A stretch of 64,000 bases of DNA from Amedibacterium intestinale (GTDB lineage Bacteria > Bacillota_I > Bacilli_A > Erysipelotrichales > Erysipelotrichaceae): positions 124,001-188,000 of the forward strand of contig NZ_AP019711.1 in NCBI RefSeq assembly GCF_010537335.1, given 5' to 3'. The notes under the pieces are model-generated. The model saw only the letters and a program-made list of their open reading frames with translations. It did no database searches and had not been told where the DNA came from. Positions 1 through 64,000 of the stretch are shown here, one piece after another. The position numbers were made by a program, and so were the translations under genes. The number at the start of each line of letters is the position of its first letter. Within the stretch, counting starts at the first letter, position 1.

Positions 1-1566
1 AATGGACTTCGTATTTCTTATTTGGCACAAGATCCTGTATTTAAGGAAGAGGATACGATTCTTCATCAGATATTATCTATGGATAAAGAAATAAAGGAAT
101 TTGAAGCAAAAGCCATCTTAGGAAAGCTTGGAATTTATAACGTAGATGAAAAAGTAGCACATTTAAGTGGAGGACAAAGAAAAAGAGTAGCTCTTGCCAG
201 AGCTTTGTTGAAACCATGTGATTTACTGCTTTTGGATGAGCCTACCAACCATTTAGATAACCAGATGATTGAATGGCTGGAAAACTATTTACAAAGATTT
301 AGTAAAGCTGTATTTATGGTAACGCATGATCGTTATTTTTTAGAAAGGGTATGTACAAAAATCATAGAAATTGATCGGACTTGTCTGTACACGTATGAGG
401 CAAACTATTCTGAGTTTTTAGAGGCGAAAGAACAAAGAAAAGAAATGATGATGGTGCAGGATAGAAAACGTGCAAATCTTCTTAGAAAAGAGCTGGAATG
501 GATGAGAGCCGGCGTACAGGCACGAGGAACAAAAAGCAGAGATCGAATTGAAAGATTTCATAAATTAAATGAGATAGAAGATTATAAAGAAAGCAGCAGC
601 GTAAAACTGGATACACTAACTTCTCGATTAGGGAAAAAGACAATGGAATGGGAACATTTATCAAAAGCTTATAAAGATAAAGTCTTGTTTCATGATTTTT
701 CCTACCATTTACAGCGAAATGATCGTATAGGAATTCTTGGGGTAAATGGGTGTGGTAAAAGCACTTTAATGCGTATCCTTGCGAAGGAAGAAATGCCGGA
801 TAGTGGAATCGTTGAACATGGAGAAACGGTTCGTATTGCATTTTTTAAACAAGGCTGTGAAGAGATGGATTTCTCGAAAACTGTTTTAGATTATATTAAA
901 GATACCAGCAATGAAATTAAAACCATGGAAGGAAGCTTTAGCGCATCACAGATGCTGGAGAGATTTTTGTTTGATAAAAAAATGCAGTATACACCTATTG
1001 GAAGATTATCTGGTGGTGAAAGAAGACGTTTGTATTTGTTGAAAGTATTGATATCTGCACCAAATATCTTATTTCTTGATGAACCTACGAATGATTTAGA
1101 TATTGAAACTTTACAGATTTTAGAAGATTACCTAGATAATTTTAATGGTGCTATTATTACGGTTTCACATGATCGTTATTTCTTGGATCGTATATGCGAT
1201 AAGATGTTTGTTTTTGAAGGAAATGGTGTTATTCGTCAGTATACAGGAGGATATAGTGCTTTAAAGCTAGAACAATCTTATAGTAAGGAAAAAACGGAAA
1301 AAGAAAAAACTGTCCGTCAAAGTATTCCTAAAATGAGCACAAAAGAAAAACAGGAATTAGAAAGCATGGATCAAAAAATGGATGATATTCAAAACAAGAT
1401 TCAATCCTTAGATGAGGAAATGGCTTTGGCAGGGGATGACTTTAAAAAGATCCAGCAGTTAAGCGATACACGAATGAATTTAGAAAATGAACTGGAAAAA
1501 TTAATGGAGCGATGGGAAGAACTAAGTGAGAAAAAACAGATGATCGAAGATATGAAGAATAAATAG
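1..1566 (+). CDS. ABC-F family ATP-binding protein (5' end outside window)
   Basis: The frame is open from base 1, so this is the 3' part of a longer gene. Two ATP-binding cassettes are visible. The first keeps its signature LSGGQRKR (near nt 160) and Walker B LLLLDEPTNHLD, but its Walker A lies off the window. The second is complete: Walker A GVNGCGKST (near 740), signature LSGGERRR and Walker B ILFLDEPTNDLD. A charged coiled-coil tail of about 80 residues follows, as in Uup-like proteins. There are no membrane segments. The family consists of soluble ribosome-associated ATPases acting in translation, some giving antibiotic resistance. Tail type suggests Uup/YdiF rather than a resistance protein, which is inference. 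Confidence 0.93.
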   Translation, partial: NGLRISYLAQDPVFKEEDTILHQILSMDKEIKEFEAKAILGKLGIYNVDEKVAHLSGGQRKRVALARALLKPCDLLLLDEPTNHLDNQMIEWLENYLQRFSKAVFMVTHDRYFLERVCTKIIEIDRTCLYTYEANYSEFLEAKEQRKEMMMVQDRKRANLLRKELEWMRAGVQARGTKSRDRIERFHKLNEIEDYKESSSVKLDTLTSRLGKKTMEWEHLSKAYKDKVLFHDFSYHLQRNDRIGILGVNGCGKSTLMRILAKEEMPDSGIVEHGETVRIAFFKQGCEEMDFSKTVLDYIKDTSNEIKTMEGSFSASQMLERFLFDKKMQYTPIGRLSGGERRRLYLLKVLISAPNILFLDEPTNDLDIETLQILEDYLDNFNGAIITVSHDRYFLDRICDKMFVFEGNGVIRQYTGGYSALKLEQSYSKEKTEKEKTVRQSIPKMSTKEKQELESMDQKMDDIQNKIQSLDEEMALAGDDFKKIQQLSDTRMNLENELEKLMERWEELSEKKQMIEDMKNK

Positions 1567-1609
1567 AAAAGGCATTTTTCTGCTTGTCATAGCAGAAAAT
1601 GCCTTTTTT
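1567..1609. terminator. Bidirectional rho-independent terminator
   Basis: Arms AAAAGGCATTTTTCTGCT and AGCAGAAAATGCCTTTTTT enclose a TGTCAT loop. The 3' U-run serves the ABC-F gene. The mirrored A/T-run serves the convergent gene, whose stop codon lies inside the tail. Confidence 0.9.
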
Positions 1610-2024
1610 AACTTCTTTGTTTTTGTGCCTCATCCCATTCTTGAATAACTTGTTCTAAAACTTCAGCACTTATTGCCACAGTATTTTCACACTTTGTTTC
1701 TTTTGTGTGGAAAACAGGTTTTATTTGTGAACATAGACGAGAACCCATACGTTCTTGGAATGCAGATACAAGTTTTTGTGTAATTTCACGCATATCTTTA
1801 TAATCATGTGCCTTGGTTTCTACATAACGGGAAGAAATCACACAGGCAGCTCCGGATAATGCTCCGCATATATCTCCAACCTGAAAACCTCCTCCAAATG
1901 CAGCCGCCATAATCATATCTTTTTCATGTAAACCTAAATGGTAATATTCATTTCCAGCCTGCAGAATACTTTCTGCACAGTTATAGCCATTTCTATAATA
2001 TTTTACTGCAACATCTTTTAACAT
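1608..2024 (-). CDS. C_GCAxxG_C_C family protein
   Basis: 138 residues. The conserved cysteine pattern is plain: NCAES near residue 15, then GGGFQVGDICGALSGA around residues 44-60, and further cysteines in the C-terminal half (LCSQI, KCENT). This is the C_GCAxxG_C_C (PF09719-type) family, small putative redox-active or metal-binding proteins of anaerobes with no settled biochemical role. The ATG at 2024 follows TAAAGGAGA. It lies just downstream of ung on the same strand and may be co-transcribed. The terminator at 1567-1609 ends it. Confidence 0.85.
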   Translation of the reverse strand: MLKDVAVKYYRNGYNCAESILQAGNEYYHLGLHEKDMIMAAAFGGGFQVGDICGALSGAACVISSRYVETKAHDYKDMREITQKLVSAFQERMGSRLCSQIKPVFHTKETKCENTVAISAEVLEQVIQEWDEAQKQRS

Positions 2025-2047
2025 CTATTTTTCTCCTTTATCTTTCT

Positions 2048-2716
2048 TTAGTGTATCTGCCAGTCGATGAGTGGCAAATTGTGTTCTTTTAAAAACTGAT
2101 TTGTTTTAGAAAAATGACGACATCCAAAAAATCCATAATCTGCGGAAAAAGGACTTGGATGGGAGCATTTTAAAATCAGGTGCTGAGGATTGCTTATCAA
2201 AGCAGCTTTGTTTTGCGCATGTTTCCCCCACAATAAAAATACGATGGGTTCTTCTCTGTTGTTTAATAAAGAAATGATTCTATCTGTTAATATCTCCCAT
2301 CCTTTATTTGCATGCGAGTTTGCCTGTCCTTTTCGTACAGTTAAAACTGTATTCAGAAGCAATACCCCCTGTTTTGTCCATTGCGTAAGTTCTCCATGAT
2401 CTGGAATCGTACAGCCTATATCTCTGTGCAATTCCAAAAAAATGTTTTGTAAGGATGGAGGAGGAGCAACTCCTTTTTTTACAGAGAAACATAGTCCATG
2501 AGCCTGATTAGGTCCATGATATGGATCTTGTCCTAAAATAACAGCGTGTACTTTTTCATATGGGGTGTATTTTAATGCGTTAAAGATATCATACATATCT
2601 GGATAAATTGTTTGTGTTTTATATTCATTTGCCAGAAATATACGAAGTTTTTGGTAGTATTCTTTCTGAAATTCATCTTTTAATAAGACATCCCAGCTGT
2701 TTCCTATATGTACCAT
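2048..2716 (-). CDS. ung: Uracil-DNA glycosylase, family 1
   Basis: 222 residues. It removes uracil from DNA as the first step of base-excision repair. The water-activating motif GQDPYHGPNQAHG and the DNA-intercalating-loop motif HPSPFSADYGFFGC are both intact, and the uracil-binding LLLNTVLTV segment is present. I place the start at the ATG at 2716 (MVHIGNSWDVLL), preceded by AAGGAA. An in-frame ATG at 2734 lacks a good Shine-Dalgarno. Length is normal for family 1. A second, unrelated glycosylase-like gene lies at 55206-55688. Confidence 0.96.
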   Translation of the reverse strand: MVHIGNSWDVLLKDEFQKEYYQKLRIFLANEYKTQTIYPDMYDIFNALKYTPYEKVHAVILGQDPYHGPNQAHGLCFSVKKGVAPPPSLQNIFLELHRDIGCTIPDHGELTQWTKQGVLLLNTVLTVRKGQANSHANKGWEILTDRIISLLNNREEPIVFLLWGKHAQNKAALISNPQHLILKCSHPSPFSADYGFFGCRHFSKTNQFLKEHNLPLIDWQIH

Positions 2717-2808
2717 AGCATTCCTTCTTTCCATCTGTATTTATTTTACAATAAATTGTATAAAATAAAAACAGTAAATAGACGATGTATTTACTGTTAA
2801 TAATATGC

Positions 2809-4107
2809 TTAATCGCATGCATAGGCAGTTTGTTTTGCGATAGCTTTATTTGTTTCTTCCTGTTTTTCCTTTAGGAAAGTTTCATTTAATCTGGCATTGC
2901 TTAGCATTAGTTTTAAGCGGTTTTCCTGATTGACTTTCGTTGCGCTTGGATCATAATCTACAGCAACGATATTGGAATACGGGTATTTGTTTTTTAGCTT
3001 TCTCGCCATACCTTTTGCCACGATATGATTTGGCAAGCATCCAAATGGCTGACAGCAGACAATATTGTTTACACCATTTTTAATTAGGGTAACCATTTCA
3101 CTTGTTAAAAGCCATCCTTCACCCATTTTTACACCGCGATCAATCATACCTTCGCTGTTTTCAATGACTTCCTGAAAACTGTCAGGTACATGGAAGATAC
3201 CCTGCTGTTCAATTAGTTTGTTTCCTTTTTTCTGCAGGTTTTGAATATATGCTGATGCAAGGGAAACGATCGTATGTGATTTTTTATTGCGATTATAATA
3301 TTCATAATCAATTTTTGCATTCTCCAGGCAGTATAGACCAAAATCAAGAACTCCGGAAACGACTGGTTCACAGCCTTCATGAATCAGGAATTCTTCTAAA
3401 TCATTGTTTCCAAGAGGTGCATATTTCATATAGATTTCACCAACGATACCTACACGAATTTTCTTTTTTCCGCTTCTTGGAAGAGAAGCAAAATCTTCTA
3501 ACATTTCTTTATAGTTTTTTTGAAGTCTTAAAAAAGATAAAGAATCAAATTCACGTGTAATTGTTTCTATCCAGGTTGTCACAAGGGCATCACTGGACCC
3601 TTTTTCCAGTTCATATGGCTTACATTGATTTTTTAACCACATTAGCATATCTCCGTATAAAAAGCCATATAATAAACGTAGAAGCATACTAGGAGTTAGT
3701 TTAAATCCACTGTTTTTTTCCAGTTTAGAGAAGTTTACAGAGATAACAGGAACATGGGCAAAACCTGCCTGTACAAGCGCTTTTCGAAGAAGGTGAATAT
3801 AGTTGGAAGCACGACAGCCTCCTCCTGTTTGGGTAATTGCCAGAGCAACATGATCAGTATCGTATTTTCCACTCTTTAAGGCATCGATCATCTGTCCAAT
3901 GACTAATAGGGCAGGATAACAAGTATCGTTGTGTACATTTTTTAATCCTTCATCAATAATGCTTTGTCCTTTTGTTTCTAATAGTTCAACATTATAACCT
4001 TCTTTATGAAAGATATTTTGCAGGAACTGAAAATGAATAGGCAGCATCATAGGTACAAGAATCTTATGTGTTTTTTTCATTTCTTTTGTAAATTCTACAC
4101 GTTGCAT
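2809..4107 (-). CDS. 2-hydroxyacyl-CoA dehydratase activase-associated protein (DUF2229/HgdB-like half)
   Basis: 432 residues. It resembles the C-terminal part of the roughly 1400-residue acyl-CoA dehydratase activase-related proteins of anaerobes. Cysteine motifs likely to bind iron-sulfur clusters are NDTCYPALL, TQTGGGCRASN and VCCQPFGCLPNH. Here that part is a separate gene, starting 2 nt after the stop codon of the 976-residue activase gene upstream, with AGAGGG as its Shine-Dalgarno inside that gene's end. The two are therefore translationally linked. The family is thought to handle ATP-driven low-potential electron transfer. The true substrate is unknown, and no dehydratase subunits lie nearby. 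Confidence 0.8.
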   Translation of the reverse strand: MQRVEFTKEMKKTHKILVPMMLPIHFQFLQNIFHKEGYNVELLETKGQSIIDEGLKNVHNDTCYPALLVIGQMIDALKSGKYDTDHVALAITQTGGGCRASNYIHLLRKALVQAGFAHVPVISVNFSKLEKNSGFKLTPSMLLRLLYGFLYGDMLMWLKNQCKPYELEKGSSDALVTTWIETITREFDSLSFLRLQKNYKEMLEDFASLPRSGKKKIRVGIVGEIYMKYAPLGNNDLEEFLIHEGCEPVVSGVLDFGLYCLENAKIDYEYYNRNKKSHTIVSLASAYIQNLQKKGNKLIEQQGIFHVPDSFQEVIENSEGMIDRGVKMGEGWLLTSEMVTLIKNGVNNIVCCQPFGCLPNHIVAKGMARKLKNKYPYSNIVAVDYDPSATKVNQENRLKLMLSNARLNETFLKEKQEETNKAIAKQTAYACD

Positions 4108-4109
4108 AG

Positions 4110-7040
4110 TTATCCCTCTCTTTCTTCCATTGCGGCCTGTAAAGAACGACAGCGAATTTTTACAGCCCCTAAATTGTCAACTTCATCGATTTTTATCTGT
4201 GTATATAATTTGTTGTGTGAGCGAAGAATGTCTTTTACCTCATCTGTAGTAATCGCATCAATTCCACATCCAAAACTTACCAATTGAATCATTTCCATAT
4301 TTTTTTGTGAACAGACAAATTGTGCAGCATTATACATGCGAGCATGGAATGTCCATTGGTTTAAAACATGGATGCTTGGTCTTTGCGGCTGTTTAGGAAT
4401 ACAGTCTTCACTAAGAACAACAAATCCTAAGTTGTTTAATAAACGATGAATTCCATGGTTGATTTGTGGATCCACATGGTATGGTCGTCCAGCCAGTACG
4501 ATGCATTTACGTTGATGTTCTTTTGCGAATGCGATTGCTTCCTGTCCTTTTTTGTAAATCTGGTTTTTAAAGTTTTCATATTCTTCGTAAGCATGTTTGC
4601 TTGCCGCAAGAATTTCATCTTCATCAATTTTTATATTGTGAGCATGAAACACTTCTTTCATCTGTTTTATTAGAACAGCAGGATCTTCTAAATATATATA
4701 TGGATATAAGAATGTTATATCTTCTAAATTCATATTTCCTTCTATAACTTCTGGATAATAGGCAACAACTGGACAATTAAAATGATTGTCGCTCATTTCT
4801 TCTTTTACGTTATATGTCATGCATGGGTAAAAGATCGTCTGCATACCTTTATCTATTAAAGATTGAATATGACCATGTACCAGTTTTGCCGGATAACAAA
4901 CGGTATCACTTGGAATGGTATGCTGTCCTTTCGCATATAAAGCCTTTGTAGAATGATCACTTAATACAACTTCAAATCCAAGGTTTGTAAAGAAACTATG
5001 CCAGAAAGGTAAAGTATCATACATATTTAAAACAAGAGGAATTCCGATTTTGCCACGTTTTCCCGGAATACTTTTTAGATTGCGTAAACGTTCATATTTA
5101 TCATCATATAAATTAGGAAGTTTTTCCTTGTTTACCTTACCGCTAACTGGACGCTCACATTTATTTCCGGCAATATGACGGCTTCCATCATCAAAGGTAT
5201 TTACGGTTAAGTTACAGTGATTTGTACATAAACCACAGTTTATTGCTTTGGAAGTATGGGCAAAGGCTTGCAATTGCTGTTTTGTTAAAATAGAAGAAGA
5301 TGTTTTGTTTTTATGTTTTGCGATAAGAGCAGCTCCATATGCTCCCATTAAATGTGCAATACCAGGTCGAATAACATTTCTTCCAAGTTCCATTTCAAAG
5401 CTTCTTAAAACTGTATCATTTAGAAAGGTTCCTCCCTGCACAACGATTTCTTTGCCAATCTCATCTGCATTTTTGGCACGAATTACTTTATATAATGCGT
5501 TTTTCACAACACTAATGCATAGTCCAGCTGAAATATCTTCAATACTTGCCCCATTTTTCTGTGCCTGTTTTACAGATGAATTCATAAATACGGTACATCT
5601 TGTACCTAAATCAACAGGATGTTTTGCGTTTAGTCCCATTTTCGCAAATTCTTTTACATCATATTCCATGCTTTTAGCGAAAGTTTCAATAAAACTTCCA
5701 CATCCACTGGAACATGCTTCATTTAATAAAATATCATCAATGGAATTATCTTTGATACGGAAACACTTCATATCCTGTCCGCCAATATCAATGATAAAAT
5801 CTACATTTGGATTAAAATGCTTGGCAGCTGTATAATGGGCGATGGTTTCTACAATTCCAACATCGAGATGAAAAGCGTGTTTCATTAATTCTTCCCCATA
5901 ACCGGTAACCGCACTGTGAACGATATGAATACGATCTTCCATCAAATCATAAATTTTCAAGAGTTCCTTTTTGATGACGTCAATGGGATTTCCCTGATTG
6001 CTGGCATAACTTTCATATAAGATGTTATCGTGTTCATCAATAAGCGCAAGTTTTGTCGTTGTACTTCCAGAATCGATTCCTAAATAGGCATTTCCTTGAT
6101 ACGTATGAATATCACTTCGTGCAACTTTTGCATTTCCATGACGCTTTATAAATTCTTCATACTCTTTTTCATCTTTGAATAAAGGAGCTAATCCATCTGT
6201 TTTTACTTCGATATTTGCCATCTGCTCCATTTTATGTAAAGCTTCCTCATACGTATAGGTTTTTGTTTCTCCGCTTGCATAAACAGCACTGCCAAGGGCT
6301 ACAAAGTAAGGAGCCAAAGCAGGGAAGTTTGCTTCTTCTTCACTTAAATGCAAGGTTTCTTTAAAGCGATTCTGCAATCCTTTTAAGAAGTGAAGCGGTC
6401 CTCCAAGAAACAAGACATTTCCTTCTATGTTTCTTCCCTGGGCAAGTCCTGCAATACTTTGATCGACAACAGCTTGAAATATACTGGCAGCTAAGTTGCT
6501 TTTTTCTACTCCCTGATTGATGAGGGGCTGCACATCACTTTTCGCAAATACTCCACATCGAGAAGCAATCGGATACAATGTTGTATATTGCAGGGAAAGC
6601 TTATCCATCGTTTCCAGATCTACATTTAATAAGGAAGCCATCTGGTCAATGAAAGCACCTGTACCACCTGCACAGGTAGAATTCATTCTTTCTTCTAAAG
6701 CCCCTTTTAAGAAAATGATTTTCGCATCCTCTCCTCCAAGCTCTACAACAACATCGGTTCTTGGATAATACTGGCGTACTGCCTGTGCGGTTGCGAAAAC
6801 TTCCTGTACAAAAGGAAACTGCGCATCGTTTGCGATTCCAAGTCCTGCACTTCCTGTAATTGCCAAAGCAATATCATGTCCTTTTAAATAAGGTTCTAGT
6901 TCTTTTAGTTTCGCAACACTCATTTCTCTTACTTTTGATTTATGACGTTCATAACTTTTGTATATAATTTCGTCTACATCATTCAGCAAGACAGCTTTTA
7001 AAGTAGTAGAACCTACATCAATTCCTAGTTTATATGTCAT
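4110..7040 (-). CDS. Acyl-CoA dehydratase activase, two ASKHA domains plus DUF2229 part
   Basis: 976 residues. There are two BcrA/BadF/HgdC-type ATPase domains in tandem. The first begins MTYKLGIDVGSTTLKAV with cluster ligands NSTCAGGTGAF and SRCGVFAKSD. The second begins YLGIDSGSTTTKLALID with EACSSGCGSF and TRCTVFMNSS. A third region opens with INCGLCTNHCNLTV and contains FYPCMTYN. Known activases hydrolyse ATP to fire single electrons from a [4Fe-4S] cluster. The ATG at 7040 follows AAGAGAG. The more upstream in-frame ATG at 7082 would overlap the TetR gene and has no Shine-Dalgarno. It is the middle gene of a TetR-activase-DUF2229 operon. Its target enzyme is unknown. Confidence 0.88.
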   Translation of the reverse strand: MTYKLGIDVGSTTLKAVLLNDVDEIIYKSYERHKSKVREMSVAKLKELEPYLKGHDIALAITGSAGLGIANDAQFPFVQEVFATAQAVRQYYPRTDVVVELGGEDAKIIFLKGALEERMNSTCAGGTGAFIDQMASLLNVDLETMDKLSLQYTTLYPIASRCGVFAKSDVQPLINQGVEKSNLAASIFQAVVDQSIAGLAQGRNIEGNVLFLGGPLHFLKGLQNRFKETLHLSEEEANFPALAPYFVALGSAVYASGETKTYTYEEALHKMEQMANIEVKTDGLAPLFKDEKEYEEFIKRHGNAKVARSDIHTYQGNAYLGIDSGSTTTKLALIDEHDNILYESYASNQGNPIDVIKKELLKIYDLMEDRIHIVHSAVTGYGEELMKHAFHLDVGIVETIAHYTAAKHFNPNVDFIIDIGGQDMKCFRIKDNSIDDILLNEACSSGCGSFIETFAKSMEYDVKEFAKMGLNAKHPVDLGTRCTVFMNSSVKQAQKNGASIEDISAGLCISVVKNALYKVIRAKNADEIGKEIVVQGGTFLNDTVLRSFEMELGRNVIRPGIAHLMGAYGAALIAKHKNKTSSSILTKQQLQAFAHTSKAINCGLCTNHCNLTVNTFDDGSRHIAGNKCERPVSGKVNKEKLPNLYDDKYERLRNLKSIPGKRGKIGIPLVLNMYDTLPFWHSFFTNLGFEVVLSDHSTKALYAKGQHTIPSDTVCYPAKLVHGHIQSLIDKGMQTIFYPCMTYNVKEEMSDNHFNCPVVAYYPEVIEGNMNLEDITFLYPYIYLEDPAVLIKQMKEVFHAHNIKIDEDEILAASKHAYEEYENFKNQIYKKGQEAIAFAKEHQRKCIVLAGRPYHVDPQINHGIHRLLNNLGFVVLSEDCIPKQPQRPSIHVLNQWTFHARMYNAAQFVCSQKNMEMIQLVSFGCGIDAITTDEVKDILRSHNKLYTQIKIDEVDNLGAVKIRCRSLQAAMEEREG

Positions 7041-7069
7041 ATATATCTCTCTTTTCTTTTTGTATAATG

Positions 7070-7633
7070 CTATGCGTAACAAATAATTTTTGTTAACTCA
7101 GGAAGAATATTTTCAATTGTATCTGGATGCTGGTAAAACAAAGCGTTATAACATACAGTATTTGTTATTTCTAATAACAAAAGCACTCTTTTTAATGTTT
7201 GTTCTATATCCTCATTCTCTTTTTTAAACAAGGAAAGAAACTCAGAAAGAGAAGGCAGATACGAAAAAATCTGATTTCGCCTTTCTTTTGTTTTTATTAA
7301 GCATGAGGCATGATTGTGTACCATTTTTAAGATTTGTGGCTGCTGCTTGTAAAAATCTGCAAGCTTTTCTACAAATACAAGTTTCCAGGATCGCTTCTCA
7401 TCCAGCGAAATTTGATGAGATTCCTGTAAAATCTCATTTAACATGGTTCCATACTTCTTACAAAGAATAATAAAAATCAGTTCATTTTTATCCTTATAAT
7501 ATGTATAAAACGTCCCCTTGGCTACCTGTGCATATTTCACAATATCATTTACACTGGTATCTTCAATACCATATTTTGAAAAAAGTGCGATGGCAGAGTG
7601 CAAGATTCTGCTTTGTTTACTTAATTCTTCCAT
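7070..7633 (-). CDS. TetR/AcrR family transcriptional regulator
   Basis: 187 residues. The N-terminal helix-turn-helix is typical: ALFSKYGIEDTSVNDIVKYA then AKGTFYTYYKDKNEL. The C-terminal ligand-binding half is not assignable. It is the first gene of the operon with the activase-like pair, whose start is 29 nt downstream. A palindrome TGACCACCGGTCA sits 41-53 nt upstream of the start and overlaps the likely -35 TTGACC, so autorepression is expected. The inducer is unknown. A second TetR gene in this window (17258) has operators built on the same GACC/GGTC half-sites. Confidence 0.9.
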   Translation of the reverse strand: MEELSKQSRILHSAIALFSKYGIEDTSVNDIVKYAQVAKGTFYTYYKDKNELIFIILCKKYGTMLNEILQESHQISLDEKRSWKLVFVEKLADFYKQQPQILKMVHNHASCLIKTKERRNQIFSYLPSLSEFLSLFKKENEDIEQTLKRVLLLLEITNTVCYNALFYQHPDTIENILPELTKIICYA

Positions 7634-7673
7634 GATGTCACATCCTTATACCATAGTAAGTTTACTCCTTTTG

Positions 7674-7686
7674 TGACCACCGGTCA
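7674..7686 (-). promoter_or_regulatory. Putative TetR operator of the activase operon
   Basis: Perfect 5-bp arms TGACC and GGTCA around ACC. On the minus strand it overlaps TTGACC, a plausible -35 box with TAAACT 17 nt downstream. Position and symmetry fit autoregulation by the adjacent TetR gene. Confidence 0.65.
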
Positions 7687-7819
7687 ATATATGGATTTTG
7701 TTATTTTTATGAATATTCTATATATGAAAAATTGAAATCGTTTACTTTATATTTTGATGAAAGTCAGCAGGAAATGGGTGTTTTTCATTTCTAGAAAATA
7801 GAAAATGTGTTTGAGAATA

Positions 7820-7828
7820 TGGTATAAT
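7820..7828 (+). promoter_or_regulatory. Extended -10 promoter of the YitT gene
   Basis: TGGTATAAT, an extended -10 element, lies 30 nt upstream of the YitT start. No good -35 is visible. AAAGGGGGA is the following Shine-Dalgarno. Confidence 0.6.
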
Positions 7829-7858
7829 ATAAAAGTTTTATAAAGGGGGATTTTATTG

Positions 7859-8737
7859 ATGAAACAATTGAAAATGAAACAAGAAATTAGACAGTATTTT
7901 TGGGTCATTACAGGAGGAATCCTGTTTGCGGCAGCTGTTAATTTATTTATTGTACCCCTGGATTTGTATAGTTGTGGAGTTGTTGGGATTGCACAGGTCT
8001 TACGAACGATTTTGGTTGACTATATGCATATTCCATTCCCACATCAAATCGATATTGCAGGTATCTTAAATTTTTTGATCAATATTCCTTTATTTGTTCT
8101 GGCCTATCGAAGTATTTCTCATTCCTTTTTTGTAAAAACACTGGTAAATGTCATAGTTCAAACGGCAGCATTAACATTTATCATGGTTCCCAATACTCCT
8201 ATCATTGAAGATGTGCTTACATCCTGTGTCGTAGCGGGAGTCATTGGCGGATTTGGTATCGGGATGGTTTTGCGCAGTTCTGGAAGTGGCGGTGGACTTG
8301 ATATACTCGGTGTTTATATGACAAAAAAAAGTGAAAAGTTTTCTGTTGGAAAACTTTCTTTAATAATCAATGTGATCGTATATTTGTTTTGTGCAGTTTT
8401 ATTTAATGTGCAAACGGCAGTTTACTCAATTATCTTTATGCTTTCTTTTTCTTTGATGCTTGATAAAATGCATTTTCAAAACATCAATATGACCGCAATG
8501 ATCTTTACAAAAAATAAAGAAATACAAAAAGTTATCATGAAAGAAATGGGAAGAGGGGTAACGTATTGGAAAGGTGCAGGCGCTTATACAAATACAGATA
8601 CTTATATATTGTTGACGGTAATCAATAAATATGAAGAAGATCAAATCAGAAGAATTGTGGAAGCTCAAGATCCGCATGCTTTTGTTATTTTAAGTGAAGG
8701 AATGCGTGTGAGCGGTAACTTTGAGAGAAGATTATAG
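7859..8737 (+). CDS. YitT family membrane protein (DUF161/DUF2179)
   Basis: 292 residues. Five to six hydrophobic segments occupy roughly residues 15-205, with a glycine-rich LRSSGSGGGLDILGVY stretch typical of YitT proteins. A soluble C-terminal DUF2179 domain carries GRGVTYWKGAGAYT. The ATG at 7859 follows AAAGGGGGA at about 10 nt, and a TTG immediately before it is less likely. YitT proteins are widespread inner-membrane proteins of uncertain transport role. The gene is monocistronic, with its own extended -10 promoter and a strong terminator. Confidence 0.9.
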   Translation: MKQLKMKQEIRQYFWVITGGILFAAAVNLFIVPLDLYSCGVVGIAQVLRTILVDYMHIPFPHQIDIAGILNFLINIPLFVLAYRSISHSFFVKTLVNVIVQTAALTFIMVPNTPIIEDVLTSCVVAGVIGGFGIGMVLRSSGSGGGLDILGVYMTKKSEKFSVGKLSLIINVIVYLFCAVLFNVQTAVYSIIFMLSFSLMLDKMHFQNINMTAMIFTKNKEIQKVIMKEMGRGVTYWKGAGAYTNTDTYILLTVINKYEEDQIRRIVEAQDPHAFVILSEGMRVSGNFERRL

Positions 8738-8744
8738 ATATAAG

Positions 8745-8790
8745 AAAAGGATTCCATGCGATCCTCTAGTGGAAAGCAGGAATCCTTTTT
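8745..8790. terminator. Bidirectional terminator
   Basis: AAAAGGATTCC pairs with GGAATCCTTTTT across a loop of about 23 nt. It has U-runs in both directions and ends both YitT and the convergent LiaF-like gene. Confidence 0.85.
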
Positions 8791-9511
8791 AGATATAATG
8801 AATATCTAATCCTGATGTTGTAAGACTGCCATGCAAGGTAACCGTAGCTTCAATAATGGTGGTTTCATTAGAGAAAAGCTCATCTTCATTGCAGCCAGAC
8901 ATAGACTGATTAAAATTTTTTTCTATTTTCCATGTTTTTGGGAAAAATAATTCGACACTGGATAATTCAATATCCAGATAAATATCGGCATGATTTCCCT
9001 GTATGTTTGCCTGATCAAAATAGATTTTCATAGAACCTAAGCGACATCGTATATCTGCTCCTTTAAAGTCATCGGTATGGATATAGCGGGTACTTGAATT
9101 AAGATTTGTATGCATCTTATAAAATCCATCATTAGATTGTTCATATTGCATATTGGTGTTTCCATATAAACTTTCTGCTTTCTTGCTGCAGTTTTTATAG
9201 ATGTTTTTTTTAGGACGATATACCATACTAATACCAATGCTGATCAATAAAGTTGTCGCAAGAAGTGTCCATGGGGTAATGGCTTGTATACCTAAAGGTT
9301 TTGCGTAAATGATTGCCAGAAAGGCAAGGGAAAACAAGGTTCCAAATACATTTTTATGGAGAATGCTCTGGATTGTTGTTGCGACAAAGAAAATTGTAAA
9401 GAATAAACTCCATGCACTGATTTCTATAGGGATAAGATTTAATTTGCTGACGATAATTAATATACCGCTGAGGATAAAAAAGAATCCCCAGAACCATCTT
9501 TGTTTTTTCAT
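8789..9511 (-). CDS. LiaF-like membrane protein
   Basis: 240 residues. The N-terminal half has about four transmembrane helices (residues 5-95). The C-terminal half is a soluble beta-rich domain (YIHTDDFKGADIRCRLGSM, then NHADIYLDIELSSVELFFP) of the cell-wall-active-antibiotic-response type found in LiaF. The ATG at 9511 is 5 nt after the stop of the LytTR gene, so the two form an operon. LytTR plus LiaF-like pairs are recurrent in Bacillota and are thought to sense envelope or membrane state. That role is inference here. Confidence 0.75.
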   Translation of the reverse strand: MKKQRWFWGFFFILSGILIIVSKLNLIPIEISAWSLFFTIFFVATTIQSILHKNVFGTLFSLAFLAIIYAKPLGIQAITPWTLLATTLLISIGISMVYRPKKNIYKNCSKKAESLYGNTNMQYEQSNDGFYKMHTNLNSSTRYIHTDDFKGADIRCRLGSMKIYFDQANIQGNHADIYLDIELSSVELFFPKTWKIEKNFNQSMSGCNEDELFSNETTIIEATVTLHGSLTTSGLDIHYI

Positions 9512-9516
9512 ATAAT

Positions 9517-9969
9517 TTACCTCTTTTCTTCTAACCTGCTTTTTAGCGGTTTATAATAATATCTTGAAACATAGACTTGTTTATGTGTGTTTTGAAACTG
9601 TACACTGCAATTGGAAGGTAACGATCGTGTTAGGGAATAAATACGCTTTATGTTTAAAATCGTAGATTTTGATACCCGCATGAAATAGCCGGGAAGTATT
9701 TCTTCCAGTTCATATAAGCGATATTTAATGGTATACATCTGATCGATTGTATGCGCAAGGATTTCTTTCCCATCCGTTTCAAAAAATAAAATGTCTTCCA
9801 GTGGCAGATAATACGAGCGATCACCTTGATAAAATACGATTGTCTGCTGGTATTTTGATAGATCATACAGTGTCTTTTGAATATCCAAAACCTTTTGGTT
9901 TAAGGAGTTCGCACGTATAATGATTTCTCCTTCCTGCAATTGCTCATCAAGTTCAATTTTGATTTTCAT
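9517..9969 (-). CDS. LytTR-domain DNA-binding regulator
   Basis: 150 residues without a receiver domain. The LytTR domain spans roughly residues 45-145 (YYLPLEDILFFETDGKEI, then GYFMRVSKSTILNIKRI). I choose the ATG at 9969 (MKIKIELDEQL), preceded by GGAAAGGAG. An in-frame ATG 66 nt upstream lacks a Shine-Dalgarno. It is the promoter-proximal gene, followed by the LiaF-like gene. Direct repeats 21 bp apart at 10034-10071 match the spacing LytTR proteins prefer, suggesting autoregulation. Confidence 0.9.
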   Translation of the reverse strand: MKIKIELDEQLQEGEIIIRANSLNQKVLDIQKTLYDLSKYQQTIVFYQGDRSYYLPLEDILFFETDGKEILAHTIDQMYTIKYRLYELEEILPGYFMRVSKSTILNIKRIYSLTRSLPSNCSVQFQNTHKQVYVSRYYYKPLKSRLEEKR

Positions 9970-10033
9970 AACGACTCCTTTCCCATGGCTATATCTAATC
10001 ATATTTAAAACAGAATGTAAATTGCTTATACGC

Positions 10034-10071
10034 AAGTGGTAAAAAATACAGGGTAAGTGGTAAAAAACAGG
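10034..10071 (-). repeat. 21-bp-spaced direct repeat, putative LytTR binding site
   Basis: AAGTGGTAAAAAA begins at 10034 and again at 10055, each followed by ACAGG. The 21-bp period is two helical turns, as in known LytTR/AgrA-type sites. It lies about 65-100 bp upstream of the LytTR start. Confidence 0.65.
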
Positions 10072-10121
10072 AAGGGAAATGAAAAGAAAAAGAGAAAAAG
10101 CGATTGCCTTTTCCCATAAAT

Positions 10122-11357
10122 TTATCTTGTTTGTTTAGATGATGAGATGTAGAAAGGAATAGCAGCAAGCTGGGCAAATACGGAAACAAAAATCATAGCA
10201 TAGATGTTTACATCGTATAAAACACCTAACAGCCAGCTTCCTAAAAACCAGAAGATACCAAAGCTGCATTCAAAAATTCCATAACCGCTGGCACGACTTG
10301 TTTTAGGAACCATATTGGTAACAGCGGCTTTTAAAATAGATTCCTGTGCTCCCATGCCGATGCCCCATAACGCAATGCCAAACAAAAGGGAAGAAGTGGA
10401 ATGGAAAGCAAAGATAAAAATAGCAAATGGTGCAGAAATCAAGGTGGATAATACTAAAATCTTTGTTCCTTTTTTATCGTATAAATAACCAAAGACAAGA
10501 GCTGCCACAGCATCTATGATCATGGCACCTGCATACAGCAATGGCAATGTTCCACTGTTTACAAGGGAAGTGGTTTCTGCTAGACCACTGGCAAGACTTC
10601 CAAATGTTTTTGATACATGCATAATAATGATAGAGTAATCAATAAATCCAAATGCAAACAAACTGATGCCTGCAATATAAAAGATGAATTCTTTCTTCAT
10701 TTTGAAAGGAATATATTCTTTTGGCTCTGGTTCGAAATGTTCTGGGTTTGGAAATTTGTGTTTGGTAAAAAACAGCAAAAGAATGGTAAGAAATCCAGGA
10801 ATCGCAAGAATCGCAAAACAGGTAGCATATTTTTCAAAAACAGTGCCTGTAGTTTTAAATAACATAACTAAGTACAATAATACCGGTCCTAAGAAAGCGC
10901 CAATTTGATCAAGTAATTCCTGAATACCAAAACTTTTTCCAGAACCTTCCTGTGATGCCGCAAAAGACATGATGGTATCTTTGGCTGGTTTTTTAATGGC
11001 TTTTCCCATTCTTTGAATAACAAGTAAAATAGAAGCCATGATCCACCCATGTTCCCCAACAAGTGCCAAAGCTGGTACCGCAAGAATATCCAATAGATAT
11101 CCAAGAATGGTCATTGGCCAGTATTTTTTGGTTTTATCAGTAATTTTTCCAAAAATATAACGCATGGAATAACCAATAAGTTCACCGAAACCGGATATAA
11201 AACCAATCATGCCGGCAGATGCCCCAAGCAAAGAAAGATAGGCTCCGCGAATACTGGATGCACCTTCATGTGTCATATCAGAAAATAAGCTGACAATTCC
11301 AAACAGCAAAATAAACAGCATTGCTTTTGATAAGTGCGATGTTTTCTTTTCTTTCAT
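10122..11357 (-). CDS. MFS transporter
   Basis: 411 residues with about 12 hydrophobic segments. The motif-A-like loop GYSMRYIFGKITDKTKKYWP sits between helices 2 and 3, and GYLYDKKGTK holds the equivalent position in the second half. The ATG at 11357 follows AAAGGAGTAA. The MarR gene directly upstream ends 4 nt before this start, so the pair is an operon and drug or metabolite efflux under MarR control is plausible. The substrate cannot be read from sequence. Confidence 0.9.
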   Translation of the reverse strand: MKEKKTSHLSKAMLFILLFGIVSLFSDMTHEGASSIRGAYLSLLGASAGMIGFISGFGELIGYSMRYIFGKITDKTKKYWPMTILGYLLDILAVPALALVGEHGWIMASILLVIQRMGKAIKKPAKDTIMSFAASQEGSGKSFGIQELLDQIGAFLGPVLLYLVMLFKTTGTVFEKYATCFAILAIPGFLTILLLFFTKHKFPNPEHFEPEPKEYIPFKMKKEFIFYIAGISLFAFGFIDYSIIIMHVSKTFGSLASGLAETTSLVNSGTLPLLYAGAMIIDAVAALVFGYLYDKKGTKILVLSTLISAPFAIFIFAFHSTSSLLFGIALWGIGMGAQESILKAAVTNMVPKTSRASGYGIFECSFGIFWFLGSWLLGVLYDVNIYAMIFVSVFAQLAAIPFYISSSKQTR

Positions 11358-11361
11358 GGTC

Positions 11362-11820
11362 TTACTCCTTTATTCTTTTTGATATTGTTTGAAAATCATT
11401 TTTGGATTCTTCTTTGCAACGCTGATATACAATATCCAGCAAAGATGCAAACTGTTTGTTTTCTTCTTCACTAAAGCCTTCACATAACCATTCATAAAAT
11501 ATGGTTTCGATGTGTGCTTTTGAGTTTTTTAAATGATTCGCTTTTTCGCTGGCATATAAAAGCTGACTTCGCTTATCTTGTGGATTTGGCTTTCGAATCA
11601 AATAGCCCTTTGTTTCAATATTGGAAACCAATCTTGCCCCGGCCCCTTTATCAATACCGAGTTTTCTACATACTTCCCCCTGCGTAATACCGGGATTTTT
11701 ACGTACCATATGAATAAAATCCAGTTCAGAACTTCCGATTCCCTCACGTTTTAAAGTGCGTACCGTAAATTTATTTACTTCACGTGCTATCTTTGTTATC
11801 TTACGCTTTGTGTGATCCAT
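11362..11820 (-). CDS. MarR family transcriptional regulator
   Basis: 152 residues with a winged helix: NPGITQGEVCRKLGIDKGAG recognition region, then the wing SNIETKGYLIRKPNPQDKRS. The ATG at 11820 follows AAGGAGG. It is the first gene of an operon with the MFS transporter. Two palindromic TGATATATCA boxes lie 18 and 38 nt upstream, so repression of its own promoter is expected. The ligand is unknown. Confidence 0.92.
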   Translation of the reverse strand: MDHTKRKITKIAREVNKFTVRTLKREGIGSSELDFIHMVRKNPGITQGEVCRKLGIDKGAGARLVSNIETKGYLIRKPNPQDKRSQLLYASEKANHLKNSKAHIETIFYEWLCEGFSEEENKQFASLLDIVYQRCKEESKNDFQTISKRIKE

Positions 11821-11836
11821 ATTTCCTCCTTAATGA

Positions 11837-11868
11837 TTGATATATCAACTAATTAGATGATATATCAA
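11837..11868 (-). promoter_or_regulatory. Tandem MarR operator boxes
   Basis: TTGATATATCAA at 11837-11848 and ATGATATATCAA at 11857-11868 are palindromes with 20-bp centre spacing, just upstream of the MarR gene. The AT-rich palindrome type fits MarR-family operators. Confidence 0.65.
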
Positions 11869-11887
11869 CTATTTGCTGCTGTCAATA

Positions 11888-11922
11888 GAAAAAGAGATAC
11901 GCTTACGTTTACGTACCTCTTA
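11888..11922 (-). terminator. Terminator of the coaBC-coaX operon
   Basis: On the minus strand AAGAGGTACG pairs with CGTATCTCTT (one G-T mismatch position), followed by a U-rich run directly after coaX. Confidence 0.75.
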
Positions 11923-12693
11923 TTTGCTGGAATTGTATTTTTCGTAAATATGTTTTAAACCTTTAAATGTTAAATCACGATCATATACATCAATATAATC
12001 GGTATTTTTATAAATGATTTTTCCTAATCCGCCAGTCGCGATAACACGCATTTTTACATTTAATTCTTCCTGAAATTTACGAATGATGTATTCGCTTTGT
12101 CCAATATAGCCATACACAAGTCCTGCCTGCATACTGGTAGGGGTATTTTTTGTCAGAATGGTTTTTGGTTTTTTGATTTCGATTTCTGGAAGCTTGGCAG
12201 CCTGTGACCACATGGCCTGTGCTCCGGTTTCAATGCCAAGGGTAATCACTCCAAATTCAAAGTTGCCTTTTTCATCGACATAATCAAACGTTGTCATTGT
12301 GCCAAAGTCAACAACAAGGCAGGGACCTCCATATTCATAAAAGGCACCTGCCGCATCAACGATACGATCAGATCCTACAGCTTTTGGATTTTCTGCTTTA
12401 ACAGAGATTCCAGTTTTAATACCGGGACCTACGACGATAGGTTCTTTATGCATGTATTTGCGAATCCCGTTTAAAAAGGAGTGCATGATTTTGGGAACGA
12501 CACTGGAAATGATGACATCTTTGATTTGATCATAAGATACTTTGGAGGATGTCAAAAAGTTCATGATCATAAAGCCATATTCGTCACTTGTTCGCTTCAT
12601 CTTGGTAGTCAGACGATAGTTTCCAATCAGTTTATCTCCTTTATAAATACCAACGGTGATATTTGTGTTTCCTATATCAATGACCATTAACAT
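11920..12693 (-). CDS. coaX: Type III pantothenate kinase
   Basis: 257 residues. It phosphorylates pantothenate, the first step of CoA synthesis. The ASKHA phosphate motif MLMVIDIGNTNITVG is at the N-terminus. GSDRIVDAAGAFYEYGGPC and LVVDFGTMTTFD are the conserved CoaX motifs, with catalytic Asp in DRIVDA. The start overlaps the end of coaBC (stop TAA at 12687-12689, start at 12693). Pairing it with coaBC puts two parts of the CoA pathway in one operon. Confidence 0.95.
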   Translation of the reverse strand: MLMVIDIGNTNITVGIYKGDKLIGNYRLTTKMKRTSDEYGFMIMNFLTSSKVSYDQIKDVIISSVVPKIMHSFLNGIRKYMHKEPIVVGPGIKTGISVKAENPKAVGSDRIVDAAGAFYEYGGPCLVVDFGTMTTFDYVDEKGNFEFGVITLGIETGAQAMWSQAAKLPEIEIKKPKTILTKNTPTSMQAGLVYGYIGQSEYIIRKFQEELNVKMRVIATGGLGKIIYKNTDYIDVYDRDLTFKGLKHIYEKYNSSK

Positions 12694-13901
12694 GAGACAG
12701 ATGTTCCTTTCCTGTTTTCTTGTATTTCCAGCATTCTCAACAATATGGTTTTTCCAAGTTCATATTTGCTCATTAAACCAAGTTCTTCTGTTCCATTTTC
12801 CTGTAATAAAACAGCTACATTGGTATCGCCTTGAAAACCGGCACCTTCTGTTTTCAGGTTGTTGGCTACGATCATATCGCAGTTTTTCTTTTTCCGTTTT
12901 TCCTCTGCATTTTCTACTAGATTTTCGGTTTCCATCGCAAATCCGCATAATACCTGCTGTGGCTTTTTGTGGGCACCGATATAGGCAAGAATATCTTCGT
13001 TTTTATGCAATGTCAATTCTAAGATATCTCCCTGTTTTTTGATTTTTTCATTGGAAATATGTTCTACACGATAATCGCCAACGGCTGCGGCCTTAATAAT
13101 AAAGTCTGCTTCTTCCATATGTTCTTTGATTGCCTGACTCATTTCATTTGCACTTGTGATAGAAATCTTGTTTACACCATAAGGGGTAGATAAAGAAACC
13201 GGACCACTTACCAGTGTGACTTCTGCGCCCATATTGGCAGCTGCTCTGGCAATCGCATATCCCATTTTCCCGGAAGAATGATTGGAGATAAAGCGAACCG
13301 GATCCATCGCTTCCTGTGTAGGTCCTGCACTGACAAGTACATGTTTTCCTTTTAATTCCGAAGATGCATGTAAAATATCTTCTATACGCTCTTCAATAAG
13401 CGCAATATCCTGCAGTTTTCCTTTTCCGCTGTCTCCACACGCTAAATATCCATCGGCAGAGTCGATAATTTCAAATCCAAACTCTTTGCATAACTTCAAA
13501 TTGTTTTGCGTGATGGGGTTTTCATACATATTTGTATTCATTGCCGGACAGATGACTTTTGGGCATGTTGCCGCAAGGAAAGTTGTTGTTAACATATCAT
13601 CCGCAAGCCCATGTACGATTTTTGCGATGACATTGGCTGTTGCCGGTACAATGACAAAAATATCTGCACGTTTGGCAATGGATACATGTTTTACACTTCG
13701 ATCTGCCACTTTTTCAAAAGTAGAAACCATGACATTGTGTTTTGTAAGAGATTCAAATGTCAAAGGGGCAATGAATTCTGTTGCATTCTTTGTCATGATT
13801 ACTTCTACGTCATATCCTTTTTTTATGAGGTTGCTGGTAAGCTGTGCAGCTTTAAATGCCGCAATGCCACCGGTAACACCCAATACAATTGTTTTTTTCA
13901 T
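12687..13901 (-). CDS. coaBC: Bifunctional phosphopantothenoylcysteine decarboxylase/synthetase
   Basis: 404 residues. The N-terminal flavoprotein decarboxylase (CoaC) begins KKTIVLGVTGGIAAFKAAQL, has the active-site region SIAKRADIFVIVPATANV, and PAMNTNMYENP with the conserved Asn. The C-terminal synthetase (CoaB) has LVSAGPTQEAMDPVRFISN and SSGKMGYAIARAA. It joins cysteine to 4'-phosphopantothenate and decarboxylates the product. The ATG at 13901 follows GAGAGGT. A GTG at 13910 falls inside that Shine-Dalgarno and is rejected. It is the first gene of the operon with coaX. Confidence 0.96.
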   Translation of the reverse strand: MKKTIVLGVTGGIAAFKAAQLTSNLIKKGYDVEVIMTKNATEFIAPLTFESLTKHNVMVSTFEKVADRSVKHVSIAKRADIFVIVPATANVIAKIVHGLADDMLTTTFLAATCPKVICPAMNTNMYENPITQNNLKLCKEFGFEIIDSADGYLACGDSGKGKLQDIALIEERIEDILHASSELKGKHVLVSAGPTQEAMDPVRFISNHSSGKMGYAIARAAANMGAEVTLVSGPVSLSTPYGVNKISITSANEMSQAIKEHMEEADFIIKAAAVGDYRVEHISNEKIKKQGDILELTLHKNEDILAYIGAHKKPQQVLCGFAMETENLVENAEEKRKKKNCDMIVANNLKTEGAGFQGDTNVAVLLQENGTEELGLMSKYELGKTILLRMLEIQENRKGTSVSC

Positions 13902-14074
13902 TTCCTGCACCTCTCATGTAGGATGTTTCCTAATATAATCTATATCATTATAACGCAATGTGAAAAACACGACAAGAAGTAGAATGTAAAAAATGAGAAA
14001 AAATTCACAAATAGAAAAGATATAAAAATTATGATTGTTTTGATTTATAATAAGGATAGAAAGAAGGTGTTTGC

Positions 14075-14953
14075 ATGCAAATACTAGAAGAGCGTTTTAT
14101 TTCAGAAATATTACCAAAAAGAAAAGAGGATTCTCATAAAGGGACTTATGGAAAATGTTTGATGATTGGAGGAAGCGCACGCATGCATGGGGCAATTACT
14201 TTATGTGCCAAAGCAGCGCTTCGAAGCGGTATTGGTACCTTGACTTTATTTGTACCTTCCTGCATACGTGAAATAATATCCATGAAGCTGGATGAGGCAA
14301 TGCTGATTCCTGCTCCTTGTAATGAAGAAGGCTATTTTTCCCTTGAGGCTACATCTCTTTTAGAAAAGGAACTGTCACAGTTTGAGTTTGTAGTCATAGG
14401 AAATGGAATTGGAAGAGGTATCGGGGCAAGAAAACTGCTGGAAACCGTTCTTTTTAGTCATCTTCCCTGTATTATTGATGGTGATGCCTTATATCTTCTA
14501 AAAGATTATAAACATCTTTTACACAGAGATGCTGCAGTCCTGTTAACACCACATCCCAAAGAACTTTCCTATCTAAGTGCCTATCCATTAGAAGAAATAA
14601 AAATTCATCGTGAACAAATTCTTGCTGCTTTCTGTGAAACATATCCCAATGTATGTATCATCGCTAAAGATGCAAAGACCATGATTGCGTATCAGAAAGA
14701 TTTCTTTCTTAATGTCATAGGCAATCATGGACTTGCGAAAGGGGGAAGTGGCGATGTGCTGTGTGGAATATGTGCAGGCTTATATGGACAAGGCAAAGAT
14801 ATGAAAACAAGTGCAATATGTGGGGTATATGTACATGCGAAAGCAGCAGATCTGTTAAAAGAAAGTATGTCTTGTACAAGCATGCTTCCAAGTGATGTTA
14901 TCGAAAAGTTATCCGATGTATTTTGCTTATTAGAAAAGAGGGAAAACGTATGA
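14075..14953 (+). CDS. nnrD: ADP-dependent (S)-NAD(P)H-hydrate dehydratase
   Basis: 292 residues of the ribokinase-like CARKD/NnrD family, which repairs hydrated NAD(P)H. Motifs are KGTYGKCLMIGGSARMHGA near residue 23, IDGDALYLL, LLTPHPKE and the nucleotide-binding GNHGLAKGGSGDVLCG. The epimerase half (NnrE) found fused in many bacteria is absent. The start follows AGAAGGTG. The last codons overlap the downstream phosphatase in an ATGA junction. Confidence 0.95.
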   Translation: MQILEERFISEILPKRKEDSHKGTYGKCLMIGGSARMHGAITLCAKAALRSGIGTLTLFVPSCIREIISMKLDEAMLIPAPCNEEGYFSLEATSLLEKELSQFEFVVIGNGIGRGIGARKLLETVLFSHLPCIIDGDALYLLKDYKHLLHRDAAVLLTPHPKELSYLSAYPLEEIKIHREQILAAFCETYPNVCIIAKDAKTMIAYQKDFFLNVIGNHGLAKGGSGDVLCGICAGLYGQGKDMKTSAICGVYVHAKAADLLKESMSCTSMLPSDVIEKLSDVFCLLEKRENV

Positions 14954-15861
14954 AAATTAGACAGGAGAATAAAAACATAATTTTTCATTCAGAAAAGAAG
15001 TATCAAATTTATAAGGAACAGGATACACATCCATTGTTTGAAGGTAGCGGGCAATGGAGTATAGAGGATAACGATCGTTTTGTGTATCGTATAGAAGAAG
15101 ATGGAAATACTCGATACTATGCAAATCCATTGCTGGAAAATACACATATTTTAAATTTTCGAGATATTGGGGGATATGAAACCCAAGATCATAAACAGGT
15201 ACGATATAACTGCTTTTATCGAAGTGGGGCAATTGTCAGCGATGAAGAAGGGCTTTCCTATATAAAACAGTTAAATATTCAATCTGTACTGGATTTTAGA
15301 AGTCATGGGGAAATGGAACATTTAAAAGATGCACAGCTTGGATGGGAGTATTATCCAATTGGGGCAATCAAAGAAATCGGAGAGTTACAGGGTAATTTTG
15401 ATTTTCAATCGCTTTTAGGACAAGTGAAACCAGAAGAATTAACATCCTATTTATTAAAAATCTATAAACAGCTTCCTTTTCATAATAATGCCTATAAGAA
15501 GATGTTTTCTTTGCTTCTGGAAGAAAAAGTGCCTTTGTTGTTTCATTGCAGTGCAGGAAAAGATCGAACAGGGGTGGCTTCTTATCTAATCTTAAAAACA
15601 CTTGGGGTAGATGAGAAAACCATCATGCAGGATTATCTTGCCAGCAATTTTTATCGTGCGAAGGAAAATAAACAGATAGGTGTAAAAGCAGGTGCATTAA
15701 AAGAGCAGGTTTTATACTTGATGATGGTACATGAAGAATGTTTACAGGCTAGTATGGATGAAATTAAAAAAAGATATCCTGATTTTAATACCTACCTGTT
15801 TAAAGAGTATGGTATTGATCAGGATAAACTAGAGTTTTTAAGAAAACGTTATTTATATTGA
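14950..15861 (+). CDS. Tyrosine-protein phosphatase family protein
   Basis: 303 residues. The catalytic P-loop is FHCSAGKDRTGVAS (CX5R) near residue 202. NFRDIGGYETQDH upstream is the conserved NLRDxGG-type motif of bacterial Y_phosphatase3 proteins. The ATG at 14950 overlaps the nnrD stop (ATGA), so the two are translationally coupled. The family includes phosphotyrosine, phosphoserine and phosphoinositide phosphatases, so the substrate is open. It ends 1 nt before the stop of the convergent hflX, with no terminator visible in between. Confidence 0.9.
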   Translation: MKIRQENKNIIFHSEKKYQIYKEQDTHPLFEGSGQWSIEDNDRFVYRIEEDGNTRYYANPLLENTHILNFRDIGGYETQDHKQVRYNCFYRSGAIVSDEEGLSYIKQLNIQSVLDFRSHGEMEHLKDAQLGWEYYPIGAIKEIGELQGNFDFQSLLGQVKPEELTSYLLKIYKQLPFHNNAYKKMFSLLLEEKVPLLFHCSAGKDRTGVASYLILKTLGVDEKTIMQDYLASNFYRAKENKQIGVKAGALKEQVLYLMMVHEECLQASMDEIKKRYPDFNTYLFKEYGIDQDKLEFLRKRYLY

Positions 15862-15862
15862 G

Positions 15863-17107
15863 TTATTCGGGAAATACTTTTTGAATAAAATCTTTATATT
15901 TCTTATAGATACGATCATTGATATACAGGCAGATGGAGATTCCTTCCTCTTCCTGTTTTTCTTTTAGAATATGGGCATGTTCTTTTAAATAAGAATAGAT
16001 GTTATATTGTGTATAAGGCAGAAACATTTCTACTTTTTTCTCAGGGAATAAGGTTTCTGTAATTTTTTGAATCAGGTAATCAACTTCTTTATCATCTTTT
16101 GCGCATAGATACAAATGATGATTCTGTATTTGCGGGTGTGTATACGAAGTTTTATCGCATTTGTTGTAGATAATAAGCATTGGAATATCAGCAGCACCAA
16201 TTTGACGCAAAGTATCCATGGTAATGTCGATATGCTGATTGTGCTGTTTGCTGGAAGCATCCACTACCTGTAACAGCAAATCTGCATAGCGGACTTCTTC
16301 TAATGTGGAATGAAAGGCTTTGATCAATTCATGTGGCAAATGGGATATAAAGCCAACCGTATCACTTAGTAAAAAAGAATGTCCGTGAGGAAGCTGGATT
16401 TGACGAATAGAGGTATCCAATGTCGCAAACAGCATGTCTTTCTCTAATACCTTTTTTTCTTCTTTTCCTTTGCAGTGTGTAAGAACACGATTTAAAATCG
16501 TAGATTTTCCTGCATTTGTATATCCTACAAGAGCAACTAAAGGAAGTGCATTTTTCTCTCTTGCCTTGCGCTGTGTTTTTCGCTGTGTCGCAAGTTTTTT
16601 TAATTCTCTGTCCACTTCACTGATACGCGATTTAATTCTTCTTCGATCCAGTTCCAATTGCTTTTCTCCAGAACCTTTGTTGAAGCCGCTGCCTCCCTGT
16701 CTTGATAGCTGGGTATTAGAACCAATTAATCTAGGCAGCATCTTTTTTAGCTGTGCACTTTCAATTTGCAGTTTGGCAGCAGGGGATTTGGCACGTCTTG
16801 AAAATATCGCAAGAATCAATTCACTTCGATCCATGACAGGTACATGAAAGAGTGCTTCCAGATTGCGTATTTGTAAAGGTGTTAAGTCCTGATGAAAAAT
16901 AATATATGATATATCGCTATCCTGTAAGGCTTCCTGTATTTCAAGACATTTTCCACTGCCGATATAGGTTTTTAATGTAATGGACTTTAAAAGCTGTGAG
17001 AAGATAGCTTCAATTTGAAAATCGCAGGCTTTTACAAGCTCTAGAAACTCTAGTTCTTCCTCTTCTTTTTTCTCTGTATCCGCAAAAACAACAAAAACTT
17101 TTTCCAT
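15863..17107 (-). CDS. hflX: Ribosome-associated GTPase HflX
   Basis: 414 residues. The N-terminal HflX domain includes IIFHQDLTPLQIRNLE and the conserved RQGGSGFNKGSGEKQLELDR linker, followed by a coiled-coil. The G-domain has G1 GYTNAGKSTILN, G3 DTVGFISHLPH and G4 YNKCDK. HflX binds the large ribosomal subunit and splits stalled ribosomes in stress. The start follows CAGGAG. It appears monocistronic. Confidence 0.95.
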   Translation of the reverse strand: MEKVFVVFADTEKKEEEELEFLELVKACDFQIEAIFSQLLKSITLKTYIGSGKCLEIQEALQDSDISYIIFHQDLTPLQIRNLEALFHVPVMDRSELILAIFSRRAKSPAAKLQIESAQLKKMLPRLIGSNTQLSRQGGSGFNKGSGEKQLELDRRRIKSRISEVDRELKKLATQRKTQRKAREKNALPLVALVGYTNAGKSTILNRVLTHCKGKEEKKVLEKDMLFATLDTSIRQIQLPHGHSFLLSDTVGFISHLPHELIKAFHSTLEEVRYADLLLQVVDASSKQHNQHIDITMDTLRQIGAADIPMLIIYNKCDKTSYTHPQIQNHHLYLCAKDDKEVDYLIQKITETLFPEKKVEMFLPYTQYNIYSYLKEHAHILKEKQEEEGISICLYINDRIYKKYKDFIQKVFPE

Positions 17108-17187
17108 TATTTATTCTCCTGATGCATGGTATATAACAAGCATTTTTTAGTATAACACAAATAAAATAAAGAATTACAGAAAATATT

Positions 17188-17238
17188 ATTGACCAAATGG
17201 TCAATAAAGCATACAATGAAATAGACCAGTTGGTCAAT
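17188..17238 (+). promoter_or_regulatory. Promoter with two TetR-type operators
   Basis: The -35 TTGACC (17190-17195) and -10 TACAAT (17212-17217) are 16 bp apart. Palindrome 1, ATTGACCAAATGGTCAAT at 17188-17205, covers the -35. Palindrome 2, GACCAGTTGGTC at 17224-17235, lies just after the likely transcription start. Their centres are 33 bp apart, about three turns, so two TetR dimers on one DNA face are possible. Confidence 0.8.
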
Positions 17239-17257
17239 AATTTAGAAGGTGGCTTAT

Positions 17258-17869
17258 TTGGAAAGAAAAGAACAAACAAAGCGAATGAAAGAAAAGATTA
17301 TTGAAAGTGCGATTTATGAGTTTAATGAACATGGATATGAAGAAGCATCGCTAAATCATGTTTGTAAGATAGGGAATATCTCGAAAGGGATTATTTATCA
17401 TTATTTCAAAGATAAAGATGAATTATATCTATCTTGTGTAAAGGTATGTTACGATACGCTTCTGCAATACTATACAGATTATGTAAATACGCTGAAAAAC
17501 GATATGGATATCAAAGGATTGATGGAAGTTCGAATGCAGTTTTTTAAAGAACATCCCAAGTTAAGAGGATTGTTTTTTCATTCAATTCTTCATACTCCCA
17601 ATCATTTGCTTGAAAAAGTAAATGAAGTAAAAAAAGATTTGAATGCATTTAATGCGAAGGTATATTGGGAATACTTAAAACATCTGGAATTAAGAGTTTC
17701 CAAGGAGGATGCGCTTATGTATCTGGATGTTTGTCAGAGTGCATATAATGAGTATTTCAGAAAACATTCATCAAACTGTGATGATTTAGAAAACATTATA
17801 GAACAGCATGAAAGCATGATTCCGCAATGGATTGATTTCATGCTTTATGGAATAGCAAAGGAGAGATAG
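17258..17869 (+). CDS. TetR/AcrR family transcriptional regulator
   Basis: 203 residues. The helix-turn-helix is in the N-terminus: YEFNEHGYEEASLNHVCKIG, then SKGIIYHYFKDKDELY. I choose the TTG at 17258, preceded by AGAAGGTGG. A GTG at 17249 lies inside that Shine-Dalgarno. The C-terminal half (residues 60-200) is an unassigned ligand domain. It is first in an operon with the antiporter/kinase-like fusion, which starts 3 nt after its stop. Two operator palindromes at the promoter suggest tight autorepression. Confidence 0.9.
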   Translation: MERKEQTKRMKEKIIESAIYEFNEHGYEEASLNHVCKIGNISKGIIYHYFKDKDELYLSCVKVCYDTLLQYYTDYVNTLKNDMDIKGLMEVRMQFFKEHPKLRGLFFHSILHTPNHLLEKVNEVKKDLNAFNAKVYWEYLKHLELRVSKEDALMYLDVCQSAYNEYFRKHSSNCDDLENIIEQHESMIPQWIDFMLYGIAKER

Positions 17870-17872
17870 TGT

Positions 17873-19705
17873 ATGATAGTGTCTTTATTACGGCTGTTGA
17901 TTGCTATTGTTGTGGCGGTATTTGTTGGAAAACTTGTTTCTAAAGTAAAGCTTCCTTCTATTTTAGGATGGCTGATTGCAGGTATGCTTTTAGGTCCACA
18001 TGCATTCGCATTGGTGAATCAGGATATTTTAGATGCGGCATGGTATGAGAACAGTGTCCATATTTTGGAATGTGGTGTAGGTTTGATGATTGGTACAGAA
18101 CTTGTATGGAATAAGATAAAAAAATCAGGAAAATCAATTATCATTACAACTTTAACACAGTCTCTTGGTACTTTCTTGTTTGTATCTTTCGTGTTTGGTG
18201 TTGTCTTTTATATGTCTGATATTCCTTTCTATCTTGCTTTTGTCTTTGGTGGAATTGCTTTGGCTACAGCACCTGCCCCAGCTTTATCCATTGTGCGTGA
18301 ATTTAAAACGGAAGGACCAGTAACAAATACGCTGATACCAATGGCTGCCCTGGACGATATTGTTGGCTGCATTGTATTCTTTACAACGATTGCCATTGTT
18401 GCGGGAAATTTATCTGCAGGAGATCTTCCAGCTTACATGATTGCGCTGGTTGTTATTTTACCTTTGGTGATTGGTGTTGTAGTTGGTTTGCTGGCAGGAA
18501 TCGTATTAAAGAAAGAGAAAGATACAAAGGCAACCTTGATAACTTTGCTTATTATGATTCTTGTGGCATCTGCGGTTGGCTTTATCTTTAATAATTATGT
18601 TCTTCCAAAGCCAATTCTGAATTTCATGCTGATTGGTATGGCATTCTCTGCAACATTTGCAAATATGGTTTCCGAGAAACGCTTGGAACAAATTATGCAT
18701 GGTTTTAATCCTGTTTTGGGTGTGGCAATGATTGTTGTCATCTTAAATCTTGGAGCGCCGTTAGACTATCATTTGATTGCAGGAGCAGGATTGTTTACCG
18801 CAATTTATATTATCGCAAGAGCTTGTGGGAAATATTTTGGTGCCTATTTTGGCTCTTCTATTACCAAGGCACCAGTAACCGTAAAAAAATATTTGGGATT
18901 TACATTGTTGCCGCATTCCGGAGTTTCTTTAGTGTTTACAGGAATTGCAGTTTCTGTTTTGGCAGCACCTGCCCCAGAATGTGCACAAATCGTACAGGGA
19001 ACGATTGCGGCAGCAGCTGTCATTAATGAAATTATTGCGGTCATCATGGCGAAAAAAGGATTTGAATGGTCTGGGGAAATGCAGGGAGGAGAAATTGTTT
19101 CTGTTTCCGATACTGCCTATCCTGTGATTACAATTTCTCGACAACATGGCAGTGGAGGAAGACAAGTTGCCAGAAAACTTGCACAATCTTTAAATATTGA
19201 GTTTTATGATCATGAAATTATTGAAATGGCAGCATCATCAAGTGATATCGATAAAGAATTATTTGATCATGGAGACAATGAGGGATATGGCAGCTTGCAG
19301 TATGATTTAAGCAGTGGTGTTCAAAACTTCTCTTTAAATGATAAAATCTTTCTGCATCAGGCAAATGTGATACGAAATCTTGTGAAGAAAGGACCTTGTG
19401 TAATTGTTGGACGATGTGCTGACTTTGTGTTAAAGGGAAGAAAAAATGTAATCAAGGTCTTTATTTACGCCGATCTTGATGAGCGAAAACAGCGTATAGA
19501 ACATGTGTATAAAGAAGCAAAAGGAAAAGCGTTGGATAAAATTGAGAAAACAGATAAACAGCGAGCTTCCTACTATGAACATTATACAGGTAAGAAATTT
19601 GGGGAAATGACAAATTATGATATGTGCTTAAATAGTTCTTTAATTGGTATAGATGGATGTGTAGATATCATCAAAACCTTATATATGGAAAAAACAAAAT
19701 CATAG
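17873..19705 (+). CDS. Cation:proton antiporter fused to a cytidylate-kinase-like domain
   Basis: 610 residues. Residues 1-390 form a CPA2-type antiporter with about 12 hydrophobic segments, including LPSILGWLIAGMLLGPHAF and the paired-acid helix MAALDDIVGCIVFF (likely the ion-binding Asp-Asp). Residues 415-610 are soluble and match the cytidylate-kinase-like (PF13189-type) family: ITISRQHGSGGRQVARKLA as P-loop region, then FYDHEIIEMAA and CVIVGRCADFVL. Antiporters usually carry RCK/TrkA-N or USP domains in this place. A nucleotide-kinase-like tail suggests nucleotide sensing or phosphotransfer, which is inference. The gene is co-transcribed with the TetR gene. Confidence 0.88.
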   Translation: MIVSLLRLLIAIVVAVFVGKLVSKVKLPSILGWLIAGMLLGPHAFALVNQDILDAAWYENSVHILECGVGLMIGTELVWNKIKKSGKSIIITTLTQSLGTFLFVSFVFGVVFYMSDIPFYLAFVFGGIALATAPAPALSIVREFKTEGPVTNTLIPMAALDDIVGCIVFFTTIAIVAGNLSAGDLPAYMIALVVILPLVIGVVVGLLAGIVLKKEKDTKATLITLLIMILVASAVGFIFNNYVLPKPILNFMLIGMAFSATFANMVSEKRLEQIMHGFNPVLGVAMIVVILNLGAPLDYHLIAGAGLFTAIYIIARACGKYFGAYFGSSITKAPVTVKKYLGFTLLPHSGVSLVFTGIAVSVLAAPAPECAQIVQGTIAAAAVINEIIAVIMAKKGFEWSGEMQGGEIVSVSDTAYPVITISRQHGSGGRQVARKLAQSLNIEFYDHEIIEMAASSSDIDKELFDHGDNEGYGSLQYDLSSGVQNFSLNDKIFLHQANVIRNLVKKGPCVIVGRCADFVLKGRKNVIKVFIYADLDERKQRIEHVYKEAKGKALDKIEKTDKQRASYYEHYTGKKFGEMTNYDMCLNSSLIGIDGCVDIIKTLYMEKTKS

Positions 19706-19715
19706 AAAATACTAT

Positions 19716-19741
19716 AAAAAAAGTGCCATTTGGCACTTTTT
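19716..19741 (+). terminator. Rho-independent terminator
   Basis: AAAAAGTGCCA-TT-TGGCACTTTTT follows the antiporter fusion gene. Its symmetry also serves the convergent gene at 19751. Confidence 0.9.
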
Positions 19742-19750
19742 AAATGTTTC

Positions 19751-20632
19751 TTAAGCTTTCTTTTCACTGAATTTTTTCAATAGCTGCAACCCATAAATAA
19801 TAACTCCGCCAATGACAAACCATAGAATACTGAAAGTTTCAAAACTTAATGGATCTTTTGGCGTTTCTAATGTCATTGGTCCCATGATAATTGCATAGAA
19901 AGAACCAATCATCATACCGATAATCAAAAAAATCATAATAGGACGATGTTTATCCAATGCCCATTTGATGATGCGAACAACACTGGCAGCACCGGTTAAA
20001 ATACCCAAAGCAAATACGATTAATATTGGTAAGTAAGCAAAATCAAAAGTAATTACACTTTTTACAGCACTGATAATAGGAACATATAATCCAAAAATCA
20101 AGAGTAAGGTAGAACCGCTGATACCTGGAAGTACCATGGCACTGATCGCAAACATTGCCGCAATAAATACATAGATAATCAAACCGATATTTAATACGGA
20201 AAGATTAATGGAAGTCCCTTGTCCACTCATAGGATTGAAATACGTAATTAGCGCAACAATCGCAACACCTGCAATACCTGCCGCAATTGTGGAAGGTTTA
20301 AAAATCATGCTTTTTTTCTCTTCCTTGATGACAAGAGGAATCGCAAATAGGATAAATCCCATAAACAAAGAGCTGATTTCATAAATTTTTGTATCAAAGA
20401 TACTAGCCAGTACACTAACAGCACTCACAAATCCGATAACCCATCCAATACCAAGTTTCATCAGAAATATCAATGCTTCTTTCTTTTTCTGCATGTTTCC
20501 AGATATTAAATCATCGATGGAAGAAATAAATTTATCATAAAAACCAAGAAGAAATGCAACGGTTCCTCCAGATACACCGGGAACACTGTCCGCAAGTGCC
20601 ATACAGAAACCACGAATAAGGTTCATGATCAT
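19751..20632 (-). CDS. DUF368 (PopT-type) membrane protein
   Basis: 293 residues with about eight hydrophobic segments. The N-terminal family motif is ALADSVPGVSGGTVAFLLGF, and an inverted repeat of it, MVLPGISGSTLLLIFGLY, lies near residue 165. DUF368 proteins have been described as undecaprenyl-phosphate flippases that recycle the cell-wall lipid carrier. The inverted-repeat topology agrees with that. ATGs at 20632 and 20626 are both possible, after AAAGGCGG. It appears monocistronic. Confidence 0.88.
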   Translation of the reverse strand: MIMNLIRGFCMALADSVPGVSGGTVAFLLGFYDKFISSIDDLISGNMQKKKEALIFLMKLGIGWVIGFVSAVSVLASIFDTKIYEISSLFMGFILFAIPLVIKEEKKSMIFKPSTIAAGIAGVAIVALITYFNPMSGQGTSINLSVLNIGLIIYVFIAAMFAISAMVLPGISGSTLLLIFGLYVPIISAVKSVITFDFAYLPILIVFALGILTGAASVVRIIKWALDKHRPIMIFLIIGMMIGSFYAIIMGPMTLETPKDPLSFETFSILWFVIGGVIIYGLQLLKKFSEKKA

Positions 20633-20758
20633 ATTCTTATACCGCCTTTCATAATAATCTTATTATACATAAAAAAAAGAATATGCCAATGCCTGATATG
20701 TTAAAAAACTGTAAATTTATGAAGAAAATTACATAGTATAAGAAGAAGGGGAGAGAAA

Positions 20759-21325
20759 ATGGCAATAAAAATTTTTGTAGACCAGGGACATAATCCTGGA
20801 AATATCAATGCTGGGGCAAGTGCAAATGGATTAGTAGAAAGTGAAGTGACCTATTGGGCAGGTATTTATTTGGCAGGTTTTTTGCGCGTAGATCCGCGTT
20901 TTGAAGTTATGGTATCACGTCCCTATCCAGATACTGTATTAGGAAATGATACTCCAGGCAGTTTACGTGAAAGAGTAGAAATGGCGAATGAGTGGCCTGC
21001 GGACTATTTTATTAGCATACATGCAAATGCGAATGAAAATCCGCAAATCAATGGGAGTGAAGTCTATGTTTATGAAAGAGATAGTATTGCATATGATTTA
21101 GCACAAAAAGTTTTACGATCTATGGTAGAAGTGGCAGGGACAAAGGATAATCTTGTACGTGTTAATCCTTCTTTGTATGTGCTTAGAAGAACGCAAATGC
21201 CAGCGATTTTGGTGGAATTGGCATATCTTACCAATGTTGAAGATGCAGATAAATTAAAGTGCTGTCTGTATGGCTTTTCCTATGGAATTTATCTTGGAAT
21301 ATTAGATTATTTTGGTTTTCTATAG
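20759..21325 (+). CDS. N-acetylmuramoyl-L-alanine amidase (Amidase_3)
   Basis: 188 residues, a bare Amidase_3 catalytic domain. Zinc ligands are His in VDQGHNPG, Glu in LVESEV and His in ISIHANANE. The catalytic Glu is in ILVELAYLTN. It cleaves the amide bond between MurNAc and the peptide stem. There is no signal peptide, anchor or binding domain. It may act inside the cell, leave by a non-classical route, or resemble small CwlD-like enzymes. Start after AAGGGGAG. Confidence 0.9.
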   Translation: MAIKIFVDQGHNPGNINAGASANGLVESEVTYWAGIYLAGFLRVDPRFEVMVSRPYPDTVLGNDTPGSLRERVEMANEWPADYFISIHANANENPQINGSEVYVYERDSIAYDLAQKVLRSMVEVAGTKDNLVRVNPSLYVLRRTQMPAILVELAYLTNVEDADKLKCCLYGFSYGIYLGILDYFGFL

Positions 21326-21371
21326 ATGAAAAGTGCTATAATAAAACTAGATAAAACAGGAGGTATTCATC

Positions 21372-21650
21372 ATGAAAGCGAAAGGAGAAAAAATATCCAC
21401 CAATGCGAAACTTATTAAAAAGAATCAACAGACATTTGAGGATTTAGCTTCTGGAAAAGGTATTCCAATTCCTAAAGAATTATATGAACTTGTGTTTGAA
21501 ACAAAGGATGGAACGATTTCTTTTACTGTAAGTGAATATGAATATCATGTAGTAAATGAAAAAGATGAAGCACAACTTACCTATATTCCTCATAAACATT
21601 ATAATGAATTGATAAGCTTTGGTGATAAAATTAAAGAATTTACTATGTAA
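21372..21650 (+). CDS. Small conserved-looking protein, function unknown
   Basis: 92 residues after a strong AGGAGG. It is mostly charged, with a lysine-rich N-terminus (residues 1-17) and a predicted beta-rich core (ELVFETKDGTISFTVSEYEY) ending in HKHYNELISFGD. There is no signal peptide or membrane segment. I do not recognise the family. A DUF2500-like beta domain is conceivable from the 'ETKDG...F.V....Y' rhythm but is not supported further. It lies 46 nt after the amidase gene. Confidence 0.65.
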   Translation: MKAKGEKISTNAKLIKKNQQTFEDLASGKGIPIPKELYELVFETKDGTISFTVSEYEYHVVNEKDEAQLTYIPHKHYNELISFGDKIKEFTM

Positions 21651-21681
21651 AACAGTTATGTCTATTTTCATGCACAAAAAA

Positions 21682-21703
21682 AGAGTCTTTATTTAAAGAC
21701 TCT
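21682..21703 (-). terminator. Terminator of the tRNA-Glu/tRNA-Asn transcript
   Basis: AGAGTCTTT-ATTT-AAAGACTCT. A run of seven U follows only when read on the minus strand, downstream of the two tRNAs. Confidence 0.85.
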
Positions 21704-21714
21704 GATTTATTAAA

Positions 21715-21790
21715 TGGCGCCTAAAACAGGACTCGAACCTGTGACCTGCCGGTTAACAGCCGGATGCTCTACCTACTGAGCTATTTAGGC
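21715..21790 (-). tRNA. tRNA-Asn (anticodon GTT), CCA encoded
   Basis: Acceptor arms GCCTAAA/TTTAGGC, anticodon loop CTGTTAA, T-loop GGTTCGAGTCC, and an encoded 3' CCA. Confidence 0.97.
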
Positions 21791-21792
21791 AA

Positions 21793-21868
21793 TGGTGACG
21801 CGTACGGGATTCGAACCCGTGAATGCATGCGTGAAAGGCATGTGAGTTAACCGTTTCTCCAACGCGCC
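21793..21868 (-). tRNA. tRNA-Glu (anticodon TTC), CCA encoded
   Basis: Acceptor arms GGCGCGT/ACGCGTC with one G-T wobble, anticodon loop CTTTCAC, T-loop GGTTCGAATCC, and an encoded CCA. Upstream neighbour of tRNA-Asn in the same transcript, 2 nt apart. Confidence 0.96.
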
Positions 21869-22026
21869 ACTTATTTATTTCACCAGCTTTTCGCTTGGTG
21901 CCTGTATATAATACCATCGACTTATCATACTGTCAACATATTTTTTAAAAAAATATAAAAAATTATTTTTTTTATTTTACGAATTCGTTATAATAGGAAT
22001 ACCTTATAAATGACAGGAGGCAAGTT

Positions 22027-23025
22027 ATGAAAAAAATCTTATTTTTAACAACTGGAGGTACGATTGCCTCTAGTGAAAGTGAAGAGGGTTTGGTTCCTTC
22101 TTTGACAAGTTCAGAGTTATTAGGGTATTTGGGTACTCATCAGCAAGAGGCATTGGTTGAATGTGAAGATTTATTGCATTTAGACAGCAGCAATGTACAG
22201 CCTGAAGAATGGATCTTGATTGCGAGAAGAATTGCAAAAGCTATAAAAGATTATGATGGGATTGTCGTTACTCATGGAACAGATACATTGGCGTATACAG
22301 CAAGTGCTTTATCTTTTATGTTAGAGAACTTGCCTGTTCCAGTTATTATGACAGGATCTCAGCTTCCCCTTGAACATCCTTTAAGTGATGGAGTAGACAA
22401 TATTCGCTGCTCTTTTGCAGCAGCACTTCAGGATGGCTTGAAAGGTGTATATGTATGTTTTAATCGTCAGTTAATATTAGGAACTAGAGCGGTAAAAGTG
22501 CGCACAATGAATTTAAATGCATTTGAAAGTGTAAATGTAGAACCTGCAGCTATTTTAAATGCGAAAGGTATGGAATTTCATGAAGATTTATTAATTCGTT
22601 CTAAAAAAGAGTTTCATTTAGCGGATACTTTATGTAAGAAAGTTTTCTTATTAAAGCTTACACCGGGATTAAATCCAGAAATCTTTGATATGCTTTCTTA
22701 TATGGGATATAAAGGAATTGTTATTGAAGCATTTGGTGCTGGCGGCATGCATTTTGAAAGAAGAGATTTAGTATCAAAACTGGAAGAAATGGCAAAACAG
22801 GGAATCAGTGTTGTAGCATGCAGTCAATGTTTATATGAACACAGTGATTTTACGATTTATCAAACAGGACAGAAAGTTTTGCAGCAGGGCGTTATTCCGG
22901 CATGGGATATGACAAGTGAGGCAGCACTTGCAAAACTTATGTGGGCACTTGGTAAAACAACAGATAGAGAAGAAGTGAAAAAACTGTTTGAAACGAATTT
23001 TGTGAATGAAATTACACTGATATAA
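22027..23025 (+). CDS. ansA: L-asparaginase, type I
   Basis: 332 residues. It hydrolyses asparagine to aspartate and ammonia. The first active-site Thr is in LTTGGTIASS near residue 12. The second motif is VTHGTDTLAYTASAL, with its Thr-Asp pair. There is no signal peptide, so it is the cytoplasmic type. Length fits the AnsA group. TATAAT lies at 21989-21994 and GACAGGAGG precedes the start. A DUF1836 gene follows after 38 nt and may be co-transcribed. Confidence 0.94.
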   Translation: MKKILFLTTGGTIASSESEEGLVPSLTSSELLGYLGTHQQEALVECEDLLHLDSSNVQPEEWILIARRIAKAIKDYDGIVVTHGTDTLAYTASALSFMLENLPVPVIMTGSQLPLEHPLSDGVDNIRCSFAAALQDGLKGVYVCFNRQLILGTRAVKVRTMNLNAFESVNVEPAAILNAKGMEFHEDLLIRSKKEFHLADTLCKKVFLLKLTPGLNPEIFDMLSYMGYKGIVIEAFGAGGMHFERRDLVSKLEEMAKQGISVVACSQCLYEHSDFTIYQTGQKVLQQGVIPAWDMTSEAALAKLMWALGKTTDREEVKKLFETNFVNEITLI

Positions 23026-23063
23026 GGTTTCAAACAATAGGTATTAGGAAAGCAGGTGAAAAT

Positions 23064-23558
23064 ATGGATAAGAAAAGTATTTTTGAAGATTTCCATTGTC
23101 CGCGCTGGGAAGAACTTCCTCAAATGGATTTATATATGGATCAGCTAGTTACTTTGCTGAATGGATATCTTACCCCATTTACAACAGAGAAACAGGGAAA
23201 GAAGATTACAAGTACGATGATCAATAACTATGTAAAACATGGAATTGTACATGCGCCTGTGAGAAAGCGTTATACAAAAGAACATGTTGCCTATCTGATT
23301 GTGGTGTGTATTTTGAAGTCTGTATATTCATTAGAAGAAATCAGTACTCTGATACAAGTACAGATAGAAAAATGTCCACAGGAACTTGCGTATAATTATT
23401 TCTGTACAGAATTGGAAAATTGTTTGTCCTCTATTTTCAAGTGTGAAGAAATACAGCATATTCCAAGTGAAAATGTATCTGCATCAGAGGTCGTGCTAAT
23501 ATGTAATACATTACAATCTGTCGCATATACAGTTTATGTAAGAGAGGTTTTAAAATAA
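23064..23558 (+). CDS. DUF1836 domain protein
   Basis: 164 residues. The core PRWEELPQMDLYMDQL, then KKITSTMINNYVKHGIV and KRYTKEHVAYLIVVCILK is the DUF1836 signature. It looks like a MerR-like helix-turn-helix followed by a helical half. It is probably a DNA-binding protein, but no target is known. It lies downstream of ansA and ends at a strong terminator (23569-23606). Confidence 0.85.
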   Translation: MDKKSIFEDFHCPRWEELPQMDLYMDQLVTLLNGYLTPFTTEKQGKKITSTMINNYVKHGIVHAPVRKRYTKEHVAYLIVVCILKSVYSLEEISTLIQVQIEKCPQELAYNYFCTELENCLSSIFKCEEIQHIPSENVSASEVVLICNTLQSVAYTVYVREVLK

Positions 23559-23568
23559 ATTGGATATT

Positions 23569-23606
23569 AAGCAATGCAGGAACTCTAAATGCTGCATTGC
23601 TTTTTT
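23569..23606 (+). terminator. Terminator of the DUF1836 gene
   Basis: AAGCAATGCAG pairs with CTGCATTGCTT across 12 nt, followed by TTTTTT. Confidence 0.9.
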
Positions 23607-23680
23607 CTAAGCAGTGAAAAAAACGCCATAATAGAAAGTGATGATTACATGATTCACTAGAAAAATAAGAATTGATAATA

Positions 23681-23740
23681 TAAAAAGCAGCACTTGTCAC
23701 TGGCTGCACTTCATAAGAAGCAAAATTCTGTGCTGCTTGT
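23681..23740 (-). terminator. Terminator of the fluoride-controlled antiporter gene
   Basis: On the minus strand AGCAGCAC pairs with GTGCTGCT, followed by TTTTTAT. A small inner stem lies in the loop. Position is right after the antiporter stop. Confidence 0.7.
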
Positions 23741-23746
23741 TTTTTA

Positions 23747-24961
23747 CTATATAGTATGTGTTACACTTGGTTCATCGCTTTTGGACAATAATTTTTTATA
23801 AGCAATATCTATGCACAGTGCACCAAAAGGAGCTGTTATTAAAATTGCAGTTACTGCTACTGTTAATACTATATTTCCGCAAGATAACCCCATTGCCAGG
23901 GGGACACCTCCGATAGCTGCCTGTACAGTTGCTTTTGGGGTATAAGCAATCATGCAGAACATTCTTTCTTTTAATGTAAGTTTTGTTTTTAATAAGCATA
24001 AACATACGCCAAGCATTCGAAATACAAGGACACCTAAGATTAAAATGATCGATAAAACACCTGCACTTACGGCATATTTTATATCCAGCGTAGCGCCAAC
24101 TAAGACAAACAATACGATTTCGGCAACAACCCATAGTTTGTTAAATTTCACAGACAATCGATGGGCTACGATATCACGTTTCTTTTGCAAAGCGATTCCG
24201 ATTGCCATGATGGCAATCAAAGAAGCAAAGGGAATAATACTGGAAAATTTATCTTCAAATGTAACCAAAAGAAAAGATATGCATAAAAGGATGATTACTT
24301 TTGAAGTGTCTCTTATATGAATCTTTTTAAAATAAATTGCAAGAATTGTTCCAATAAGCAGCCCTATAAGAATTCCTGAAACAATCGAAAGAGGAATATT
24401 CACAAAACTTCTAATAGATATATCATTTCCCTGTGCCAATCCTGTAAATGCGCTAAACATTACGATGACAAATACATCATCAACAGAGGCACCAGCAAGT
24501 ATGAGCTGTGGAATACTATGATTTACTCCATATCCTTCTTCCATGAGTTTCAACATTTTAGGGACAATGACTGCTGGAGAAACAGCCGCAACAACGGCTC
24601 CCATGATGGCTGCATCCAAAATCGAAATTCCTAATAATTTGGGTGCTAATAAAACCATTCCCAACATTTCAAAGCAGGCAGGAACAAAACACATGAGTAT
24701 GGCAGGACGTCCTACTTTTTTTAAATCATTTACATCTAAAGAAAGACCTGCTCTTGTTAAAATGATGATGAGTGCGATGCGTCGCAAATCTGAAGATATG
24801 TTTAAAATAGAATCATCAATCATATTAAGAGAATATGGGCCAAGAATGATTCCTGTTAAAAGCATTCCCATTAAACTAGGCAAGTGGATCTTTTTACATA
24901 TCCATCCCATAAACATTCCCATCAATAAAATCATCGAAATACTGATCAGCATAAAATTCAT
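23747..24961 (-). CDS. Na+/H+ antiporter-like protein under fluoride riboswitch control
   Basis: 404 residues with about 12 hydrophobic segments and no cytoplasmic regulatory tail. Typical antiporter features are LPSLMGMLLTGIILGPYSL near residue 30, the acid pair in LAGASVDDVFVIVMF (helix 5 region) and KATVQAAIGGVPLAMG. Its 5' leader (24987-25085) is a fluoride riboswitch with an intrinsic terminator. Antiporter genes are a known minority class of that riboswitch's regulon, beside crcB and eriC-F. A role in fluoride or acid tolerance is therefore likely. ATG follows CAGGAGG. Confidence 0.88.
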   Translation of the reverse strand: MNFMLISISMILLMGMFMGWICKKIHLPSLMGMLLTGIILGPYSLNMIDDSILNISSDLRRIALIIILTRAGLSLDVNDLKKVGRPAILMCFVPACFEMLGMVLLAPKLLGISILDAAIMGAVVAAVSPAVIVPKMLKLMEEGYGVNHSIPQLILAGASVDDVFVIVMFSAFTGLAQGNDISIRSFVNIPLSIVSGILIGLLIGTILAIYFKKIHIRDTSKVIILLCISFLLVTFEDKFSSIIPFASLIAIMAIGIALQKKRDIVAHRLSVKFNKLWVVAEIVLFVLVGATLDIKYAVSAGVLSIILILGVLVFRMLGVCLCLLKTKLTLKERMFCMIAYTPKATVQAAIGGVPLAMGLSCGNIVLTVAVTAILITAPFGALCIDIAYKKLLSKSDEPSVTHTI

Positions 24962-24986
24962 CCTCCTGTTTCATTGATTAAGACGC

Positions 24987-25085
24987 AAAAAAAGCTGATA
25001 ATTTCTGCGTCAAAAAAAGGCAGAAGTCATCAGCTAACATTAGCGGTTTTAGTTTATACAACTAAGGGAGAACTTCATTCCCACT
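24987..25085 (-). ncRNA. Fluoride riboswitch (crcB motif) with overlapping terminator
   Basis: Minus strand. The 17-nt 5' part GGGAATGAAGTTCTCCC matches the conserved first stem and loop. An extra small hairpin (TTAGTTGTATAAACTAA) follows. Then come AACCGC and the conserved GCTGATGACTTCTGCC. The pseudoknot GAAGT/ACTTC is intact. The last segment of the aptamer is also the 5' arm of a terminator: GCTGATGACTTCTGC pairs with GCAGAAATTATCAGC, followed by seven U (24987-24993). Fluoride binding should block the terminator and turn the antiporter gene on. Confidence 0.93.
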
Positions 25086-25090
25086 GCAAA

Positions 25091-25120
25091 ATCATAACAA
25101 AAAGAATTATCATTTGTCAA
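25091..25120 (-). promoter_or_regulatory. Promoter of the fluoride riboswitch transcript
   Basis: On the minus strand TTGACA (25115-25120) and TATGAT (25091-25096) are 18 bp apart. Transcription would start at the first base of the aptamer region. Confidence 0.85.
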
Positions 25121-25190
25121 CGTTTTTTGAAATTCCCTTTTTATGCAAGTGTCTATAAAACTTATTTTTATATAGATAACCTGCAAAGAT

Positions 25191-26249
25191 TTAATTGTCT
25201 TCTTCACTAGAATACTGTTTTAATAAAGTCTGAAAATCTTTGTTGTTTTTTAAAAAGGCAGTTTCTTCATCGTCTTTTATGGATTGCAGAATTGTTTTTT
25301 GCATTTTTTTTGCAAAAGTTGAATCCTGTTTTTTCACTTCTATCATACGATACAATGGAGAGGTGCTGATATCTTTAACATGTGTGAAAGATTTCAACAT
25401 GGGAATTAAAACCTGCATACATTTCATAGGTTTTTTATAAGCGGTGTATAGCTGAAAGAGTGGAAGATAGGAAATATACTCCCATAAGTCCAGTACTTCT
25501 GCATTCTTTTTCGCAACCTCTGCGATATAAAAGCTATCTTCTTCCTGCTTTGTTTTAATGGCGATATCCAAAAGAGTTAACAGCGTAGTCTGTATTTCGT
25601 TTGCTTGCATTAATAAGTTTTCCTGTGTGATCTTCTGTGCTTTTTCATAGTTTCCTTTTGCCATGTATAATTGTATTTGTTTCTGTTTTTTATCTACAGG
25701 TTGTTTATCCGGAATCATTTGCAGCATTTGTTCTGCTTTTTCATAATCTTTCTGATTGATATATTTGGAAATTAGCATGGAGCGTGCCTGCTGCTGAATA
25801 GAAATGTTGCTGGAATGCAGTACACGTTCATATAAAGACTCGATTGTCTCTAGTATTTCTTTTTCTGGTTTTGGTTTCTCCATCATATACATGCCTTGTA
25901 AAAGTGTTGCGCAGGAAAGAATAAGAAGATCACAGGAAGGGAATTCTTTTACTTTCTTCATTGCACATGTATATGCATTATGAAAACCTTCATTATCATA
26001 TAATTCAGATACATGATTCATGAAAAGGGCAACTTCCTGTTCGCTTAAATCCTCTTGAAACGATAATAACGTATTTAAATCGGTATCTAAAAGTCTTGCC
26101 AGAGGAGGAAGAAGGGTGATATCTGGAAATGAAGTTCCCTTTTCCCATTTGTTGACAGCAGGAGTACTAACTCCAAGAAATTGTGCTATTTGTTCCTGTG
26201 TGAGATTTTTTTCAAGTCTTCGCTTTTTTATGATTTCATGCATTTTCAT
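25191..26249 (-). CDS. XRE-family regulator with TPR-like C-terminal region
   Basis: 352 residues. The N-terminal helix-turn-helix (residues 5-60) reads RRLEKNLTQEQIAQFLGVST and PAVNKWEKGTSFPDI. Residues 75-330 are all-helical with regularly spaced helix pairs (YEKAEQMLQMI, YEKAQKITQENLLM), consistent with TPR-like repeats. Regulators of this layout often sense a peptide or protein partner through the repeats. That is family knowledge, not shown here. ATG follows AAAGGAG. The malic enzyme gene is divergent. Confidence 0.85.
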   Translation of the reverse strand: MKMHEIIKKRRLEKNLTQEQIAQFLGVSTPAVNKWEKGTSFPDITLLPPLARLLDTDLNTLLSFQEDLSEQEVALFMNHVSELYDNEGFHNAYTCAMKKVKEFPSCDLLILSCATLLQGMYMMEKPKPEKEILETIESLYERVLHSSNISIQQQARSMLISKYINQKDYEKAEQMLQMIPDKQPVDKKQKQIQLYMAKGNYEKAQKITQENLLMQANEIQTTLLTLLDIAIKTKQEEDSFYIAEVAKKNAEVLDLWEYISYLPLFQLYTAYKKPMKCMQVLIPMLKSFTHVKDISTSPLYRMIEVKKQDSTFAKKMQKTILQSIKDDEETAFLKNNKDFQTLLKQYSSEEDN

Positions 26250-26446
26250 ATATCGTTCTCCTTTTTGTTTTCTATATTTATATTATAAAGGGTATGTGTA
26301 GATATACAATTGCATTATATTTAACTTTTCTTTTAGAAATTTAACGTATAGTAAATTTTCTCTATATTATATATAGATGACTTTGTATGCTTTTACACGA
26401 ATAGAAAACGTGATAAAATAAAAAAGAACAAAAGGAGTAGAGAGAT

Positions 26447-27616
26447 ATGGACTATGCAAAAAAAGCAATGGAAATGCATGAACAGCTGAAAGGGAAACTG
26501 GAAGTTGTTTCAAAAGTAAAAATAGAAACAAGAGATGATTTAAGTACTGCTTATACACCGGGTGTTGCTGCACCATGTTTGGAAATTCAGAAAAATCCTA
26601 ATAAGAGTTATGAGTTAACAGGAAGAGGGAATTGTGTTGCGGTAATTACCGATGGCAGTGCTGTATTAGGTTTAGGTGATATTGGACCAGAAGCTGGTAT
26701 GCCCGTCATGGAAGGAAAATGTGTCTTATTCAAAGAATTTGGAGGAGTGGATGCAATTCCTTTATGTATTCGAAGCAAAGATGTTGGAGAAATTGTGAGA
26801 ACGATTTCTTTGCTTGCGGGAAGTTTTGGCGGAATTAATTTGGAAGATATTGCAGCTCCACGCTGTTTTGAAATAGAGAAAAAATTAAAAGAAGTTTGTG
26901 ATATTCCTGTATTTCATGATGATCAGCATGGTACAGCAATCGTAGTTGCTAGTGCATTGTTGAATGCATTAAAAGTTGTACATAAAGAAATGGGAACTGT
27001 GGATATTGTCATCAATGGAGCAGGAAGTGCTGGTGTAGCAATTGCCAAACTGCTGCTGGATATGAAGTTTGGAAATATCACACTGGTAGATAAAGCTGGT
27101 ATTTTAAATATTCATAATAACAATCTGACAAGTGGGCAAAGAGAAATTGTGGATATTACTGGATGTGAAAAAGAAGGGACCTTGGCAGATGCTATGAAAG
27201 ATGCGGATGTATTTATTGGGGTATCTGCACCTAATATTGTATCGGAAGAGATGGTAGCTTCTATGCATAAGGGAGCAATTGTATTTACGATGGCAAATCC
27301 TACACCGGAAATTATGCCAGATTTAGCGCTGCATGCAGGTGCCGTTGTTGTTGGTACAGGTAGAAGTGATTTCCCTAACCAGATTAATAATGTTTTGGCT
27401 TTCCCAGGTATTTTTAAAGGTGCTTTAGAAGTTCGTGCCAGTGATATCAATGAAGAGATGAAAATTGCTGCAGCGTATGGGATTGCTTCTTTGATTTCAG
27501 AAGATGAATTAAAAGCAGATTATATTATTCCAAGCGCATTGGATAAACGAGTGGCAAAAGCAGTTGCTGAAGCTGTAAAAGAAGCGGCAATAAAAAGTGG
27601 AGTAGCAAGAATATAA
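26447..27616 (+). CDS. Malic enzyme (malate to pyruvate)
   Basis: 389 residues, the short bacterial form without a phosphotransacetylase tail. DLSTAYTPGVAAPCLEI near residue 26 and FHDDQHGTAIV are the family's active-site motifs. INGAGSAGVAIAKLLLD is the Rossmann nucleotide site. It oxidatively decarboxylates malate to pyruvate. Cofactor choice between NAD and NADP cannot be fixed by eye. ATG follows AAAGGAGTAG. A terminator follows directly. Confidence 0.94.
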   Translation: MDYAKKAMEMHEQLKGKLEVVSKVKIETRDDLSTAYTPGVAAPCLEIQKNPNKSYELTGRGNCVAVITDGSAVLGLGDIGPEAGMPVMEGKCVLFKEFGGVDAIPLCIRSKDVGEIVRTISLLAGSFGGINLEDIAAPRCFEIEKKLKEVCDIPVFHDDQHGTAIVVASALLNALKVVHKEMGTVDIVINGAGSAGVAIAKLLLDMKFGNITLVDKAGILNIHNNNLTSGQREIVDITGCEKEGTLADAMKDADVFIGVSAPNIVSEEMVASMHKGAIVFTMANPTPEIMPDLALHAGAVVVGTGRSDFPNQINNVLAFPGIFKGALEVRASDINEEMKIAAAYGIASLISEDELKADYIIPSALDKRVAKAVAEAVKEAAIKSGVARI

Positions 27617-27617
27617 T

Positions 27618-27640
27618 AAAAAGAGCTTTGGCTCTTTTTT
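27618..27640. terminator. Bidirectional terminator
   Basis: AAAAGAGC-TTTG-GCTCTTTTTT between malic enzyme and the convergent asd. Confidence 0.9.
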
Positions 27641-27641
27641 G

Positions 27642-28634
27642 TTATACATGATTTTTGATAAGCAATTCTGCAATCTGTACAGCGTTTAATGCGGCACCTT
27701 TTCTAAGCTGATCGCCACAGCACCAAAGGTGTAACGCATGATTTTTGTTTTTCAAATCTTGTCGTATTCTTCCAACATAAACATCATCCTTTTCACTGGA
27801 ATAAAGCGGCATTGGATATTGGGTGTTGTCATCAAGCAAGATTACACCTTTTGCATCTGCTAATAAATTTTTAGCAGTAGAAACATCAATTTCTTTTTCA
27901 AACTCTACGTAAATAGAAAGGCTATGCGAACGGTATACGGGAACTCGTACACACGTACAGCTTATAGATAAATCGTTTTGATGAAGAATTTTTCTGCCTT
28001 CGTTTTGCATTTTCATTTCTTCGCTGGTGTAATCGTTTTGTTCAAAATCTCCGATTTGCGGGATCAGGTTAAATGCGATTGGGTAGGGGAAAACCTGATG
28101 AGCAAAGCTGCCTTGTATCTGTTCTTTTAATTCGTTGATTCCTTTTTCCCCAGCACCGCTTACTGCCTGATAAGTGGATACGATCATACGCTTGATATGG
28201 GCATGTTGATGAAGAGGGTATAAAGCTGTTAAAGCAATGATGGTTGCACAATTTGGATTAGAGATAATTCCTTTATGAGTATAAATGTCTTGTGGATTTA
28301 TTTCGGGTATCACAAGAGGAATCCCTTTTTCCATACGAAAAGCAGAACTGTTGTCAATAAGAATGGCTCCATCTTGCATGATTGCAGGAAGATAGGACTT
28401 CATGATTTTTGCATCTATAGCTCCTAAAACGATATCAATATCTTTAAAACTGCTGTTGTGAAGTTCCTTTATGATATAGCTTTTATCTTTGTAGGTGATC
28501 TTTTTGCCAGCACTTTTTTTGCTGGCGAAAAGATATAGATTTTTTATTGGAAAATTTCTGTCTATTAAAAGCTTTAACATTTCATATCCAACGGCACCAC
28601 TGCCGCCTAAGATGGCAAGGTTATAAGTTTTCAT
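27642..28634 (-). CDS. asd: Aspartate-semialdehyde dehydrogenase
   Basis: 330 residues. It reduces aspartyl phosphate to the semialdehyde for lysine, diaminopimelate, threonine and methionine synthesis. AILGGSGAVGYEMLKLL is the nucleotide site. The catalytic Cys is in ISNPNCATIIAL (near residue 128). QAVSGAGEKG is the conserved loop, and VPVYRSHSLSIYVEF contains the active-site His. It is monocistronic. ATG follows GAGAGGAG. Confidence 0.95.
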   Translation of the reverse strand: MKTYNLAILGGSGAVGYEMLKLLIDRNFPIKNLYLFASKKSAGKKITYKDKSYIIKELHNSSFKDIDIVLGAIDAKIMKSYLPAIMQDGAILIDNSSAFRMEKGIPLVIPEINPQDIYTHKGIISNPNCATIIALTALYPLHQHAHIKRMIVSTYQAVSGAGEKGINELKEQIQGSFAHQVFPYPIAFNLIPQIGDFEQNDYTSEEMKMQNEGRKILHQNDLSISCTCVRVPVYRSHSLSIYVEFEKEIDVSTAKNLLADAKGVILLDDNTQYPMPLYSSEKDDVYVGRIRQDLKNKNHALHLWCCGDQLRKGAALNAVQIAELLIKNHV

Positions 28635-28760
28635 ACTAGACTCCTCTCTTTTCTATATAGTATATGAATATAGGATTGAAAAGGTGTTAAATGAAGAAAA
28701 AAACTTGAGTTTCTTTTAGGAAGATTGTATGATTAAAAATATATAAAGGGAGGAGAGAAT

Positions 28761-29195
28761 ATGCAGAAATTTTATATAGTAGACAGCAGCATTTTGCCGG
28801 AAGTTCTTGATAAAGTTATTGAAGCTAGAACACTTTTGTTAAATGGAGAAGTTCGACAGGTAAGTGAAGCTGTGAAAAAAGTTGGGATCAGCAGAGGAAC
28901 GTACTATAAATATAAAGATTATGTCTTTCTCCCAGATAAGGGGTTAAATGCAAGAAAAGCGGTTATTTCTTTGATGCTGCACCATGATAAGGGGATCTTG
29001 TCTGAAGTTTTACAGATCATGTCTCAGGGAAATGCGAATATTCTAACGATTAATCAAAATATTCCAATTCATGATTGGGCAAGTGTTGTTATTTCATTTG
29101 ATATTAGTGATATGAATATTTCTATTGATGAATTAATGGAAAAATTACGGATATGTCATGGTGTAAATAATCCACAGCTTTTAGCGGTTGAATAA
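28761..29195 (+). CDS. UPF0735-type ACT domain protein (PheB-like)
   Basis: 144 residues. The N-terminus FYIVDSSILPEVLDKVIEAR and VKKVGISRGTYYKYKDYVF form a helix-turn-helix-like region of the UPF0735/PheB family. Residues 68-144 are an ACT domain (HHDKGILSEVLQIMSQGNAN). ACT domains bind amino acids. Members often sit next to homoserine or aromatic amino-acid genes. Here the divergent neighbour is asd, which fits an aspartate-family link. ATG follows GGGAGGAGAG. Confidence 0.9.
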   Translation: MQKFYIVDSSILPEVLDKVIEARTLLLNGEVRQVSEAVKKVGISRGTYYKYKDYVFLPDKGLNARKAVISLMLHHDKGILSEVLQIMSQGNANILTINQNIPIHDWASVVISFDISDMNISIDELMEKLRICHGVNNPQLLAVE

Positions 29196-29229
29196 CATCT
29201 CTTAAATTTAGGGGGATGTTTTCTTTTTA
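29194..29229 (+). terminator. Terminator of the ACT-domain gene
   Basis: AACATCTC pairs imperfectly with GGGATGTT, followed by TTCTTTTT. Confidence 0.7.
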
Positions 29230-29281
29230 GAATAGCAAATTTTGAAAAAAATATGATATGATTATAACGAGGTGTTTTTAC

Positions 29282-29560
29282 ATGAATGTATTGTTGATCA
29301 TTGCAGAAGAAGAATATATAGATGAAGTTAAAGGAAGGCTTGCAAATGAAGGTTTTTTTGCTACAGAAGTTGGAAGCAATGGTGGATTTCTGGAATATGG
29401 AGAAGTTGTTCTTATTCTTGGGGTGGATCAGCATGATACGGAAAAAGTAATGCATCTACTAGAAAAAATTAATGTAATGTATTCATCATCTTTAGATGTG
29501 GAAGCTAAGATTCAGGTTTTTTCTATTCCTGCATCTCAATATATAAAGAAAAATGGTTAA
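29282..29560 (+). CDS. P-II-like cyclic di-AMP receptor (DarA/PstA family)
   Basis: 92 residues. It is a short P-II-like ferredoxin fold. VLLIIAEEEYIDEVKGRLAN and GFFATEVGSNGGFLEYGEVV match the c-di-AMP receptor family, including the STGGFL-type turn. VLILGVDQHDTEKVMHLLEK is the second half. I choose the ATG at 29282, preceded by CGAGGTG. An upstream in-frame start has no Shine-Dalgarno. In other Bacillota the gene often lies near tmk/holB. Here it lies just before the tRNA array. Confidence 0.82.
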   Translation: MNVLLIIAEEEYIDEVKGRLANEGFFATEVGSNGGFLEYGEVVLILGVDQHDTEKVMHLLEKINVMYSSSLDVEAKIQVFSIPASQYIKKNG

Positions 29561-29627
29561 ATAATAAAGAAGAATAAGGATTGAAAACAATATGCTGAAA
29601 CAATAAATAAAAAAATAAAAAAAATTA

Positions 29628-29656
29628 TTGACACAAAAAATATCTGATGATATTAT
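29628..29656 (+). promoter_or_regulatory. Strong promoter of the tRNA array
   Basis: TTGACA and TATTAT are separated by 17 bp, with an A/T-rich tract upstream resembling an UP element. Transcription would start near 29663, about 30 nt before the first tRNA. Confidence 0.88.
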
Positions 29657-29691
29657 ATATGGGCACTCAACAAGAGGGTGCTAAAAAAACT

Positions 29692-29767
29692 GGAGGTTTA
29701 GCTCAGTTGGGAGAGCATCTGCCTTACAAGCAGAGGGTCAGCGGTTCGAGCCCGTTAACCTCCACCA
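29692..29767 (+). tRNA. tRNA-Val (anticodon TAC), copy 1
   Basis: Acceptor arms GGAGGTT/AACCTCC, anticodon loop CTTACAA, encoded CCA. Confidence 0.97.
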
Positions 29768-29773
29768 TGAAAT

Positions 29774-29849
<76 letters not shown>

Positions 29850-29857
29850 TTAATGAT

Positions 29858-29933
29858 GACCCGTTAGCTCAGTTGGTAGAGCATCTGACTTTTAATCAGA
29901 GGGTCGGGCGTTCGAATCGCCCACGGGTCACCA
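29858..29933 (+). tRNA. tRNA-Lys (anticodon TTT), copy 1
   Basis: Acceptor arms GACCCGT/ACGGGTC, anticodon loop CTTTTAA, encoded CCA. Confidence 0.97.
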
Positions 29934-29943
29934 TTTAAAAAAT

Positions 29944-30017
29944 GCGGGTGTAGTTCAATGGTAGAACTTCAGCCTTCCAAGCTGACTACGTGAGTTCGAT
30001 TCTCATCACCCGCTCCA
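29944..30017 (+). tRNA. tRNA-Gly (anticodon TCC), copy 1
   Basis: Acceptor arms GCGGGTG/CACCCGC, anticodon loop CTTCCAA, encoded CCA. Confidence 0.97.
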
Positions 30018-30035
30018 TCTTAAATAAAAAAAACT

Positions 30036-30111
30036 GGAGGTTTAGCTCAGTTGGGAGAGCATCTGCCTTACAAGCAGAGGGTCAGCGGTTCGAGCCCGTT
30101 AACCTCCACCA
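30036..30111 (+). tRNA. tRNA-Val (anticodon TAC), copy 2
   Basis: Identical to copy 1 at 29692. Confidence 0.97.
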
Positions 30112-30117
30112 TGAAAT

Positions 30118-30193
<76 letters not shown>

Positions 30194-30200
30194 TTTTAAC

Positions 30201-30284
30201 GGAGAGGTAGCGAAGTGGCTAAACGCGGCTGACTGTAACTCAGTTCCTTTTGGTTCGGCGGTTCGAATCCGTCCCTCTCCACCA
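30201..30284 (+). tRNA. tRNA-Tyr (anticodon GTA)
   Basis: 84 nt with a long variable arm, acceptor arms GGAGAGG/CCTCTCC, anticodon loop CTGTAAC, encoded CCA. Present only in the second block. Confidence 0.95.
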
Positions 30285-30292
30285 TTAATGAT

Positions 30293-30368
30293 GACCCGTT
30301 AGCTCAGTTGGTAGAGCATCTGACTTTTAATCAGAGGGTCGGGCGTTCGAATCGCCCACGGGTCACCA
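30293..30368 (+). tRNA. tRNA-Lys (anticodon TTT), copy 2
   Basis: Identical to copy 1 at 29858. Confidence 0.97.
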
Positions 30369-30378
30369 TTTAAAAAAT

Positions 30379-30452
30379 GCGGGTGTAGTTCAATGGTAGA
30401 ACTTCAGCCTTCCAAGCTGACTACGTGAGTTCGATTCTCATCACCCGCTCCA
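30379..30452 (+). tRNA. tRNA-Gly (anticodon TCC), copy 2
   Basis: Identical to copy 1 at 29944. Confidence 0.97.
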
Positions 30453-30464
30453 TTGGGATTGCCT

Positions 30465-30492
30465 ATCCATACTTTGTATGGATATTTTTTTA
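30465..30492 (+). terminator. Terminator of the tRNA array
   Basis: ATCCATAC-TTT-GTATGGAT followed by a U-rich tract, 12 nt after the last tRNA. Confidence 0.92.
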
Positions 30493-30544
30493 TATTTTTG
30501 ATAATGAAAAAGGGGCTGTGACAGATAAATCAAAGCTCTAAGGT

Positions 30545-30588
30545 AAAAAAATACACCCAATCCTATAAGGAAAAAGGTGTATTTTTTT
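30545..30588 (+). terminator. Insulating terminator hairpin at the 5' end of IS copy A
   Basis: AAAAAAATACACC pairs with GGTGTATTTTTTT, just before the transposase -10 box TATAAT (30591-30596). It should block transcription entering from the tRNA array. Copy B has an equivalent hairpin. Confidence 0.75.
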
Positions 30589-30602
30589 GGTATAATTTAT
30601 GT

Positions 30603-32177
30603 ATGACAATTACTCAAATTAACCAACCAAATTATACAGCATATCAGCCATATATGCTACTGGATTTTGAATTTTCTTTTCAAAACGATGTCCTTAAGGA
30701 TGATTTGAGTATCACGATCCTGGAAGTCTTGAGGAGGATTGATCTGAGTAAGTTCATAGATTTCCATCATCTTGATTCTCGTTCTTATGATCCTGTCATG
30801 ATGCTGACCGTCATTCTTATGGCCTTCGCTGAAGACGGCTACGCTTCTTTACGCAAGCTGGAAAAACTTTGCCGCTATGATGTCCGTTATCGCAGTATCA
30901 CAAACGGCTTCATTCCCAGCTACAAGAGCTTTGAACGCTTCATCAATAACACACTGAAAGAATCGATAGAAACCATTGCGAAAGAAATCTATCTGTATGT
31001 ACAAGATGAAAAGGCATTGGAAGAACAGATTCTTTATATTGACGGGACGAAATTTGAGGCCAATGCCAATAAGATGACTTTCTGCTGGAGAGGCTGGAGC
31101 AAGCGTTATCTTCCAAGACACTGGCAGAAATGCATGGAACTGTTGAGACAGGTAAACCGATACTTTAAGAAACATGAAATCGATATACATTATTCGATTC
31201 TGAAATATCCAAATATCGAATATATGATAAAAATAGATGAAGCACTTGAAAACTGGCTGAAGGAAAAAGAACATATCCGAAAAGGCAGAGGAAAACACGA
31301 GATCGCAAAATTGTGCGATGAACTGAAGAAAAGTGCAGTCAAGATGTGGCAGTATGCCATACAGGAAGATATACTTGGAGAAAGAAACAGTTTCTCCAAG
31401 ACGGATCCGGATGCCACATTCATGCATATGAAATATGATTATTATAATCACACGAATGTGTTCAAGCCTGGATATAATGTACAGATAGGAGTAAACAATG
31501 GGTACATCGCTTATCAGTATATCAGCAGTGATGCCAACGACATGAGAACCCTGCAGCCATTTACAGAAGGATACAAAGAACTGTATGGGCAGTATCCAAA
31601 GATGGAAGTAACGGATGCAGGATATGGGAGCTATGAAAACTACAGCTACTGTAAAAGCAAGGGGATCAAAGGCATATTGAAATATAGCGGATATGAAAAG
31701 AAGAAAGAAAAAGTAACTGACAAGAACCGTTATCAGCTGCGGCATATGGAACGCATGGAGGATGGAACACCAGTTTGTCCTGCAGGACATGTGTTTGAAA
31801 AAGAGCGAATCGGAGTAAATCTCCAGGGACAGTATCCAAAAATGACAGTGTATTATAGAAATAAAAACTGTTGTGGGTGTGCACAAAGAAATAAATGCAC
31901 GACTTCAAAAAATGGAAGAAGTGCAAGGATCGTACCGGCATTAGAGAAGATGCATACAGAAATAGATGAATATCTAAAGAGCGAAGAAGGAAAGATGTTG
32001 ATGAGGAAACGCAGCGCACAGGCAGAGGGGGCATTTGCGGATATCAAGCAGGACTTTGAATATGTGCGACTTCATCGACGAGGGGAAAGCGGAGTAAAAG
32101 TAGAATTGATTCTGGTATGTATAGGATATAACCTAAGAAAGTACCATAATCGAAAAAAGGTGAAAAATATGAATTAG
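30603..32177 (+). CDS. IS1182-family transposase
   Basis: 524 residues. The N-terminal region SYDPVMMLTVILMAFAEDGY and YDVRYRSITNGFIPSYKSFE is the DUF772-type domain. The DDE core has Asp in LYIDGTKFEANANK, Asp in EVTDAGYGS and Glu in RSAQAEGAFADIKQDF. A CCGCAQRNKC cysteine cluster precedes the last motif. The reading frame is intact. No Shine-Dalgarno precedes the ATG, and a TATAAT lies only 7 nt upstream, so the mRNA may be leaderless. That may keep expression low. Confidence 0.92.
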   Translation: MTITQINQPNYTAYQPYMLLDFEFSFQNDVLKDDLSITILEVLRRIDLSKFIDFHHLDSRSYDPVMMLTVILMAFAEDGYASLRKLEKLCRYDVRYRSITNGFIPSYKSFERFINNTLKESIETIAKEIYLYVQDEKALEEQILYIDGTKFEANANKMTFCWRGWSKRYLPRHWQKCMELLRQVNRYFKKHEIDIHYSILKYPNIEYMIKIDEALENWLKEKEHIRKGRGKHEIAKLCDELKKSAVKMWQYAIQEDILGERNSFSKTDPDATFMHMKYDYYNHTNVFKPGYNVQIGVNNGYIAYQYISSDANDMRTLQPFTEGYKELYGQYPKMEVTDAGYGSYENYSYCKSKGIKGILKYSGYEKKKEKVTDKNRYQLRHMERMEDGTPVCPAGHVFEKERIGVNLQGQYPKMTVYYRNKNCCGCAQRNKCTTSKNGRSARIVPALEKMHTEIDEYLKSEEGKMLMRKRSAQAEGAFADIKQDFEYVRLHRRGESGVKVELILVCIGYNLRKYHNRKKVKNMN

Positions 32178-32332
32178 TTTTCCACAATGAGCAGGGGGAA
32201 GATTGAAAAGCAAAGGTAGAAAATAGCTATTTTAAGGATAGTTGTTTTTAAAATACCCAAAAGCAGGAAGAATTATTAAAAAAAGCTGTGATTTTCGGAG
32301 AAACTATAATTTCTCTTACTCGTCACAGCCCC

Positions 32333-33211
32333 TTATTTTTTTACCCAGCGTCCATAAATACCACATGGAAGAATGGTGTGACTTTTTGTAATAGGTAAAC
32401 CAATTTCCCCTGTTTCTAAATATCCATTTGGGTGTTTTTTTAATACTGTGCTGTTTAGCAGATTATGTAATACAGTTGGTGGAAATCCTGTTGTATAAGA
32501 GTTGACTAAGAAGAATAAAGGATCTTCATCTAATATTTCCATACAAGCAGAGATTAAAGGATATAACTGCTCTTCTAATTTCCATACTTCTCCATTTGGT
32601 CCTCTGCCATAGCTTGGTGGATCCATAATGATCGCATGATATGTTCTTCCTCTTCGTTTTTCTCTTTGTACAAATTTTAATACATCATCCACAATAAAAC
32701 GAATCTTTTTATCTTCTAAATGGGAAAGAACCATATTTTCTTTTGCCCAGGAAACCATTCCTTTGCTGGCATCAACATGTACAACTTCACTTGCTCCTGC
32801 AGCTGCACAAGCCATCGTAGCTCCTCCTGTATAAGCGAATAAATTTAATACTCGAATATCATCGCGTTTGCTGTCTTTGATTTTCTTCATCATAAAATCC
32901 CAGTTGGCAGCTTGTTCTGGAAATAATCCGGTATGTTTAAATCCGGTAGGTGAAACTTTGAAACGAAGTTCCTTAAATGAAATCGTCCAGCTTTCTTTAA
33001 ACTTTTTCTTATACTCCCAATGGCCTCCGCCACTTTTACTTCTATGATAATGGGCATGAGGGTTTTTCCACAAGCTGTCTTCTGTATCAACAGGCCAGAT
33101 AACCTGAGGATCAGGACGTCTTAGAATAATATCTTTCCATCTTTCCAGTTTTTCACCATTTCCAGCATCTATACATTCATAATCTAACCATTGATCTGCA
33201 ACCTGATTCAT
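32333..33211 (-). CDS. Class I SAM-dependent methyltransferase (RlmI/RlmK-like)
   Basis: 292 residues. A Rossmann-like SAM domain has LNLFAYTGGATMACAAAG (motif I), VVHVDASKGMVSWAKEN (motif II) and the catalytic-type IMDPPSYGRG. It resembles 23S rRNA m5C methyltransferases, but the N-terminal PUA domain of RlmI is missing. I choose the ATG at 33211, after GGGAGG. An ATG at 33229 would place that Shine-Dalgarno inside the gene. The last stop codon touches the right end of IS copy A, so the original 3' end or terminator may have been altered. Confidence 0.88.
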   Translation of the reverse strand: MNQVADQWLDYECIDAGNGEKLERWKDIILRRPDPQVIWPVDTEDSLWKNPHAHYHRSKSGGGHWEYKKKFKESWTISFKELRFKVSPTGFKHTGLFPEQAANWDFMMKKIKDSKRDDIRVLNLFAYTGGATMACAAAGASEVVHVDASKGMVSWAKENMVLSHLEDKKIRFIVDDVLKFVQREKRRGRTYHAIIMDPPSYGRGPNGEVWKLEEQLYPLISACMEILDEDPLFFLVNSYTTGFPPTVLHNLLNSTVLKKHPNGYLETGEIGLPITKSHTILPCGIYGRWVKK

Positions 33212-33450
33212 AAAAATCCTCCCTGTCATTGTTTTCTGTATTATTATACATGATTTAAAGGGGATAGAAAAGAGATAAAAACATTCATCTTTTTTATGAG
33301 TTATAGTTTTATATGTTTTTAGAAAAGAATATCTATTTTTTTAAAAGAAGTGCTGCATATAGTTTTATGAAAATGCTTTCTTTTTGTGTAAGAAAAAGAA
33401 AAATGTGCTAAAATATAATAAAATTATGGATTAAAGGAGGTTTCGATCCT

Positions 33451-34605
33451 ATGTTCAACAAATTGTATGATAATTGTTTTAAAACAGAGCTTCAAACAGA
33501 AGTTATTAAAGTTAAAGAAGATAAAGGAATGTACTGGCATGCTTTTAAGGATACCATATTCTATGTGGAAGGGGGAGGAATGGAAAGTGATATTGGTATG
33601 ATTGATCGCCATATGGTCCATGGATTGAAGAAAGAAGATGGATATGTATGGCATCTGTTAGATGAAAAATTAGAAGGCAGTGTATTTATGAGCGTGAACC
33701 TTCATGAAAGGTTTCGTAAATGTCAGATTCATACGGCTCAGCATTTGATTAGTGCTGTTCTTCAAAATGTATATAATGTAAAAACATTATCACATCATGT
33801 AAGTGATGAGGTAAATGATGTAGAATTAAGTTTTGATAATTTTAATGAAAAAATGGCGATTGAACTGCAGGTTTTGTGCAATGGTTTGATTCGTGATGAT
33901 TTGGCAGTTTCTATATTATATCCGACACATGCAGAGGCAAATGAATATTTAACTGATAAAGAAATCATGCGCTCAGATCTTCGTGTTGTAAGAATTGGTG
34001 TATTGGATTATACAATGTGTGGATGTATGCATGTGCCATCTTTACGTTATTTGCAAATGCTGTTTATTGAAGGATTTGAAAAGACGAAAAATGGTTATAA
34101 GATTCGTTATTTGGTTGGTGATCAGCTGCTTGACTGTATCAGACGCCGCTATCGTGTTTTAGATGAGGCAAGTGATACATTGGCAGTTTCTCATTTGTAT
34201 CTTAATACAGGGGTCAGCCGTTTGTTAAGTGAAAACAAACAGCTTCGAAAACATGTGGATGAGTGGAAAGATAAATATATATCTTCCCTGGCTAGAGAAC
34301 TTGGAAACAGCAAGGAAGAAGTTCTTGTGAGAACATTTGAAGATTTGGATTCAAAAGGAATGCATCGTTTGGCGCAAATGATTTGTGACAAATATCATAA
34401 GGCAGTTGTATTTTTAACTCGTGATTATGATAATGCGCATATTGTGATTGCTAAGCATGAACAAAGTAATTTTGATGTTAAGCATGTATTTGATCATTTT
34501 GTATCAGAATATCACATAAAAGGCTCTTGTAAAGGAAATACAGCACAAGGTGGAGGCCTTTATAGAGAAGAAATGGAAACGTATATGAAAACTTTGATCC
34601 TGTAA
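33451..34605 (+). CDS. Alanyl-tRNA editing protein, AlaX-L type
   Basis: 384 residues. The editing domain shows the zinc site HTAQH near residue 92 and CGCMHVPSLRYL near residue 190 (HxxxH plus CxxxH). It is preceded by an AlaRS-like beta-domain, IFYVEGGGMESDIGMID. The C-terminal part has a coiled-coil (SENKQLRKHVDEWKDKYI) and the DHHA1-like glycine-rich GSCKGNTAQGGGLY. It hydrolyses mischarged Ser- or Gly-tRNA-Ala. ATG follows AAAGGAGG. It appears monocistronic. Confidence 0.93.
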   Translation: MFNKLYDNCFKTELQTEVIKVKEDKGMYWHAFKDTIFYVEGGGMESDIGMIDRHMVHGLKKEDGYVWHLLDEKLEGSVFMSVNLHERFRKCQIHTAQHLISAVLQNVYNVKTLSHHVSDEVNDVELSFDNFNEKMAIELQVLCNGLIRDDLAVSILYPTHAEANEYLTDKEIMRSDLRVVRIGVLDYTMCGCMHVPSLRYLQMLFIEGFEKTKNGYKIRYLVGDQLLDCIRRRYRVLDEASDTLAVSHLYLNTGVSRLLSENKQLRKHVDEWKDKYISSLARELGNSKEEVLVRTFEDLDSKGMHRLAQMICDKYHKAVVFLTRDYDNAHIVIAKHEQSNFDVKHVFDHFVSEYHIKGSCKGNTAQGGGLYREEMETYMKTLIL

Positions 34606-34715
34606 GATGTTTACAGGATTTTCTTAATCATGAAGAAATTCTTAAAATTGATAAGAGGATTCGTTTTTAAAGGAAATCTATGGTATACTTATAATCGCTT
34701 TATGGAGGTAAACTC

Positions 34716-35405
34716 ATGAAACAAATAGTAAAAATGGTACTGCTTTCCTGCTGCATCTTTTCATTTCTGATGGTAAATGGCTGCAGTAAAAAGGAAGAGA
34801 ACAAAAAAGAACAAATAACGGAAGAACCAAAGGAAAAAACACAACTGATTGAAAATCAGCAATATACTTCTCCTTTGAATCCTACAGAAAATCAGATACT
34901 TGCATATAATGATTTAAGTGCTGCAGTGGAAAAAGAAGATAATAAAGAAGAGGCAAAACAGGTTGCGATTAGTTTTGTTTATGATTTTTTCACATTGTCG
35001 AATAAAAAATCTGCTGAAGATATTGGCGGTCTGCAATTTATTCCAAGTAATAAGGTAGCTACTTTTATGCAGTATGCGAAATCTTATTATTACAGCAATT
35101 ATTCTACAATTGTAAATGAATATGGAAAAGAAAATCTTCCAGAGGTAGATCAGGTTAGTGTCGAAAGCATGGAAGAGGCACAATTAGATTTTGGTAAATT
35201 TACAAATTCTGGATACATTATAAAACTAAAGGTAACTTATAAAGAAAATAAATTACCTCAAGAGGCATTAAAAACGAATATGACATTACGTATCAGCAAT
35301 TTTGAAGACTTCTTATATGATCGAAGTGTTGATTATACAAAAGATCCTCTTGTTTTAAAACAGGAAACATATCAGATGTGCTGGAGAGTACTAGGGGTAG
35401 AGTAG
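34716..35405 (+). CDS. Predicted lipoprotein, function unknown
   Basis: 229 residues. A type II signal peptide of about 22 residues ends in the lipobox VNGC, followed by a lysine/glutamate-rich linker (KKEENKKEQ). The remaining domain of about 170 residues starts PLNPTENQILAYNDLSAAVE and is mixed alpha/beta with a YKENKLPQEALKTNMTLRI segment. I do not recognise it. It would be anchored on the outer face of the membrane. It may be co-transcribed with the next gene, whose Shine-Dalgarno is 25 nt downstream. Confidence 0.8.
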   Translation: MKQIVKMVLLSCCIFSFLMVNGCSKKEENKKEQITEEPKEKTQLIENQQYTSPLNPTENQILAYNDLSAAVEKEDNKEEAKQVAISFVYDFFTLSNKKSAEDIGGLQFIPSNKVATFMQYAKSYYYSNYSTIVNEYGKENLPEVDQVSVESMEEAQLDFGKFTNSGYIIKLKVTYKENKLPQEALKTNMTLRISNFEDFLYDRSVDYTKDPLVLKQETYQMCWRVLGVE

Positions 35406-35441
35406 GGAGTGAATCATCAGTCCTTTTTGAAAGGAGAAACT

Positions 35442-36671
35442 ATGGCTATTGAAATTGTAGTAGAAAGTAAATTAGAAAAAGAAGAGGAACGTGAACAGTT
35501 TAGTTCTTATTTAAAACAGCTTTGTGAAAAGAAACAGTTAAAGATAGAAGATTATGATACAAGCGTTATTATTGAGGTGTGTCCTTATGGTTATATTGAG
35601 TGCAGTTATGAAGGACGTTTTGTATCGCTGGCAAGTGAAAGTGATGTAGCTGGTCCTGGTTTTCATGCTTATGTGTGCTCTTTTATTGATGAAGTTATTG
35701 CGGATAATAACAGTATGAAATGGGAAGTTAGTGATCCTGCAAAATATTATGAGGAAAGAAACTTTGAAAATTTAAAATATGGTACATTTTATCGCTGGCT
35801 AAGAGATATTCGTGAGTATGCGGGAAAAAATGAAATAAACGAGATTTGCTGGAATAATGATTTTTACAGACCATCTTCTCTAGAAAATCATCTTGTAACA
35901 CCACTTGGATATATTTCCCTGGAAGATTTTTTAAATCGAGATATAGAGGATCTAGCTAATGATTTCTTTATTTGGAATACACAAGAACGTGATGCACGAT
36001 TTTATCGCAATTGTGCTTTAGCGCTTCTATGTAAAGATGGATTCTTTTCTTATAGTGCTATGAATGAATTTACAGATAAAATGGCAAATACAATTATAGA
36101 TTATTTAGAGGCAGCATATGAAAAGGATGATACGGAAGCATTGCCTATGAAGGAATATCGCTTATTATGTAATGCAATTTATCGACAGGAAGCTATCAAA
36201 CATGCAAATTTACTTGAACTGCATAATGCAGGATATAGGAAGAATACAATCTATTATCCTTTTGGAAACTGGGATATCCCAATGGATGGATTTGCGGAAA
36301 AAAGTTTTGATAAAAGTACACAGACCATGCATTTTATGGCACCATACAAAAGTGCAGATACACCATGGGAATGGATGGTAAAAGTGAATGCCTATACTTT
36401 TGATGCGGAAGTTTCCAATTATGTGGAAGCTATAAAACATCCATCAAAAGAAACGATAGAAGAATTTTCTATATGCTCAGAAAACTGCGATGGAAAAGGA
36501 ATCGTAGAAAATCTAGGAGAATATTTACGTATTCTTGTACAATTTAATCATGAACATGATATGTTGTTTATAGAAGGTTTTGCGAGTGATGAAGCATCAA
36601 TACATAAATTAAAAACATATTGTGAACAGGTCGTACACCAGGTAAGGGAAGAAGAAACGATTAAAAATTAG
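35442..36671 (+). CDS. Conserved-looking cytosolic protein, function unknown
   Basis: 409 residues. I choose the ATG at 35442 (MAIEIVVESK), after AAAGGAG. The upstream ATG at 35409 lacks a site. It has no signal peptide or membrane helix and is acidic overall. Notable patches are GPGFHAYVCSFIDEVIADN (near residue 70) and FYRWLRDIREYAG. I do not recognise a named domain. It lies 36 nt after the lipoprotein and is probably in the same transcript, so the two may act together. Confidence 0.75.
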   Translation: MAIEIVVESKLEKEEEREQFSSYLKQLCEKKQLKIEDYDTSVIIEVCPYGYIECSYEGRFVSLASESDVAGPGFHAYVCSFIDEVIADNNSMKWEVSDPAKYYEERNFENLKYGTFYRWLRDIREYAGKNEINEICWNNDFYRPSSLENHLVTPLGYISLEDFLNRDIEDLANDFFIWNTQERDARFYRNCALALLCKDGFFSYSAMNEFTDKMANTIIDYLEAAYEKDDTEALPMKEYRLLCNAIYRQEAIKHANLLELHNAGYRKNTIYYPFGNWDIPMDGFAEKSFDKSTQTMHFMAPYKSADTPWEWMVKVNAYTFDAEVSNYVEAIKHPSKETIEEFSICSENCDGKGIVENLGEYLRILVQFNHEHDMLFIEGFASDEASIHKLKTYCEQVVHQVREEETIKN

Positions 36672-36874
36672 AAGAGATGTAATATTTCTTCTTTTTTTAT
36701 ACAGAAATGGAATAAGTATAGAATGTGATTTTGTATAAATATACATATAAGCTCTTAAAAAGATACTATATAATTCTAAAATAAAGAAATAATTACATAT
36801 TTTACTCTTTGTTTTTCTTAAATAGAGGAAAAAGATAAGAAGTATCCTATAATTAAAAAAACAAGAGGTGGAGT

Positions 36875-37228
36875 ATGGCAACGTTAACAGAAATCAATCA
36901 TATCGTTGGAAAAGCAATTCGAGAAGGTATGCAGAGAAAAAACATGACACAGCAGGAACTTGCAAATGCGGTGGGTTCTACACAACGTTCGATTTCGTCT
37001 TATGTTACAGGAAAAACACAACCTCCTTTGGATATTTTAAACAATATTTGTAAAGAATTGGAAATAAGTATGGATCAGATTCTGCTGCTTCCTGTGTATC
37101 ATCATCCAAGCCGTATTGTGAGTGAGAAAGATGAAATTGAATATATAAGTCAGCTGGATGGTCTTTCCGCATTAAAGAAAAAAGAGTTTGTACAAATTGT
37201 TCGTCAAATGCGTAAATTAATTAAATAG
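36875..37228 (+). CDS. XRE-family helix-turn-helix regulator
   Basis: 117 residues. The HTH is residues 12-62: KNMTQQELANAVGSTQRSIS, then SYVTGKTQPPLDILNNICKE. The C-terminal tail (residues 75-117) has YISQLDGLSALKKKEFVQIV. It is a simple repressor-type protein, start after AAGAGGTGG. A 47-codon ORF follows at 37364, whose C-terminal half resembles this tail in rhythm. Confidence 0.88.
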   Translation: MATLTEINHIVGKAIREGMQRKNMTQQELANAVGSTQRSISSYVTGKTQPPLDILNNICKELEISMDQILLLPVYHHPSRIVSEKDEIEYISQLDGLSALKKKEFVQIVRQMRKLIK

Positions 37229-37313
37229 CTGGAAATTTTTCCCAAAATAAGGAAAATACTCCAGTTTTTTTACTTTTATTTAAATATTTCTGATTTCTAT
37301 ACCACTTGCTATA

Positions 37314-37341
37314 TAGACAAATTTCTGTATTCCTCTATACT
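37314..37341 (+). promoter_or_regulatory. Promoter of the 47-codon ORF
   Basis: TAGACA and TATACT are 16 bp apart, 22 nt upstream of the small ORF. Confidence 0.6.
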
Positions 37342-37363
37342 ATATATAAGAGGGTGACTATAT

Positions 37364-37507
37364 ATGGAAGAAAACATAAAAATGAATGTAACAAAAGAAG
37401 AATTAGAAATTATACAGTTTTATAGAAATCTTAGTGAAGAAAAGAAAGAAATATTTCAAGAGTTCATATGTTCTTTGAAAAATATGATGCAAGATTTTAA
37501 TGATTAG
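37364..37507 (+). CDS. Small 47-residue protein, regulator-tail-like
   Basis: ATG after AAGAGGGTGA with its own promoter. The protein is two short helices, MEENIKMNVTKEELEIIQFY and a lysine/glutamate-rich second half ending FICSLKNMMQDFND. It looks like the C-terminal tail of an XRE regulator without the HTH, so it could be a gene remnant or a small partner protein of the upstream regulator. I cannot assign a function. Confidence 0.5.
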   Translation: MEENIKMNVTKEELEIIQFYRNLSEEKKEIFQEFICSLKNMMQDFND

Positions 37508-37561
37508 TGTTTTTGTCTTCTCTTTTTTGATAAAATAAAAGAAAAGAAAGAGGAGAGAAAT

Positions 37562-38692
37562 ATGGAAGAAAAAGCAAAGGTTTACTGGTGTGATTTTCGT
37601 GCAGTTCCTGGAACGAATTTATTAGAAAAGCTAAAAAGACTTATGCGTCATGCAGGAATTGAAACAATTGATTTTGATAAGAAAATGGCTGCGATTAAAA
37701 TTCATTTTGGTGAACCGGGAAATTTATCTTATCTGCGTCCGAATTACGCAAAAGCTGTTGCAGATGTGGTGAAAGAATTAGGAGGAATGCCTTTTTTAAC
37801 CGACTGTAATACGCTGTATGTGGGAAGAAGAAAAAATGCACTTGATCATTTAGAAACAGCGTATGAAAATGGGTTTTCTCCATTTTCTACGGGGTGTCAT
37901 GTATTGATTGGAGATGGATTAAAAGGAACAGATGATATAGAAGTCCCAGTTCGTAATGGAGAGCTTTGTAAAACTGCGAAAATAGGAAAGGCCATTATGG
38001 ATGCAGATGTTTTTATTTCGCTAAGTCATTTTAAAGGACATGAATGTACTGGTTTTGGCGGAGCGTTAAAAAATATAGGTATGGGTTGTGGTTCCAGAGC
38101 GGGAAAAATGGAACAGCATAATTCAGGAAAGCCAAGTGTAGATACAAAGTTATGCAGGGGTTGTCATGTATGTGAGAAAAATTGTGCGCAGGATGCCATT
38201 TACTTTGATGAAAATCGTCATGCGCATATCGACCATGAACGTTGTGTAGGTTGCGGAAGATGTTTAGGTTCCTGTAATTTTGATGCGATTTATAACGAAA
38301 ATTCCAGTGCAAATGATGATTTAAATCGAAAGATTGCGGAATACAGTATGGCAGTAGTAGATGGACGTGATAATTTCCATATAAATCTTGTTATGGATGT
38401 ATCACCGTATTGCGATTGCCATCCAGAAAATGATTTGCCGATTATTCCTGATGTTGGAATGTTTGCATCCTTTGATCCAGTTGCGTTAGATCAGGCTTGT
38501 GCTGATATGTGCAATAAGATGGATGTAACAAATGGAAGTTTATTGGATGAACATATCCATGCACATGACTTTAAAGATCATCATGATCATTTTACAAATG
38601 TGAGTCCTCAAACAGATTGGAAAGTATGTCTGGAACATGCAGAAAAGATTGGGTTGGGGACAAGAAACTATGAGCTAATAAAGGTGCAGTAA
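37562..38692 (+). CDS. DUF362 protein with two [4Fe-4S] ferredoxin motifs
   Basis: 376 residues. The N-terminal DUF362 domain carries IKIHFGEPGNLSYLRPN, FLTDCNTLYVGRR and SHFKGHECTGFGGALKN. A dicluster ferredoxin insert at residues 195-240 has CRGCHVCEKNC and CVGCGRCLGSC. This arrangement is widespread in anaerobes. The protein is presumed to be an iron-sulfur electron-transfer protein, with no established substrate. ATG follows AGAGGAGAG. Its terminator is split by the IS3 element. Confidence 0.9.
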   Translation: MEEKAKVYWCDFRAVPGTNLLEKLKRLMRHAGIETIDFDKKMAAIKIHFGEPGNLSYLRPNYAKAVADVVKELGGMPFLTDCNTLYVGRRKNALDHLETAYENGFSPFSTGCHVLIGDGLKGTDDIEVPVRNGELCKTAKIGKAIMDADVFISLSHFKGHECTGFGGALKNIGMGCGSRAGKMEQHNSGKPSVDTKLCRGCHVCEKNCAQDAIYFDENRHAHIDHERCVGCGRCLGSCNFDAIYNENSSANDDLNRKIAEYSMAVVDGRDNFHINLVMDVSPYCDCHPENDLPIIPDVGMFASFDPVALDQACADMCNKMDVTNGSLLDEHIHAHDFKDHHDHFTNVSPQTDWKVCLEHAEKIGLGTRNYELIKVQ

Positions 38693-38772
38693 TTATGTCA
38701 AAAAAAGTATCGACTGAAATATGAAATGAACCCCGTTATTTGGACACCAAATAATGGAGGTTCATTTTTATT

Positions 38773-39291
38773 ATGGCAAAACTGACAAGAGAACAAAAAA
38801 TAGAATTATATAAAAAACGAAAACAAGGAGAAACTGTATCGTCTTTATCTAAAGAATATCAAATAAAATCTAGTAAGATTAATTATTTAGTTAGATTAAT
38901 AGATAGACATGGATTTGATATTTTAAGATCTAACAAAAATAATTATTATTCACCAGAATTGAAATTAGAAATTATTAATAAAGTCCTTATTGACGGTCAA
39001 TCATCAACGAGTACAGCTATTGAATTTGGTTTGACTAGTGATGGATTATTAAATAACTGGATTAACTCGTACAAAGAGAATGGATATGTTATAGTAGAAA
39101 AAAAGAAAGGAAGACCATCTACTATGAACAAAGAAAATCAATTCAATAAAAAATATGAAGATATGTCACCTGAAGAAAAAATAAAATATCTTGAAAATAA
39201 AAATCAGTATCTAGAAGCAGAGAATGAATACTTAAAAAAGCTGCGTGCTGCAGTTCAGAAAAGGAAAAATCAACAATCGAAGAAAAAGTAA
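38773..39291 (+). CDS. IS3-family OrfA (HTH protein)
   Basis: 172 residues. Two helix-turn-helix units are visible: KRKQGETVSSLSKEYQIKSS in the N-terminus and a second at residues 58-95. A leucine-zipper-like segment follows (KIKYLENKNQYLEAENEYLKK split by charged residues). It ends in KNQQSKKK. Alone it binds the IS ends. Through a -1 frameshift near its end it is fused to OrfB. ATG at 38773 after GGAGG. Confidence 0.92.
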   Translation: MAKLTREQKIELYKKRKQGETVSSLSKEYQIKSSKINYLVRLIDRHGFDILRSNKNNYYSPELKLEIINKVLIDGQSSTSTAIEFGLTSDGLLNNWINSYKENGYVIVEKKKGRPSTMNKENQFNKKYEDMSPEEKIKYLENKNQYLEAENEYLKKLRAAVQKRKNQQSKKK

Positions 39292-39312
39292 CGATTGTTT
39301 GTGAACTGCAGC
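39234..39312 (+). promoter_or_regulatory. Programmed -1 frameshift signal in the IS3 element
   Basis: Slippery heptamer A-AAA-AAG at 39234-39240. A two-tier stem starts 7 nt later: GCTGCAGTTC (39247-39256) pairs perfectly with GAACTGCAGC (39303-39312), with AACAATCG/CGATTGTT nested inside. Slip from orfA into the orfB frame would give the OrfAB transposase. Confidence 0.85.
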
Positions 39313-40184
39313 TTAAATATTCATTAAAGATTCTTCTTAAAATATCAGGATTAAAACGTTCAACTTATTACTACACATTATCAAAGACTAACAAAGATAT
39401 GAAAAATGATGAAATAATGAATATTATCATCCATATCTTTTATACACATAAGGAACGATATGGGTATCGTAGAATAACTTTGGAGCTAAGAAATATGGGT
39501 TATACGATCAATCATAAGAAAGTCAAACGATTAATGTCTATAATGGGATTATATGGACAAACACCAAAAGCAAGATATAAATCATATAAAGGCGATATGA
39601 ATGGTACAACAAAAAATTTATTACTTAGTAAAGTAGTAGACGAAGAAAAACATAAAACATATTATGATAGAAACTTCAATACAACAAGATGCAATGAAAT
39701 ATGGTCTACAGATGTATCAGAGTTTCATATAGCAGCAGGCAAGCTTTATCTATCACCGATATTAGATTTGCATAATCGAGAAATAGTATCATTCAATATA
39801 TCAAAAAGTCCAAATTTTGAACAAATAAAAGATATGCTTAAACAAGCATTTGATAAATATGACAATTTAGAAGGATTGAAATTTCATAGCGATCAGGGCT
39901 GGCAATATCAGATGCAGTCATATCATGAAATGCTTGAAGAAAAAAGAATTCAACAATCGATGTCAAGGAAAGGGAACTGTTTAGATAATTCACCAATGGA
40001 GAATTTTTTTGGAAGGATGAAGAATGAAATGTTTTATGGGTATGAATATAGTTTTAAAACATTAGATGATTTAAAGGTTGCGATGGAAGAATATATTGAT
40101 TATTATAATACACAAAGAATAACAGCAAAATTAAAAGGACTAACTCCTGTCCAATACAGGAATCAATCCTTAATAACTGCTTAA
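39240..40184 (+). CDS. IS3-family OrfB transposase (DDE integrase core)
   Basis: Read from the frameshift point. From an internal ATG at 39399 it would be 261 residues. The upstream part EKVTIVCELQLKYSLKILLK and ISGLKRSTYYY is standard IS150-type sequence. The DDE core has Asp in STDVSEF, Asp in FHSDQGWQY and Glu in SPMENFFGRMK, all intact. The HTH_21 region is RYGYRRITLELRNMGYTINH. It catalyses excision and integration after fusion to OrfA. No internal stop or frameshift damage is visible. Confidence 0.92.
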   Translation, partial: AACCSSEKEKSTIEEKVTIVCELQLKYSLKILLKISGLKRSTYYYTLSKTNKDMKNDEIMNIIIHIFYTHKERYGYRRITLELRNMGYTINHKKVKRLMSIMGLYGQTPKARYKSYKGDMNGTTKNLLLSKVVDEEKHKTYYDRNFNTTRCNEIWSTDVSEFHIAAGKLYLSPILDLHNREIVSFNISKSPNFEQIKDMLKQAFDKYDNLEGLKFHSDQGWQYQMQSYHEMLEEKRIQQSMSRKGNCLDNSPMENFFGRMKNEMFYGYEYSFKTLDDLKVAMEEYIDYYNTQRITAKLKGLTPVQYRNQSLITA

Positions 40185-40242
40185 AAACAAATTTAATTAA
40201 GTGTCCAACAAATTGGGTTCACTTCAATAAGCCGATACTTTT

Positions 40243-41190
40243 TTAATGAAACATATCTTTCTTTTTGAAAATCAATGTAGCAATAATACATGCGACTATC
40301 GCAATCAATGCTGGAATCCACCACATAGTGCCATCAAATCCATTTACGTTCATTCCATAGAAACTGAAAATGATGTTTGGAATTGCCATTACGATGGTGA
40401 TAACCGTTAAAACCTTCATCACGATATTTAAGTTATTGGAAATAACAGAAGCAAAAGCATCCATTGTTCCAGATAAGATGTTGGAATAAATATTACACAT
40501 TTCAATTGCCTGGTGAATTTCAATCAAAACATCTTCCAGTAAATCCTGATCTTCCTCATAAAGTTTGATTAACTTACCACGCATGATCTTATTTAAAGTA
40601 ACCTCATCTGTTTTTAGTGAAGTAGAGAAATAAACAAGAGATTTCTCTAATCCAAGCATTTGAATAAGTTCCTGATTACGCATGGATTGATGCAGACGTT
40701 TTTCCGTACGTGAAGATACACGATCAATCTGACGCAAATAAATCAAGAAACGCTGTGCGATTTTTAATAACAGTAAAAGCAGGAATCGTGTTTTCATATC
40801 TGTATTCATGCCACGTATTCTTCCTTTTGCCATATCTTCGATATTTAAATTATCATATAAACAAATCGTTACAATATAACCCTTCATAATAACAACCCCT
40901 AATGGAAGTGTTGTATATAACAAGGTATTTTCATCCGCTGCATCATCTTCATCGGCATTTGGATAATCGACAATAACTAATGTTTGTGCTTCATCATCAT
41001 CATAGTCAATATGTGAACTTTCTTCTTCATCTAAGGAAGCTTTTACGAATTCAGGCAAGACACCAATTTCATTAATCAGATAATCAATTTCCTGCTGTGT
41101 AGGAGCAATTGCGCTAATCCAGCATCCATGCTGCGGCGCATCTATTTTTTTTGTAATTCCATCTTCAAAAGTTTTGTAAAATTCTAACAT
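40243..41190 (-). CDS. corA: CorA-type magnesium/divalent cation transporter
   Basis: 315 residues. The large N-terminal cytoplasmic domain is followed by two C-terminal helices. The selectivity motif YGMNVNGFDG lies between them (around residues 280-290), and the tail IFKKKDMFH is basic. It forms a homopentameric Mg2+ channel. The ATG at 41190 follows GAGGAGGG. The 120-nt leader can fold to hide or free this Shine-Dalgarno (see 41197-41325). Confidence 0.95.
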   Translation of the reverse strand: MLEFYKTFEDGITKKIDAPQHGCWISAIAPTQQEIDYLINEIGVLPEFVKASLDEEESSHIDYDDDEAQTLVIVDYPNADEDDAADENTLLYTTLPLGVVIMKGYIVTICLYDNLNIEDMAKGRIRGMNTDMKTRFLLLLLLKIAQRFLIYLRQIDRVSSRTEKRLHQSMRNQELIQMLGLEKSLVYFSTSLKTDEVTLNKIMRGKLIKLYEEDQDLLEDVLIEIHQAIEMCNIYSNILSGTMDAFASVISNNLNIVMKVLTVITIVMAIPNIIFSFYGMNVNGFDGTMWWIPALIAIVACIIATLIFKKKDMFH

Positions 41191-41196
41191 AGTTTC

Positions 41197-41325
41197 CCTC
41201 CTCTTTTACAGGAGGATCGTGTAACATGCCTCCTGCATATATATTATTTTATACGTATTCGAATAAGGACTTTCGGGTTCTGGAGACATGACATACACCT
41301 TCTTTCTCTAACTTTCTGTATTATA
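41197..41325 (-). promoter_or_regulatory. corA leader with mutually exclusive hairpins over the Shine-Dalgarno
   Basis: Minus strand. The -10 TATAAT is at 41320-41325. CCTCCTG (41209-41215) can pair upstream with CAGGAGG (41229-41235), or its CCTCCT can pair downstream with the Shine-Dalgarno AGGAGG (41197-41202). The two folds are exclusive. No known Mg2+ riboswitch consensus is visible. Confidence 0.5.
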
Positions 41326-41345
41326 GCACAGAAAAACTGCTAAGA

Positions 41346-41380
41346 TAACAAAAAAACCTCTAAAAGAGGATTTTTTGTTT
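41346..41380. repeat. 35-bp direct repeat with terminator, left copy
   Basis: TAAC, then AAAAAAACCTCT-AAA-AGAGGATTTTTT, then GTTT. Identical to 43030-43064. A complete rho-independent terminator is inside. Confidence 0.93.
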
Positions 41381-43029
41381 CAGACTGTTGACAAAGGTGT
41401 CGACAGTCTATTTTTTATATGATAGAATAAAAAAGGCAAAAAGATTCCTATTTTACCCAAAAACATATGGTTCTTTTTGCCTTTTATAATGCTTAAAATG
41501 GTATAATAAAAGTGGGTAAAATAGGAGTGATTACATATGGCAATGACAAAAAGAAATGGAAAAAATGATACTATCATACTGAATACAATAGAAGAATTAA
41601 TACCACAGGATCATGATGTTAGAATGTTAGACAACTGTATTGACTGGAGTTTTATCTACCCTCTTGTAGAAAATCTTTACAGTGATGTTGGAAGACCAAG
41701 CATAGACCCTGTGGTTCTTTTTAAAATGATCTTCATCAATATTATTTTCGGAATAGGTTCAATGAGAAAGACTTGTAAAGAAATACAAGTAAATCTTGCA
41801 TATCGCTGGTTTCTGGGAATCTCCATGGATGAAAAGGTACCAAATTATTCTACCTGGAGTCAAAATTATATCCGAAGATATAGTAACAGCGAAGTATTTG
41901 AAAAAATATTTGATCAGATATTGAAACAGGCAATCTCTTATGGCTTTGTAGATATGGAAACTGTATATGGAGACTCCACACATCAAAAGGCAAATGCGAA
42001 TAAAAACAAGTATACAGATGAAGAAGTTGAAATTATGAAGAAGATATATGAAAACGATCTGCTGGATGAGATAAACAGGGATCGTGAGGAACATGGGAAG
42101 AAACCAATTAAAAAAAACGAAAAAGAAGAATTAAATTTTGATGAAGAAACGGGAAAACTGAAAAGGGACATACAAACAAAGCATATCAAAATCAGTAAAA
42201 CAGATTCGGAGAGTGGCTGTTTCCATAAAGGTGAAAAAGAAAAATGTTTTGCTTATTCACATCAAACATTTTGCGATAGAAATGGATTTGTACTGGCAAG
42301 CGTATGTGTTGCGGGAAACGTACATGACAGCGTGTCTTTCTTTTCAGCGTATAAAGTATTAAACGATAAATATATGGATCAAATAAAAAATGTATGTCTG
42401 GATGCGGGCTATATAACACCGGCAATTTGTAAGACGGTATTAGAAAATGGGCAAAAAATGTATGCGCCTTATAAAAGACCAATGACAAAGAAAGGATATT
42501 ATAAGAAGTACGAGTATGTATATGATGAAGGATATGACTGTTATCTGTGTCCAAATAATAAGGTGCTGTCATACAGCACGACAAACAAGCTTGGATATAA
42601 AGAATACAAATCAAATCCAAAGGATTGTGAGAACTGTCCTTTAAGAGGAAGATGTACATCATCAAAGAACTTTCAGAAAGTAGTGACACGTCATGTATGG
42701 GAGGAATACCGAGAGGAGGTAATGGATGAGATACGACATACACCGGAATGGAAAGAAATCTATCCAAGGCGTAAAGAAAGCATAGAGAGGGTGTTCGCAG
42801 ACTGTAAAGAACATCACACGTTGAGATATACCAGGTTAAGAGGACTACAAAAAAATCAGCATCAGTCGCTGATGATTTTTGCGTGTTATAATCTAAAAAG
42901 AATGTCCAGATGGAGGTGGAAAAACCTCTCTAAAACTGCACAAAATCTAATAAAAAGCACAATTTTAAATTATTTTAAGAAAAAAGAAAAGCGATACTTG
43001 TTTATAAGTACCACTTTGTCAACAATCTG
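41381..43029 (+). mobile_element. IS1182-family insertion sequence, copy B
   Basis: 1649 bp. Inverted ends CAGACTGTTGACAAAG (left) and, read inward, CAGATTGTTGACAAAG (right). It is flanked by 35-bp direct repeats. The IS1182 family is known for long and variable target duplications, so these repeats are best read as the target site. It lies between corA and the DJ-1 gene. The transposase differs strongly from copy A. Confidence 0.9.
41431..41485 (+). terminator. Insulating hairpin at the 5' end of IS copy B
   Basis: AAAAGGCAAAAAGA pairs with TCTTTTTGCCTTTT across about 27 nt. It lies just upstream of the transposase promoter (TTGCCT, 18 bp, TATAAT at 41502-41507). Confidence 0.75.
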
Positions 43030-43066
43030 TAACAAAAAAACCTCTAAAAGAGGATTTTTTGTTTAA
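41537..43066 (+). CDS. IS1182-family transposase, stop codon outside the IS
   Basis: 509 residues. DUF772-type N-terminus VGRPSIDPVVLFKMIFINII. DDE core with Asp in VYGDSTHQKANANK, Asp in CLDAGYITP and Glu in RRKESIERVFADCKEH. A cysteine cluster is at CENCPLRGRC. ATG after TAGGAGTG. The frame has no stop inside the element. It reads through the right inverted repeat and the terminator repeat (NKKTSKRGFFV) and stops at a TAA at 43064-43066, in flanking DNA. The last 12 residues are therefore target-encoded. Confidence 0.9.
   Translation: MAMTKRNGKNDTIILNTIEELIPQDHDVRMLDNCIDWSFIYPLVENLYSDVGRPSIDPVVLFKMIFINIIFGIGSMRKTCKEIQVNLAYRWFLGISMDEKVPNYSTWSQNYIRRYSNSEVFEKIFDQILKQAISYGFVDMETVYGDSTHQKANANKNKYTDEEVEIMKKIYENDLLDEINRDREEHGKKPIKKNEKEELNFDEETGKLKRDIQTKHIKISKTDSESGCFHKGEKEKCFAYSHQTFCDRNGFVLASVCVAGNVHDSVSFFSAYKVLNDKYMDQIKNVCLDAGYITPAICKTVLENGQKMYAPYKRPMTKKGYYKKYEYVYDEGYDCYLCPNNKVLSYSTTNKLGYKEYKSNPKDCENCPLRGRCTSSKNFQKVVTRHVWEEYREEVMDEIRHTPEWKEIYPRRKESIERVFADCKEHHTLRYTRLRGLQKNQHQSLMIFACYNLKRMSRWRWKNLSKTAQNLIKSTILNYFKKKEKRYLFISTTLSTICNKKTSKRGFFV
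43030..43064. repeat. 35-bp direct repeat with terminator, right copy
   Basis: Identical to 41346-41380. As a terminator it serves the DJ-1 gene, whose stop codon begins at 43065 on the minus strand. Confidence 0.93.
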
Positions 43067-43596
43067 TAATAAATAGAAGTTTTGACTTCTTCACATTTTT
43101 CTTTTCCGATCAGCTTTTCCATAAAAGCGAAAGCAAAATCAATAGAGGCAGCAGCACTTCTTCCCGTAATTAAATTTCCATCGCTTACCGTATACTGATC
43201 TACATAAGTACCTCCAAAATCTTCATTCATAGAAGTAAAACATGTATAGTTTCTATCTTTTAAATATCCCTGTCTTCCTAAAATAGTAGGAGCAGCGCAT
43301 ATAGCCGCAACAATTTTATTGTTTTCCATAAAATATTTTAAAATAGACATTACATATTCATTTTGTTCCAGTTTCTGATAATGTGGACCTCCTGGGAAAA
43401 ATAAAGCATCATAACTTTTATAATCAACATCATCAAGATTTTTGATATCTGAGAAAGTTAATTCAAATCTTCCACTCGCTTTTGTATCAGAAATGGCACA
43501 CACATCAATTTGAATACCTGCTCTTCGAAATAATGCAATTGTACCTACTGCTTCTAATTCTTCAAATCCGTTTGTTAGTATACATAATACAGACAT
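43063..43596 (-). CDS. DJ-1/PfpI family protein
   Basis: 177 residues. It is a flavodoxin-like fold with LCILTNGFEELEAVGTIALF (conserved Glu near residue 14) and the nucleophile elbow VAAICAAPTIL, whose Cys is the family's catalytic residue. ITGRSAAASIDFAFAFMEKL is the conserved C-terminal region. Members are glyoxalase III, deglycase or chaperone candidates. I choose the ATG at 43596, after GAGGAGG with 6-nt spacing. It lies divergent to the AGCS symporter. Confidence 0.92.
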   Translation of the reverse strand: MSVLCILTNGFEELEAVGTIALFRRAGIQIDVCAISDTKASGRFELTFSDIKNLDDVDYKSYDALFFPGGPHYQKLEQNEYVMSILKYFMENNKIVAAICAAPTILGRQGYLKDRNYTCFTSMNEDFGGTYVDQYTVSDGNLITGRSAAASIDFAFAFMEKLIGKEKCEEVKTSIYY

Positions 43597-43702
43597 AAAC
43601 ATCCTCCTCGTTTTTTTATTCAAAAATATTATACACCATTTTTTTAAAAGCTTCTTCTTTTTATAAGAAGAGAAGAATATATTGGATAAAGGAGGGCGTT
43701 TT

Positions 43703-45028
43703 GTGAATGTTTTAAACATAATAGAAAATGTAATGCATCAACTTGTATGGGGAGATTTTATGGTTGTTTTTCTTTTAGGGTGTGGAATTCTGCTTATGGT
43801 TTCCTGTAAATTTCTTCCATTTACAAAAGCAGGCTTGATTTTTCGTAAAACACTAGGTTCTTTTGGAAAACAGGGAACAAATGGAATTACAGCTTTTCAG
43901 GCAGTTTCCACAGCATTGGCAGGGACGCTTGGAGTGGGAAGCATCGTAGGTGTATCAACGGCTATTTCCATGGGTGGTCCAGGTTCCTTGTTTTGGATGT
44001 GTGTTGGTGCAATACCTGGTATGATGAGCAAGTATGGAGAAGTTGTATTGGCTGTATATTATCGTGAATATCATCATCAAAAAGGATATTTGGGCGGGGC
44101 AATGACTACTTTAAAAAATGGATGTCATCTTCCAGTGCTGGGACTTCTTTTTTGTGCGTTTTGTATTCTTGCCTCTTTTGGGATTGGAAATCTAATACCA
44201 TCACAAACCATTACCCAAACGATACAAGAATTTTTACCAGTTCCATCTTTGGCTGTAGGAGTGATACTGGCTTATCTTGTTTATAAAGTTCTTGTGGGAA
44301 AATCAAAAGGAATTATGAAATGGAATGAAAGAATTATCCCAATAGCTTCAATTTTCTATCTTGGTGCCTGCGTATATCTGATTGTACGTCATGCATCTTC
44401 TTTGCCATCTGTATGTTCTTTTATATGGAAGAATGCCTTCTCATTCCATAGCATTTGTGGAGGAGTGGCAGGAAAAGCAGTGCAGTATGGAATCAGTCGA
44501 GGTGTATTTTCAAATGAAGCAGGAATGGGAAGTTCTCCTTTATCTTATGCAAGTGTAGAAGATGCCAATCCTGTTGAACAGGGATTTTGGGGTATTTTTG
44601 AAGTGTTTTTTGATACTCTTGTTGTTTTATTAAGTGGATTTGTATTGTTGAGCAGTCCGGTATATGGAAGTGGGACAGAGGGAGTTGATTTACTGGTTGC
44701 CTGTTTTCGTGATGGCTTTGGTAATGCAGGAGGAATTTTGTTTGCGATATCTCTTTTGTTTTTTGCCTTTCCCTCTATTCTTGGATGGTATTATTATGCA
44801 AGTGTATGTATATCTTATGTAAGCAAGGGGGATTTCCTTTTAAAAATATATCGTTTTGTATTTCTTTTTCTGCTTATGTTTGGAGGTATGCTGGATGTAG
44901 GTTTCGTATGGGGATTAGCAGATGTGTTTAATGCATTGATGGCCTTTCCAAATCTAATTTCTCTAGTACTTTTATATAAAATTGTGGTAAAATTAACAAA
45001 AGAATATATGGAAAAAACAGGGAAGTGA
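43703..45028 (+). CDS. AGCS-family sodium:amino acid symporter
   Basis: 441 residues with about 10-11 hydrophobic segments. Family signatures are FQAVSTALAGTLGVGSIVGV near residue 65, SKYGEVVLAVYYRE, and GVFSNEAGMGSSPLSYASVE near residue 270. It is likely to import alanine or glycine with Na+. I choose the GTG at 43703 after AAAGGAGGG. An upstream TTG at 43682 sits before that Shine-Dalgarno. The glycerate kinase gene starts 4 nt after its stop, so they form an operon. Confidence 0.93.
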   Translation: MNVLNIIENVMHQLVWGDFMVVFLLGCGILLMVSCKFLPFTKAGLIFRKTLGSFGKQGTNGITAFQAVSTALAGTLGVGSIVGVSTAISMGGPGSLFWMCVGAIPGMMSKYGEVVLAVYYREYHHQKGYLGGAMTTLKNGCHLPVLGLLFCAFCILASFGIGNLIPSQTITQTIQEFLPVPSLAVGVILAYLVYKVLVGKSKGIMKWNERIIPIASIFYLGACVYLIVRHASSLPSVCSFIWKNAFSFHSICGGVAGKAVQYGISRGVFSNEAGMGSSPLSYASVEDANPVEQGFWGIFEVFFDTLVVLLSGFVLLSSPVYGSGTEGVDLLVACFRDGFGNAGGILFAISLLFFAFPSILGWYYYASVCISYVSKGDFLLKIYRFVFLFLLMFGGMLDVGFVWGLADVFNALMAFPNLISLVLLYKIVVKLTKEYMEKTGK

Positions 45029-45032
45029 TGGA

Positions 45033-46166
45033 ATGAAGGTAGTAATCGCCTGCGACTCTTATAAAGGCTGTATGACTTCTTCTAAGGTTGCACAGCATAT
45101 TGAAAAGGGAATTCATAAAGTAAATCCAAGAATAGAAACAATTTCCTATGTCATTGGGGATGGCGGAGAAGGAACTGTGGATGCTTTTCATGAAACATGT
45201 GGCGGAGTAAAACAGAAAGTAAAAGCTAGCGATGCTTATGGAAAACCTATAGAAACAGAATATACGCTTATTGATGATGGACAAACAGCCGTTATTGAAG
45301 TAGCTAATATCATAGGGTTAAGTATGCATCCAAGAGAAAAGCGAGCACCTTTTTATGGAAGCAGTTATGGTGTGGGCAGTGTACTTTTGGATGCGGTAAA
45401 CAAAGGGTGTAAAAAAATAATCATAGGACTTGGAGGAAGTGCTACAAACGATGGAGGAATGGGATTTCTTCAAAGTTTAGGTGCACGTTTTTATGACAGC
45501 AATCATAAATATCTTTCTCCTCAGGCCATGAATCTAGAGAAAGTTCGCTATATTGATTTTAATCGTTTTAATGATTTAAAGGATATCGAACTAATTGCGG
45601 CCTGCGATGTTAAAAATCATCTTCTTGGAGAAGAAGGGGCAACTTTTGTGTTTGGAAAACAGAAAGGATTGTTTCCCAATCAGATGAAGCGACTGGATCA
45701 GGGAATGGAAAATTTCCGCAACCAGATTCAACGTTATACACAGGTAGATATCAATTCTTTTGAAGGTGGAGGGGCAGCCGGCGGCATTGGTGCTGTTTTG
45801 ATTGGAATCTTGCATGCGAAAATGATACCTGGTATTGAATTGCTGCTGTCTTACAGCGATTTTCATGAACAGGTGAAAACTTGTGATTTAGTTATAACAG
45901 GAGAAGGACAAAGCGATCGACAGACTGCTTTTGGAAAAGTTCCAGTAGGTATTCTTAAGGTGGCAAATACATATGATAAGCCTGTAATCTGTATAAGCGG
46001 TGCTTTGGGTATGGATTATATGGAATTGTACGATTTAGGTTTTATTGGAATTTACAGTATAGCAGATCGTGCAATGACATTTCAAAGTGCATTGGATAGT
46101 GCTCCTGAAAAACTGGAAGCTTGTACCTATACAATTATGAAAACCATACAGTATTATAAAAAGTAA
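45033..46166 (+). CDS. Glycerate kinase
   Basis: 377 residues of the GlxK/GarK family. MKVVIACDSYKGCMTSSKV is the N-terminal motif, IGDGGEGTVDAF the substrate loop, IIGLGGSATNDGGMGF the phosphate region, and VITGEGQSDRQTAFGK near residue 285. It phosphorylates glycerate, probably at C2. It is in an operon with the AGCS symporter. Serine or glycine breakdown leading to glycerate would link the two, which is inference. Confidence 0.94.
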   Translation: MKVVIACDSYKGCMTSSKVAQHIEKGIHKVNPRIETISYVIGDGGEGTVDAFHETCGGVKQKVKASDAYGKPIETEYTLIDDGQTAVIEVANIIGLSMHPREKRAPFYGSSYGVGSVLLDAVNKGCKKIIIGLGGSATNDGGMGFLQSLGARFYDSNHKYLSPQAMNLEKVRYIDFNRFNDLKDIELIAACDVKNHLLGEEGATFVFGKQKGLFPNQMKRLDQGMENFRNQIQRYTQVDINSFEGGGAAGGIGAVLIGILHAKMIPGIELLLSYSDFHEQVKTCDLVITGEGQSDRQTAFGKVPVGILKVANTYDKPVICISGALGMDYMELYDLGFIGIYSIADRAMTFQSALDSAPEKLEACTYTIMKTIQYYKK

Positions 46167-46187
46167 GTCTCGAAAGAGACTTTTTTC
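46165..46187 (+). terminator. Terminator of the symporter-glycerate kinase operon
   Basis: AAGTCTC-GAAA-GAGACTT followed by TTTTTC. Confidence 0.92.
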
Positions 46188-46240
46188 TTTACAAGTACGA
46201 AAGCATGTTTTATAATACATATGAACAAATGTTCATATGT
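46188..46240 (+). promoter_or_regulatory. Metal-operon promoter with ArsR/SmtB operator
   Basis: -35 TTTACA (46188-46193) and -10 TATAAT (46211-46216), 17 bp apart. A palindrome with 11-bp perfect arms ACATATGAACA and TGTTCATATGT covers 46217-46240, at the transcription start. It matches the ArsR/SmtB consensus TGAACAnnTGTTCA. Confidence 0.92.
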
Positions 46241-46255
46241 TGAAAGGAGAAGCTT

Positions 46256-46618
46256 ATGAAAAAAGATATATTCGCTTGTGAAGAAATAAAAATTCATGAA
46301 GATTCTATAAAAAGAATACAGGAGAGCATGTTATCGCAGGAACAGTATCAGCAATTATCAACTTTGTTTAAAATGTTCTCTGATCCAACAAGATTAAAAA
46401 TACTAAGTATTTTATTTAAAGAAGAAGCTTGTGTGTGTGATATTGCCTATTTGTTAGATATGACACATTCAGCAGTATCGCATCAGTTGTCTTTGTTAAG
46501 ACAAAATCGCTTGATTCGTTATCGAAGAAGTGGAAAAAATGTATATTATTCGTTAGATGATGACCATATTCAAATGATTTATGATGCGGGATTATCTCAT
46601 ATTTTAGAAAAAGAGTAG
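46256..46618 (+). CDS. ArsR/SmtB-family metal-sensing repressor (CadC-like)
   Basis: 120 residues with a winged helix: FKMFSDPTRLKILSILF, then the recognition region LLDMTHSAVSHQLSLLRQN. Metal ligands of the alpha3N type are present: Cys8 near the N-terminus (IFACEE) and the Cys pair in EEACVCDIAYLL. This is the CadC arrangement for Cd/Pb/Zn. It should repress its own promoter through the palindrome just upstream, and release it when metal binds. Operon with the P1B ATPase. Confidence 0.93.
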   Translation: MKKDIFACEEIKIHEDSIKRIQESMLSQEQYQQLSTLFKMFSDPTRLKILSILFKEEACVCDIAYLLDMTHSAVSHQLSLLRQNRLIRYRRSGKNVYYSLDDDHIQMIYDAGLSHILEKE

Positions 46619-46633
46619 AAAGGAGCTGTTATT

Positions 46634-48808
46634 ATGGAAAAACATCTACATCAAGAATGTTCTCATGAGCATCACCATGAACATCATCATACATGCAGTT
46701 GTGAGCATAGTCATGAACACAAAGAGATTCAAGTTCATAAAAAAATGGAAAAATTATATATTACAGGATTAGACTGTGCGAATTGTGCCGCAAAAATTGA
46801 AGAACATGTAAAGCATATGGAAAATGTAAAAGAAGCAGTTCTTGATTTTTCGCAAGGAATTTTATTTGTAGAAGTAAAAGATGTTTCACACAAAGAAGAA
46901 ACATTTCAAAATATCAAAGAAGCAGCAGAGAAAATGGAAGATGGAGTCAGTGTACAATTTGAAAAAACAGATGGTAAAGAAGAAAGTGTTTTATCTATCC
47001 AAAAAAACTGGAAATTGTTTTTAGGAATCATTTTGTTTGTGATTGCGGCTTTTACAAAAATAGAATGGCTTTTTATTTTGAGTTATCTTTTCGCAGGATG
47101 TCGTGTATTGTATACTGCTGTAAAAAATATTGGACGTAAAGAGCTGTTTGATGAAAACTTTTTAATGAGCATTGCGACTTTAGGAGCATTTTACTTAAGA
47201 GATTATGAAGAAGCTGTTGCGGTCATGATCTTTTATGAAGTTGGAGAAATGCTGCAGTCTTATGCAGTAAACAGTTCTAGAAAATCCATTTCTTCTTTAA
47301 TGAATTTAAAAAGTGAATACGCTTGTATTGAAGATAATGGGAAAGAAATAACAGTAAAACCAGAAGAAGTAAAAGTTGGTTCTAAAATGCTGGTCAAAGC
47401 AGGAGAGCGTGTTGCTTTGGATGGTGTTGTTGTGGAAGGAAGTACAAGTTTAGATACCTCTGCATTAACGGGAGAATCACTGCCACAGGAAGTACATGCG
47501 GGGGATGAAGTGCTTGCAGGAAGTGTTAATTTGCGTGGTCTTTTGGTTTTAGAGGTAACACATGAATACAAAGATTCTACGGTTTCTCGTATTTTAGAAC
47601 TTGTAGAAAATGCTTCCAGCAAAAAAGCGCCAATGGAAAAATTTATTACACGATTTGCGAAAATCTATACACCGATTGTTGTGTTTTTAGCACTTGCTTT
47701 GGCTATTGTTCCACCTTTGTTTATTGAGGGTGTAGAGTTTCATGCGATGCTTGAAAGTGCTTTAACATTTTTAGTTGTATCCTGTCCTTGTGCCCTTGTA
47801 ATCTCCATTCCTTTAGGATTGTTTGCAGGGATTGGTGCTGCTGGTAAAAATGGTGTTTTAATCAAGGGAGGAAACTATCTGGAAGCTTTACAAAAGGTGG
47901 ATTGTGTGGTCTTTGATAAAACAGGAACACTTACCAAAGGAAGTTTTCAAGTTGTTGAAATTCATGCAGAAGACAAAGAGGAATTGCTGCAGCTTGCAGC
48001 TTATGCAGAAGCATATTCCAATCATCCCATTGCGCAGTCTATAAGAAATGCTTATGGAAAACAGATAGATACCAAACGATTGAGCAAATATGAAGAATTT
48101 GCAGGAAATGGGGTTTGTGTATATTTCGATGAGGATGAACTTATGATAGGAAATCATCGATTTATGGAAACAAACAATATTAACTGTCCTGTTTTTGATC
48201 ATACAGGAACGATCGTATATGTCTCTAAAAATAAAGTGTACCTAGGGTATCTGGTAATTGATGATGAAGTCAAAGAAACAAGCAAAGAGGCAATTGCACA
48301 ATTAAAAAAACAAGGGGTTTCTCGTATTGTTATGCTAAGTGGAGATCATCAAAAAGCAGGAGAGGCTTTGGCTTCTAAATTAGAACTGGATGAAATTTAT
48401 ATGCAGATGCTTCCTGATGATAAAGTAAAGAAAGTAGAAGAACTTCTTGAAGAAGAAACAGAAAATGGAAAATTGGTGTTTGTAGGAGATGGAATCAACG
48501 ATGCACCTGTGCTTGCCAGAGCGGATATTGGAGTTGCTATGGGAGGAATTGGAAGCGATGCCGCAATTGAGGCTGCTGATATTGTCTTGATGAAAGATGA
48601 TCCAAATGCTCTTGCATATGCTATTCATCTTGCTAAGGAAACAATGAAAATTTTAAATCAAAACATTGCGTTTTCTTTAGGAATTAAAGTTTTAATAATG
48701 ATACTTGCAGTAGCTGGTTATGCAAATATGTGGATGGGTGTATTTGCAGATGTTGGTGTTGCTTTATTAGCGGTATTAAATTCTATGCGTGTATTAAAGA
48801 TTAAATAG
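46634..48808 (+). CDS. P1B-type heavy-metal ATPase (Cd/Zn/Pb exporter)
   Basis: 724 residues. The N-terminus is a His/Cys-rich tail (HEHHHEHHHTCSCEHSHEH), followed by one HMA domain with GLDCANCAAKIEEH. Six to eight helices follow, with the ion motif SCPCALVIS. Phosphorylation site is DKTGTLTKG, and the hinge is VFVGDGINDAPVLARADIG. The CPC motif with a CadC-type repressor points to Zn2+/Cd2+/Pb2+ rather than Cu+. It exports metal from the cytoplasm. ATG after AAAGGAG. Confidence 0.95.
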   Translation: MEKHLHQECSHEHHHEHHHTCSCEHSHEHKEIQVHKKMEKLYITGLDCANCAAKIEEHVKHMENVKEAVLDFSQGILFVEVKDVSHKEETFQNIKEAAEKMEDGVSVQFEKTDGKEESVLSIQKNWKLFLGIILFVIAAFTKIEWLFILSYLFAGCRVLYTAVKNIGRKELFDENFLMSIATLGAFYLRDYEEAVAVMIFYEVGEMLQSYAVNSSRKSISSLMNLKSEYACIEDNGKEITVKPEEVKVGSKMLVKAGERVALDGVVVEGSTSLDTSALTGESLPQEVHAGDEVLAGSVNLRGLLVLEVTHEYKDSTVSRILELVENASSKKAPMEKFITRFAKIYTPIVVFLALALAIVPPLFIEGVEFHAMLESALTFLVVSCPCALVISIPLGLFAGIGAAGKNGVLIKGGNYLEALQKVDCVVFDKTGTLTKGSFQVVEIHAEDKEELLQLAAYAEAYSNHPIAQSIRNAYGKQIDTKRLSKYEEFAGNGVCVYFDEDELMIGNHRFMETNNINCPVFDHTGTIVYVSKNKVYLGYLVIDDEVKETSKEAIAQLKKQGVSRIVMLSGDHQKAGEALASKLELDEIYMQMLPDDKVKKVEELLEEETENGKLVFVGDGINDAPVLARADIGVAMGGIGSDAAIEAADIVLMKDDPNALAYAIHLAKETMKILNQNIAFSLGIKVLIMILAVAGYANMWMGVFADVGVALLAVLNSMRVLKIK

Positions 48809-48856
48809 ATTTTATACAATTAAATATTATAAAAAGATGTAAAAAGGAGAACGACA

Positions 48857-49285
48857 GTGAAAAAAATAGGAATCATTTGTATGTTTATAAGCTGTTTGCT
48901 GCTAGGTGGATGTCAAAAGCAAAACAATGCTCAGATACAGGAAATAGGTGTAGAAGATGCGATTGTAAAATTTGAAGAAAAGCAAAGTTTTGTGCTTTTG
49001 GTGACAAGAAAAAAATGCGGATATTGTGAAGCTTTATTAGAATATTTGCATTCTACATTGGATGATCATGAAGTGGTAATTAATAATGCTGTGATGGATG
49101 ATAGCAGTGTGGATAGTTTACAAAAAGATGTTGATGCATTATCAAAATATGTAAGCAGACCAGATCAGACGCCTCATTATTACTATATTGAAAATGGGGA
49201 AGTGAAAGATGGGGAAAAAGGATTTACCCCGGCACAGCCTGATCGTTTTTGGGATTGGATTGAAAGAAATAACTTGGAAGGATAG
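48857..49285 (+). CDS. Thioredoxin-like lipoprotein with CGYC motif
   Basis: 142 residues, GTG start after AAAGGAGAA. Signal peptide of about 19 residues with lipobox LLGGC. The soluble part carries KKCGYCEALLEYLH (CxxC) near residue 54, then a cis-Pro-like TPHYYY. It resembles small surface-exposed bacteriocin-transport accessory or thioredoxin-like proteins. It lies 48 nt after the metal ATPase and may share its transcript, which would suggest thiol protection at the membrane. Confidence 0.8.
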   Translation: MKKIGIICMFISCLLLGGCQKQNNAQIQEIGVEDAIVKFEEKQSFVLLVTRKKCGYCEALLEYLHSTLDDHEVVINNAVMDDSSVDSLQKDVDALSKYVSRPDQTPHYYYIENGEVKDGEKGFTPAQPDRFWDWIERNNLEG

Positions 49286-49373
49286 TTTTTAATCCTTCCC
49301 TTTTTCCTATTCTTACATTGAAAACAAGGTATAATGATGGTATGATAATGATAGAAATTGGAGGAATTAGGAA

Positions 49374-50090
49374 ATGAAAGTAATTAAAGTAAAAAACTAT
49401 GATGAAGTCAGTGCAGAGGCTTTTAAAGTGATGAAAGAAGTTGTTACTTCTAAAAAAGATGCAGTTCTTGGTCTTGCGACAGGTTCTAGTCCAATTGGAT
49501 TATATGAAAATATGATTAAAGATCATAAAGAAAATGGTACAAGCTATGCACAGTGCCAGTCTTTTAACTTAGATGAATATGTGGGAATTGATCGTAACCA
49601 CGAACAAAGCTACTGGACATTTATGCATGAAAATTTATTCCATGGAATTGATTTGCCGGAAGATAAAATTCATGTTCCATATGGAAATACAAAAGAAGAT
49701 TGCCAAGCTTATGAAAAAGCAATGGAAAATGTACAGGTAGATATTCAGGTATTGGGAATTGGTGGAAATGGGCACATTGGTTTCAATGAACCTGGTACTC
49801 CATTTACAGAAGAAACTCATATTGTTGATTTAACTGAAAAAACACGTTCTGACAATGCTCGTTTCTTTGAAAATGATATTAATAAAGTACCTACACAGGC
49901 AATCACAATGGGTATTGCGACAATCATGAAAGCGAAAAAAATTCTATTGGTTGCTTCAGGTGCTAATAAAGCAGATGCAGTTGCAGCTATGGTAAATGGT
50001 CCTGTTGATCCTAATTGTCCTGCTTCTGTATTGCAAAATCATAACGATGTAGTTGTTATCGTAGATGAAGCTGCTGCAGCGAAACTATAA
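49374..50090 (+). CDS. nagB: Glucosamine-6-phosphate deaminase
   Basis: 238 residues, the short Bacillota form without the allosteric extension. GLATGSSPIGLYENMI is the phosphate-binding loop, FNLDEYVGID the Asp/Glu region (catalytic Asp in LDEY), and GNGHIGFNEPGTPF holds the catalytic His. It converts GlcN6P to Fru6P and ammonia. The start follows TTGGAGGAA. Monocistronic, with a terminator directly after. Confidence 0.96.
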   Translation: MKVIKVKNYDEVSAEAFKVMKEVVTSKKDAVLGLATGSSPIGLYENMIKDHKENGTSYAQCQSFNLDEYVGIDRNHEQSYWTFMHENLFHGIDLPEDKIHVPYGNTKEDCQAYEKAMENVQVDIQVLGIGGNGHIGFNEPGTPFTEETHIVDLTEKTRSDNARFFENDINKVPTQAITMGIATIMKAKKILLVASGANKADAVAAMVNGPVDPNCPASVLQNHNDVVVIVDEAAAAKL

Positions 50091-50116
50091 AAAAGTCTTT
50101 CAAAAAGACTTTTTTT
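50089..50116 (+). terminator. nagB terminator
   Basis: AAAAAGTCTTT-CAA-AAAGACTTTTTTT. Confidence 0.92.
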
Positions 50117-50136
50117 ATAGATGAGGAGGAAGAAAT

Positions 50137-50985
50137 ATGACAATCAAGCTGATTGCACTGGATTTAGATGGAACACTTTTGACAAGTGAAAAAACGATCG
50201 ATCCTTTGACAAAAGAAAAGCTGCAGGAAGCTATGAAAATGGGAGTTCATATTGTTATTGCGACAGGAAGGGATAAAGGTGGAATTACCTTTGTAAGTGA
50301 ACCATTGGGATTAGAAAATGGAAATCATTATGTTGCGGGAGTAAATGGACAAATCATTTATGATTTTAAAAGAAAAGAATATACGGTAGATGATGTGTTT
50401 GATGGAAATGATGCCCGTCATATCATGAAAGTAGCAAAAAAATATAATTTTGAAGCTATTAGCTGCTGCGGTTATGATCATTATGATTATATATCTCGTC
50501 GTTTACGTTTTATGAAGAAATTAAACAGTATGCTTCATGGAAAGCCAATGGATTATGGGTTTAATCAGGGGAAGAGAAGATTTATTACGATTCATGATGA
50601 AAATTTTGAAATCACACAAGATATCAATAAGTTTGTATTGATTCAAACTGCTTCTTTTTTCAAAAAGTATTTACCTGTAATAAAAGAAGAATTAGAGGAC
50701 TATGATATCGTGAAGGTAGGGGAAGCATGGATTGAAGTTATGCCTAAAGGTGTAAGCAAGGGAAGTGCACTATCTAAAATAGGAGAAAAAGAAGGTATTT
50801 CCTCTGATGAGATGATGGCTTTTGGAGATGCGGAAAATGACCTTTCTATGTTTGCACATGTAAAATATGGCATTGCGATGGGCAATGCTATGGATTCTTT
50901 GAAGCAGATTGCCTATGATGTAACAGATACCAATGATAATATGGGGATTGCGAAAGCTCTTGATAAATATGTACTGCATAAATAA
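50137..50985 (+). CDS. HAD hydrolase, Cof-type sugar phosphatase
   Basis: 282 residues. HAD motif I is LIALDLDGTLLTSEK (nucleophile Asp). Motif II is the Thr in IVIATGRDK. Motif IV is MMAFGDAENDLSMF. The cap domain (type C2B) spans roughly residues 85-195. Cof-type proteins dephosphorylate sugar or flavin phosphates. The real substrate is unknown. ATG after GAGGAGGAA. A second Cof-type gene lies at 51573. Confidence 0.92.
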   Translation: MTIKLIALDLDGTLLTSEKTIDPLTKEKLQEAMKMGVHIVIATGRDKGGITFVSEPLGLENGNHYVAGVNGQIIYDFKRKEYTVDDVFDGNDARHIMKVAKKYNFEAISCCGYDHYDYISRRLRFMKKLNSMLHGKPMDYGFNQGKRRFITIHDENFEITQDINKFVLIQTASFFKKYLPVIKEELEDYDIVKVGEAWIEVMPKGVSKGSALSKIGEKEGISSDEMMAFGDAENDLSMFAHVKYGIAMGNAMDSLKQIAYDVTDTNDNMGIAKALDKYVLHK

Positions 50986-51005
50986 AACCAGCGATTGCTG
51001 GTTTT
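50984..51005. terminator. Bidirectional terminator
   Basis: AAAACCAGC-GATT-GCTGGTTTT between the HAD gene and the convergent YbaK gene. Confidence 0.88.
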
Positions 51006-51483
51006 AGTCTTTTATGATATGGGCACATTGTGCATGAATAAGTTTCATAAGTTCTTTTGGATTCATGGCAATTTGATAGCCAATCTTGCCTGCTGAAAAA
51101 ATAATTGTATCATGTTGCAGACAGCTTTCTTCAATAAAGGTAGTATATGCTTTTTTCATTCCAATAGGAGAACAGCCTCCGCGAATATAGCCGGTGATTT
51201 TATTAATATCTTTGACATGAATCATTTCTACTGATTTCACCCCTGCCGCTTTTGCACAGGCTTTTAAATTTAATTCATGGGCAACAGGTATTACAAAGAC
51301 AAAATACTCCTTTGTGTTTGCTATCGTTACTAATGTTTTAAAAACCGTTTCTTCTTTTTGGTTTAATAATTTCGCAACACTGATGCCATCGACTGCACCA
51401 TCTCCATGTTCATAAGTAAATACTTCATACGGCAGGCTGGCTTTATCTAAAATGCGCATAGCATTTGTTTTTTGTATTTTCAT
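51004..51483 (-). CDS. YbaK/EbsC-family Cys-tRNA(Pro) deacylase
   Basis: 159 residues. The family has KTLVTIANTKEYFVFVIPVA, with conserved Lys in KTL, and GYIRGGCSPIGMKKAYTTF containing the GxSPxG-type motif. It hydrolyses mischarged Cys-tRNA-Pro. I choose the ATG at 51483, preceded by TTGGAGGG with 7-nt spacing. The TTG at 51498 lies inside that site. Confidence 0.92.
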   Translation of the reverse strand: MKIQKTNAMRILDKASLPYEVFTYEHGDGAVDGISVAKLLNQKEETVFKTLVTIANTKEYFVFVIPVAHELNLKACAKAAGVKSVEMIHVKDINKITGYIRGGCSPIGMKKAYTTFIEESCLQHDTIIFSAGKIGYQIAMNPKELMKLIHAQCAHIIKD

Positions 51484-51572
51484 CCTACATCCCTCCAACA
51501 GTTAAAAGTATAGCATGTTTTTTATTTGCGTAAAGAGAAAAGGATTGTATAATAGCTTTGGAGGAAATAAAT

Positions 51573-52451
51573 ATGGATATTAAATTAATCGCAATGGATA
51601 TGGACGGAACGCTTTTAAAAAGCAATAATCAAATATCTGAAAAAACAAAAGAAATACTTTTACGTGTACAGAAAAAAGGAATTCGTTTAGCTTTAGCAAG
51701 TGGAAGAAGCTATTGTAAACTTATGGAATATGCGAAAGAGTTGCAGATGGATATATATGGTGGATATTTAATTGAAGTAAATGGTATGGCGATTTATGAT
51801 GTGAAAGAACAAAAACGTCATATTAGAAAAAGAATGCCAAAAGAAGATGCACAGCATATTTTTCGTTATTTTCAACAATTTAAAGTAGAAATAATTGGGC
51901 ATTTGGATGATGGTATGTACGATTATAATCCAAAAGAAATATTAGAAGAAAAGAAACAGTACATAGCCAAACATCATCTTCCTAAAGATATACCGTATAC
52001 TGGTGGAGCATTTGAATTTGTTTATGATAATCGAAAAGGTTATCCTAATATTTACTATATTGAAAGTGCACAAGAGATTACATGTGATTTAAACAAGGTT
52101 TCCATTACGTATCATCCAGAAGTAATGGATAAAGTAAGCAGGGAAGCTGCTAAGCATTTTAAAGATACATACTGGGTAGGTCGAACCACAAAGAAATGGC
52201 TGGAAATTATGATGAAAGATGTAACAAAGGCAAGTGGCTTGAAAGAGTTATGTGATAATCTTGGAATATCTTTCGATAATGTCATGGCATTTGGAGATGG
52301 AGAAAACGATATAGAAATGCTTAGAGAATGCGGGATAGGAATTGCAATGGCAAATGCACTTCCTAAAGTTAAAGAAGCAGCAGATGCTGTTACTTTAAGC
52401 AATGAAGAAGATGGGATTGCACAGGCAATCTTAAAATATTTGTTTTCTTAG
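51573..52451 (+). CDS. HAD hydrolase, Cof-type sugar phosphatase
   Basis: 292 residues. Motif I LIAMDMDGTLLKSN, motif II ASGRSYCK, motif IV VMAFGDGENDIEML are intact. It is about 30% alike by eye to the gene at 50137, so the two may be paralogues. I choose the ATG at 51573 after TTGGAGGAA. TATAAT lies upstream at 51549. The substrate is unknown. Confidence 0.92.
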   Translation: MDIKLIAMDMDGTLLKSNNQISEKTKEILLRVQKKGIRLALASGRSYCKLMEYAKELQMDIYGGYLIEVNGMAIYDVKEQKRHIRKRMPKEDAQHIFRYFQQFKVEIIGHLDDGMYDYNPKEILEEKKQYIAKHHLPKDIPYTGGAFEFVYDNRKGYPNIYYIESAQEITCDLNKVSITYHPEVMDKVSREAAKHFKDTYWVGRTTKKWLEIMMKDVTKASGLKELCDNLGISFDNVMAFGDGENDIEMLRECGIGIAMANALPKVKEAADAVTLSNEEDGIAQAILKYLFS

Positions 52452-52513
52452 GCATATGAATGCATGTTAAGAAAATAGTGTGCTATACTGTTAATAACGA
52501 TGGAGGTGTCATT

Positions 52514-52822
52514 ATGAAAATTATAAATGGAAATGAATTTGAAAGTACAATTTCTTCAGGTGTTGTTTTGGTTGATTTTTTTGCGACTTGGTGCGGGCCT
52601 TGTAAAATGCTAAGTCCAGTATTGGAACAGGTAAGTGAAGAATTGGCTGGCAAAGTGGAAATTGTAAAGGTGGATGTTGATCAGGATGGAGATTTGGCTG
52701 CACAGTTTGGCATTATGTCTGTTCCTACAATGATCGTATTTAAAGATGGACAGCCTGTAGGGAAAATGCAGGGATATGTTCCAGCACCACAATTAAAAGA
52801 AGCATTAGAAAAAATGTTATAA
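52514..52822 (+). CDS. trxA: Thioredoxin
   Basis: 102 residues, a full-length thioredoxin. The active site is ATWCGPCKM, with FFATW before it and the cis-Pro in MSVPTMIVF. It reduces protein disulfides using thioredoxin reductase, which is not in this window. I choose the ATG at 52514 after GGAGGTG. A perfect 17-bp-arm hairpin follows. Confidence 0.96.
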   Translation: MKIINGNEFESTISSGVVLVDFFATWCGPCKMLSPVLEQVSEELAGKVEIVKVDVDQDGDLAAQFGIMSVPTMIVFKDGQPVGKMQGYVPAPQLKEALEKML

Positions 52823-52827
52823 GAGAT

Positions 52828-52861
52828 AATGAAAAGAAGCACATATGTGCTTCTTTTCATT
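52828..52861 (+). terminator. trxA terminator
   Basis: Perfect palindrome with 17-bp arms, AATGAAAAGAAGCACAT paired with its complement. The U-run after it is weak, so it may leak into the short ORFs downstream. Confidence 0.7.
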
Positions 52862-52882
52862 ATTAAGTTTAAAGGGAGTTGT

Positions 52883-52942
52883 ATGAATATAATTTATAGA
52901 GGGGAAAATTATATTACAGATATTTTCTATCTGTACTTATAG
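52883..52942 (+). CDS. Short ORF 1, 19-residue peptide MNIIYRGEN...
   Basis: ATG after AAAGGGAG. The peptide begins MNIIYRGENYITDIFY and ends YLYL. Compared with its twin at 53072 the second half looks shortened by small deletions, so this copy may be decayed. There is no signal peptide or known peptide family that I recognise. Confidence 0.5.
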   Translation: MNIIYRGENYITDIFYLYL

Positions 52943-53006
52943 TATAGTACTATCTTGTCACAAAAGTGTGTCCAAACTATGTTAAATTATGTGGGGGATA
53001 AAACAA

Positions 53007-53039
53007 AAGAAATGCACTTTTATTCGAAGTGCACTTCTT
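53007..53039 (+). terminator. Hairpin between the two short-ORF modules
   Basis: AAGAAATGCACTT pairs with AAGTGCACTTCTT across TTATTCG. One mismatch. A weak terminator or an RNA-processing hairpin. Confidence 0.5.
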
Positions 53040-53071
53040 AATAATTATAAAGTTTATGAAAGGGAGAAAGT

Positions 53072-53149
53072 ATGAATATTATTTATAGAGGGGAAAATAA
53101 TCATACAGCAGATAACTATTATCTATCTGCTGACTATAGTATAGGATAA
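53072..53149 (+). CDS. Short ORF 2, 25-residue peptide MNIIYRGEN...
   Basis: ATG after GAAAGGGAGAAAG, a strong site. The peptide starts MNIIYRGENNHTADNYY and ends LSADYSIG. It is rich in Tyr and Asn/Asp, uncharged at the C-terminus and not membrane-like. Good Shine-Dalgarno spacing and duplication speak for translation. The function is unknown. Peptide signal, RiPP precursor or regulatory leader peptide are all possible. Confidence 0.55.
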   Translation: MNIIYRGENNHTADNYYLSADYSIG

Positions 53150-53283
53150 AGTTATCATATAAGTATGTTGAAACTATGTTAAATTATGTGTGTTCTGCAT
53201 AAAAACACTCAAAATTATGTGATATGATATTTTCCTTAGAAGAAAAAGAGCTTACATGGTATAATCATAAAGAGGTGTAAGAC

Positions 53284-53661
53284 ATGCAGATTACAAATTT
53301 AAAGACAGAAGAAATTTTAGAATATGCACAAAAACAATTTCCAAATATGTATATAAGTTTAGATGAAACCGATTTTTATTTGCCATCCATAGAAAGTGGA
53401 GAAATATGTGTAGAAGGAATTGATCATCCTGTTTATGTGAGTACACACTACGCTTATGAAGATCATTTGGTAAATGGAAATCAAACGCGTTATAAAATAC
53501 CGATTTCTATTTTTTATGTAAAAAAAGATGCATATGATGTTATTTATGATAACAGGGGATGCTGCTTTGTGCCATATATAGAAGATGGATGCATGCAGCA
53601 TGTATCTTATCAAGAGTTTCTGGATATGATACCTACATTTGTAAATATCGTAAAAATTTAG
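53284..53661 (+). CDS. Hypothetical protein
   Basis: 125 residues after an AGAGGTG site. It has no membrane helix or signal peptide. Predicted alpha then beta: ILEYAQKQFPNMYISLDETD, then GEICVEGIDHPVYVSTHYAY and FVPYIEDGCMQHVSYQEFL. I do not recognise the family. It is acidic and probably cytosolic. TATAAT lies about 20 nt upstream. Its terminator is at 53801-53840. Confidence 0.65.
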   Translation: MQITNLKTEEILEYAQKQFPNMYISLDETDFYLPSIESGEICVEGIDHPVYVSTHYAYEDHLVNGNQTRYKIPISIFYVKKDAYDVIYDNRGCCFVPYIEDGCMQHVSYQEFLDMIPTFVNIVKI

Positions 53662-53800
53662 AAATAAGTTCAATATTCGACATCTTTTTTAAATTCTATA
53701 TTGTATTTTATAAGTGGCAGTAATCACTGCTATGTATACGTAAAGATCCCTTTTAAATATCCCTATTTGCGTATCATCATTCTATCCCCTATAATTCTTC

Positions 53801-53840
53801 GATAAGGTTCTGCATAAAGGCAGGACCTTATCCTTTTTTT
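53801..53840 (+). terminator. Rho-independent terminator
   Basis: GATAAGGTTCTGC-ATAAAG-GCAGGACCTTATC followed by CTTTTTTT. Confidence 0.92.
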
Positions 53841-53862
53841 ATGCGTATTCGAATGTTTTTCT

Positions 53863-53891
53863 TTTACCTGCAAGAAAAATCATGTTATAGT
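53863..53891 (+). promoter_or_regulatory. rimO promoter
   Basis: TTTACC and TATAGT are 17 bp apart, 20 nt before the rimO start. Confidence 0.7.
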
Positions 53892-53910
53892 ATTACGCGA
53901 GGTGATACAT

Positions 53911-55212
53911 GTGAAAATAGGTTTTATTTCTTTGGGGTGCAGTAAAAATTTAGTAGACAGTGAAAAAATGATGGGAATGCTGAAAAGTGGCAATCATGAA
54001 CTTGTTCATAATGCAGATGAAGCAGAAGCCATTATTATCAATACATGCGGATTTATCAATTCCGCAAAAGAAGAAGCCATTCAGACTATTTTTAAAATGG
54101 CAGAATATAAAAAACATAACTGTAAACGTCTAATTGTTGTTGGATGTCTTGCACAGCGTTATAAAGAAGAACTGGAAAAGGAAATTCCAGAGATTGATGC
54201 AGTAATCAGTATCAAAGAATACCCGCATCTTCATGAAATCTTGGCACAGCTGTTAGATGGTAAAGATTTGGTTAGCTATAATAAATGTGAACGTCTGGTA
54301 TCCAGTAAACCTTGGACTGCATATTTAAAGATTGCGGAAGGATGCTCCAATCGCTGTACATATTGTGCAATTCCTTTGATTCGTGGTGGAAATGTATCAT
54401 TCCCTATTGAAAAGCTGGTAGAAGATGCAAAAGAGCTGGCAAATAAAGGAGTAAAAGAATTGGTTTTGATTGCACAGGATACAACAAAATATGGTGTAGA
54501 CTTGTATGGAAAACGCAGTTTATTAGATTTGTTGAAAAAAGTGCATGAAATTGAAGGTTTCCATTGGATTCGTATTCTGTATATGTATCCAGATGAAATT
54601 GATGATGAATTAATTGAAGGAATGGCACAGCTTCCTAAAGTTGTTCCTTATTTTGATATTCCTATGCAGCATGCAAATAATCGTATGCTGGAATTGATGA
54701 ATCGCAGAGGACATAAAGAGGATGTATTAGAACTTTGTAAAAAGATTCGCTCTACCTTTGCTTATCCAACATTGCGTACTACCTTTATTGTAGGATTCCC
54801 TACTGAAAGTGATGAAGATTTTGCAGATCTGATGCAGTTTGTAGAAGATGTGCACTGGGATCGTATGGGGGCATTTACATATTCTCCTGAAGAAGATACA
54901 CCAGCATATTATATGTCAGGTGCAGTTGATGAAGATGTAAAACAGAAGCGTCTAGAAACTTTAATGGCACGTCAGGAAGAAATTTCATTAGAAAATCAGC
55001 GTAAGATGATTGGTGAAGTTGTAGAAGTTCTGGTAGAAGATCAGGAAGGATTAACTGGAAAATATCGAGGACGTGGAAAAAGCAGTGCACCAGATGAAGT
55101 TGATGGTATTGTCATTTTTACAAGTGATCGTTTTATTGAATTTGGCAGCTTTGTAAAGGTACGTATTACAGATGCACTTCCACATGATTTGATTGGAGTC
55201 GAAGAGTGTTAA
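53911..55212 (+). CDS. rimO: Ribosomal protein S12 methylthiotransferase
   Basis: 433 residues, a radical-SAM methylthiotransferase acting on Asp of S12. The N-terminal UPF0004 domain has SLGCSKNLVDSE, INTCGFINSA and VVGCLAQRY (three cluster cysteines). The radical-SAM motif is AEGCSNRCTYCAIPLIRG. The C-terminal TRAM domain spans the last 65 residues. I choose the GTG at 53911 after GAGGTG with 7-nt spacing. A GTG at 53902 falls in that site. The next gene overlaps it by 7 nt. Confidence 0.95.
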   Translation: MKIGFISLGCSKNLVDSEKMMGMLKSGNHELVHNADEAEAIIINTCGFINSAKEEAIQTIFKMAEYKKHNCKRLIVVGCLAQRYKEELEKEIPEIDAVISIKEYPHLHEILAQLLDGKDLVSYNKCERLVSSKPWTAYLKIAEGCSNRCTYCAIPLIRGGNVSFPIEKLVEDAKELANKGVKELVLIAQDTTKYGVDLYGKRSLLDLLKKVHEIEGFHWIRILYMYPDEIDDELIEGMAQLPKVVPYFDIPMQHANNRMLELMNRRGHKEDVLELCKKIRSTFAYPTLRTTFIVGFPTESDEDFADLMQFVEDVHWDRMGAFTYSPEEDTPAYYMSGAVDEDVKQKRLETLMARQEEISLENQRKMIGEVVEVLVEDQEGLTGKYRGRGKSSAPDEVDGIVIFTSDRFIEFGSFVKVRITDALPHDLIGVEEC

Positions 55213-55688
55213 AAGGTTTTGATCCTATCATATCCAAAGAGCCTAAAGTAATGATTCTAGGCTCTATGCCAAGTGCAGTATCACTTGAGAAACAGGAATA
55301 CTATGGATATGCACATAATCGTTTCTGGAAAATTATGAGTGATGTATTCGAAATGCCGATTTCTACTTATGAAGAAAAGAAACAAATTATTTATTCTCAT
55401 CATCTTCTGCTATGGGATGTGATTGGAGAATGTGAAAGGGAAGGAAGTTTAGATTCCAAGATACATAATGAAAAAGTAAACCCAATCCAAGAGTTACTGG
55501 AAAAATATCCTTCTATACAGTTTGTGATATGCAATGGAAGAAAAAGCTATGATTTGTATCAGAAACACTTTTCTCATCTTTCTCTTTCCTGTGTATATCT
55601 TCCAAGCACAAGCAATGCAAATCGTTCGATAAAAGAAGATGTTTTATTTGAAAAGTGGAGAGAAGTTTTAAAGAAACAAAATTTGTAA
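55206..55688 (+). CDS. Hypoxanthine/uracil-DNA glycosylase-like protein (MUG family)
   Basis: 160 residues. KVMILGSMPSAVSLEKQEYYG holds the active-site loop of the DNA-deoxyinosine glycosylase group, with GYAHNRFWKIM, LLWDVIGECEREGSLD and LPSTSNANRS as further conserved stretches. It should remove deaminated bases from DNA. GTG at 55206 overlaps the rimO end, so translation is coupled. It is distinct from the family 1 ung gene at 2048. Confidence 0.9.
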   Translation: MLKGFDPIISKEPKVMILGSMPSAVSLEKQEYYGYAHNRFWKIMSDVFEMPISTYEEKKQIIYSHHLLLWDVIGECEREGSLDSKIHNEKVNPIQELLEKYPSIQFVICNGRKSYDLYQKHFSHLSLSCVYLPSTSNANRSIKEDVLFEKWREVLKKQNL

Positions 55689-55869
55689 GAAACAGTATGG
55701 GGGTTTCGTGTCATAACAATGACAGAGGCAAATAGCCAAGTAGATACAAAGGTTTTTAGACTTCTACCAAAGATAAAAGCTGAAAAATCAAATAGTTGGT
55801 GTGCTGCTTTGAGCGACTATTGTATAATGGTTGTTGTAAACAGTACATCAACTCAAAGGGGGAACTATT

Positions 55870-56739
55870 TTGGAAAACGAAATTAAATTATTTGAAGGAA
55901 ATCAAATACGTTCCGCTTGGGACAATGAAAAAGAAGAATGGTATTTCAGTGTAGTAGATGTGGTTGGAGTTCTTACAGAAAGCAAGAACCCACGAGATTA
56001 TTGGTATAGGGTCAAAAAAAGAATGACAGATGAAGAGAAAAGTGAGTTGTCGACAATTTGTCGACAACTGAAATTAGAATCTTCTGATGGAAAAAAGTAC
56101 AATACGGATGTTGCTGATATGCAAGGTATTTTTCGTATTATACAATCAATTCCATCGCCAAAAGCTGAACCATTTAAAATGTGGCTAGCCGAAGTCGGTA
56201 AGGAAAGAATTGATGAAATCATTGATCCAGAACTTACGATTGATAGAGCGTTAGAAACATATGCGAAAAAAGGATATTCAAAAGAATGGATCAATCAAAG
56301 ATTACAAGCTATTCAAGTAAGAAAAGAATTAACTGATACTTGGAATGAACATGGTATTGAGCAAGGAAGAGAATATGCCATTTTAACCAATGAAATTTCA
56401 AAAGCTTGGTCAGGTATGACAACAAGATAGTACAAAGATTTAAAAGGACTTAAAAAGCAAAATTTAAGAGATAATATGTCGACTACAGAACTTATCCTTA
56501 ATATGCTGGCAGAAACAGCTACAAAAGATATTGCAAATACTTCAAATCCTCAAGGGTTAGAAGAAAATAAGAAAGTTGCTAAAAGAGGTGGTAATGTAGC
56601 AAAGGTCGCAAGGGAAACCCTTGAAAAAGAAACAGGAGAACCAGTTATTACATCAAAAAATGCAATTGATTTTGGTAAACTGATTGGAGATGTGGCAAAA
56701 GAAATTCCAAATGATAAAGATGATGATAAGGAAGAATAA
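55870..56739 (+). pseudogene. BRO/antirepressor-type gene interrupted by an in-frame TAG
   Basis: One continuous frame broken by TAG at 56428-56430. Residues 1-186 form the Bro-N domain: ENEIKLFEGNQIRSAWD, WYFSVVDVVGVLTESKNPRD, then PFKMWLAEVGKERIDEI. After the stop the same frame runs on as YKDLKGLKKQNLRDNM, then KKVAKRGGNVAKVARETLEK, the usual C-terminal part of this phage and conjugative-element family. CAG to TAG is the simplest change. A promoter (TATAAT near 55823) and GGGG Shine-Dalgarno remain. Read-through is possible. Confidence 0.85.
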
Positions 56740-56740
56740 A

Positions 56741-57022
56741 ATGAAACTGTTACTAAGAATCATCTTGTTTCCGATTATTCTTATTCTTTCATTACTGATT
56801 GCTTTTTCAAAGTTTATCGTAACGATTGGTGGAACAATTCTAGGATTATTCTCATTTCTAGTAATCCTTGGAGCGTTGGCTTGCATTATTCAAGGTGAAG
56901 TGAAACTTGGAATAGAAGCACTTATTATTGCGTTTTTAATAAGTCCTTATGGATTGCCTAAGATTGCAATGTGGATGGTGGCATATCTTGAATACGGAAA
57001 AGAGAAATTAAAAGAAATATAA
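56741..57022 (+). CDS. CD1845-like small membrane protein of conjugative elements
   Basis: 93 residues, ATG at 56741 just after the BRO stop. Three hydrophobic segments: LLLRIILFPIILILSLLIAF, GGTILGLFSFLVILGALACI, and LIIAFLISPYGLPKIAMWMV. The ISPYGLP motif is the family mark. Such proteins accompany Tn1549- or CTn-type elements and their job is unknown. It is the only gene of this remnant that looks whole. Confidence 0.75.
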   Translation: MKLLLRIILFPIILILSLLIAFSKFIVTIGGTILGLFSFLVILGALACIIQGEVKLGIEALIIAFLISPYGLPKIAMWMVAYLEYGKEKLKEI

Positions 57023-57095
57023 CATGGTAAAACGAAGACGATGGAATACAAACTATCGTCTTTTTCTTTACCCAAAATGAAAGGAGGGAGAAATT

Positions 57096-57795
57096 ATGAG
57101 TATGTATTTGTTTGATGAACAACCGATACTTGCCAATAAAACACTTGCAAGAGAAATAGGTTTAAATGAAGCATTAGTTCTTCAGCTAATAAACTGCTGG
57201 ATAAAGATCAATAAAAGGTCTGGAAATAATTATTTTGAAGGTATTAGTAAAAATCCAGAGCAGTTAATGGAAATATCAAAGAGCAAAGAAAATATTCTTG
57301 TACCAATAATTAAAGATCCATTTACCTTTGAATTTCTTGGACTCGATGCAAAGGAGAGTGTATCTGAAACCGACTTAGAACAAGCTTTAATGGATAACTT
57401 ACAGGAATTCATGCTTGAATAAGGACAAGGGTTTTGCTTTGGAGCAAGACAAAAGAGAATCATCATTGATGACAAATACTATTTTGTAGATTTGGTTTTC
57501 TATAATAGAATATTGCATTGCAATGTTATTATTGAACTTAAAAATGATGAGTTCAGACATGAAGATTTAGGACAGTTAAATGCCTATGTCGGATACTATA
57601 AAAATACATGAAATGAATGATGGCGATAATCCACCAATAGGGATACTTCTTTGTACTGATAAAGGAAATGGAATGGTCGAGTACGCATTGTCTGGAATGG
57701 ATAATCAACTCTTTGTTTCTACATATATGTTACATCTTCCAAATAAACAAAAGCTAAAAGAATTTATAGTCAACGAGATGAAAGAAATGTGCTAA
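57096..57795 (+). pseudogene. Chimeric remnant: replication-initiator N-terminus joined to DUF1016 nuclease C-terminus
   Basis: The first 50 codons (LFDEQPILANKTLAREIGLN, then ALVLQLINCWIKINKRSGNN) look like the N-terminal winged helix of element replication proteins. From about 57246 the sequence is DUF1016/YhcG-type PDDEXK nuclease: DPFTFEFLGLDA, LVFYNRILHCNVIIELKN, GDNPPIGILLCTDKGN. It has a TAA at 57420-57422 (probably TTA originally) and a -1/+2 shift near 57597 in the AAAAA run. It is not functional as one protein. Confidence 0.82.
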
Positions 57796-57903
57796 AATGC
57801 TTATAGATAGTTTTATTGGTTAATTTTAGGAAAGCTTTTATCATACGTAGAATTATGTATAATTCCACTACACTCATAACTAAAAATAATGTTAAAAATT
57901 ATA

Positions 57904-57921
57904 GTGTCAATACGTTGACAC
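57904..57921. repeat. Isolated palindrome in the remnant spacer
   Basis: GTGTCAA-TACG-TTGACAC between the pseudogene and tRNA-Lys. It could be an old operator or end sequence of the lost element. Nothing else is supported in 57796-58015. Confidence 0.4.
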
Positions 57922-58015
57922 GAGAGGGTTATGTCTATACTGTTTTTTTTATCATAAGAATAAAAAAAGATTGCTTTTGCATAACGGCTGATGTATAATA
58001 ATTAAGCAAGCAAAT

Positions 58016-58091
58016 GACTCCTTAGCTCAGCTGGCAGAGCAACTGACTCTTAATCAGTGGGTCTAGGGTTCGATTCCCTAAGGAGTCACCA
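58016..58091 (+). tRNA. tRNA-Lys (anticodon CTT), CCA encoded
   Basis: Acceptor arms GACTCCT/AGGAGTC, anticodon loop ACTCTTAAT, T-loop GGTTCGATTCC, encoded CCA. The mobile-element remnant ends about 220 bp upstream. Confidence 0.97.
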
Positions 58092-58103
58092 ATATAATAA
58101 GAC

Positions 58104-58134
58104 AACCCTTTAAATAGTAGTTATTTAAGGGGTT
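58104..58134 (+). terminator. tRNA-Lys terminator
   Basis: AACCCTTTAAATA pairs with TATTTAAGGGGTT across GTAGT, followed by TTATTTTTTTT. Confidence 0.88.
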
Positions 58135-58245
58135 TTATTTTTTTTGTATGAAAGCTAATGGGATTTTCTCTTCTATTTCTAGAAAGATATAAAAGAATGA
58201 TGTATAATTAAATAATAAAAAATCTTACAAGAAGTAGGTGATTGT

Positions 58246-59403
58246 ATGTTTTTTAAGAAAAAAAGAAAAATGAAAGAAATTGCATCATCAAATAATGATG
58301 TTCAAAATGAAGGCCTTTTGGAGAATTTGGTTTCTATATGTGGGGATGGTGTTGTATTTCAAAATGCATTTATTTTAGAAGATGAAGATATTTATGTGTA
58401 TGCGGATGTATTGTCTTTTCAGGATAATGTTGCACAAATTGTTTTTCAGCTTCATCATGAGTGGCTAGATGAACCAGTCAGCGAGGTTATCGCAGCTGTA
58501 GGGGATAGTAAAGATGAGGTATATTATTCAGCTTGTGAACAGTTTTATGAGCAGGTTTTGCAGGTTTACTTAAAGGTTTGTAATAAAGAGTCGTATATTG
58601 ATACAGTTGAAATCTTTACACAGGAGATGCATCGTTTTCATGTATGGAAAAGTCCTCTTGGAGGAATTGGAAAAAAAGAAGGAATTGAAGAAAGTGATTA
58701 TTGGAATCTGCTAAAAAACGATTTATCATTGCGCTTGGGAAATAGAAAAGTATATGCAGTGAAAGTGTTTGCTTCAAAACAGAAAAGAGAAGTAGAATGC
58801 GAGGTAATGTTTAATGGTAAAGAAAGCAGGGAAATGTCAAGAAAGCTTCTTTCTATTACAGGAGAGTGGGATTGTATAGGGGATGTTTGTACAGAGAGAC
58901 AATGGATATTTCTGATGCAAGATGAAGATACGTATATTGAAAGTGATATTGACAATCAAACCATTAGTAAATTGACGTATGAAACGATTGCCTTGCTGGA
59001 GAATTGTGATAATAAAGAAGAATATCAAAAAATTCGACAAAAACTTTTAAAACGTTATAAAGATACATCTTTAGTGTATGAAGTCCTTTATTTTATACCT
59101 GAGTTATATACAAAAGCGTATTATATGGGTGTAGAATTTGGTGAGAAACTGTTTCTTATTCAAAAAGATCATAAAACAAGGGAGTTATATCAATCCCAGC
59201 TGCAGTCATTTCCGATAGTAGAGCGCTGTGTGGAACATCATTTACAAAAGGAAATCCTAGATGATCAAAAAATAAAGAAAGTCATGGAATTTAGTGTGAA
59301 TGCGAAAGCTATTCAAAAAGCATTGGAAAATGGGGAAGTACAGCAGGGCTTACAGGTTTCTGGAATCGGTTATGTTGGAAAATCTGATTATATTTTAAGA
59401 TAG
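58246..59403 (+). CDS. Hypothetical cytosolic protein
   Basis: 385 residues after a weak GAAGTAGGTGATT site. The N-terminus is basic (MFFKKKRKMKE), then an acidic, aromatic-rich domain: DVLSFQDNVAQIVFQLHHEW, EEVYYSACEQFYEQVLQVYL. The beta-rich first half (residues 30-200) resembles DUF6348-type proteins, but I am not sure. No signal peptide or helix. The promoter of the L20-leader operon begins 4 nt after its stop. Confidence 0.65.
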   Translation: MFFKKKRKMKEIASSNNDVQNEGLLENLVSICGDGVVFQNAFILEDEDIYVYADVLSFQDNVAQIVFQLHHEWLDEPVSEVIAAVGDSKDEVYYSACEQFYEQVLQVYLKVCNKESYIDTVEIFTQEMHRFHVWKSPLGGIGKKEGIEESDYWNLLKNDLSLRLGNRKVYAVKVFASKQKREVECEVMFNGKESREMSRKLLSITGEWDCIGDVCTERQWIFLMQDEDTYIESDIDNQTISKLTYETIALLENCDNKEEYQKIRQKLLKRYKDTSLVYEVLYFIPELYTKAYYMGVEFGEKLFLIQKDHKTRELYQSQLQSFPIVERCVEHHLQKEILDDQKIKKVMEFSVNAKAIQKALENGEVQQGLQVSGIGYVGKSDYILR

Positions 59404-59406
59404 TGC

Positions 59407-59435
59407 TTGACGTGAAGAAAGCTATGTGTTATGAT
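59407..59435 (+). promoter_or_regulatory. Promoter of the infC-rpmI-rplT operon
   Basis: TTGACG and TATGAT with 17-bp spacing, 155 nt upstream of infC. Confidence 0.85.
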
Positions 59436-59459
59436 AAGCAAGCAGAAAAGTTAGTGGAA

Positions 59460-59569
59460 AGTTAGAAGCACCCCTTCTCACCTGATGTCTTAAGACATAG
59501 GTAAATGCTACATCAATCGAAACGTAACGATGATTATTTTAGCGGGTGCATATGAGTACCCGCTTTTCT
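59460..59569 (+). ncRNA. L20 leader with attenuator terminator
   Basis: The segment around CACCCCTTCTCACCTGATGT (59468-) and the following stem are the typical L20 leader of Bacillota. It ends in the terminator GCGGGT-GCATATGAGT-ACCCGC plus TTTTCTT (59542-59569). Ribosomal protein L20 should bind the leader and favour termination, lowering its own synthesis. Confidence 0.88.
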
Positions 59570-59589
59570 TATGGCAATTGGAGGTGTCT

Positions 59590-60129
59590 ATTATAAATAA
59601 GAGAGTTATTCCTAACAATGTAAACGATGATCTGGTAAATGAAAAAATCAAGTTTAAAGAAGTTATGGTTATTGATGCAGACGGAGAAAAACTTGGTATT
59701 AAGATGCGTCGTGAAGCTTTGGAAATTGCATACAATCAGAATTTAGATTTACTGTGTGTAGCTCCAAAGGCTGTACCACCGGTATGTAAGGTGCTGGATT
59801 ATGGAAAACATCGTTTTGAACAGCAAAAGAAAGCAAAAGAAGCGAAAAAGAAACAGCATGTTACTGAGGTAAAACCAATTCGTTTGTCACCAGTTATTGA
59901 CAGACACGACTTTGAAACAAAAATGCGTCATGCACGTAAATGGATTGAAGGCGGAATGAAAGTCAAAGTAGATATGCGTTTTAGAGGACGCTTGATTACA
60001 AGACTTGATGTTGGTAAGAAAATTATGAATAGCTTCACAGAAGAAATTGGAGACATTGCGGTTGTAGAAAAGAAACCGGTTCTGGAAGGAAATACAATGT
60101 CTTGCGTTCTGGCACCAAAGAAGAAATAG
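59590..60129 (+). CDS. infC: Translation initiation factor IF-3, ATT start
   Basis: 179 residues. IF-3 N-domain VIPNNVNDDLVNEKIKFKEV, linker KAKEAKKKQHVTEVKPIRL, C-domain RHARKWIEGGMKVKVDMRF and FRGRLI. The start is the non-canonical ATT at 59590 (SIINKRVIP), 4-5 nt after GGAGGTG. ATA at 59593 is the alternative. No ATG fits. A rare start in infC is known and gives autoregulation by IF-3. It is first in the operon with rpmI and rplT. Confidence 0.95.
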   Translation: MINKRVIPNNVNDDLVNEKIKFKEVMVIDADGEKLGIKMRREALEIAYNQNLDLLCVAPKAVPPVCKVLDYGKHRFEQQKKAKEAKKKQHVTEVKPIRLSPVIDRHDFETKMRHARKWIEGGMKVKVDMRFRGRLITRLDVGKKIMNSFTEEIGDIAVVEKKPVLEGNTMSCVLAPKKK

Positions 60130-60151
60130 TTATTAACAGGAGGTACTACTT

Positions 60152-60346
60152 ATGCCAAAGATGAAATCACATAGAGGACTTGCAAAACGTGTTAAACAGA
60201 CAGGTTCTGGAAAATTAAAAAGAAGTCACGCTTATACTTCTCACCGTTTCCATGGGAAAACACAGAAACAGAAACGTCATTTGAGAAAATCTGCTACTGT
60301 ACACAACACAGATTTCAAACGTATTAAGCAGATGTTGGTTAAATAA
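60152..60346 (+). CDS. rpmI: 50S ribosomal protein L35
   Basis: 64 residues, highly basic. [20 protein letters not shown] is the N-terminal signature, then [20 protein letters not shown]. The length is typical. ATG after CAGGAGGTAC. It lies between infC and rplT as usual. Confidence 0.97.
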
Positions 60347-60365
60347 GTAATAGGAGGAATATAAC

Positions 60366-60728
60366 ATGGCTAGAGTTAAAGGTGGATATACAACACGTCA
60401 GAGAAGAAAAAAGGTTTTAAAATTAGCAAAAGGTTACTATGGAGCTAAACACATTCTTTATAAAACAGCTCACGAACAGGTAATGCACTCTTTCAAATAT
60501 GCATACAATGACCGTAAAGATTTAAAACGTGATATGCGTAAATTGTGGATTGCTCGTATCAATGCTGCAGCAAGAATGAACGATATTTCTTATTCAAGAT
60601 TAATGCACGGATTGAAACTTGCAAATGTAACAATCAACCGTAAAATGCTGTCTGAAATTGCTATTCACGATGCAAAAGGATTTACAAAAATCGTAGATAC
60701 AGCAAAAGCAGCTTTAGAAAAAGCTTAA
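60366..60728 (+). CDS. rplT: 50S ribosomal protein L20
   Basis: 120 residues. [20 protein letters not shown] and [18 protein letters not shown] are the L20 N-terminal part, [20 protein letters not shown] the core. ATG after AGGAGGAAT. L20 is the expected ligand of the leader at 59460-59569, closing an autogenous loop. Confidence 0.97.
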
Positions 60729-60742
60729 TTTGAGGTAATCGT

Positions 60743-61180
60743 ATGGACGACACAAGACATACACTGAATGAATTGCTTGTATATTTATTTAATTATATTT
60801 TAGCAATTGAAGAGAAGAATCTTCGTGATCAGGGTGTCGATTTATCTATGACCGAAGTACATATCCTAGAAGCAATACAAAAAAGTGAATCGAATATGAT
60901 GTCAGCACTTGCGAAACGTTTAATGGTTACACAGGGAACGCTTACTGTATCAACTTCTAAGTTAGTAAAAAAAGGATATGTAGAGCGTGTTAAGGATGAA
61001 AAAGATAAACGTATTGTGCGTCTGCATCTTACGGATAAAGCATCCGCTGTTCTTGAAGTACATGAACGTTTTCATGAAGAGATGATTGATAAAGCTCTAA
61101 ATGAACTGGATGTAGATAAAGAACAAGAATTAATCCGTTCCTTAAAAAATATTATGAAATTTTTTAAAGAAAAATATTAG
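60743..61180 (+). CDS. MarR family transcriptional regulator
   Basis: 145 residues. Winged helix MSALAKRLMVTQGTLTVSTS then LVKKGYVERVKDEKDKRIV. The ATG is 15 nt after rplT, following TTGAGGTAA, so it may be read from the rplT transcript. Such a MarR in low-GC Gram-positives can be FabT (fatty-acid synthesis), but no fab genes lie near, so I leave it unnamed. Confidence 0.88.
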   Translation: MDDTRHTLNELLVYLFNYILAIEEKNLRDQGVDLSMTEVHILEAIQKSESNMMSALAKRLMVTQGTLTVSTSKLVKKGYVERVKDEKDKRIVRLHLTDKASAVLEVHERFHEEMIDKALNELDVDKEQELIRSLKNIMKFFKEKY

Positions 61181-61211
61181 AATCTTCTTATTTCAAGGAG
61201 ATTCTTTTTTC
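61179..61211 (+). terminator. Rho-independent terminator
   Basis: AGAATCT pairs with AGATTCT across 13 nt, followed by TTTTTTC after the MarR gene. Confidence 0.8.
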
Positions 61212-61254
61212 TATTTAGGATATACTAGAAATAGAGAATCCGGAGGAAAAGAAA

Positions 61255-62511
61255 ATGAAAAGAGCGTTGGTTTTTGGCGGTGGAGGAAGTAAGGGTGCAT
61301 ATGAAATTGGTGTTTGGAAAGCACTGGATACTTTAGGGCAAACATTTGATATAGTGACGGGTACAAGTATTGGCTCTATGATTGGCGTTTTATATGTACA
61401 AAGACAATATGATAAAGTTATTGAATTGTGGGATAATCTTCATGTAGAGGATATTATGACAAATGGAGTGAATATCGATCTTGATATGGAACTTTTGATG
61501 TCGCAAAAAGAAAAATATCATGATTTTTTATCTAGTTATATACATAATAAAGGTGCAGATATTACTCCTTTCGAAGATTTATTAAGACGTTATTTTGATG
61601 CGGAACGTTTTTTCTCTAGTCCTATAGATTATGCGTGTATGACGGTGAATGTTACAAAGAAAAAGCCAAAAGTATTTTATAAGAAGGACATGACACCAGA
61701 AACGGTATTAGATTATATCATAGCTAGCGGTTCCTGTTTTCCTATGTTTCCTATGAAGGAAATCGATGGAGAAATGTATGTGGATGGAGGCTATTATGAT
61801 AATGTACCAATCCATCTTGCGGAAAGTATGGGGGCTGAGGAAGTTGTTGCGGTTAATTTAAAAGCAGTTGGGATACTTAGAACAAATGATATCAAGGCAG
61901 ATGTTATTTGCATAGAGCCACATGTTTCTTTAGGAAGTTTTCTACTCTTTGATAAAGAAGTTATTCATAGAAATATTCAGCTGGGATATCAGGATACTTT
62001 AAAAAAATTTAACTATTATATTGGCACGATTTATACATTTGATAAAAAGCAGAAAAAGGAAATAGAAGCTGTTGAGGATGTATTGAAATATGGAATGAAA
62101 ACGATAGAAGAAACTTTACAAAGAGAAAAGATGAAGTTTCTTGTTGAAAAAATTGTATTTCATCAGGTGTTAGATGCGATTGATTCCTATATGTCTTTTC
62201 CATATCCTTATTTAGCAATTCTTGAATCATGTGCATTTAGTTTTCGATTTGATGATCTTAAAGTGTGGGATTTCAAACAATTTTTAACTGAACTTCTTCG
62301 CTTTGCAGATGAGCACGCACATATATCTTTTAATAAGAAGATTGATTTAAAAAATGTAAAGAAAGATGGCAGCATGGAAAGTGTTTGTCTGTTGTATCAT
62401 TATCTTCTTAAAGAGGATGCCAATATATCTGCTCTTGGTTTTGGAAGTGTAGTATTTAATGACTCCTTTATAAAAGCGTATGCTTTATATTTATTAAAAC
62501 AACATGGATAA
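61255..62511 (+). CDS. Patatin-like phospholipase
   Basis: 418 residues. The oxyanion loop is VFGGGGSKGAYEIG, the nucleophile Ser is in VTGTSIGSMIG (near residue 39), and the Asp of the dyad is in YVDGGYYDNVPIH (near residue 178). It is RssA-like with a long helical C-terminal region (residues 265-418) that I cannot name. No signal peptide, so it acts on the inner membrane face or in the cytosol. ATG after CGGAGG. Confidence 0.92.
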   Translation: MKRALVFGGGGSKGAYEIGVWKALDTLGQTFDIVTGTSIGSMIGVLYVQRQYDKVIELWDNLHVEDIMTNGVNIDLDMELLMSQKEKYHDFLSSYIHNKGADITPFEDLLRRYFDAERFFSSPIDYACMTVNVTKKKPKVFYKKDMTPETVLDYIIASGSCFPMFPMKEIDGEMYVDGGYYDNVPIHLAESMGAEEVVAVNLKAVGILRTNDIKADVICIEPHVSLGSFLLFDKEVIHRNIQLGYQDTLKKFNYYIGTIYTFDKKQKKEIEAVEDVLKYGMKTIEETLQREKMKFLVEKIVFHQVLDAIDSYMSFPYPYLAILESCAFSFRFDDLKVWDFKQFLTELLRFADEHAHISFNKKIDLKNVKKDGSMESVCLLYHYLLKEDANISALGFGSVVFNDSFIKAYALYLLKQHG

Positions 62512-62514
62512 AGA

Positions 62515-62537
62515 AAAAAGCCACATCGTGGCTTTTT
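62515..62537. terminator. Bidirectional terminator
   Basis: AAAAAGCCAC-ATC-GTGGCTTTTT between the patatin gene and the convergent gatZ. Confidence 0.9.
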
Positions 62538-62543
62538 GAGTGC

Positions 62544-63869
62544 TTATTTGAATAGTTCGTCCTGATGACTTGCGAATGTATATTCTTCAATTGTGTTGCA
62601 GATACGATCTTTGATCAATGCTTCTGGATCGTTTTCTAAGACACCTTCACGTACTTTTGTATATTGAATTGGCATAAACTGTGATAAAACAGCCAAGTTG
62701 ATTCCTTCTTTTCTTAAGTTGGCAATCATTTTATCTTTTGCAGCAGCTACTTTTGGATTTGGCATGTAGTAACGGCTTCTATCAGAGAAACTGAATTTAC
62801 GCTTGAACCATAATTCTGCATCATTTCCATGATAGTGCTTGCTCCAGTTTTTAGGTTCTTCCAACATTGCTTCTTCCAATACATCAATGAAATGTGATGT
62901 TTCTACATCTGTACCATGGAACATCATTTCTTCCATATATGCCAATGAGAATAATGCTTCACGCATTGCATAAGTCATACCTGGACCAACTTTTAAAATT
63001 CCCACACCATCTTCTACCAATTCACGCAATTTATATTTTGTCTGATAATCCGTAGAGTGCCCTTCAAATACAAGGTTAGGATACTCTTTGATGGATGCCA
63101 TTAGATCAACGGCTTTGCTTCTGTCGTATTCTGTACATCCAGCATCTTTTTCTTCTACTCCAGGCTGTACAACAACTGCAATGACATCTTTCCAAGTTTC
63201 CTCTAATCCTTCTTTTGCGAAAGCTTCTTCAAATGCTTTTACAGTAGCTTTGAAATCTTCTACTTTTGTTACCTGCATACCTGCATTTTCTTCCTGTGCT
63301 CCTCCTGGAATTGGAACTTCACTTCCAACAATGTAAACAGGACGAATTGCATCAGGGTTTGTTTTTAATAATTCCTGATATGTATCTTCACAAACACGTG
63401 CAAGTTCAGCTCCACGACGAGAAATTGTTGCATCGCTTAAACGTTCATTTGGATCGTCATCAGCTACTTTCATACTTGTATCGATATGGATTTTTGTAAA
63501 TCCAGCAGCTACATAGCAGCGAACAAGTTCACGTGCTTTTTCCATAGCTTCTTTTTCAGGAAGAGAAGCGAATGTTAATGGACCTAAGTGATCGCCGCCA
63601 AGGAAAACACGATCCATAGATAATCCAGCTTTTTCTGCTTTTTCTTTTACGAAAGCCATGAAGTCAGCAGGTGTCATTCCTGTATATCCACCATTTTGAT
63701 CGACCTGGTTTGCTGTTGCTTCGATCAATACGCAGGAATTATCGCGTTTTGCTTTTTCCAGTGCAGCTTCAATAACATAATCATTTGCACTGCAGCAGGA
63801 ATAGATTCCTACTGGTTCACCTTTTTTCTGTTTTATTACAATTTGTTTTAATGGGTTTGTATTTGGCAT
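62544..63869 (-). CDS. gatZ: Tagatose-1,6-bisphosphate aldolase subunit GatZ/KbaZ
   Basis: 441 residues. It is the non-catalytic chaperone-like subunit needed for full activity and stability of class II tagatose-bisphosphate aldolase (galactitol or N-acetylgalactosamine breakdown). Signatures are GIYSCCSANDYVIEAAL, VLIEATANQVDQNGGYTGM and VFLGGDHLGPLTF. The C-terminal part holds SHFIDVLEEAMLEEPKNW. ATG after AAGGAGG. The aldolase subunit itself is not in this window. The gene has its own promoter, 30 bp upstream. Confidence 0.93.
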   Translation of the reverse strand: MPNTNPLKQIVIKQKKGEPVGIYSCCSANDYVIEAALEKAKRDNSCVLIEATANQVDQNGGYTGMTPADFMAFVKEKAEKAGLSMDRVFLGGDHLGPLTFASLPEKEAMEKARELVRCYVAAGFTKIHIDTSMKVADDDPNERLSDATISRRGAELARVCEDTYQELLKTNPDAIRPVYIVGSEVPIPGGAQEENAGMQVTKVEDFKATVKAFEEAFAKEGLEETWKDVIAVVVQPGVEEKDAGCTEYDRSKAVDLMASIKEYPNLVFEGHSTDYQTKYKLRELVEDGVGILKVGPGMTYAMREALFSLAYMEEMMFHGTDVETSHFIDVLEEAMLEEPKNWSKHYHGNDAELWFKRKFSFSDRSRYYMPNPKVAAAKDKMIANLRKEGINLAVLSQFMPIQYTKVREGVLENDPEALIKDRICNTIEEYTFASHQDELFK

Positions 63870-63898
63870 GATAAAAATCCTCCTTAATATCTAAGCAA

Positions 63899-63926
63899 AT
63901 TATAGCACTTTTGTTAAGAAAGTAAA
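63899..63926 (-). promoter_or_regulatory. gatZ promoter
   Basis: Minus strand. TTTACT (63921-63926) and TATAAT (63899-63904) are 16 bp apart, with AAGGAGG and the start codon downstream. Confidence 0.8.
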
Positions 63927-63969
63927 CGAATACATTAGTTTGTGCAAGTTAATGATTGAAAAATGCAAA

Positions 63970-63998
63970 ACAGCAGGAATGTTAACTTCCCTGCTGTA
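63970..63998 (-). terminator. Terminator of the next gene beyond the window
   Basis: ACAGCAGG pairs with CCTGCTGT. On the minus strand a U-rich run follows, so it closes a gene lying past base 64000. Confidence 0.7.
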
Positions 63999-64000
63999 TT

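Follow-up and report, generated by a model that had tools for sequence, protein, structure and literature searches.

Two tandem minus-strand genes for putative UCCC-bearing small RNAs downstream of trxA in Amedibacterium intestinale

In the 64,000-nucleotide stretch of the Amedibacterium intestinale genome analysed here (the window; contig NZ_AP019711.1, positions 124,001 to 188,000), two tandem modules downstream of trxA are highly likely to be minus-strand genes for related trans-acting small RNAs (sRNAs), which would be activated through a conserved operator and whose UCCC motifs would block the Shine-Dalgarno sequences of several mRNAs. Judged from sequence comparison, the two repeats are not peptide genes and each module is a complete minus-strand sRNA gene, with its own promoter, a conserved structure, a terminator and no coding frame in cis, the features of a trans-acting sRNA. 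An earlier note on this DNA had described the modules from their plus strand and had offered an RNA as an alternative to a peptide; the RNA was the right choice, but it is placed here on the opposite strand with its own promoter, which makes read-through from trxA, suggested at the time as the source of RNA, unnecessary.

Organisation of the two sRNA genes

On the minus strand every module follows one order. Operator CACATAATTTAACATAGTTTCAACATACTT is separated by 17 nt from the -10 box TATACT, after which come two stem-loops, the second bearing UCCCC in its loop, then a C-rich linker (CUCCCUUU) that is unpaired, and finally a terminator hairpin. The operator of copy 2 is made up of three ACATANTTT-type repeats (53161..53190); neither its position nor its length varies among 24 aligned promoters. 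Its PWM score is 40.5, with the next best non-sRNA site in the window at 11.4. The -10 box TATACT (53138..53143) stands at a spacing that is invariant in the 24 promoters, and transcription is predicted to start at about 53131-53134. The RNA of about 130 nt (53000..53134) folds with z = -6.3 and is matched in the genome by two covariance models (R1, E 7.5e-16; R2, E 7.0e-16). It consists of stem-loop 1 (53107..53131) and stem-loop 2 (53070..53106, with CCCCUC in the loop at 53088-53093), both recognised by folding and by covariation, an unpaired anti-Shine-Dalgarno linker UUUCUCCCUUUC (53058..53069) and a terminator (53000..53039) with a 13-bp stem and a U-rich tail. An independent pattern scan picked out this terminator on the minus strand, with none expected in shuffles.

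In copy 1, the operator (52964..52993) was located by operator search and promoter alignment and the -10 box TATACT (52941..52946) by promoter alignment. The RNA of about 110 nt (52826..52936) folds with z = -10.4 and is matched by R2 in the genome at E 3.4e-8. Stem-loop 1 (52916..52934) and stem-loop 2 (52886..52915, with CCCCUC in the loop at 52899-52904) were placed by folding; compared with copy 2, its stem has changes in both arms, and it is also shifted, which counts against the proposed explanation. The anti-Shine-Dalgarno linker ACAACUCCCUUUA (52870..52882) was assigned from the motif layout. Downstream of trxA lies a perfect 19+19 nt palindrome (52826-52863) that probably ends both trxA on the plus strand and copy 1 on the minus strand. 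This terminator (52826..52864) was identified by folding and missed by the terminator scan; for copy 1 it is less certain because this copy has no separate U-run, which likewise counts against the proposed explanation.

Conservation of the RNA structure

Like the two window copies, relatives of these RNAs have much more stable folds than shuffles do (z of -6.5 to -8.3). Covariation, named in the earlier note as the observation that would favour an RNA, proved strong: in an alignment of 26 sequences to a six-sequence model, pairing holds in 93.5% of cells and 8 of 13 pairs have changed on both sides, a result equalled by 0 of 500 shuffles. When one stem arm was slid out of register, pairing in these sequences fell to 25-44%. 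For helix 1 in the same model-based alignment, 99.4% of cells are paired and 4 of 6 pairs have changed on both sides. The six-sequence seed was chosen because whole-RNA alignments made with MAFFT put the first stem in the wrong place. A hand alignment of 23 members, which was guided by folds and is thus biased towards structure, was concordant, with stem 1 paired in 99.3% and a double-change score of 0.276, where the shuffles reached at most 0.116.

Promoter, operator and putative activator

All 24 aligned promoters share an identical 57-nt architecture, in which the three ACATANTTT repeats stand at promoter positions 2, 12 and 23 and the -10 box is TATACT. None of the 24 has a good -35 box, and this absence suggests that the RNA promoters are activator-dependent. 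Overlapping the operator is a further promoter-like pair, TTAACA/TATGAT, which counts against the proposed explanation. In the host genome, an operator with a well-placed -10 box rises above the chance background only at the three RNA genes. Across 57 genomes of the family, and allowing up to two mismatches, the operator pattern matched 29 times and its reversed control 0 times; 27 of these matches (two of them divergent) run into such RNAs.

The activator would be a dedicated protein, probably an OmpR-type response regulator, that binds the three repeats just upstream of the -10 box and switches on all copies together. Three candidates were considered and rejected. An autoregulated response regulator was set aside, and no activator is named here, since none of the 17 OmpR-type regulator loci in the host genome has a convincing operator. 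The PhoP or WalR operator (TTAACA-N5-TTAACA) is similar, but T is seldom found at position 21, and the perfect TTAACA repeats of the genome lie elsewhere. Lastly, a two-component system located 1.5 kb from the RNAs in one genome (G006) has no clear host orthologue (best 46%). Perfect or near-perfect, Pho-box-like triple and quadruple TTAACA-N5 repeats were observed in the host genome at 1162215-1162242 and 637212-637250; they are unlike the RNA operator.

We put forward only tentatively, as a possibility that we do not favour, that the system is a family-wide ancestral regulatory hub, in which one transcription factor would use a conserved operator almost only for one to five UCCC sRNAs per genome. 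If so, a whole response would be executed via RNA instead of protein genes. The promoter signature makes the activator of the RNA family findable.

Relationship to known small RNAs

The earlier note knew of no matching family, and Rfam covariance models likewise returned none at gathering score. With E up to 10, no sensible family and no LhrC match was obtained for the region, and the weak matches at this relaxed threshold mostly fit the AT-rich palindrome. In the literature on this bacterial group no description of such an RNA was found, which is limited evidence as the search covered only a minority of subscription papers.

Two groups of sRNAs are similar in layout. LhrC1-5 of Listeria monocytogenes are multicopy, several of them in a row, and LisRK-dependent, with a promoter element needed for the two-component regulator; three CUCCC sites, in loop A, the linker and the terminator loop, can bind the ribosome-binding site of lapB (PMC4132741). 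The present RNAs resemble LhrC in being multicopy and partly tandem and in being G-poor. Their UCCC layout comes close to that of LhrC without full agreement: among 23 members, the motif occurs in the stem 2 loop of 22, in the linker of all 23 and in the terminator loop of 12. They differ from LhrC in that the loop motif lies in the second stem-loop rather than the first, in their operator, in the lack of an Rfam match and in the two window copies, which have two UCCC sites each instead of three and none in the terminator loop; the missing third site also counts against the proposed explanation. The streptococcal csRNAs of the CiaRH regulon possess an unpaired region with anti-Shine-Dalgarno and anti-AUG sequences, a direct-repeat operator plus -10 box, multiple copies and two-component regulation (PMC3091779). 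Multiple copies, a direct-repeat operator with a -10 box and an unpaired anti-Shine-Dalgarno linker are common to the present RNAs, whereas the operator here is ACATANTTT three times over (24 promoters) and in csRNAs the CiaR sequence NTTAAG-N5-TTTAAG. The present RNAs also have one more stem-loop, anti-AUG letters (CAUAC) in the paired 3' arm of stem 2 and no sequence match to csRNAs. A UCCC motif is used against Shine-Dalgarno sequences by RsaE/RoxS of Staphylococcus and Bacillus as well (PMC4132741). The present RNAs, in contrast, gave no match to RsaE/RoxS in the Rfam scans. The promoter and copy number of RsaE/RoxS are also unlike those described here.

Because neither a match to the LhrC covariance model nor a CiaR operator before the -10 box was found, the RNAs were filed as a new family and not as LhrC or csRNAs. 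By sequence comparison they are a new sRNA family of a known kind, with no detected homology to either group, and by analogy they would act like LhrC and csRNAs without being assigned to either.

Proposed mode of action and target searches

From the resemblance of the UCCC motif and the layout to those of LhrC and csRNAs, we infer translation-blocking RNAs under operator control. Comparative sequence and structure evidence points to two related RNAs of about 110-135 nt that would be transcribed from the minus strand, and covariation and folding show for each a structure made up of a 5' stem-loop, another stem-loop whose loop holds UCCCC, an unpaired linker and a terminator. By analogy with LhrC and csRNAs, the UCCC sites would pair with the GGGA core of the Shine-Dalgarno sequence in several mRNAs, and the pairing would block ribosome entry and lower expression of these targets. 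Several copies may provide dose and slightly different target ranges.

Target searches of the host genome found no conserved target mRNA and no long perfect complement in any mRNA. One candidate, an OmpR-type response regulator gene (host 632696-633370 +; L005, L213), has a ribosome-binding site complementary to the copy 2 linker over 13 nt without mismatch, and also a longer imperfect match to copy 2. It was rejected as a target: the match falls within the 3' end of an upstream coding frame and, among four close orthologues, is conserved only in that of G054.

The absence of a long mRNA complement, together with the short redundant motifs in loops and linker, would also fit a reading in which the minus-strand RNAs are real but their C-rich sites bind or titrate a protein, such as an RNA chaperone or translational regulator, and not mRNAs. 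The linker is conserved over 12-15 nt, longer than the UCCC core, which likewise fits such binding. Against this, the linker is complementary to the Shine-Dalgarno sequence plus its flanks, and the known RNAs that share this motif and layout target Shine-Dalgarno sequences; we regard protein binding as unlikely and retain mRNA pairing as the preferred mode of action.

Distribution, copy number and genomic neighbourhood

Homologous modules, single or in two to three copies, were identified beyond the host's genus but within its taxonomic family, among them in the genomes of Longicatena caecimuris DSM 29481 and Amedibacillus dolichus DSM 3991. Model R2, which describes promoter and core over 127 positions, was applied with a cut-off of E <= 0.01; its E-values are rough (short calibration) and the weakest matches were only partly read. 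Of the 315 genomes searched in the order, 208 gave matches, with 201 in the host's own family, where they cover most of the genomes searched, and only seven in the other family, all weak (best E = 7.5e-4). An RNA family uncatalogued in Rfam is found in roughly two of every three genomes examined, and almost every one of these belongs to a single family. Twenty further loci were read as a check, and promoter and layout were found in 19; the checked loci often have the linker UUUUCUAUCCCCUUAA in place of CUCCCUUUC. No viral or phage homologue was found.

Exactly three copies are present in the host genome, all on the minus strand: the window pair (host 177058-177190 and 176870-176993) and a third, dispersed copy (302583-302712; loci L112 and L086). 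The latter has the linker UUUUCUAUCCCCUUAA, a class common to many other genera, and UCUCCCCUU in its terminator loop. Relatives carry one to five copies per genome. A sibling class, seen at five loci (L071, L117, L118, L119 and L200), has a much longer second stem-loop, with the C-rich motifs CUUCUCCU and UAUCCCCUU together in one large loop. At L164, L170, L167 and L211, from several genera, the RNA lies directly upstream of an ORF starting ATGTGYATHTTYTG (MCIF...), possibly a HIT-family gene. A 125-aa ORF in the window (53284-53661 +) is without a Pfam match, and its homologues (35-56% identity) adjoin such RNAs in G043, G052 and G038.

Four genera retain the position next to trxA, namely the host's (with G052) and those of G043, G038 and G014; outside these the RNAs occupy other genomic places. 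This conserved adjacency, the convergence of copy 1 on trxA and the palindrome common to both would be in keeping with copy 1 acting chiefly on trxA, as a cis-antisense regulator or one that shares its terminator. Such a role is very unlikely, however, as copies elsewhere in the host and in G006, G054, G040 and G125 have no neighbouring trxA and yet retain promoter, loops and linker, and action in trans remains the preferred reading.

Plus-strand reading frames

The tandem repeat reported in the earlier note is real. On the plus strand, copy 1 has an ORF of 19 aa from the ATG at 52883 (MNIIYRGENYITDIFYLYL, then stop) and copy 2 one of 25 aa from the ATG at 53072 (MNIIYRGENNHTADNYYLSADYSIG, then stop); re-read from the sequence, both begin MNIIYRGEN and have the lengths first given. 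AAAGGGAG stands upstream of each of the two ATGs, the tail AAACTATGTTAAATTATGTG occurs twice, and a hairpin lies between the copies (53007-53039). Identity between the copies is 90% over 39 nt around the starts and 80% over the 56 nt surrounding the tail. With copy 2 as query against the whole 2.49-Mb genome, copy 1 was retrieved at E = 1.6e-22; the repeat is therefore not due to chance.

The letters read as Shine-Dalgarno sequence and ATG are the reverse complement of the minus-strand anti-Shine-Dalgarno linker CUCCCUUUC and of the stem 2 arm CAUAC. Likewise, the tail common to both copies is the minus-strand operator in reverse complement. A pair of paralogous small proteins or leader peptides encoded on the plus strand, with selection on the peptide start or a leader function as had been suggested, would be in line with the good Shine-Dalgarno sequence, the ATG and the nine first residues common to both window copies. 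This is scarcely credible, given that the minus-strand RNA, through its linker and stem 2, accounts for the conserved Shine-Dalgarno sequence and ATG, and that in many relatives the frame is cut short while the flanks are conserved, the very pattern that had been named as speaking against a peptide. From the equivalent ATG, the relatives' frames run for 2, 3, 3, 4, 5, 6, 9 or 11 codons or are open, reading MKF, MNF, MK, MKIL, MIYNS, MKNIEG and MNIIEGDLFHT, each followed by a stop, among others. A small protein gene was rejected on the same ground, as homologues have no conserved reading frame. An anti-Shine-Dalgarno RNA of this kind mimics a small gene, with Shine-Dalgarno sequence and ATG, on the opposite strand and is a trap for small-ORF annotation.

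A small mobile MITE-like repeat that folds by chance, to which the tandem and dispersed copies might point, has a negligible probability in view of only three copies in the host genome, a neighbourhood conserved across genera, stem covariation with a fixed promoter and no terminal inverted repeats seen.

Other features of the window

A fluoride riboswitch (Rfam RF01734, 47.9 bits) was identified at 25014-25091 on the minus strand. The tRNA cluster at 29692-30449 (+) looks duplicated, the tRNA scores of 29692-30014 recurring in order at 30036-30449 with one extra tRNA. Between 55870 and 57998 lie several small ORFs, one with a BRO/antirepressor-like start (MENEIKLFEGNQIRSAWDNEKEEWYFSVVDVVGVL), beside a tRNA at 58016-58088; this region is perhaps the remnant of an integrated element.
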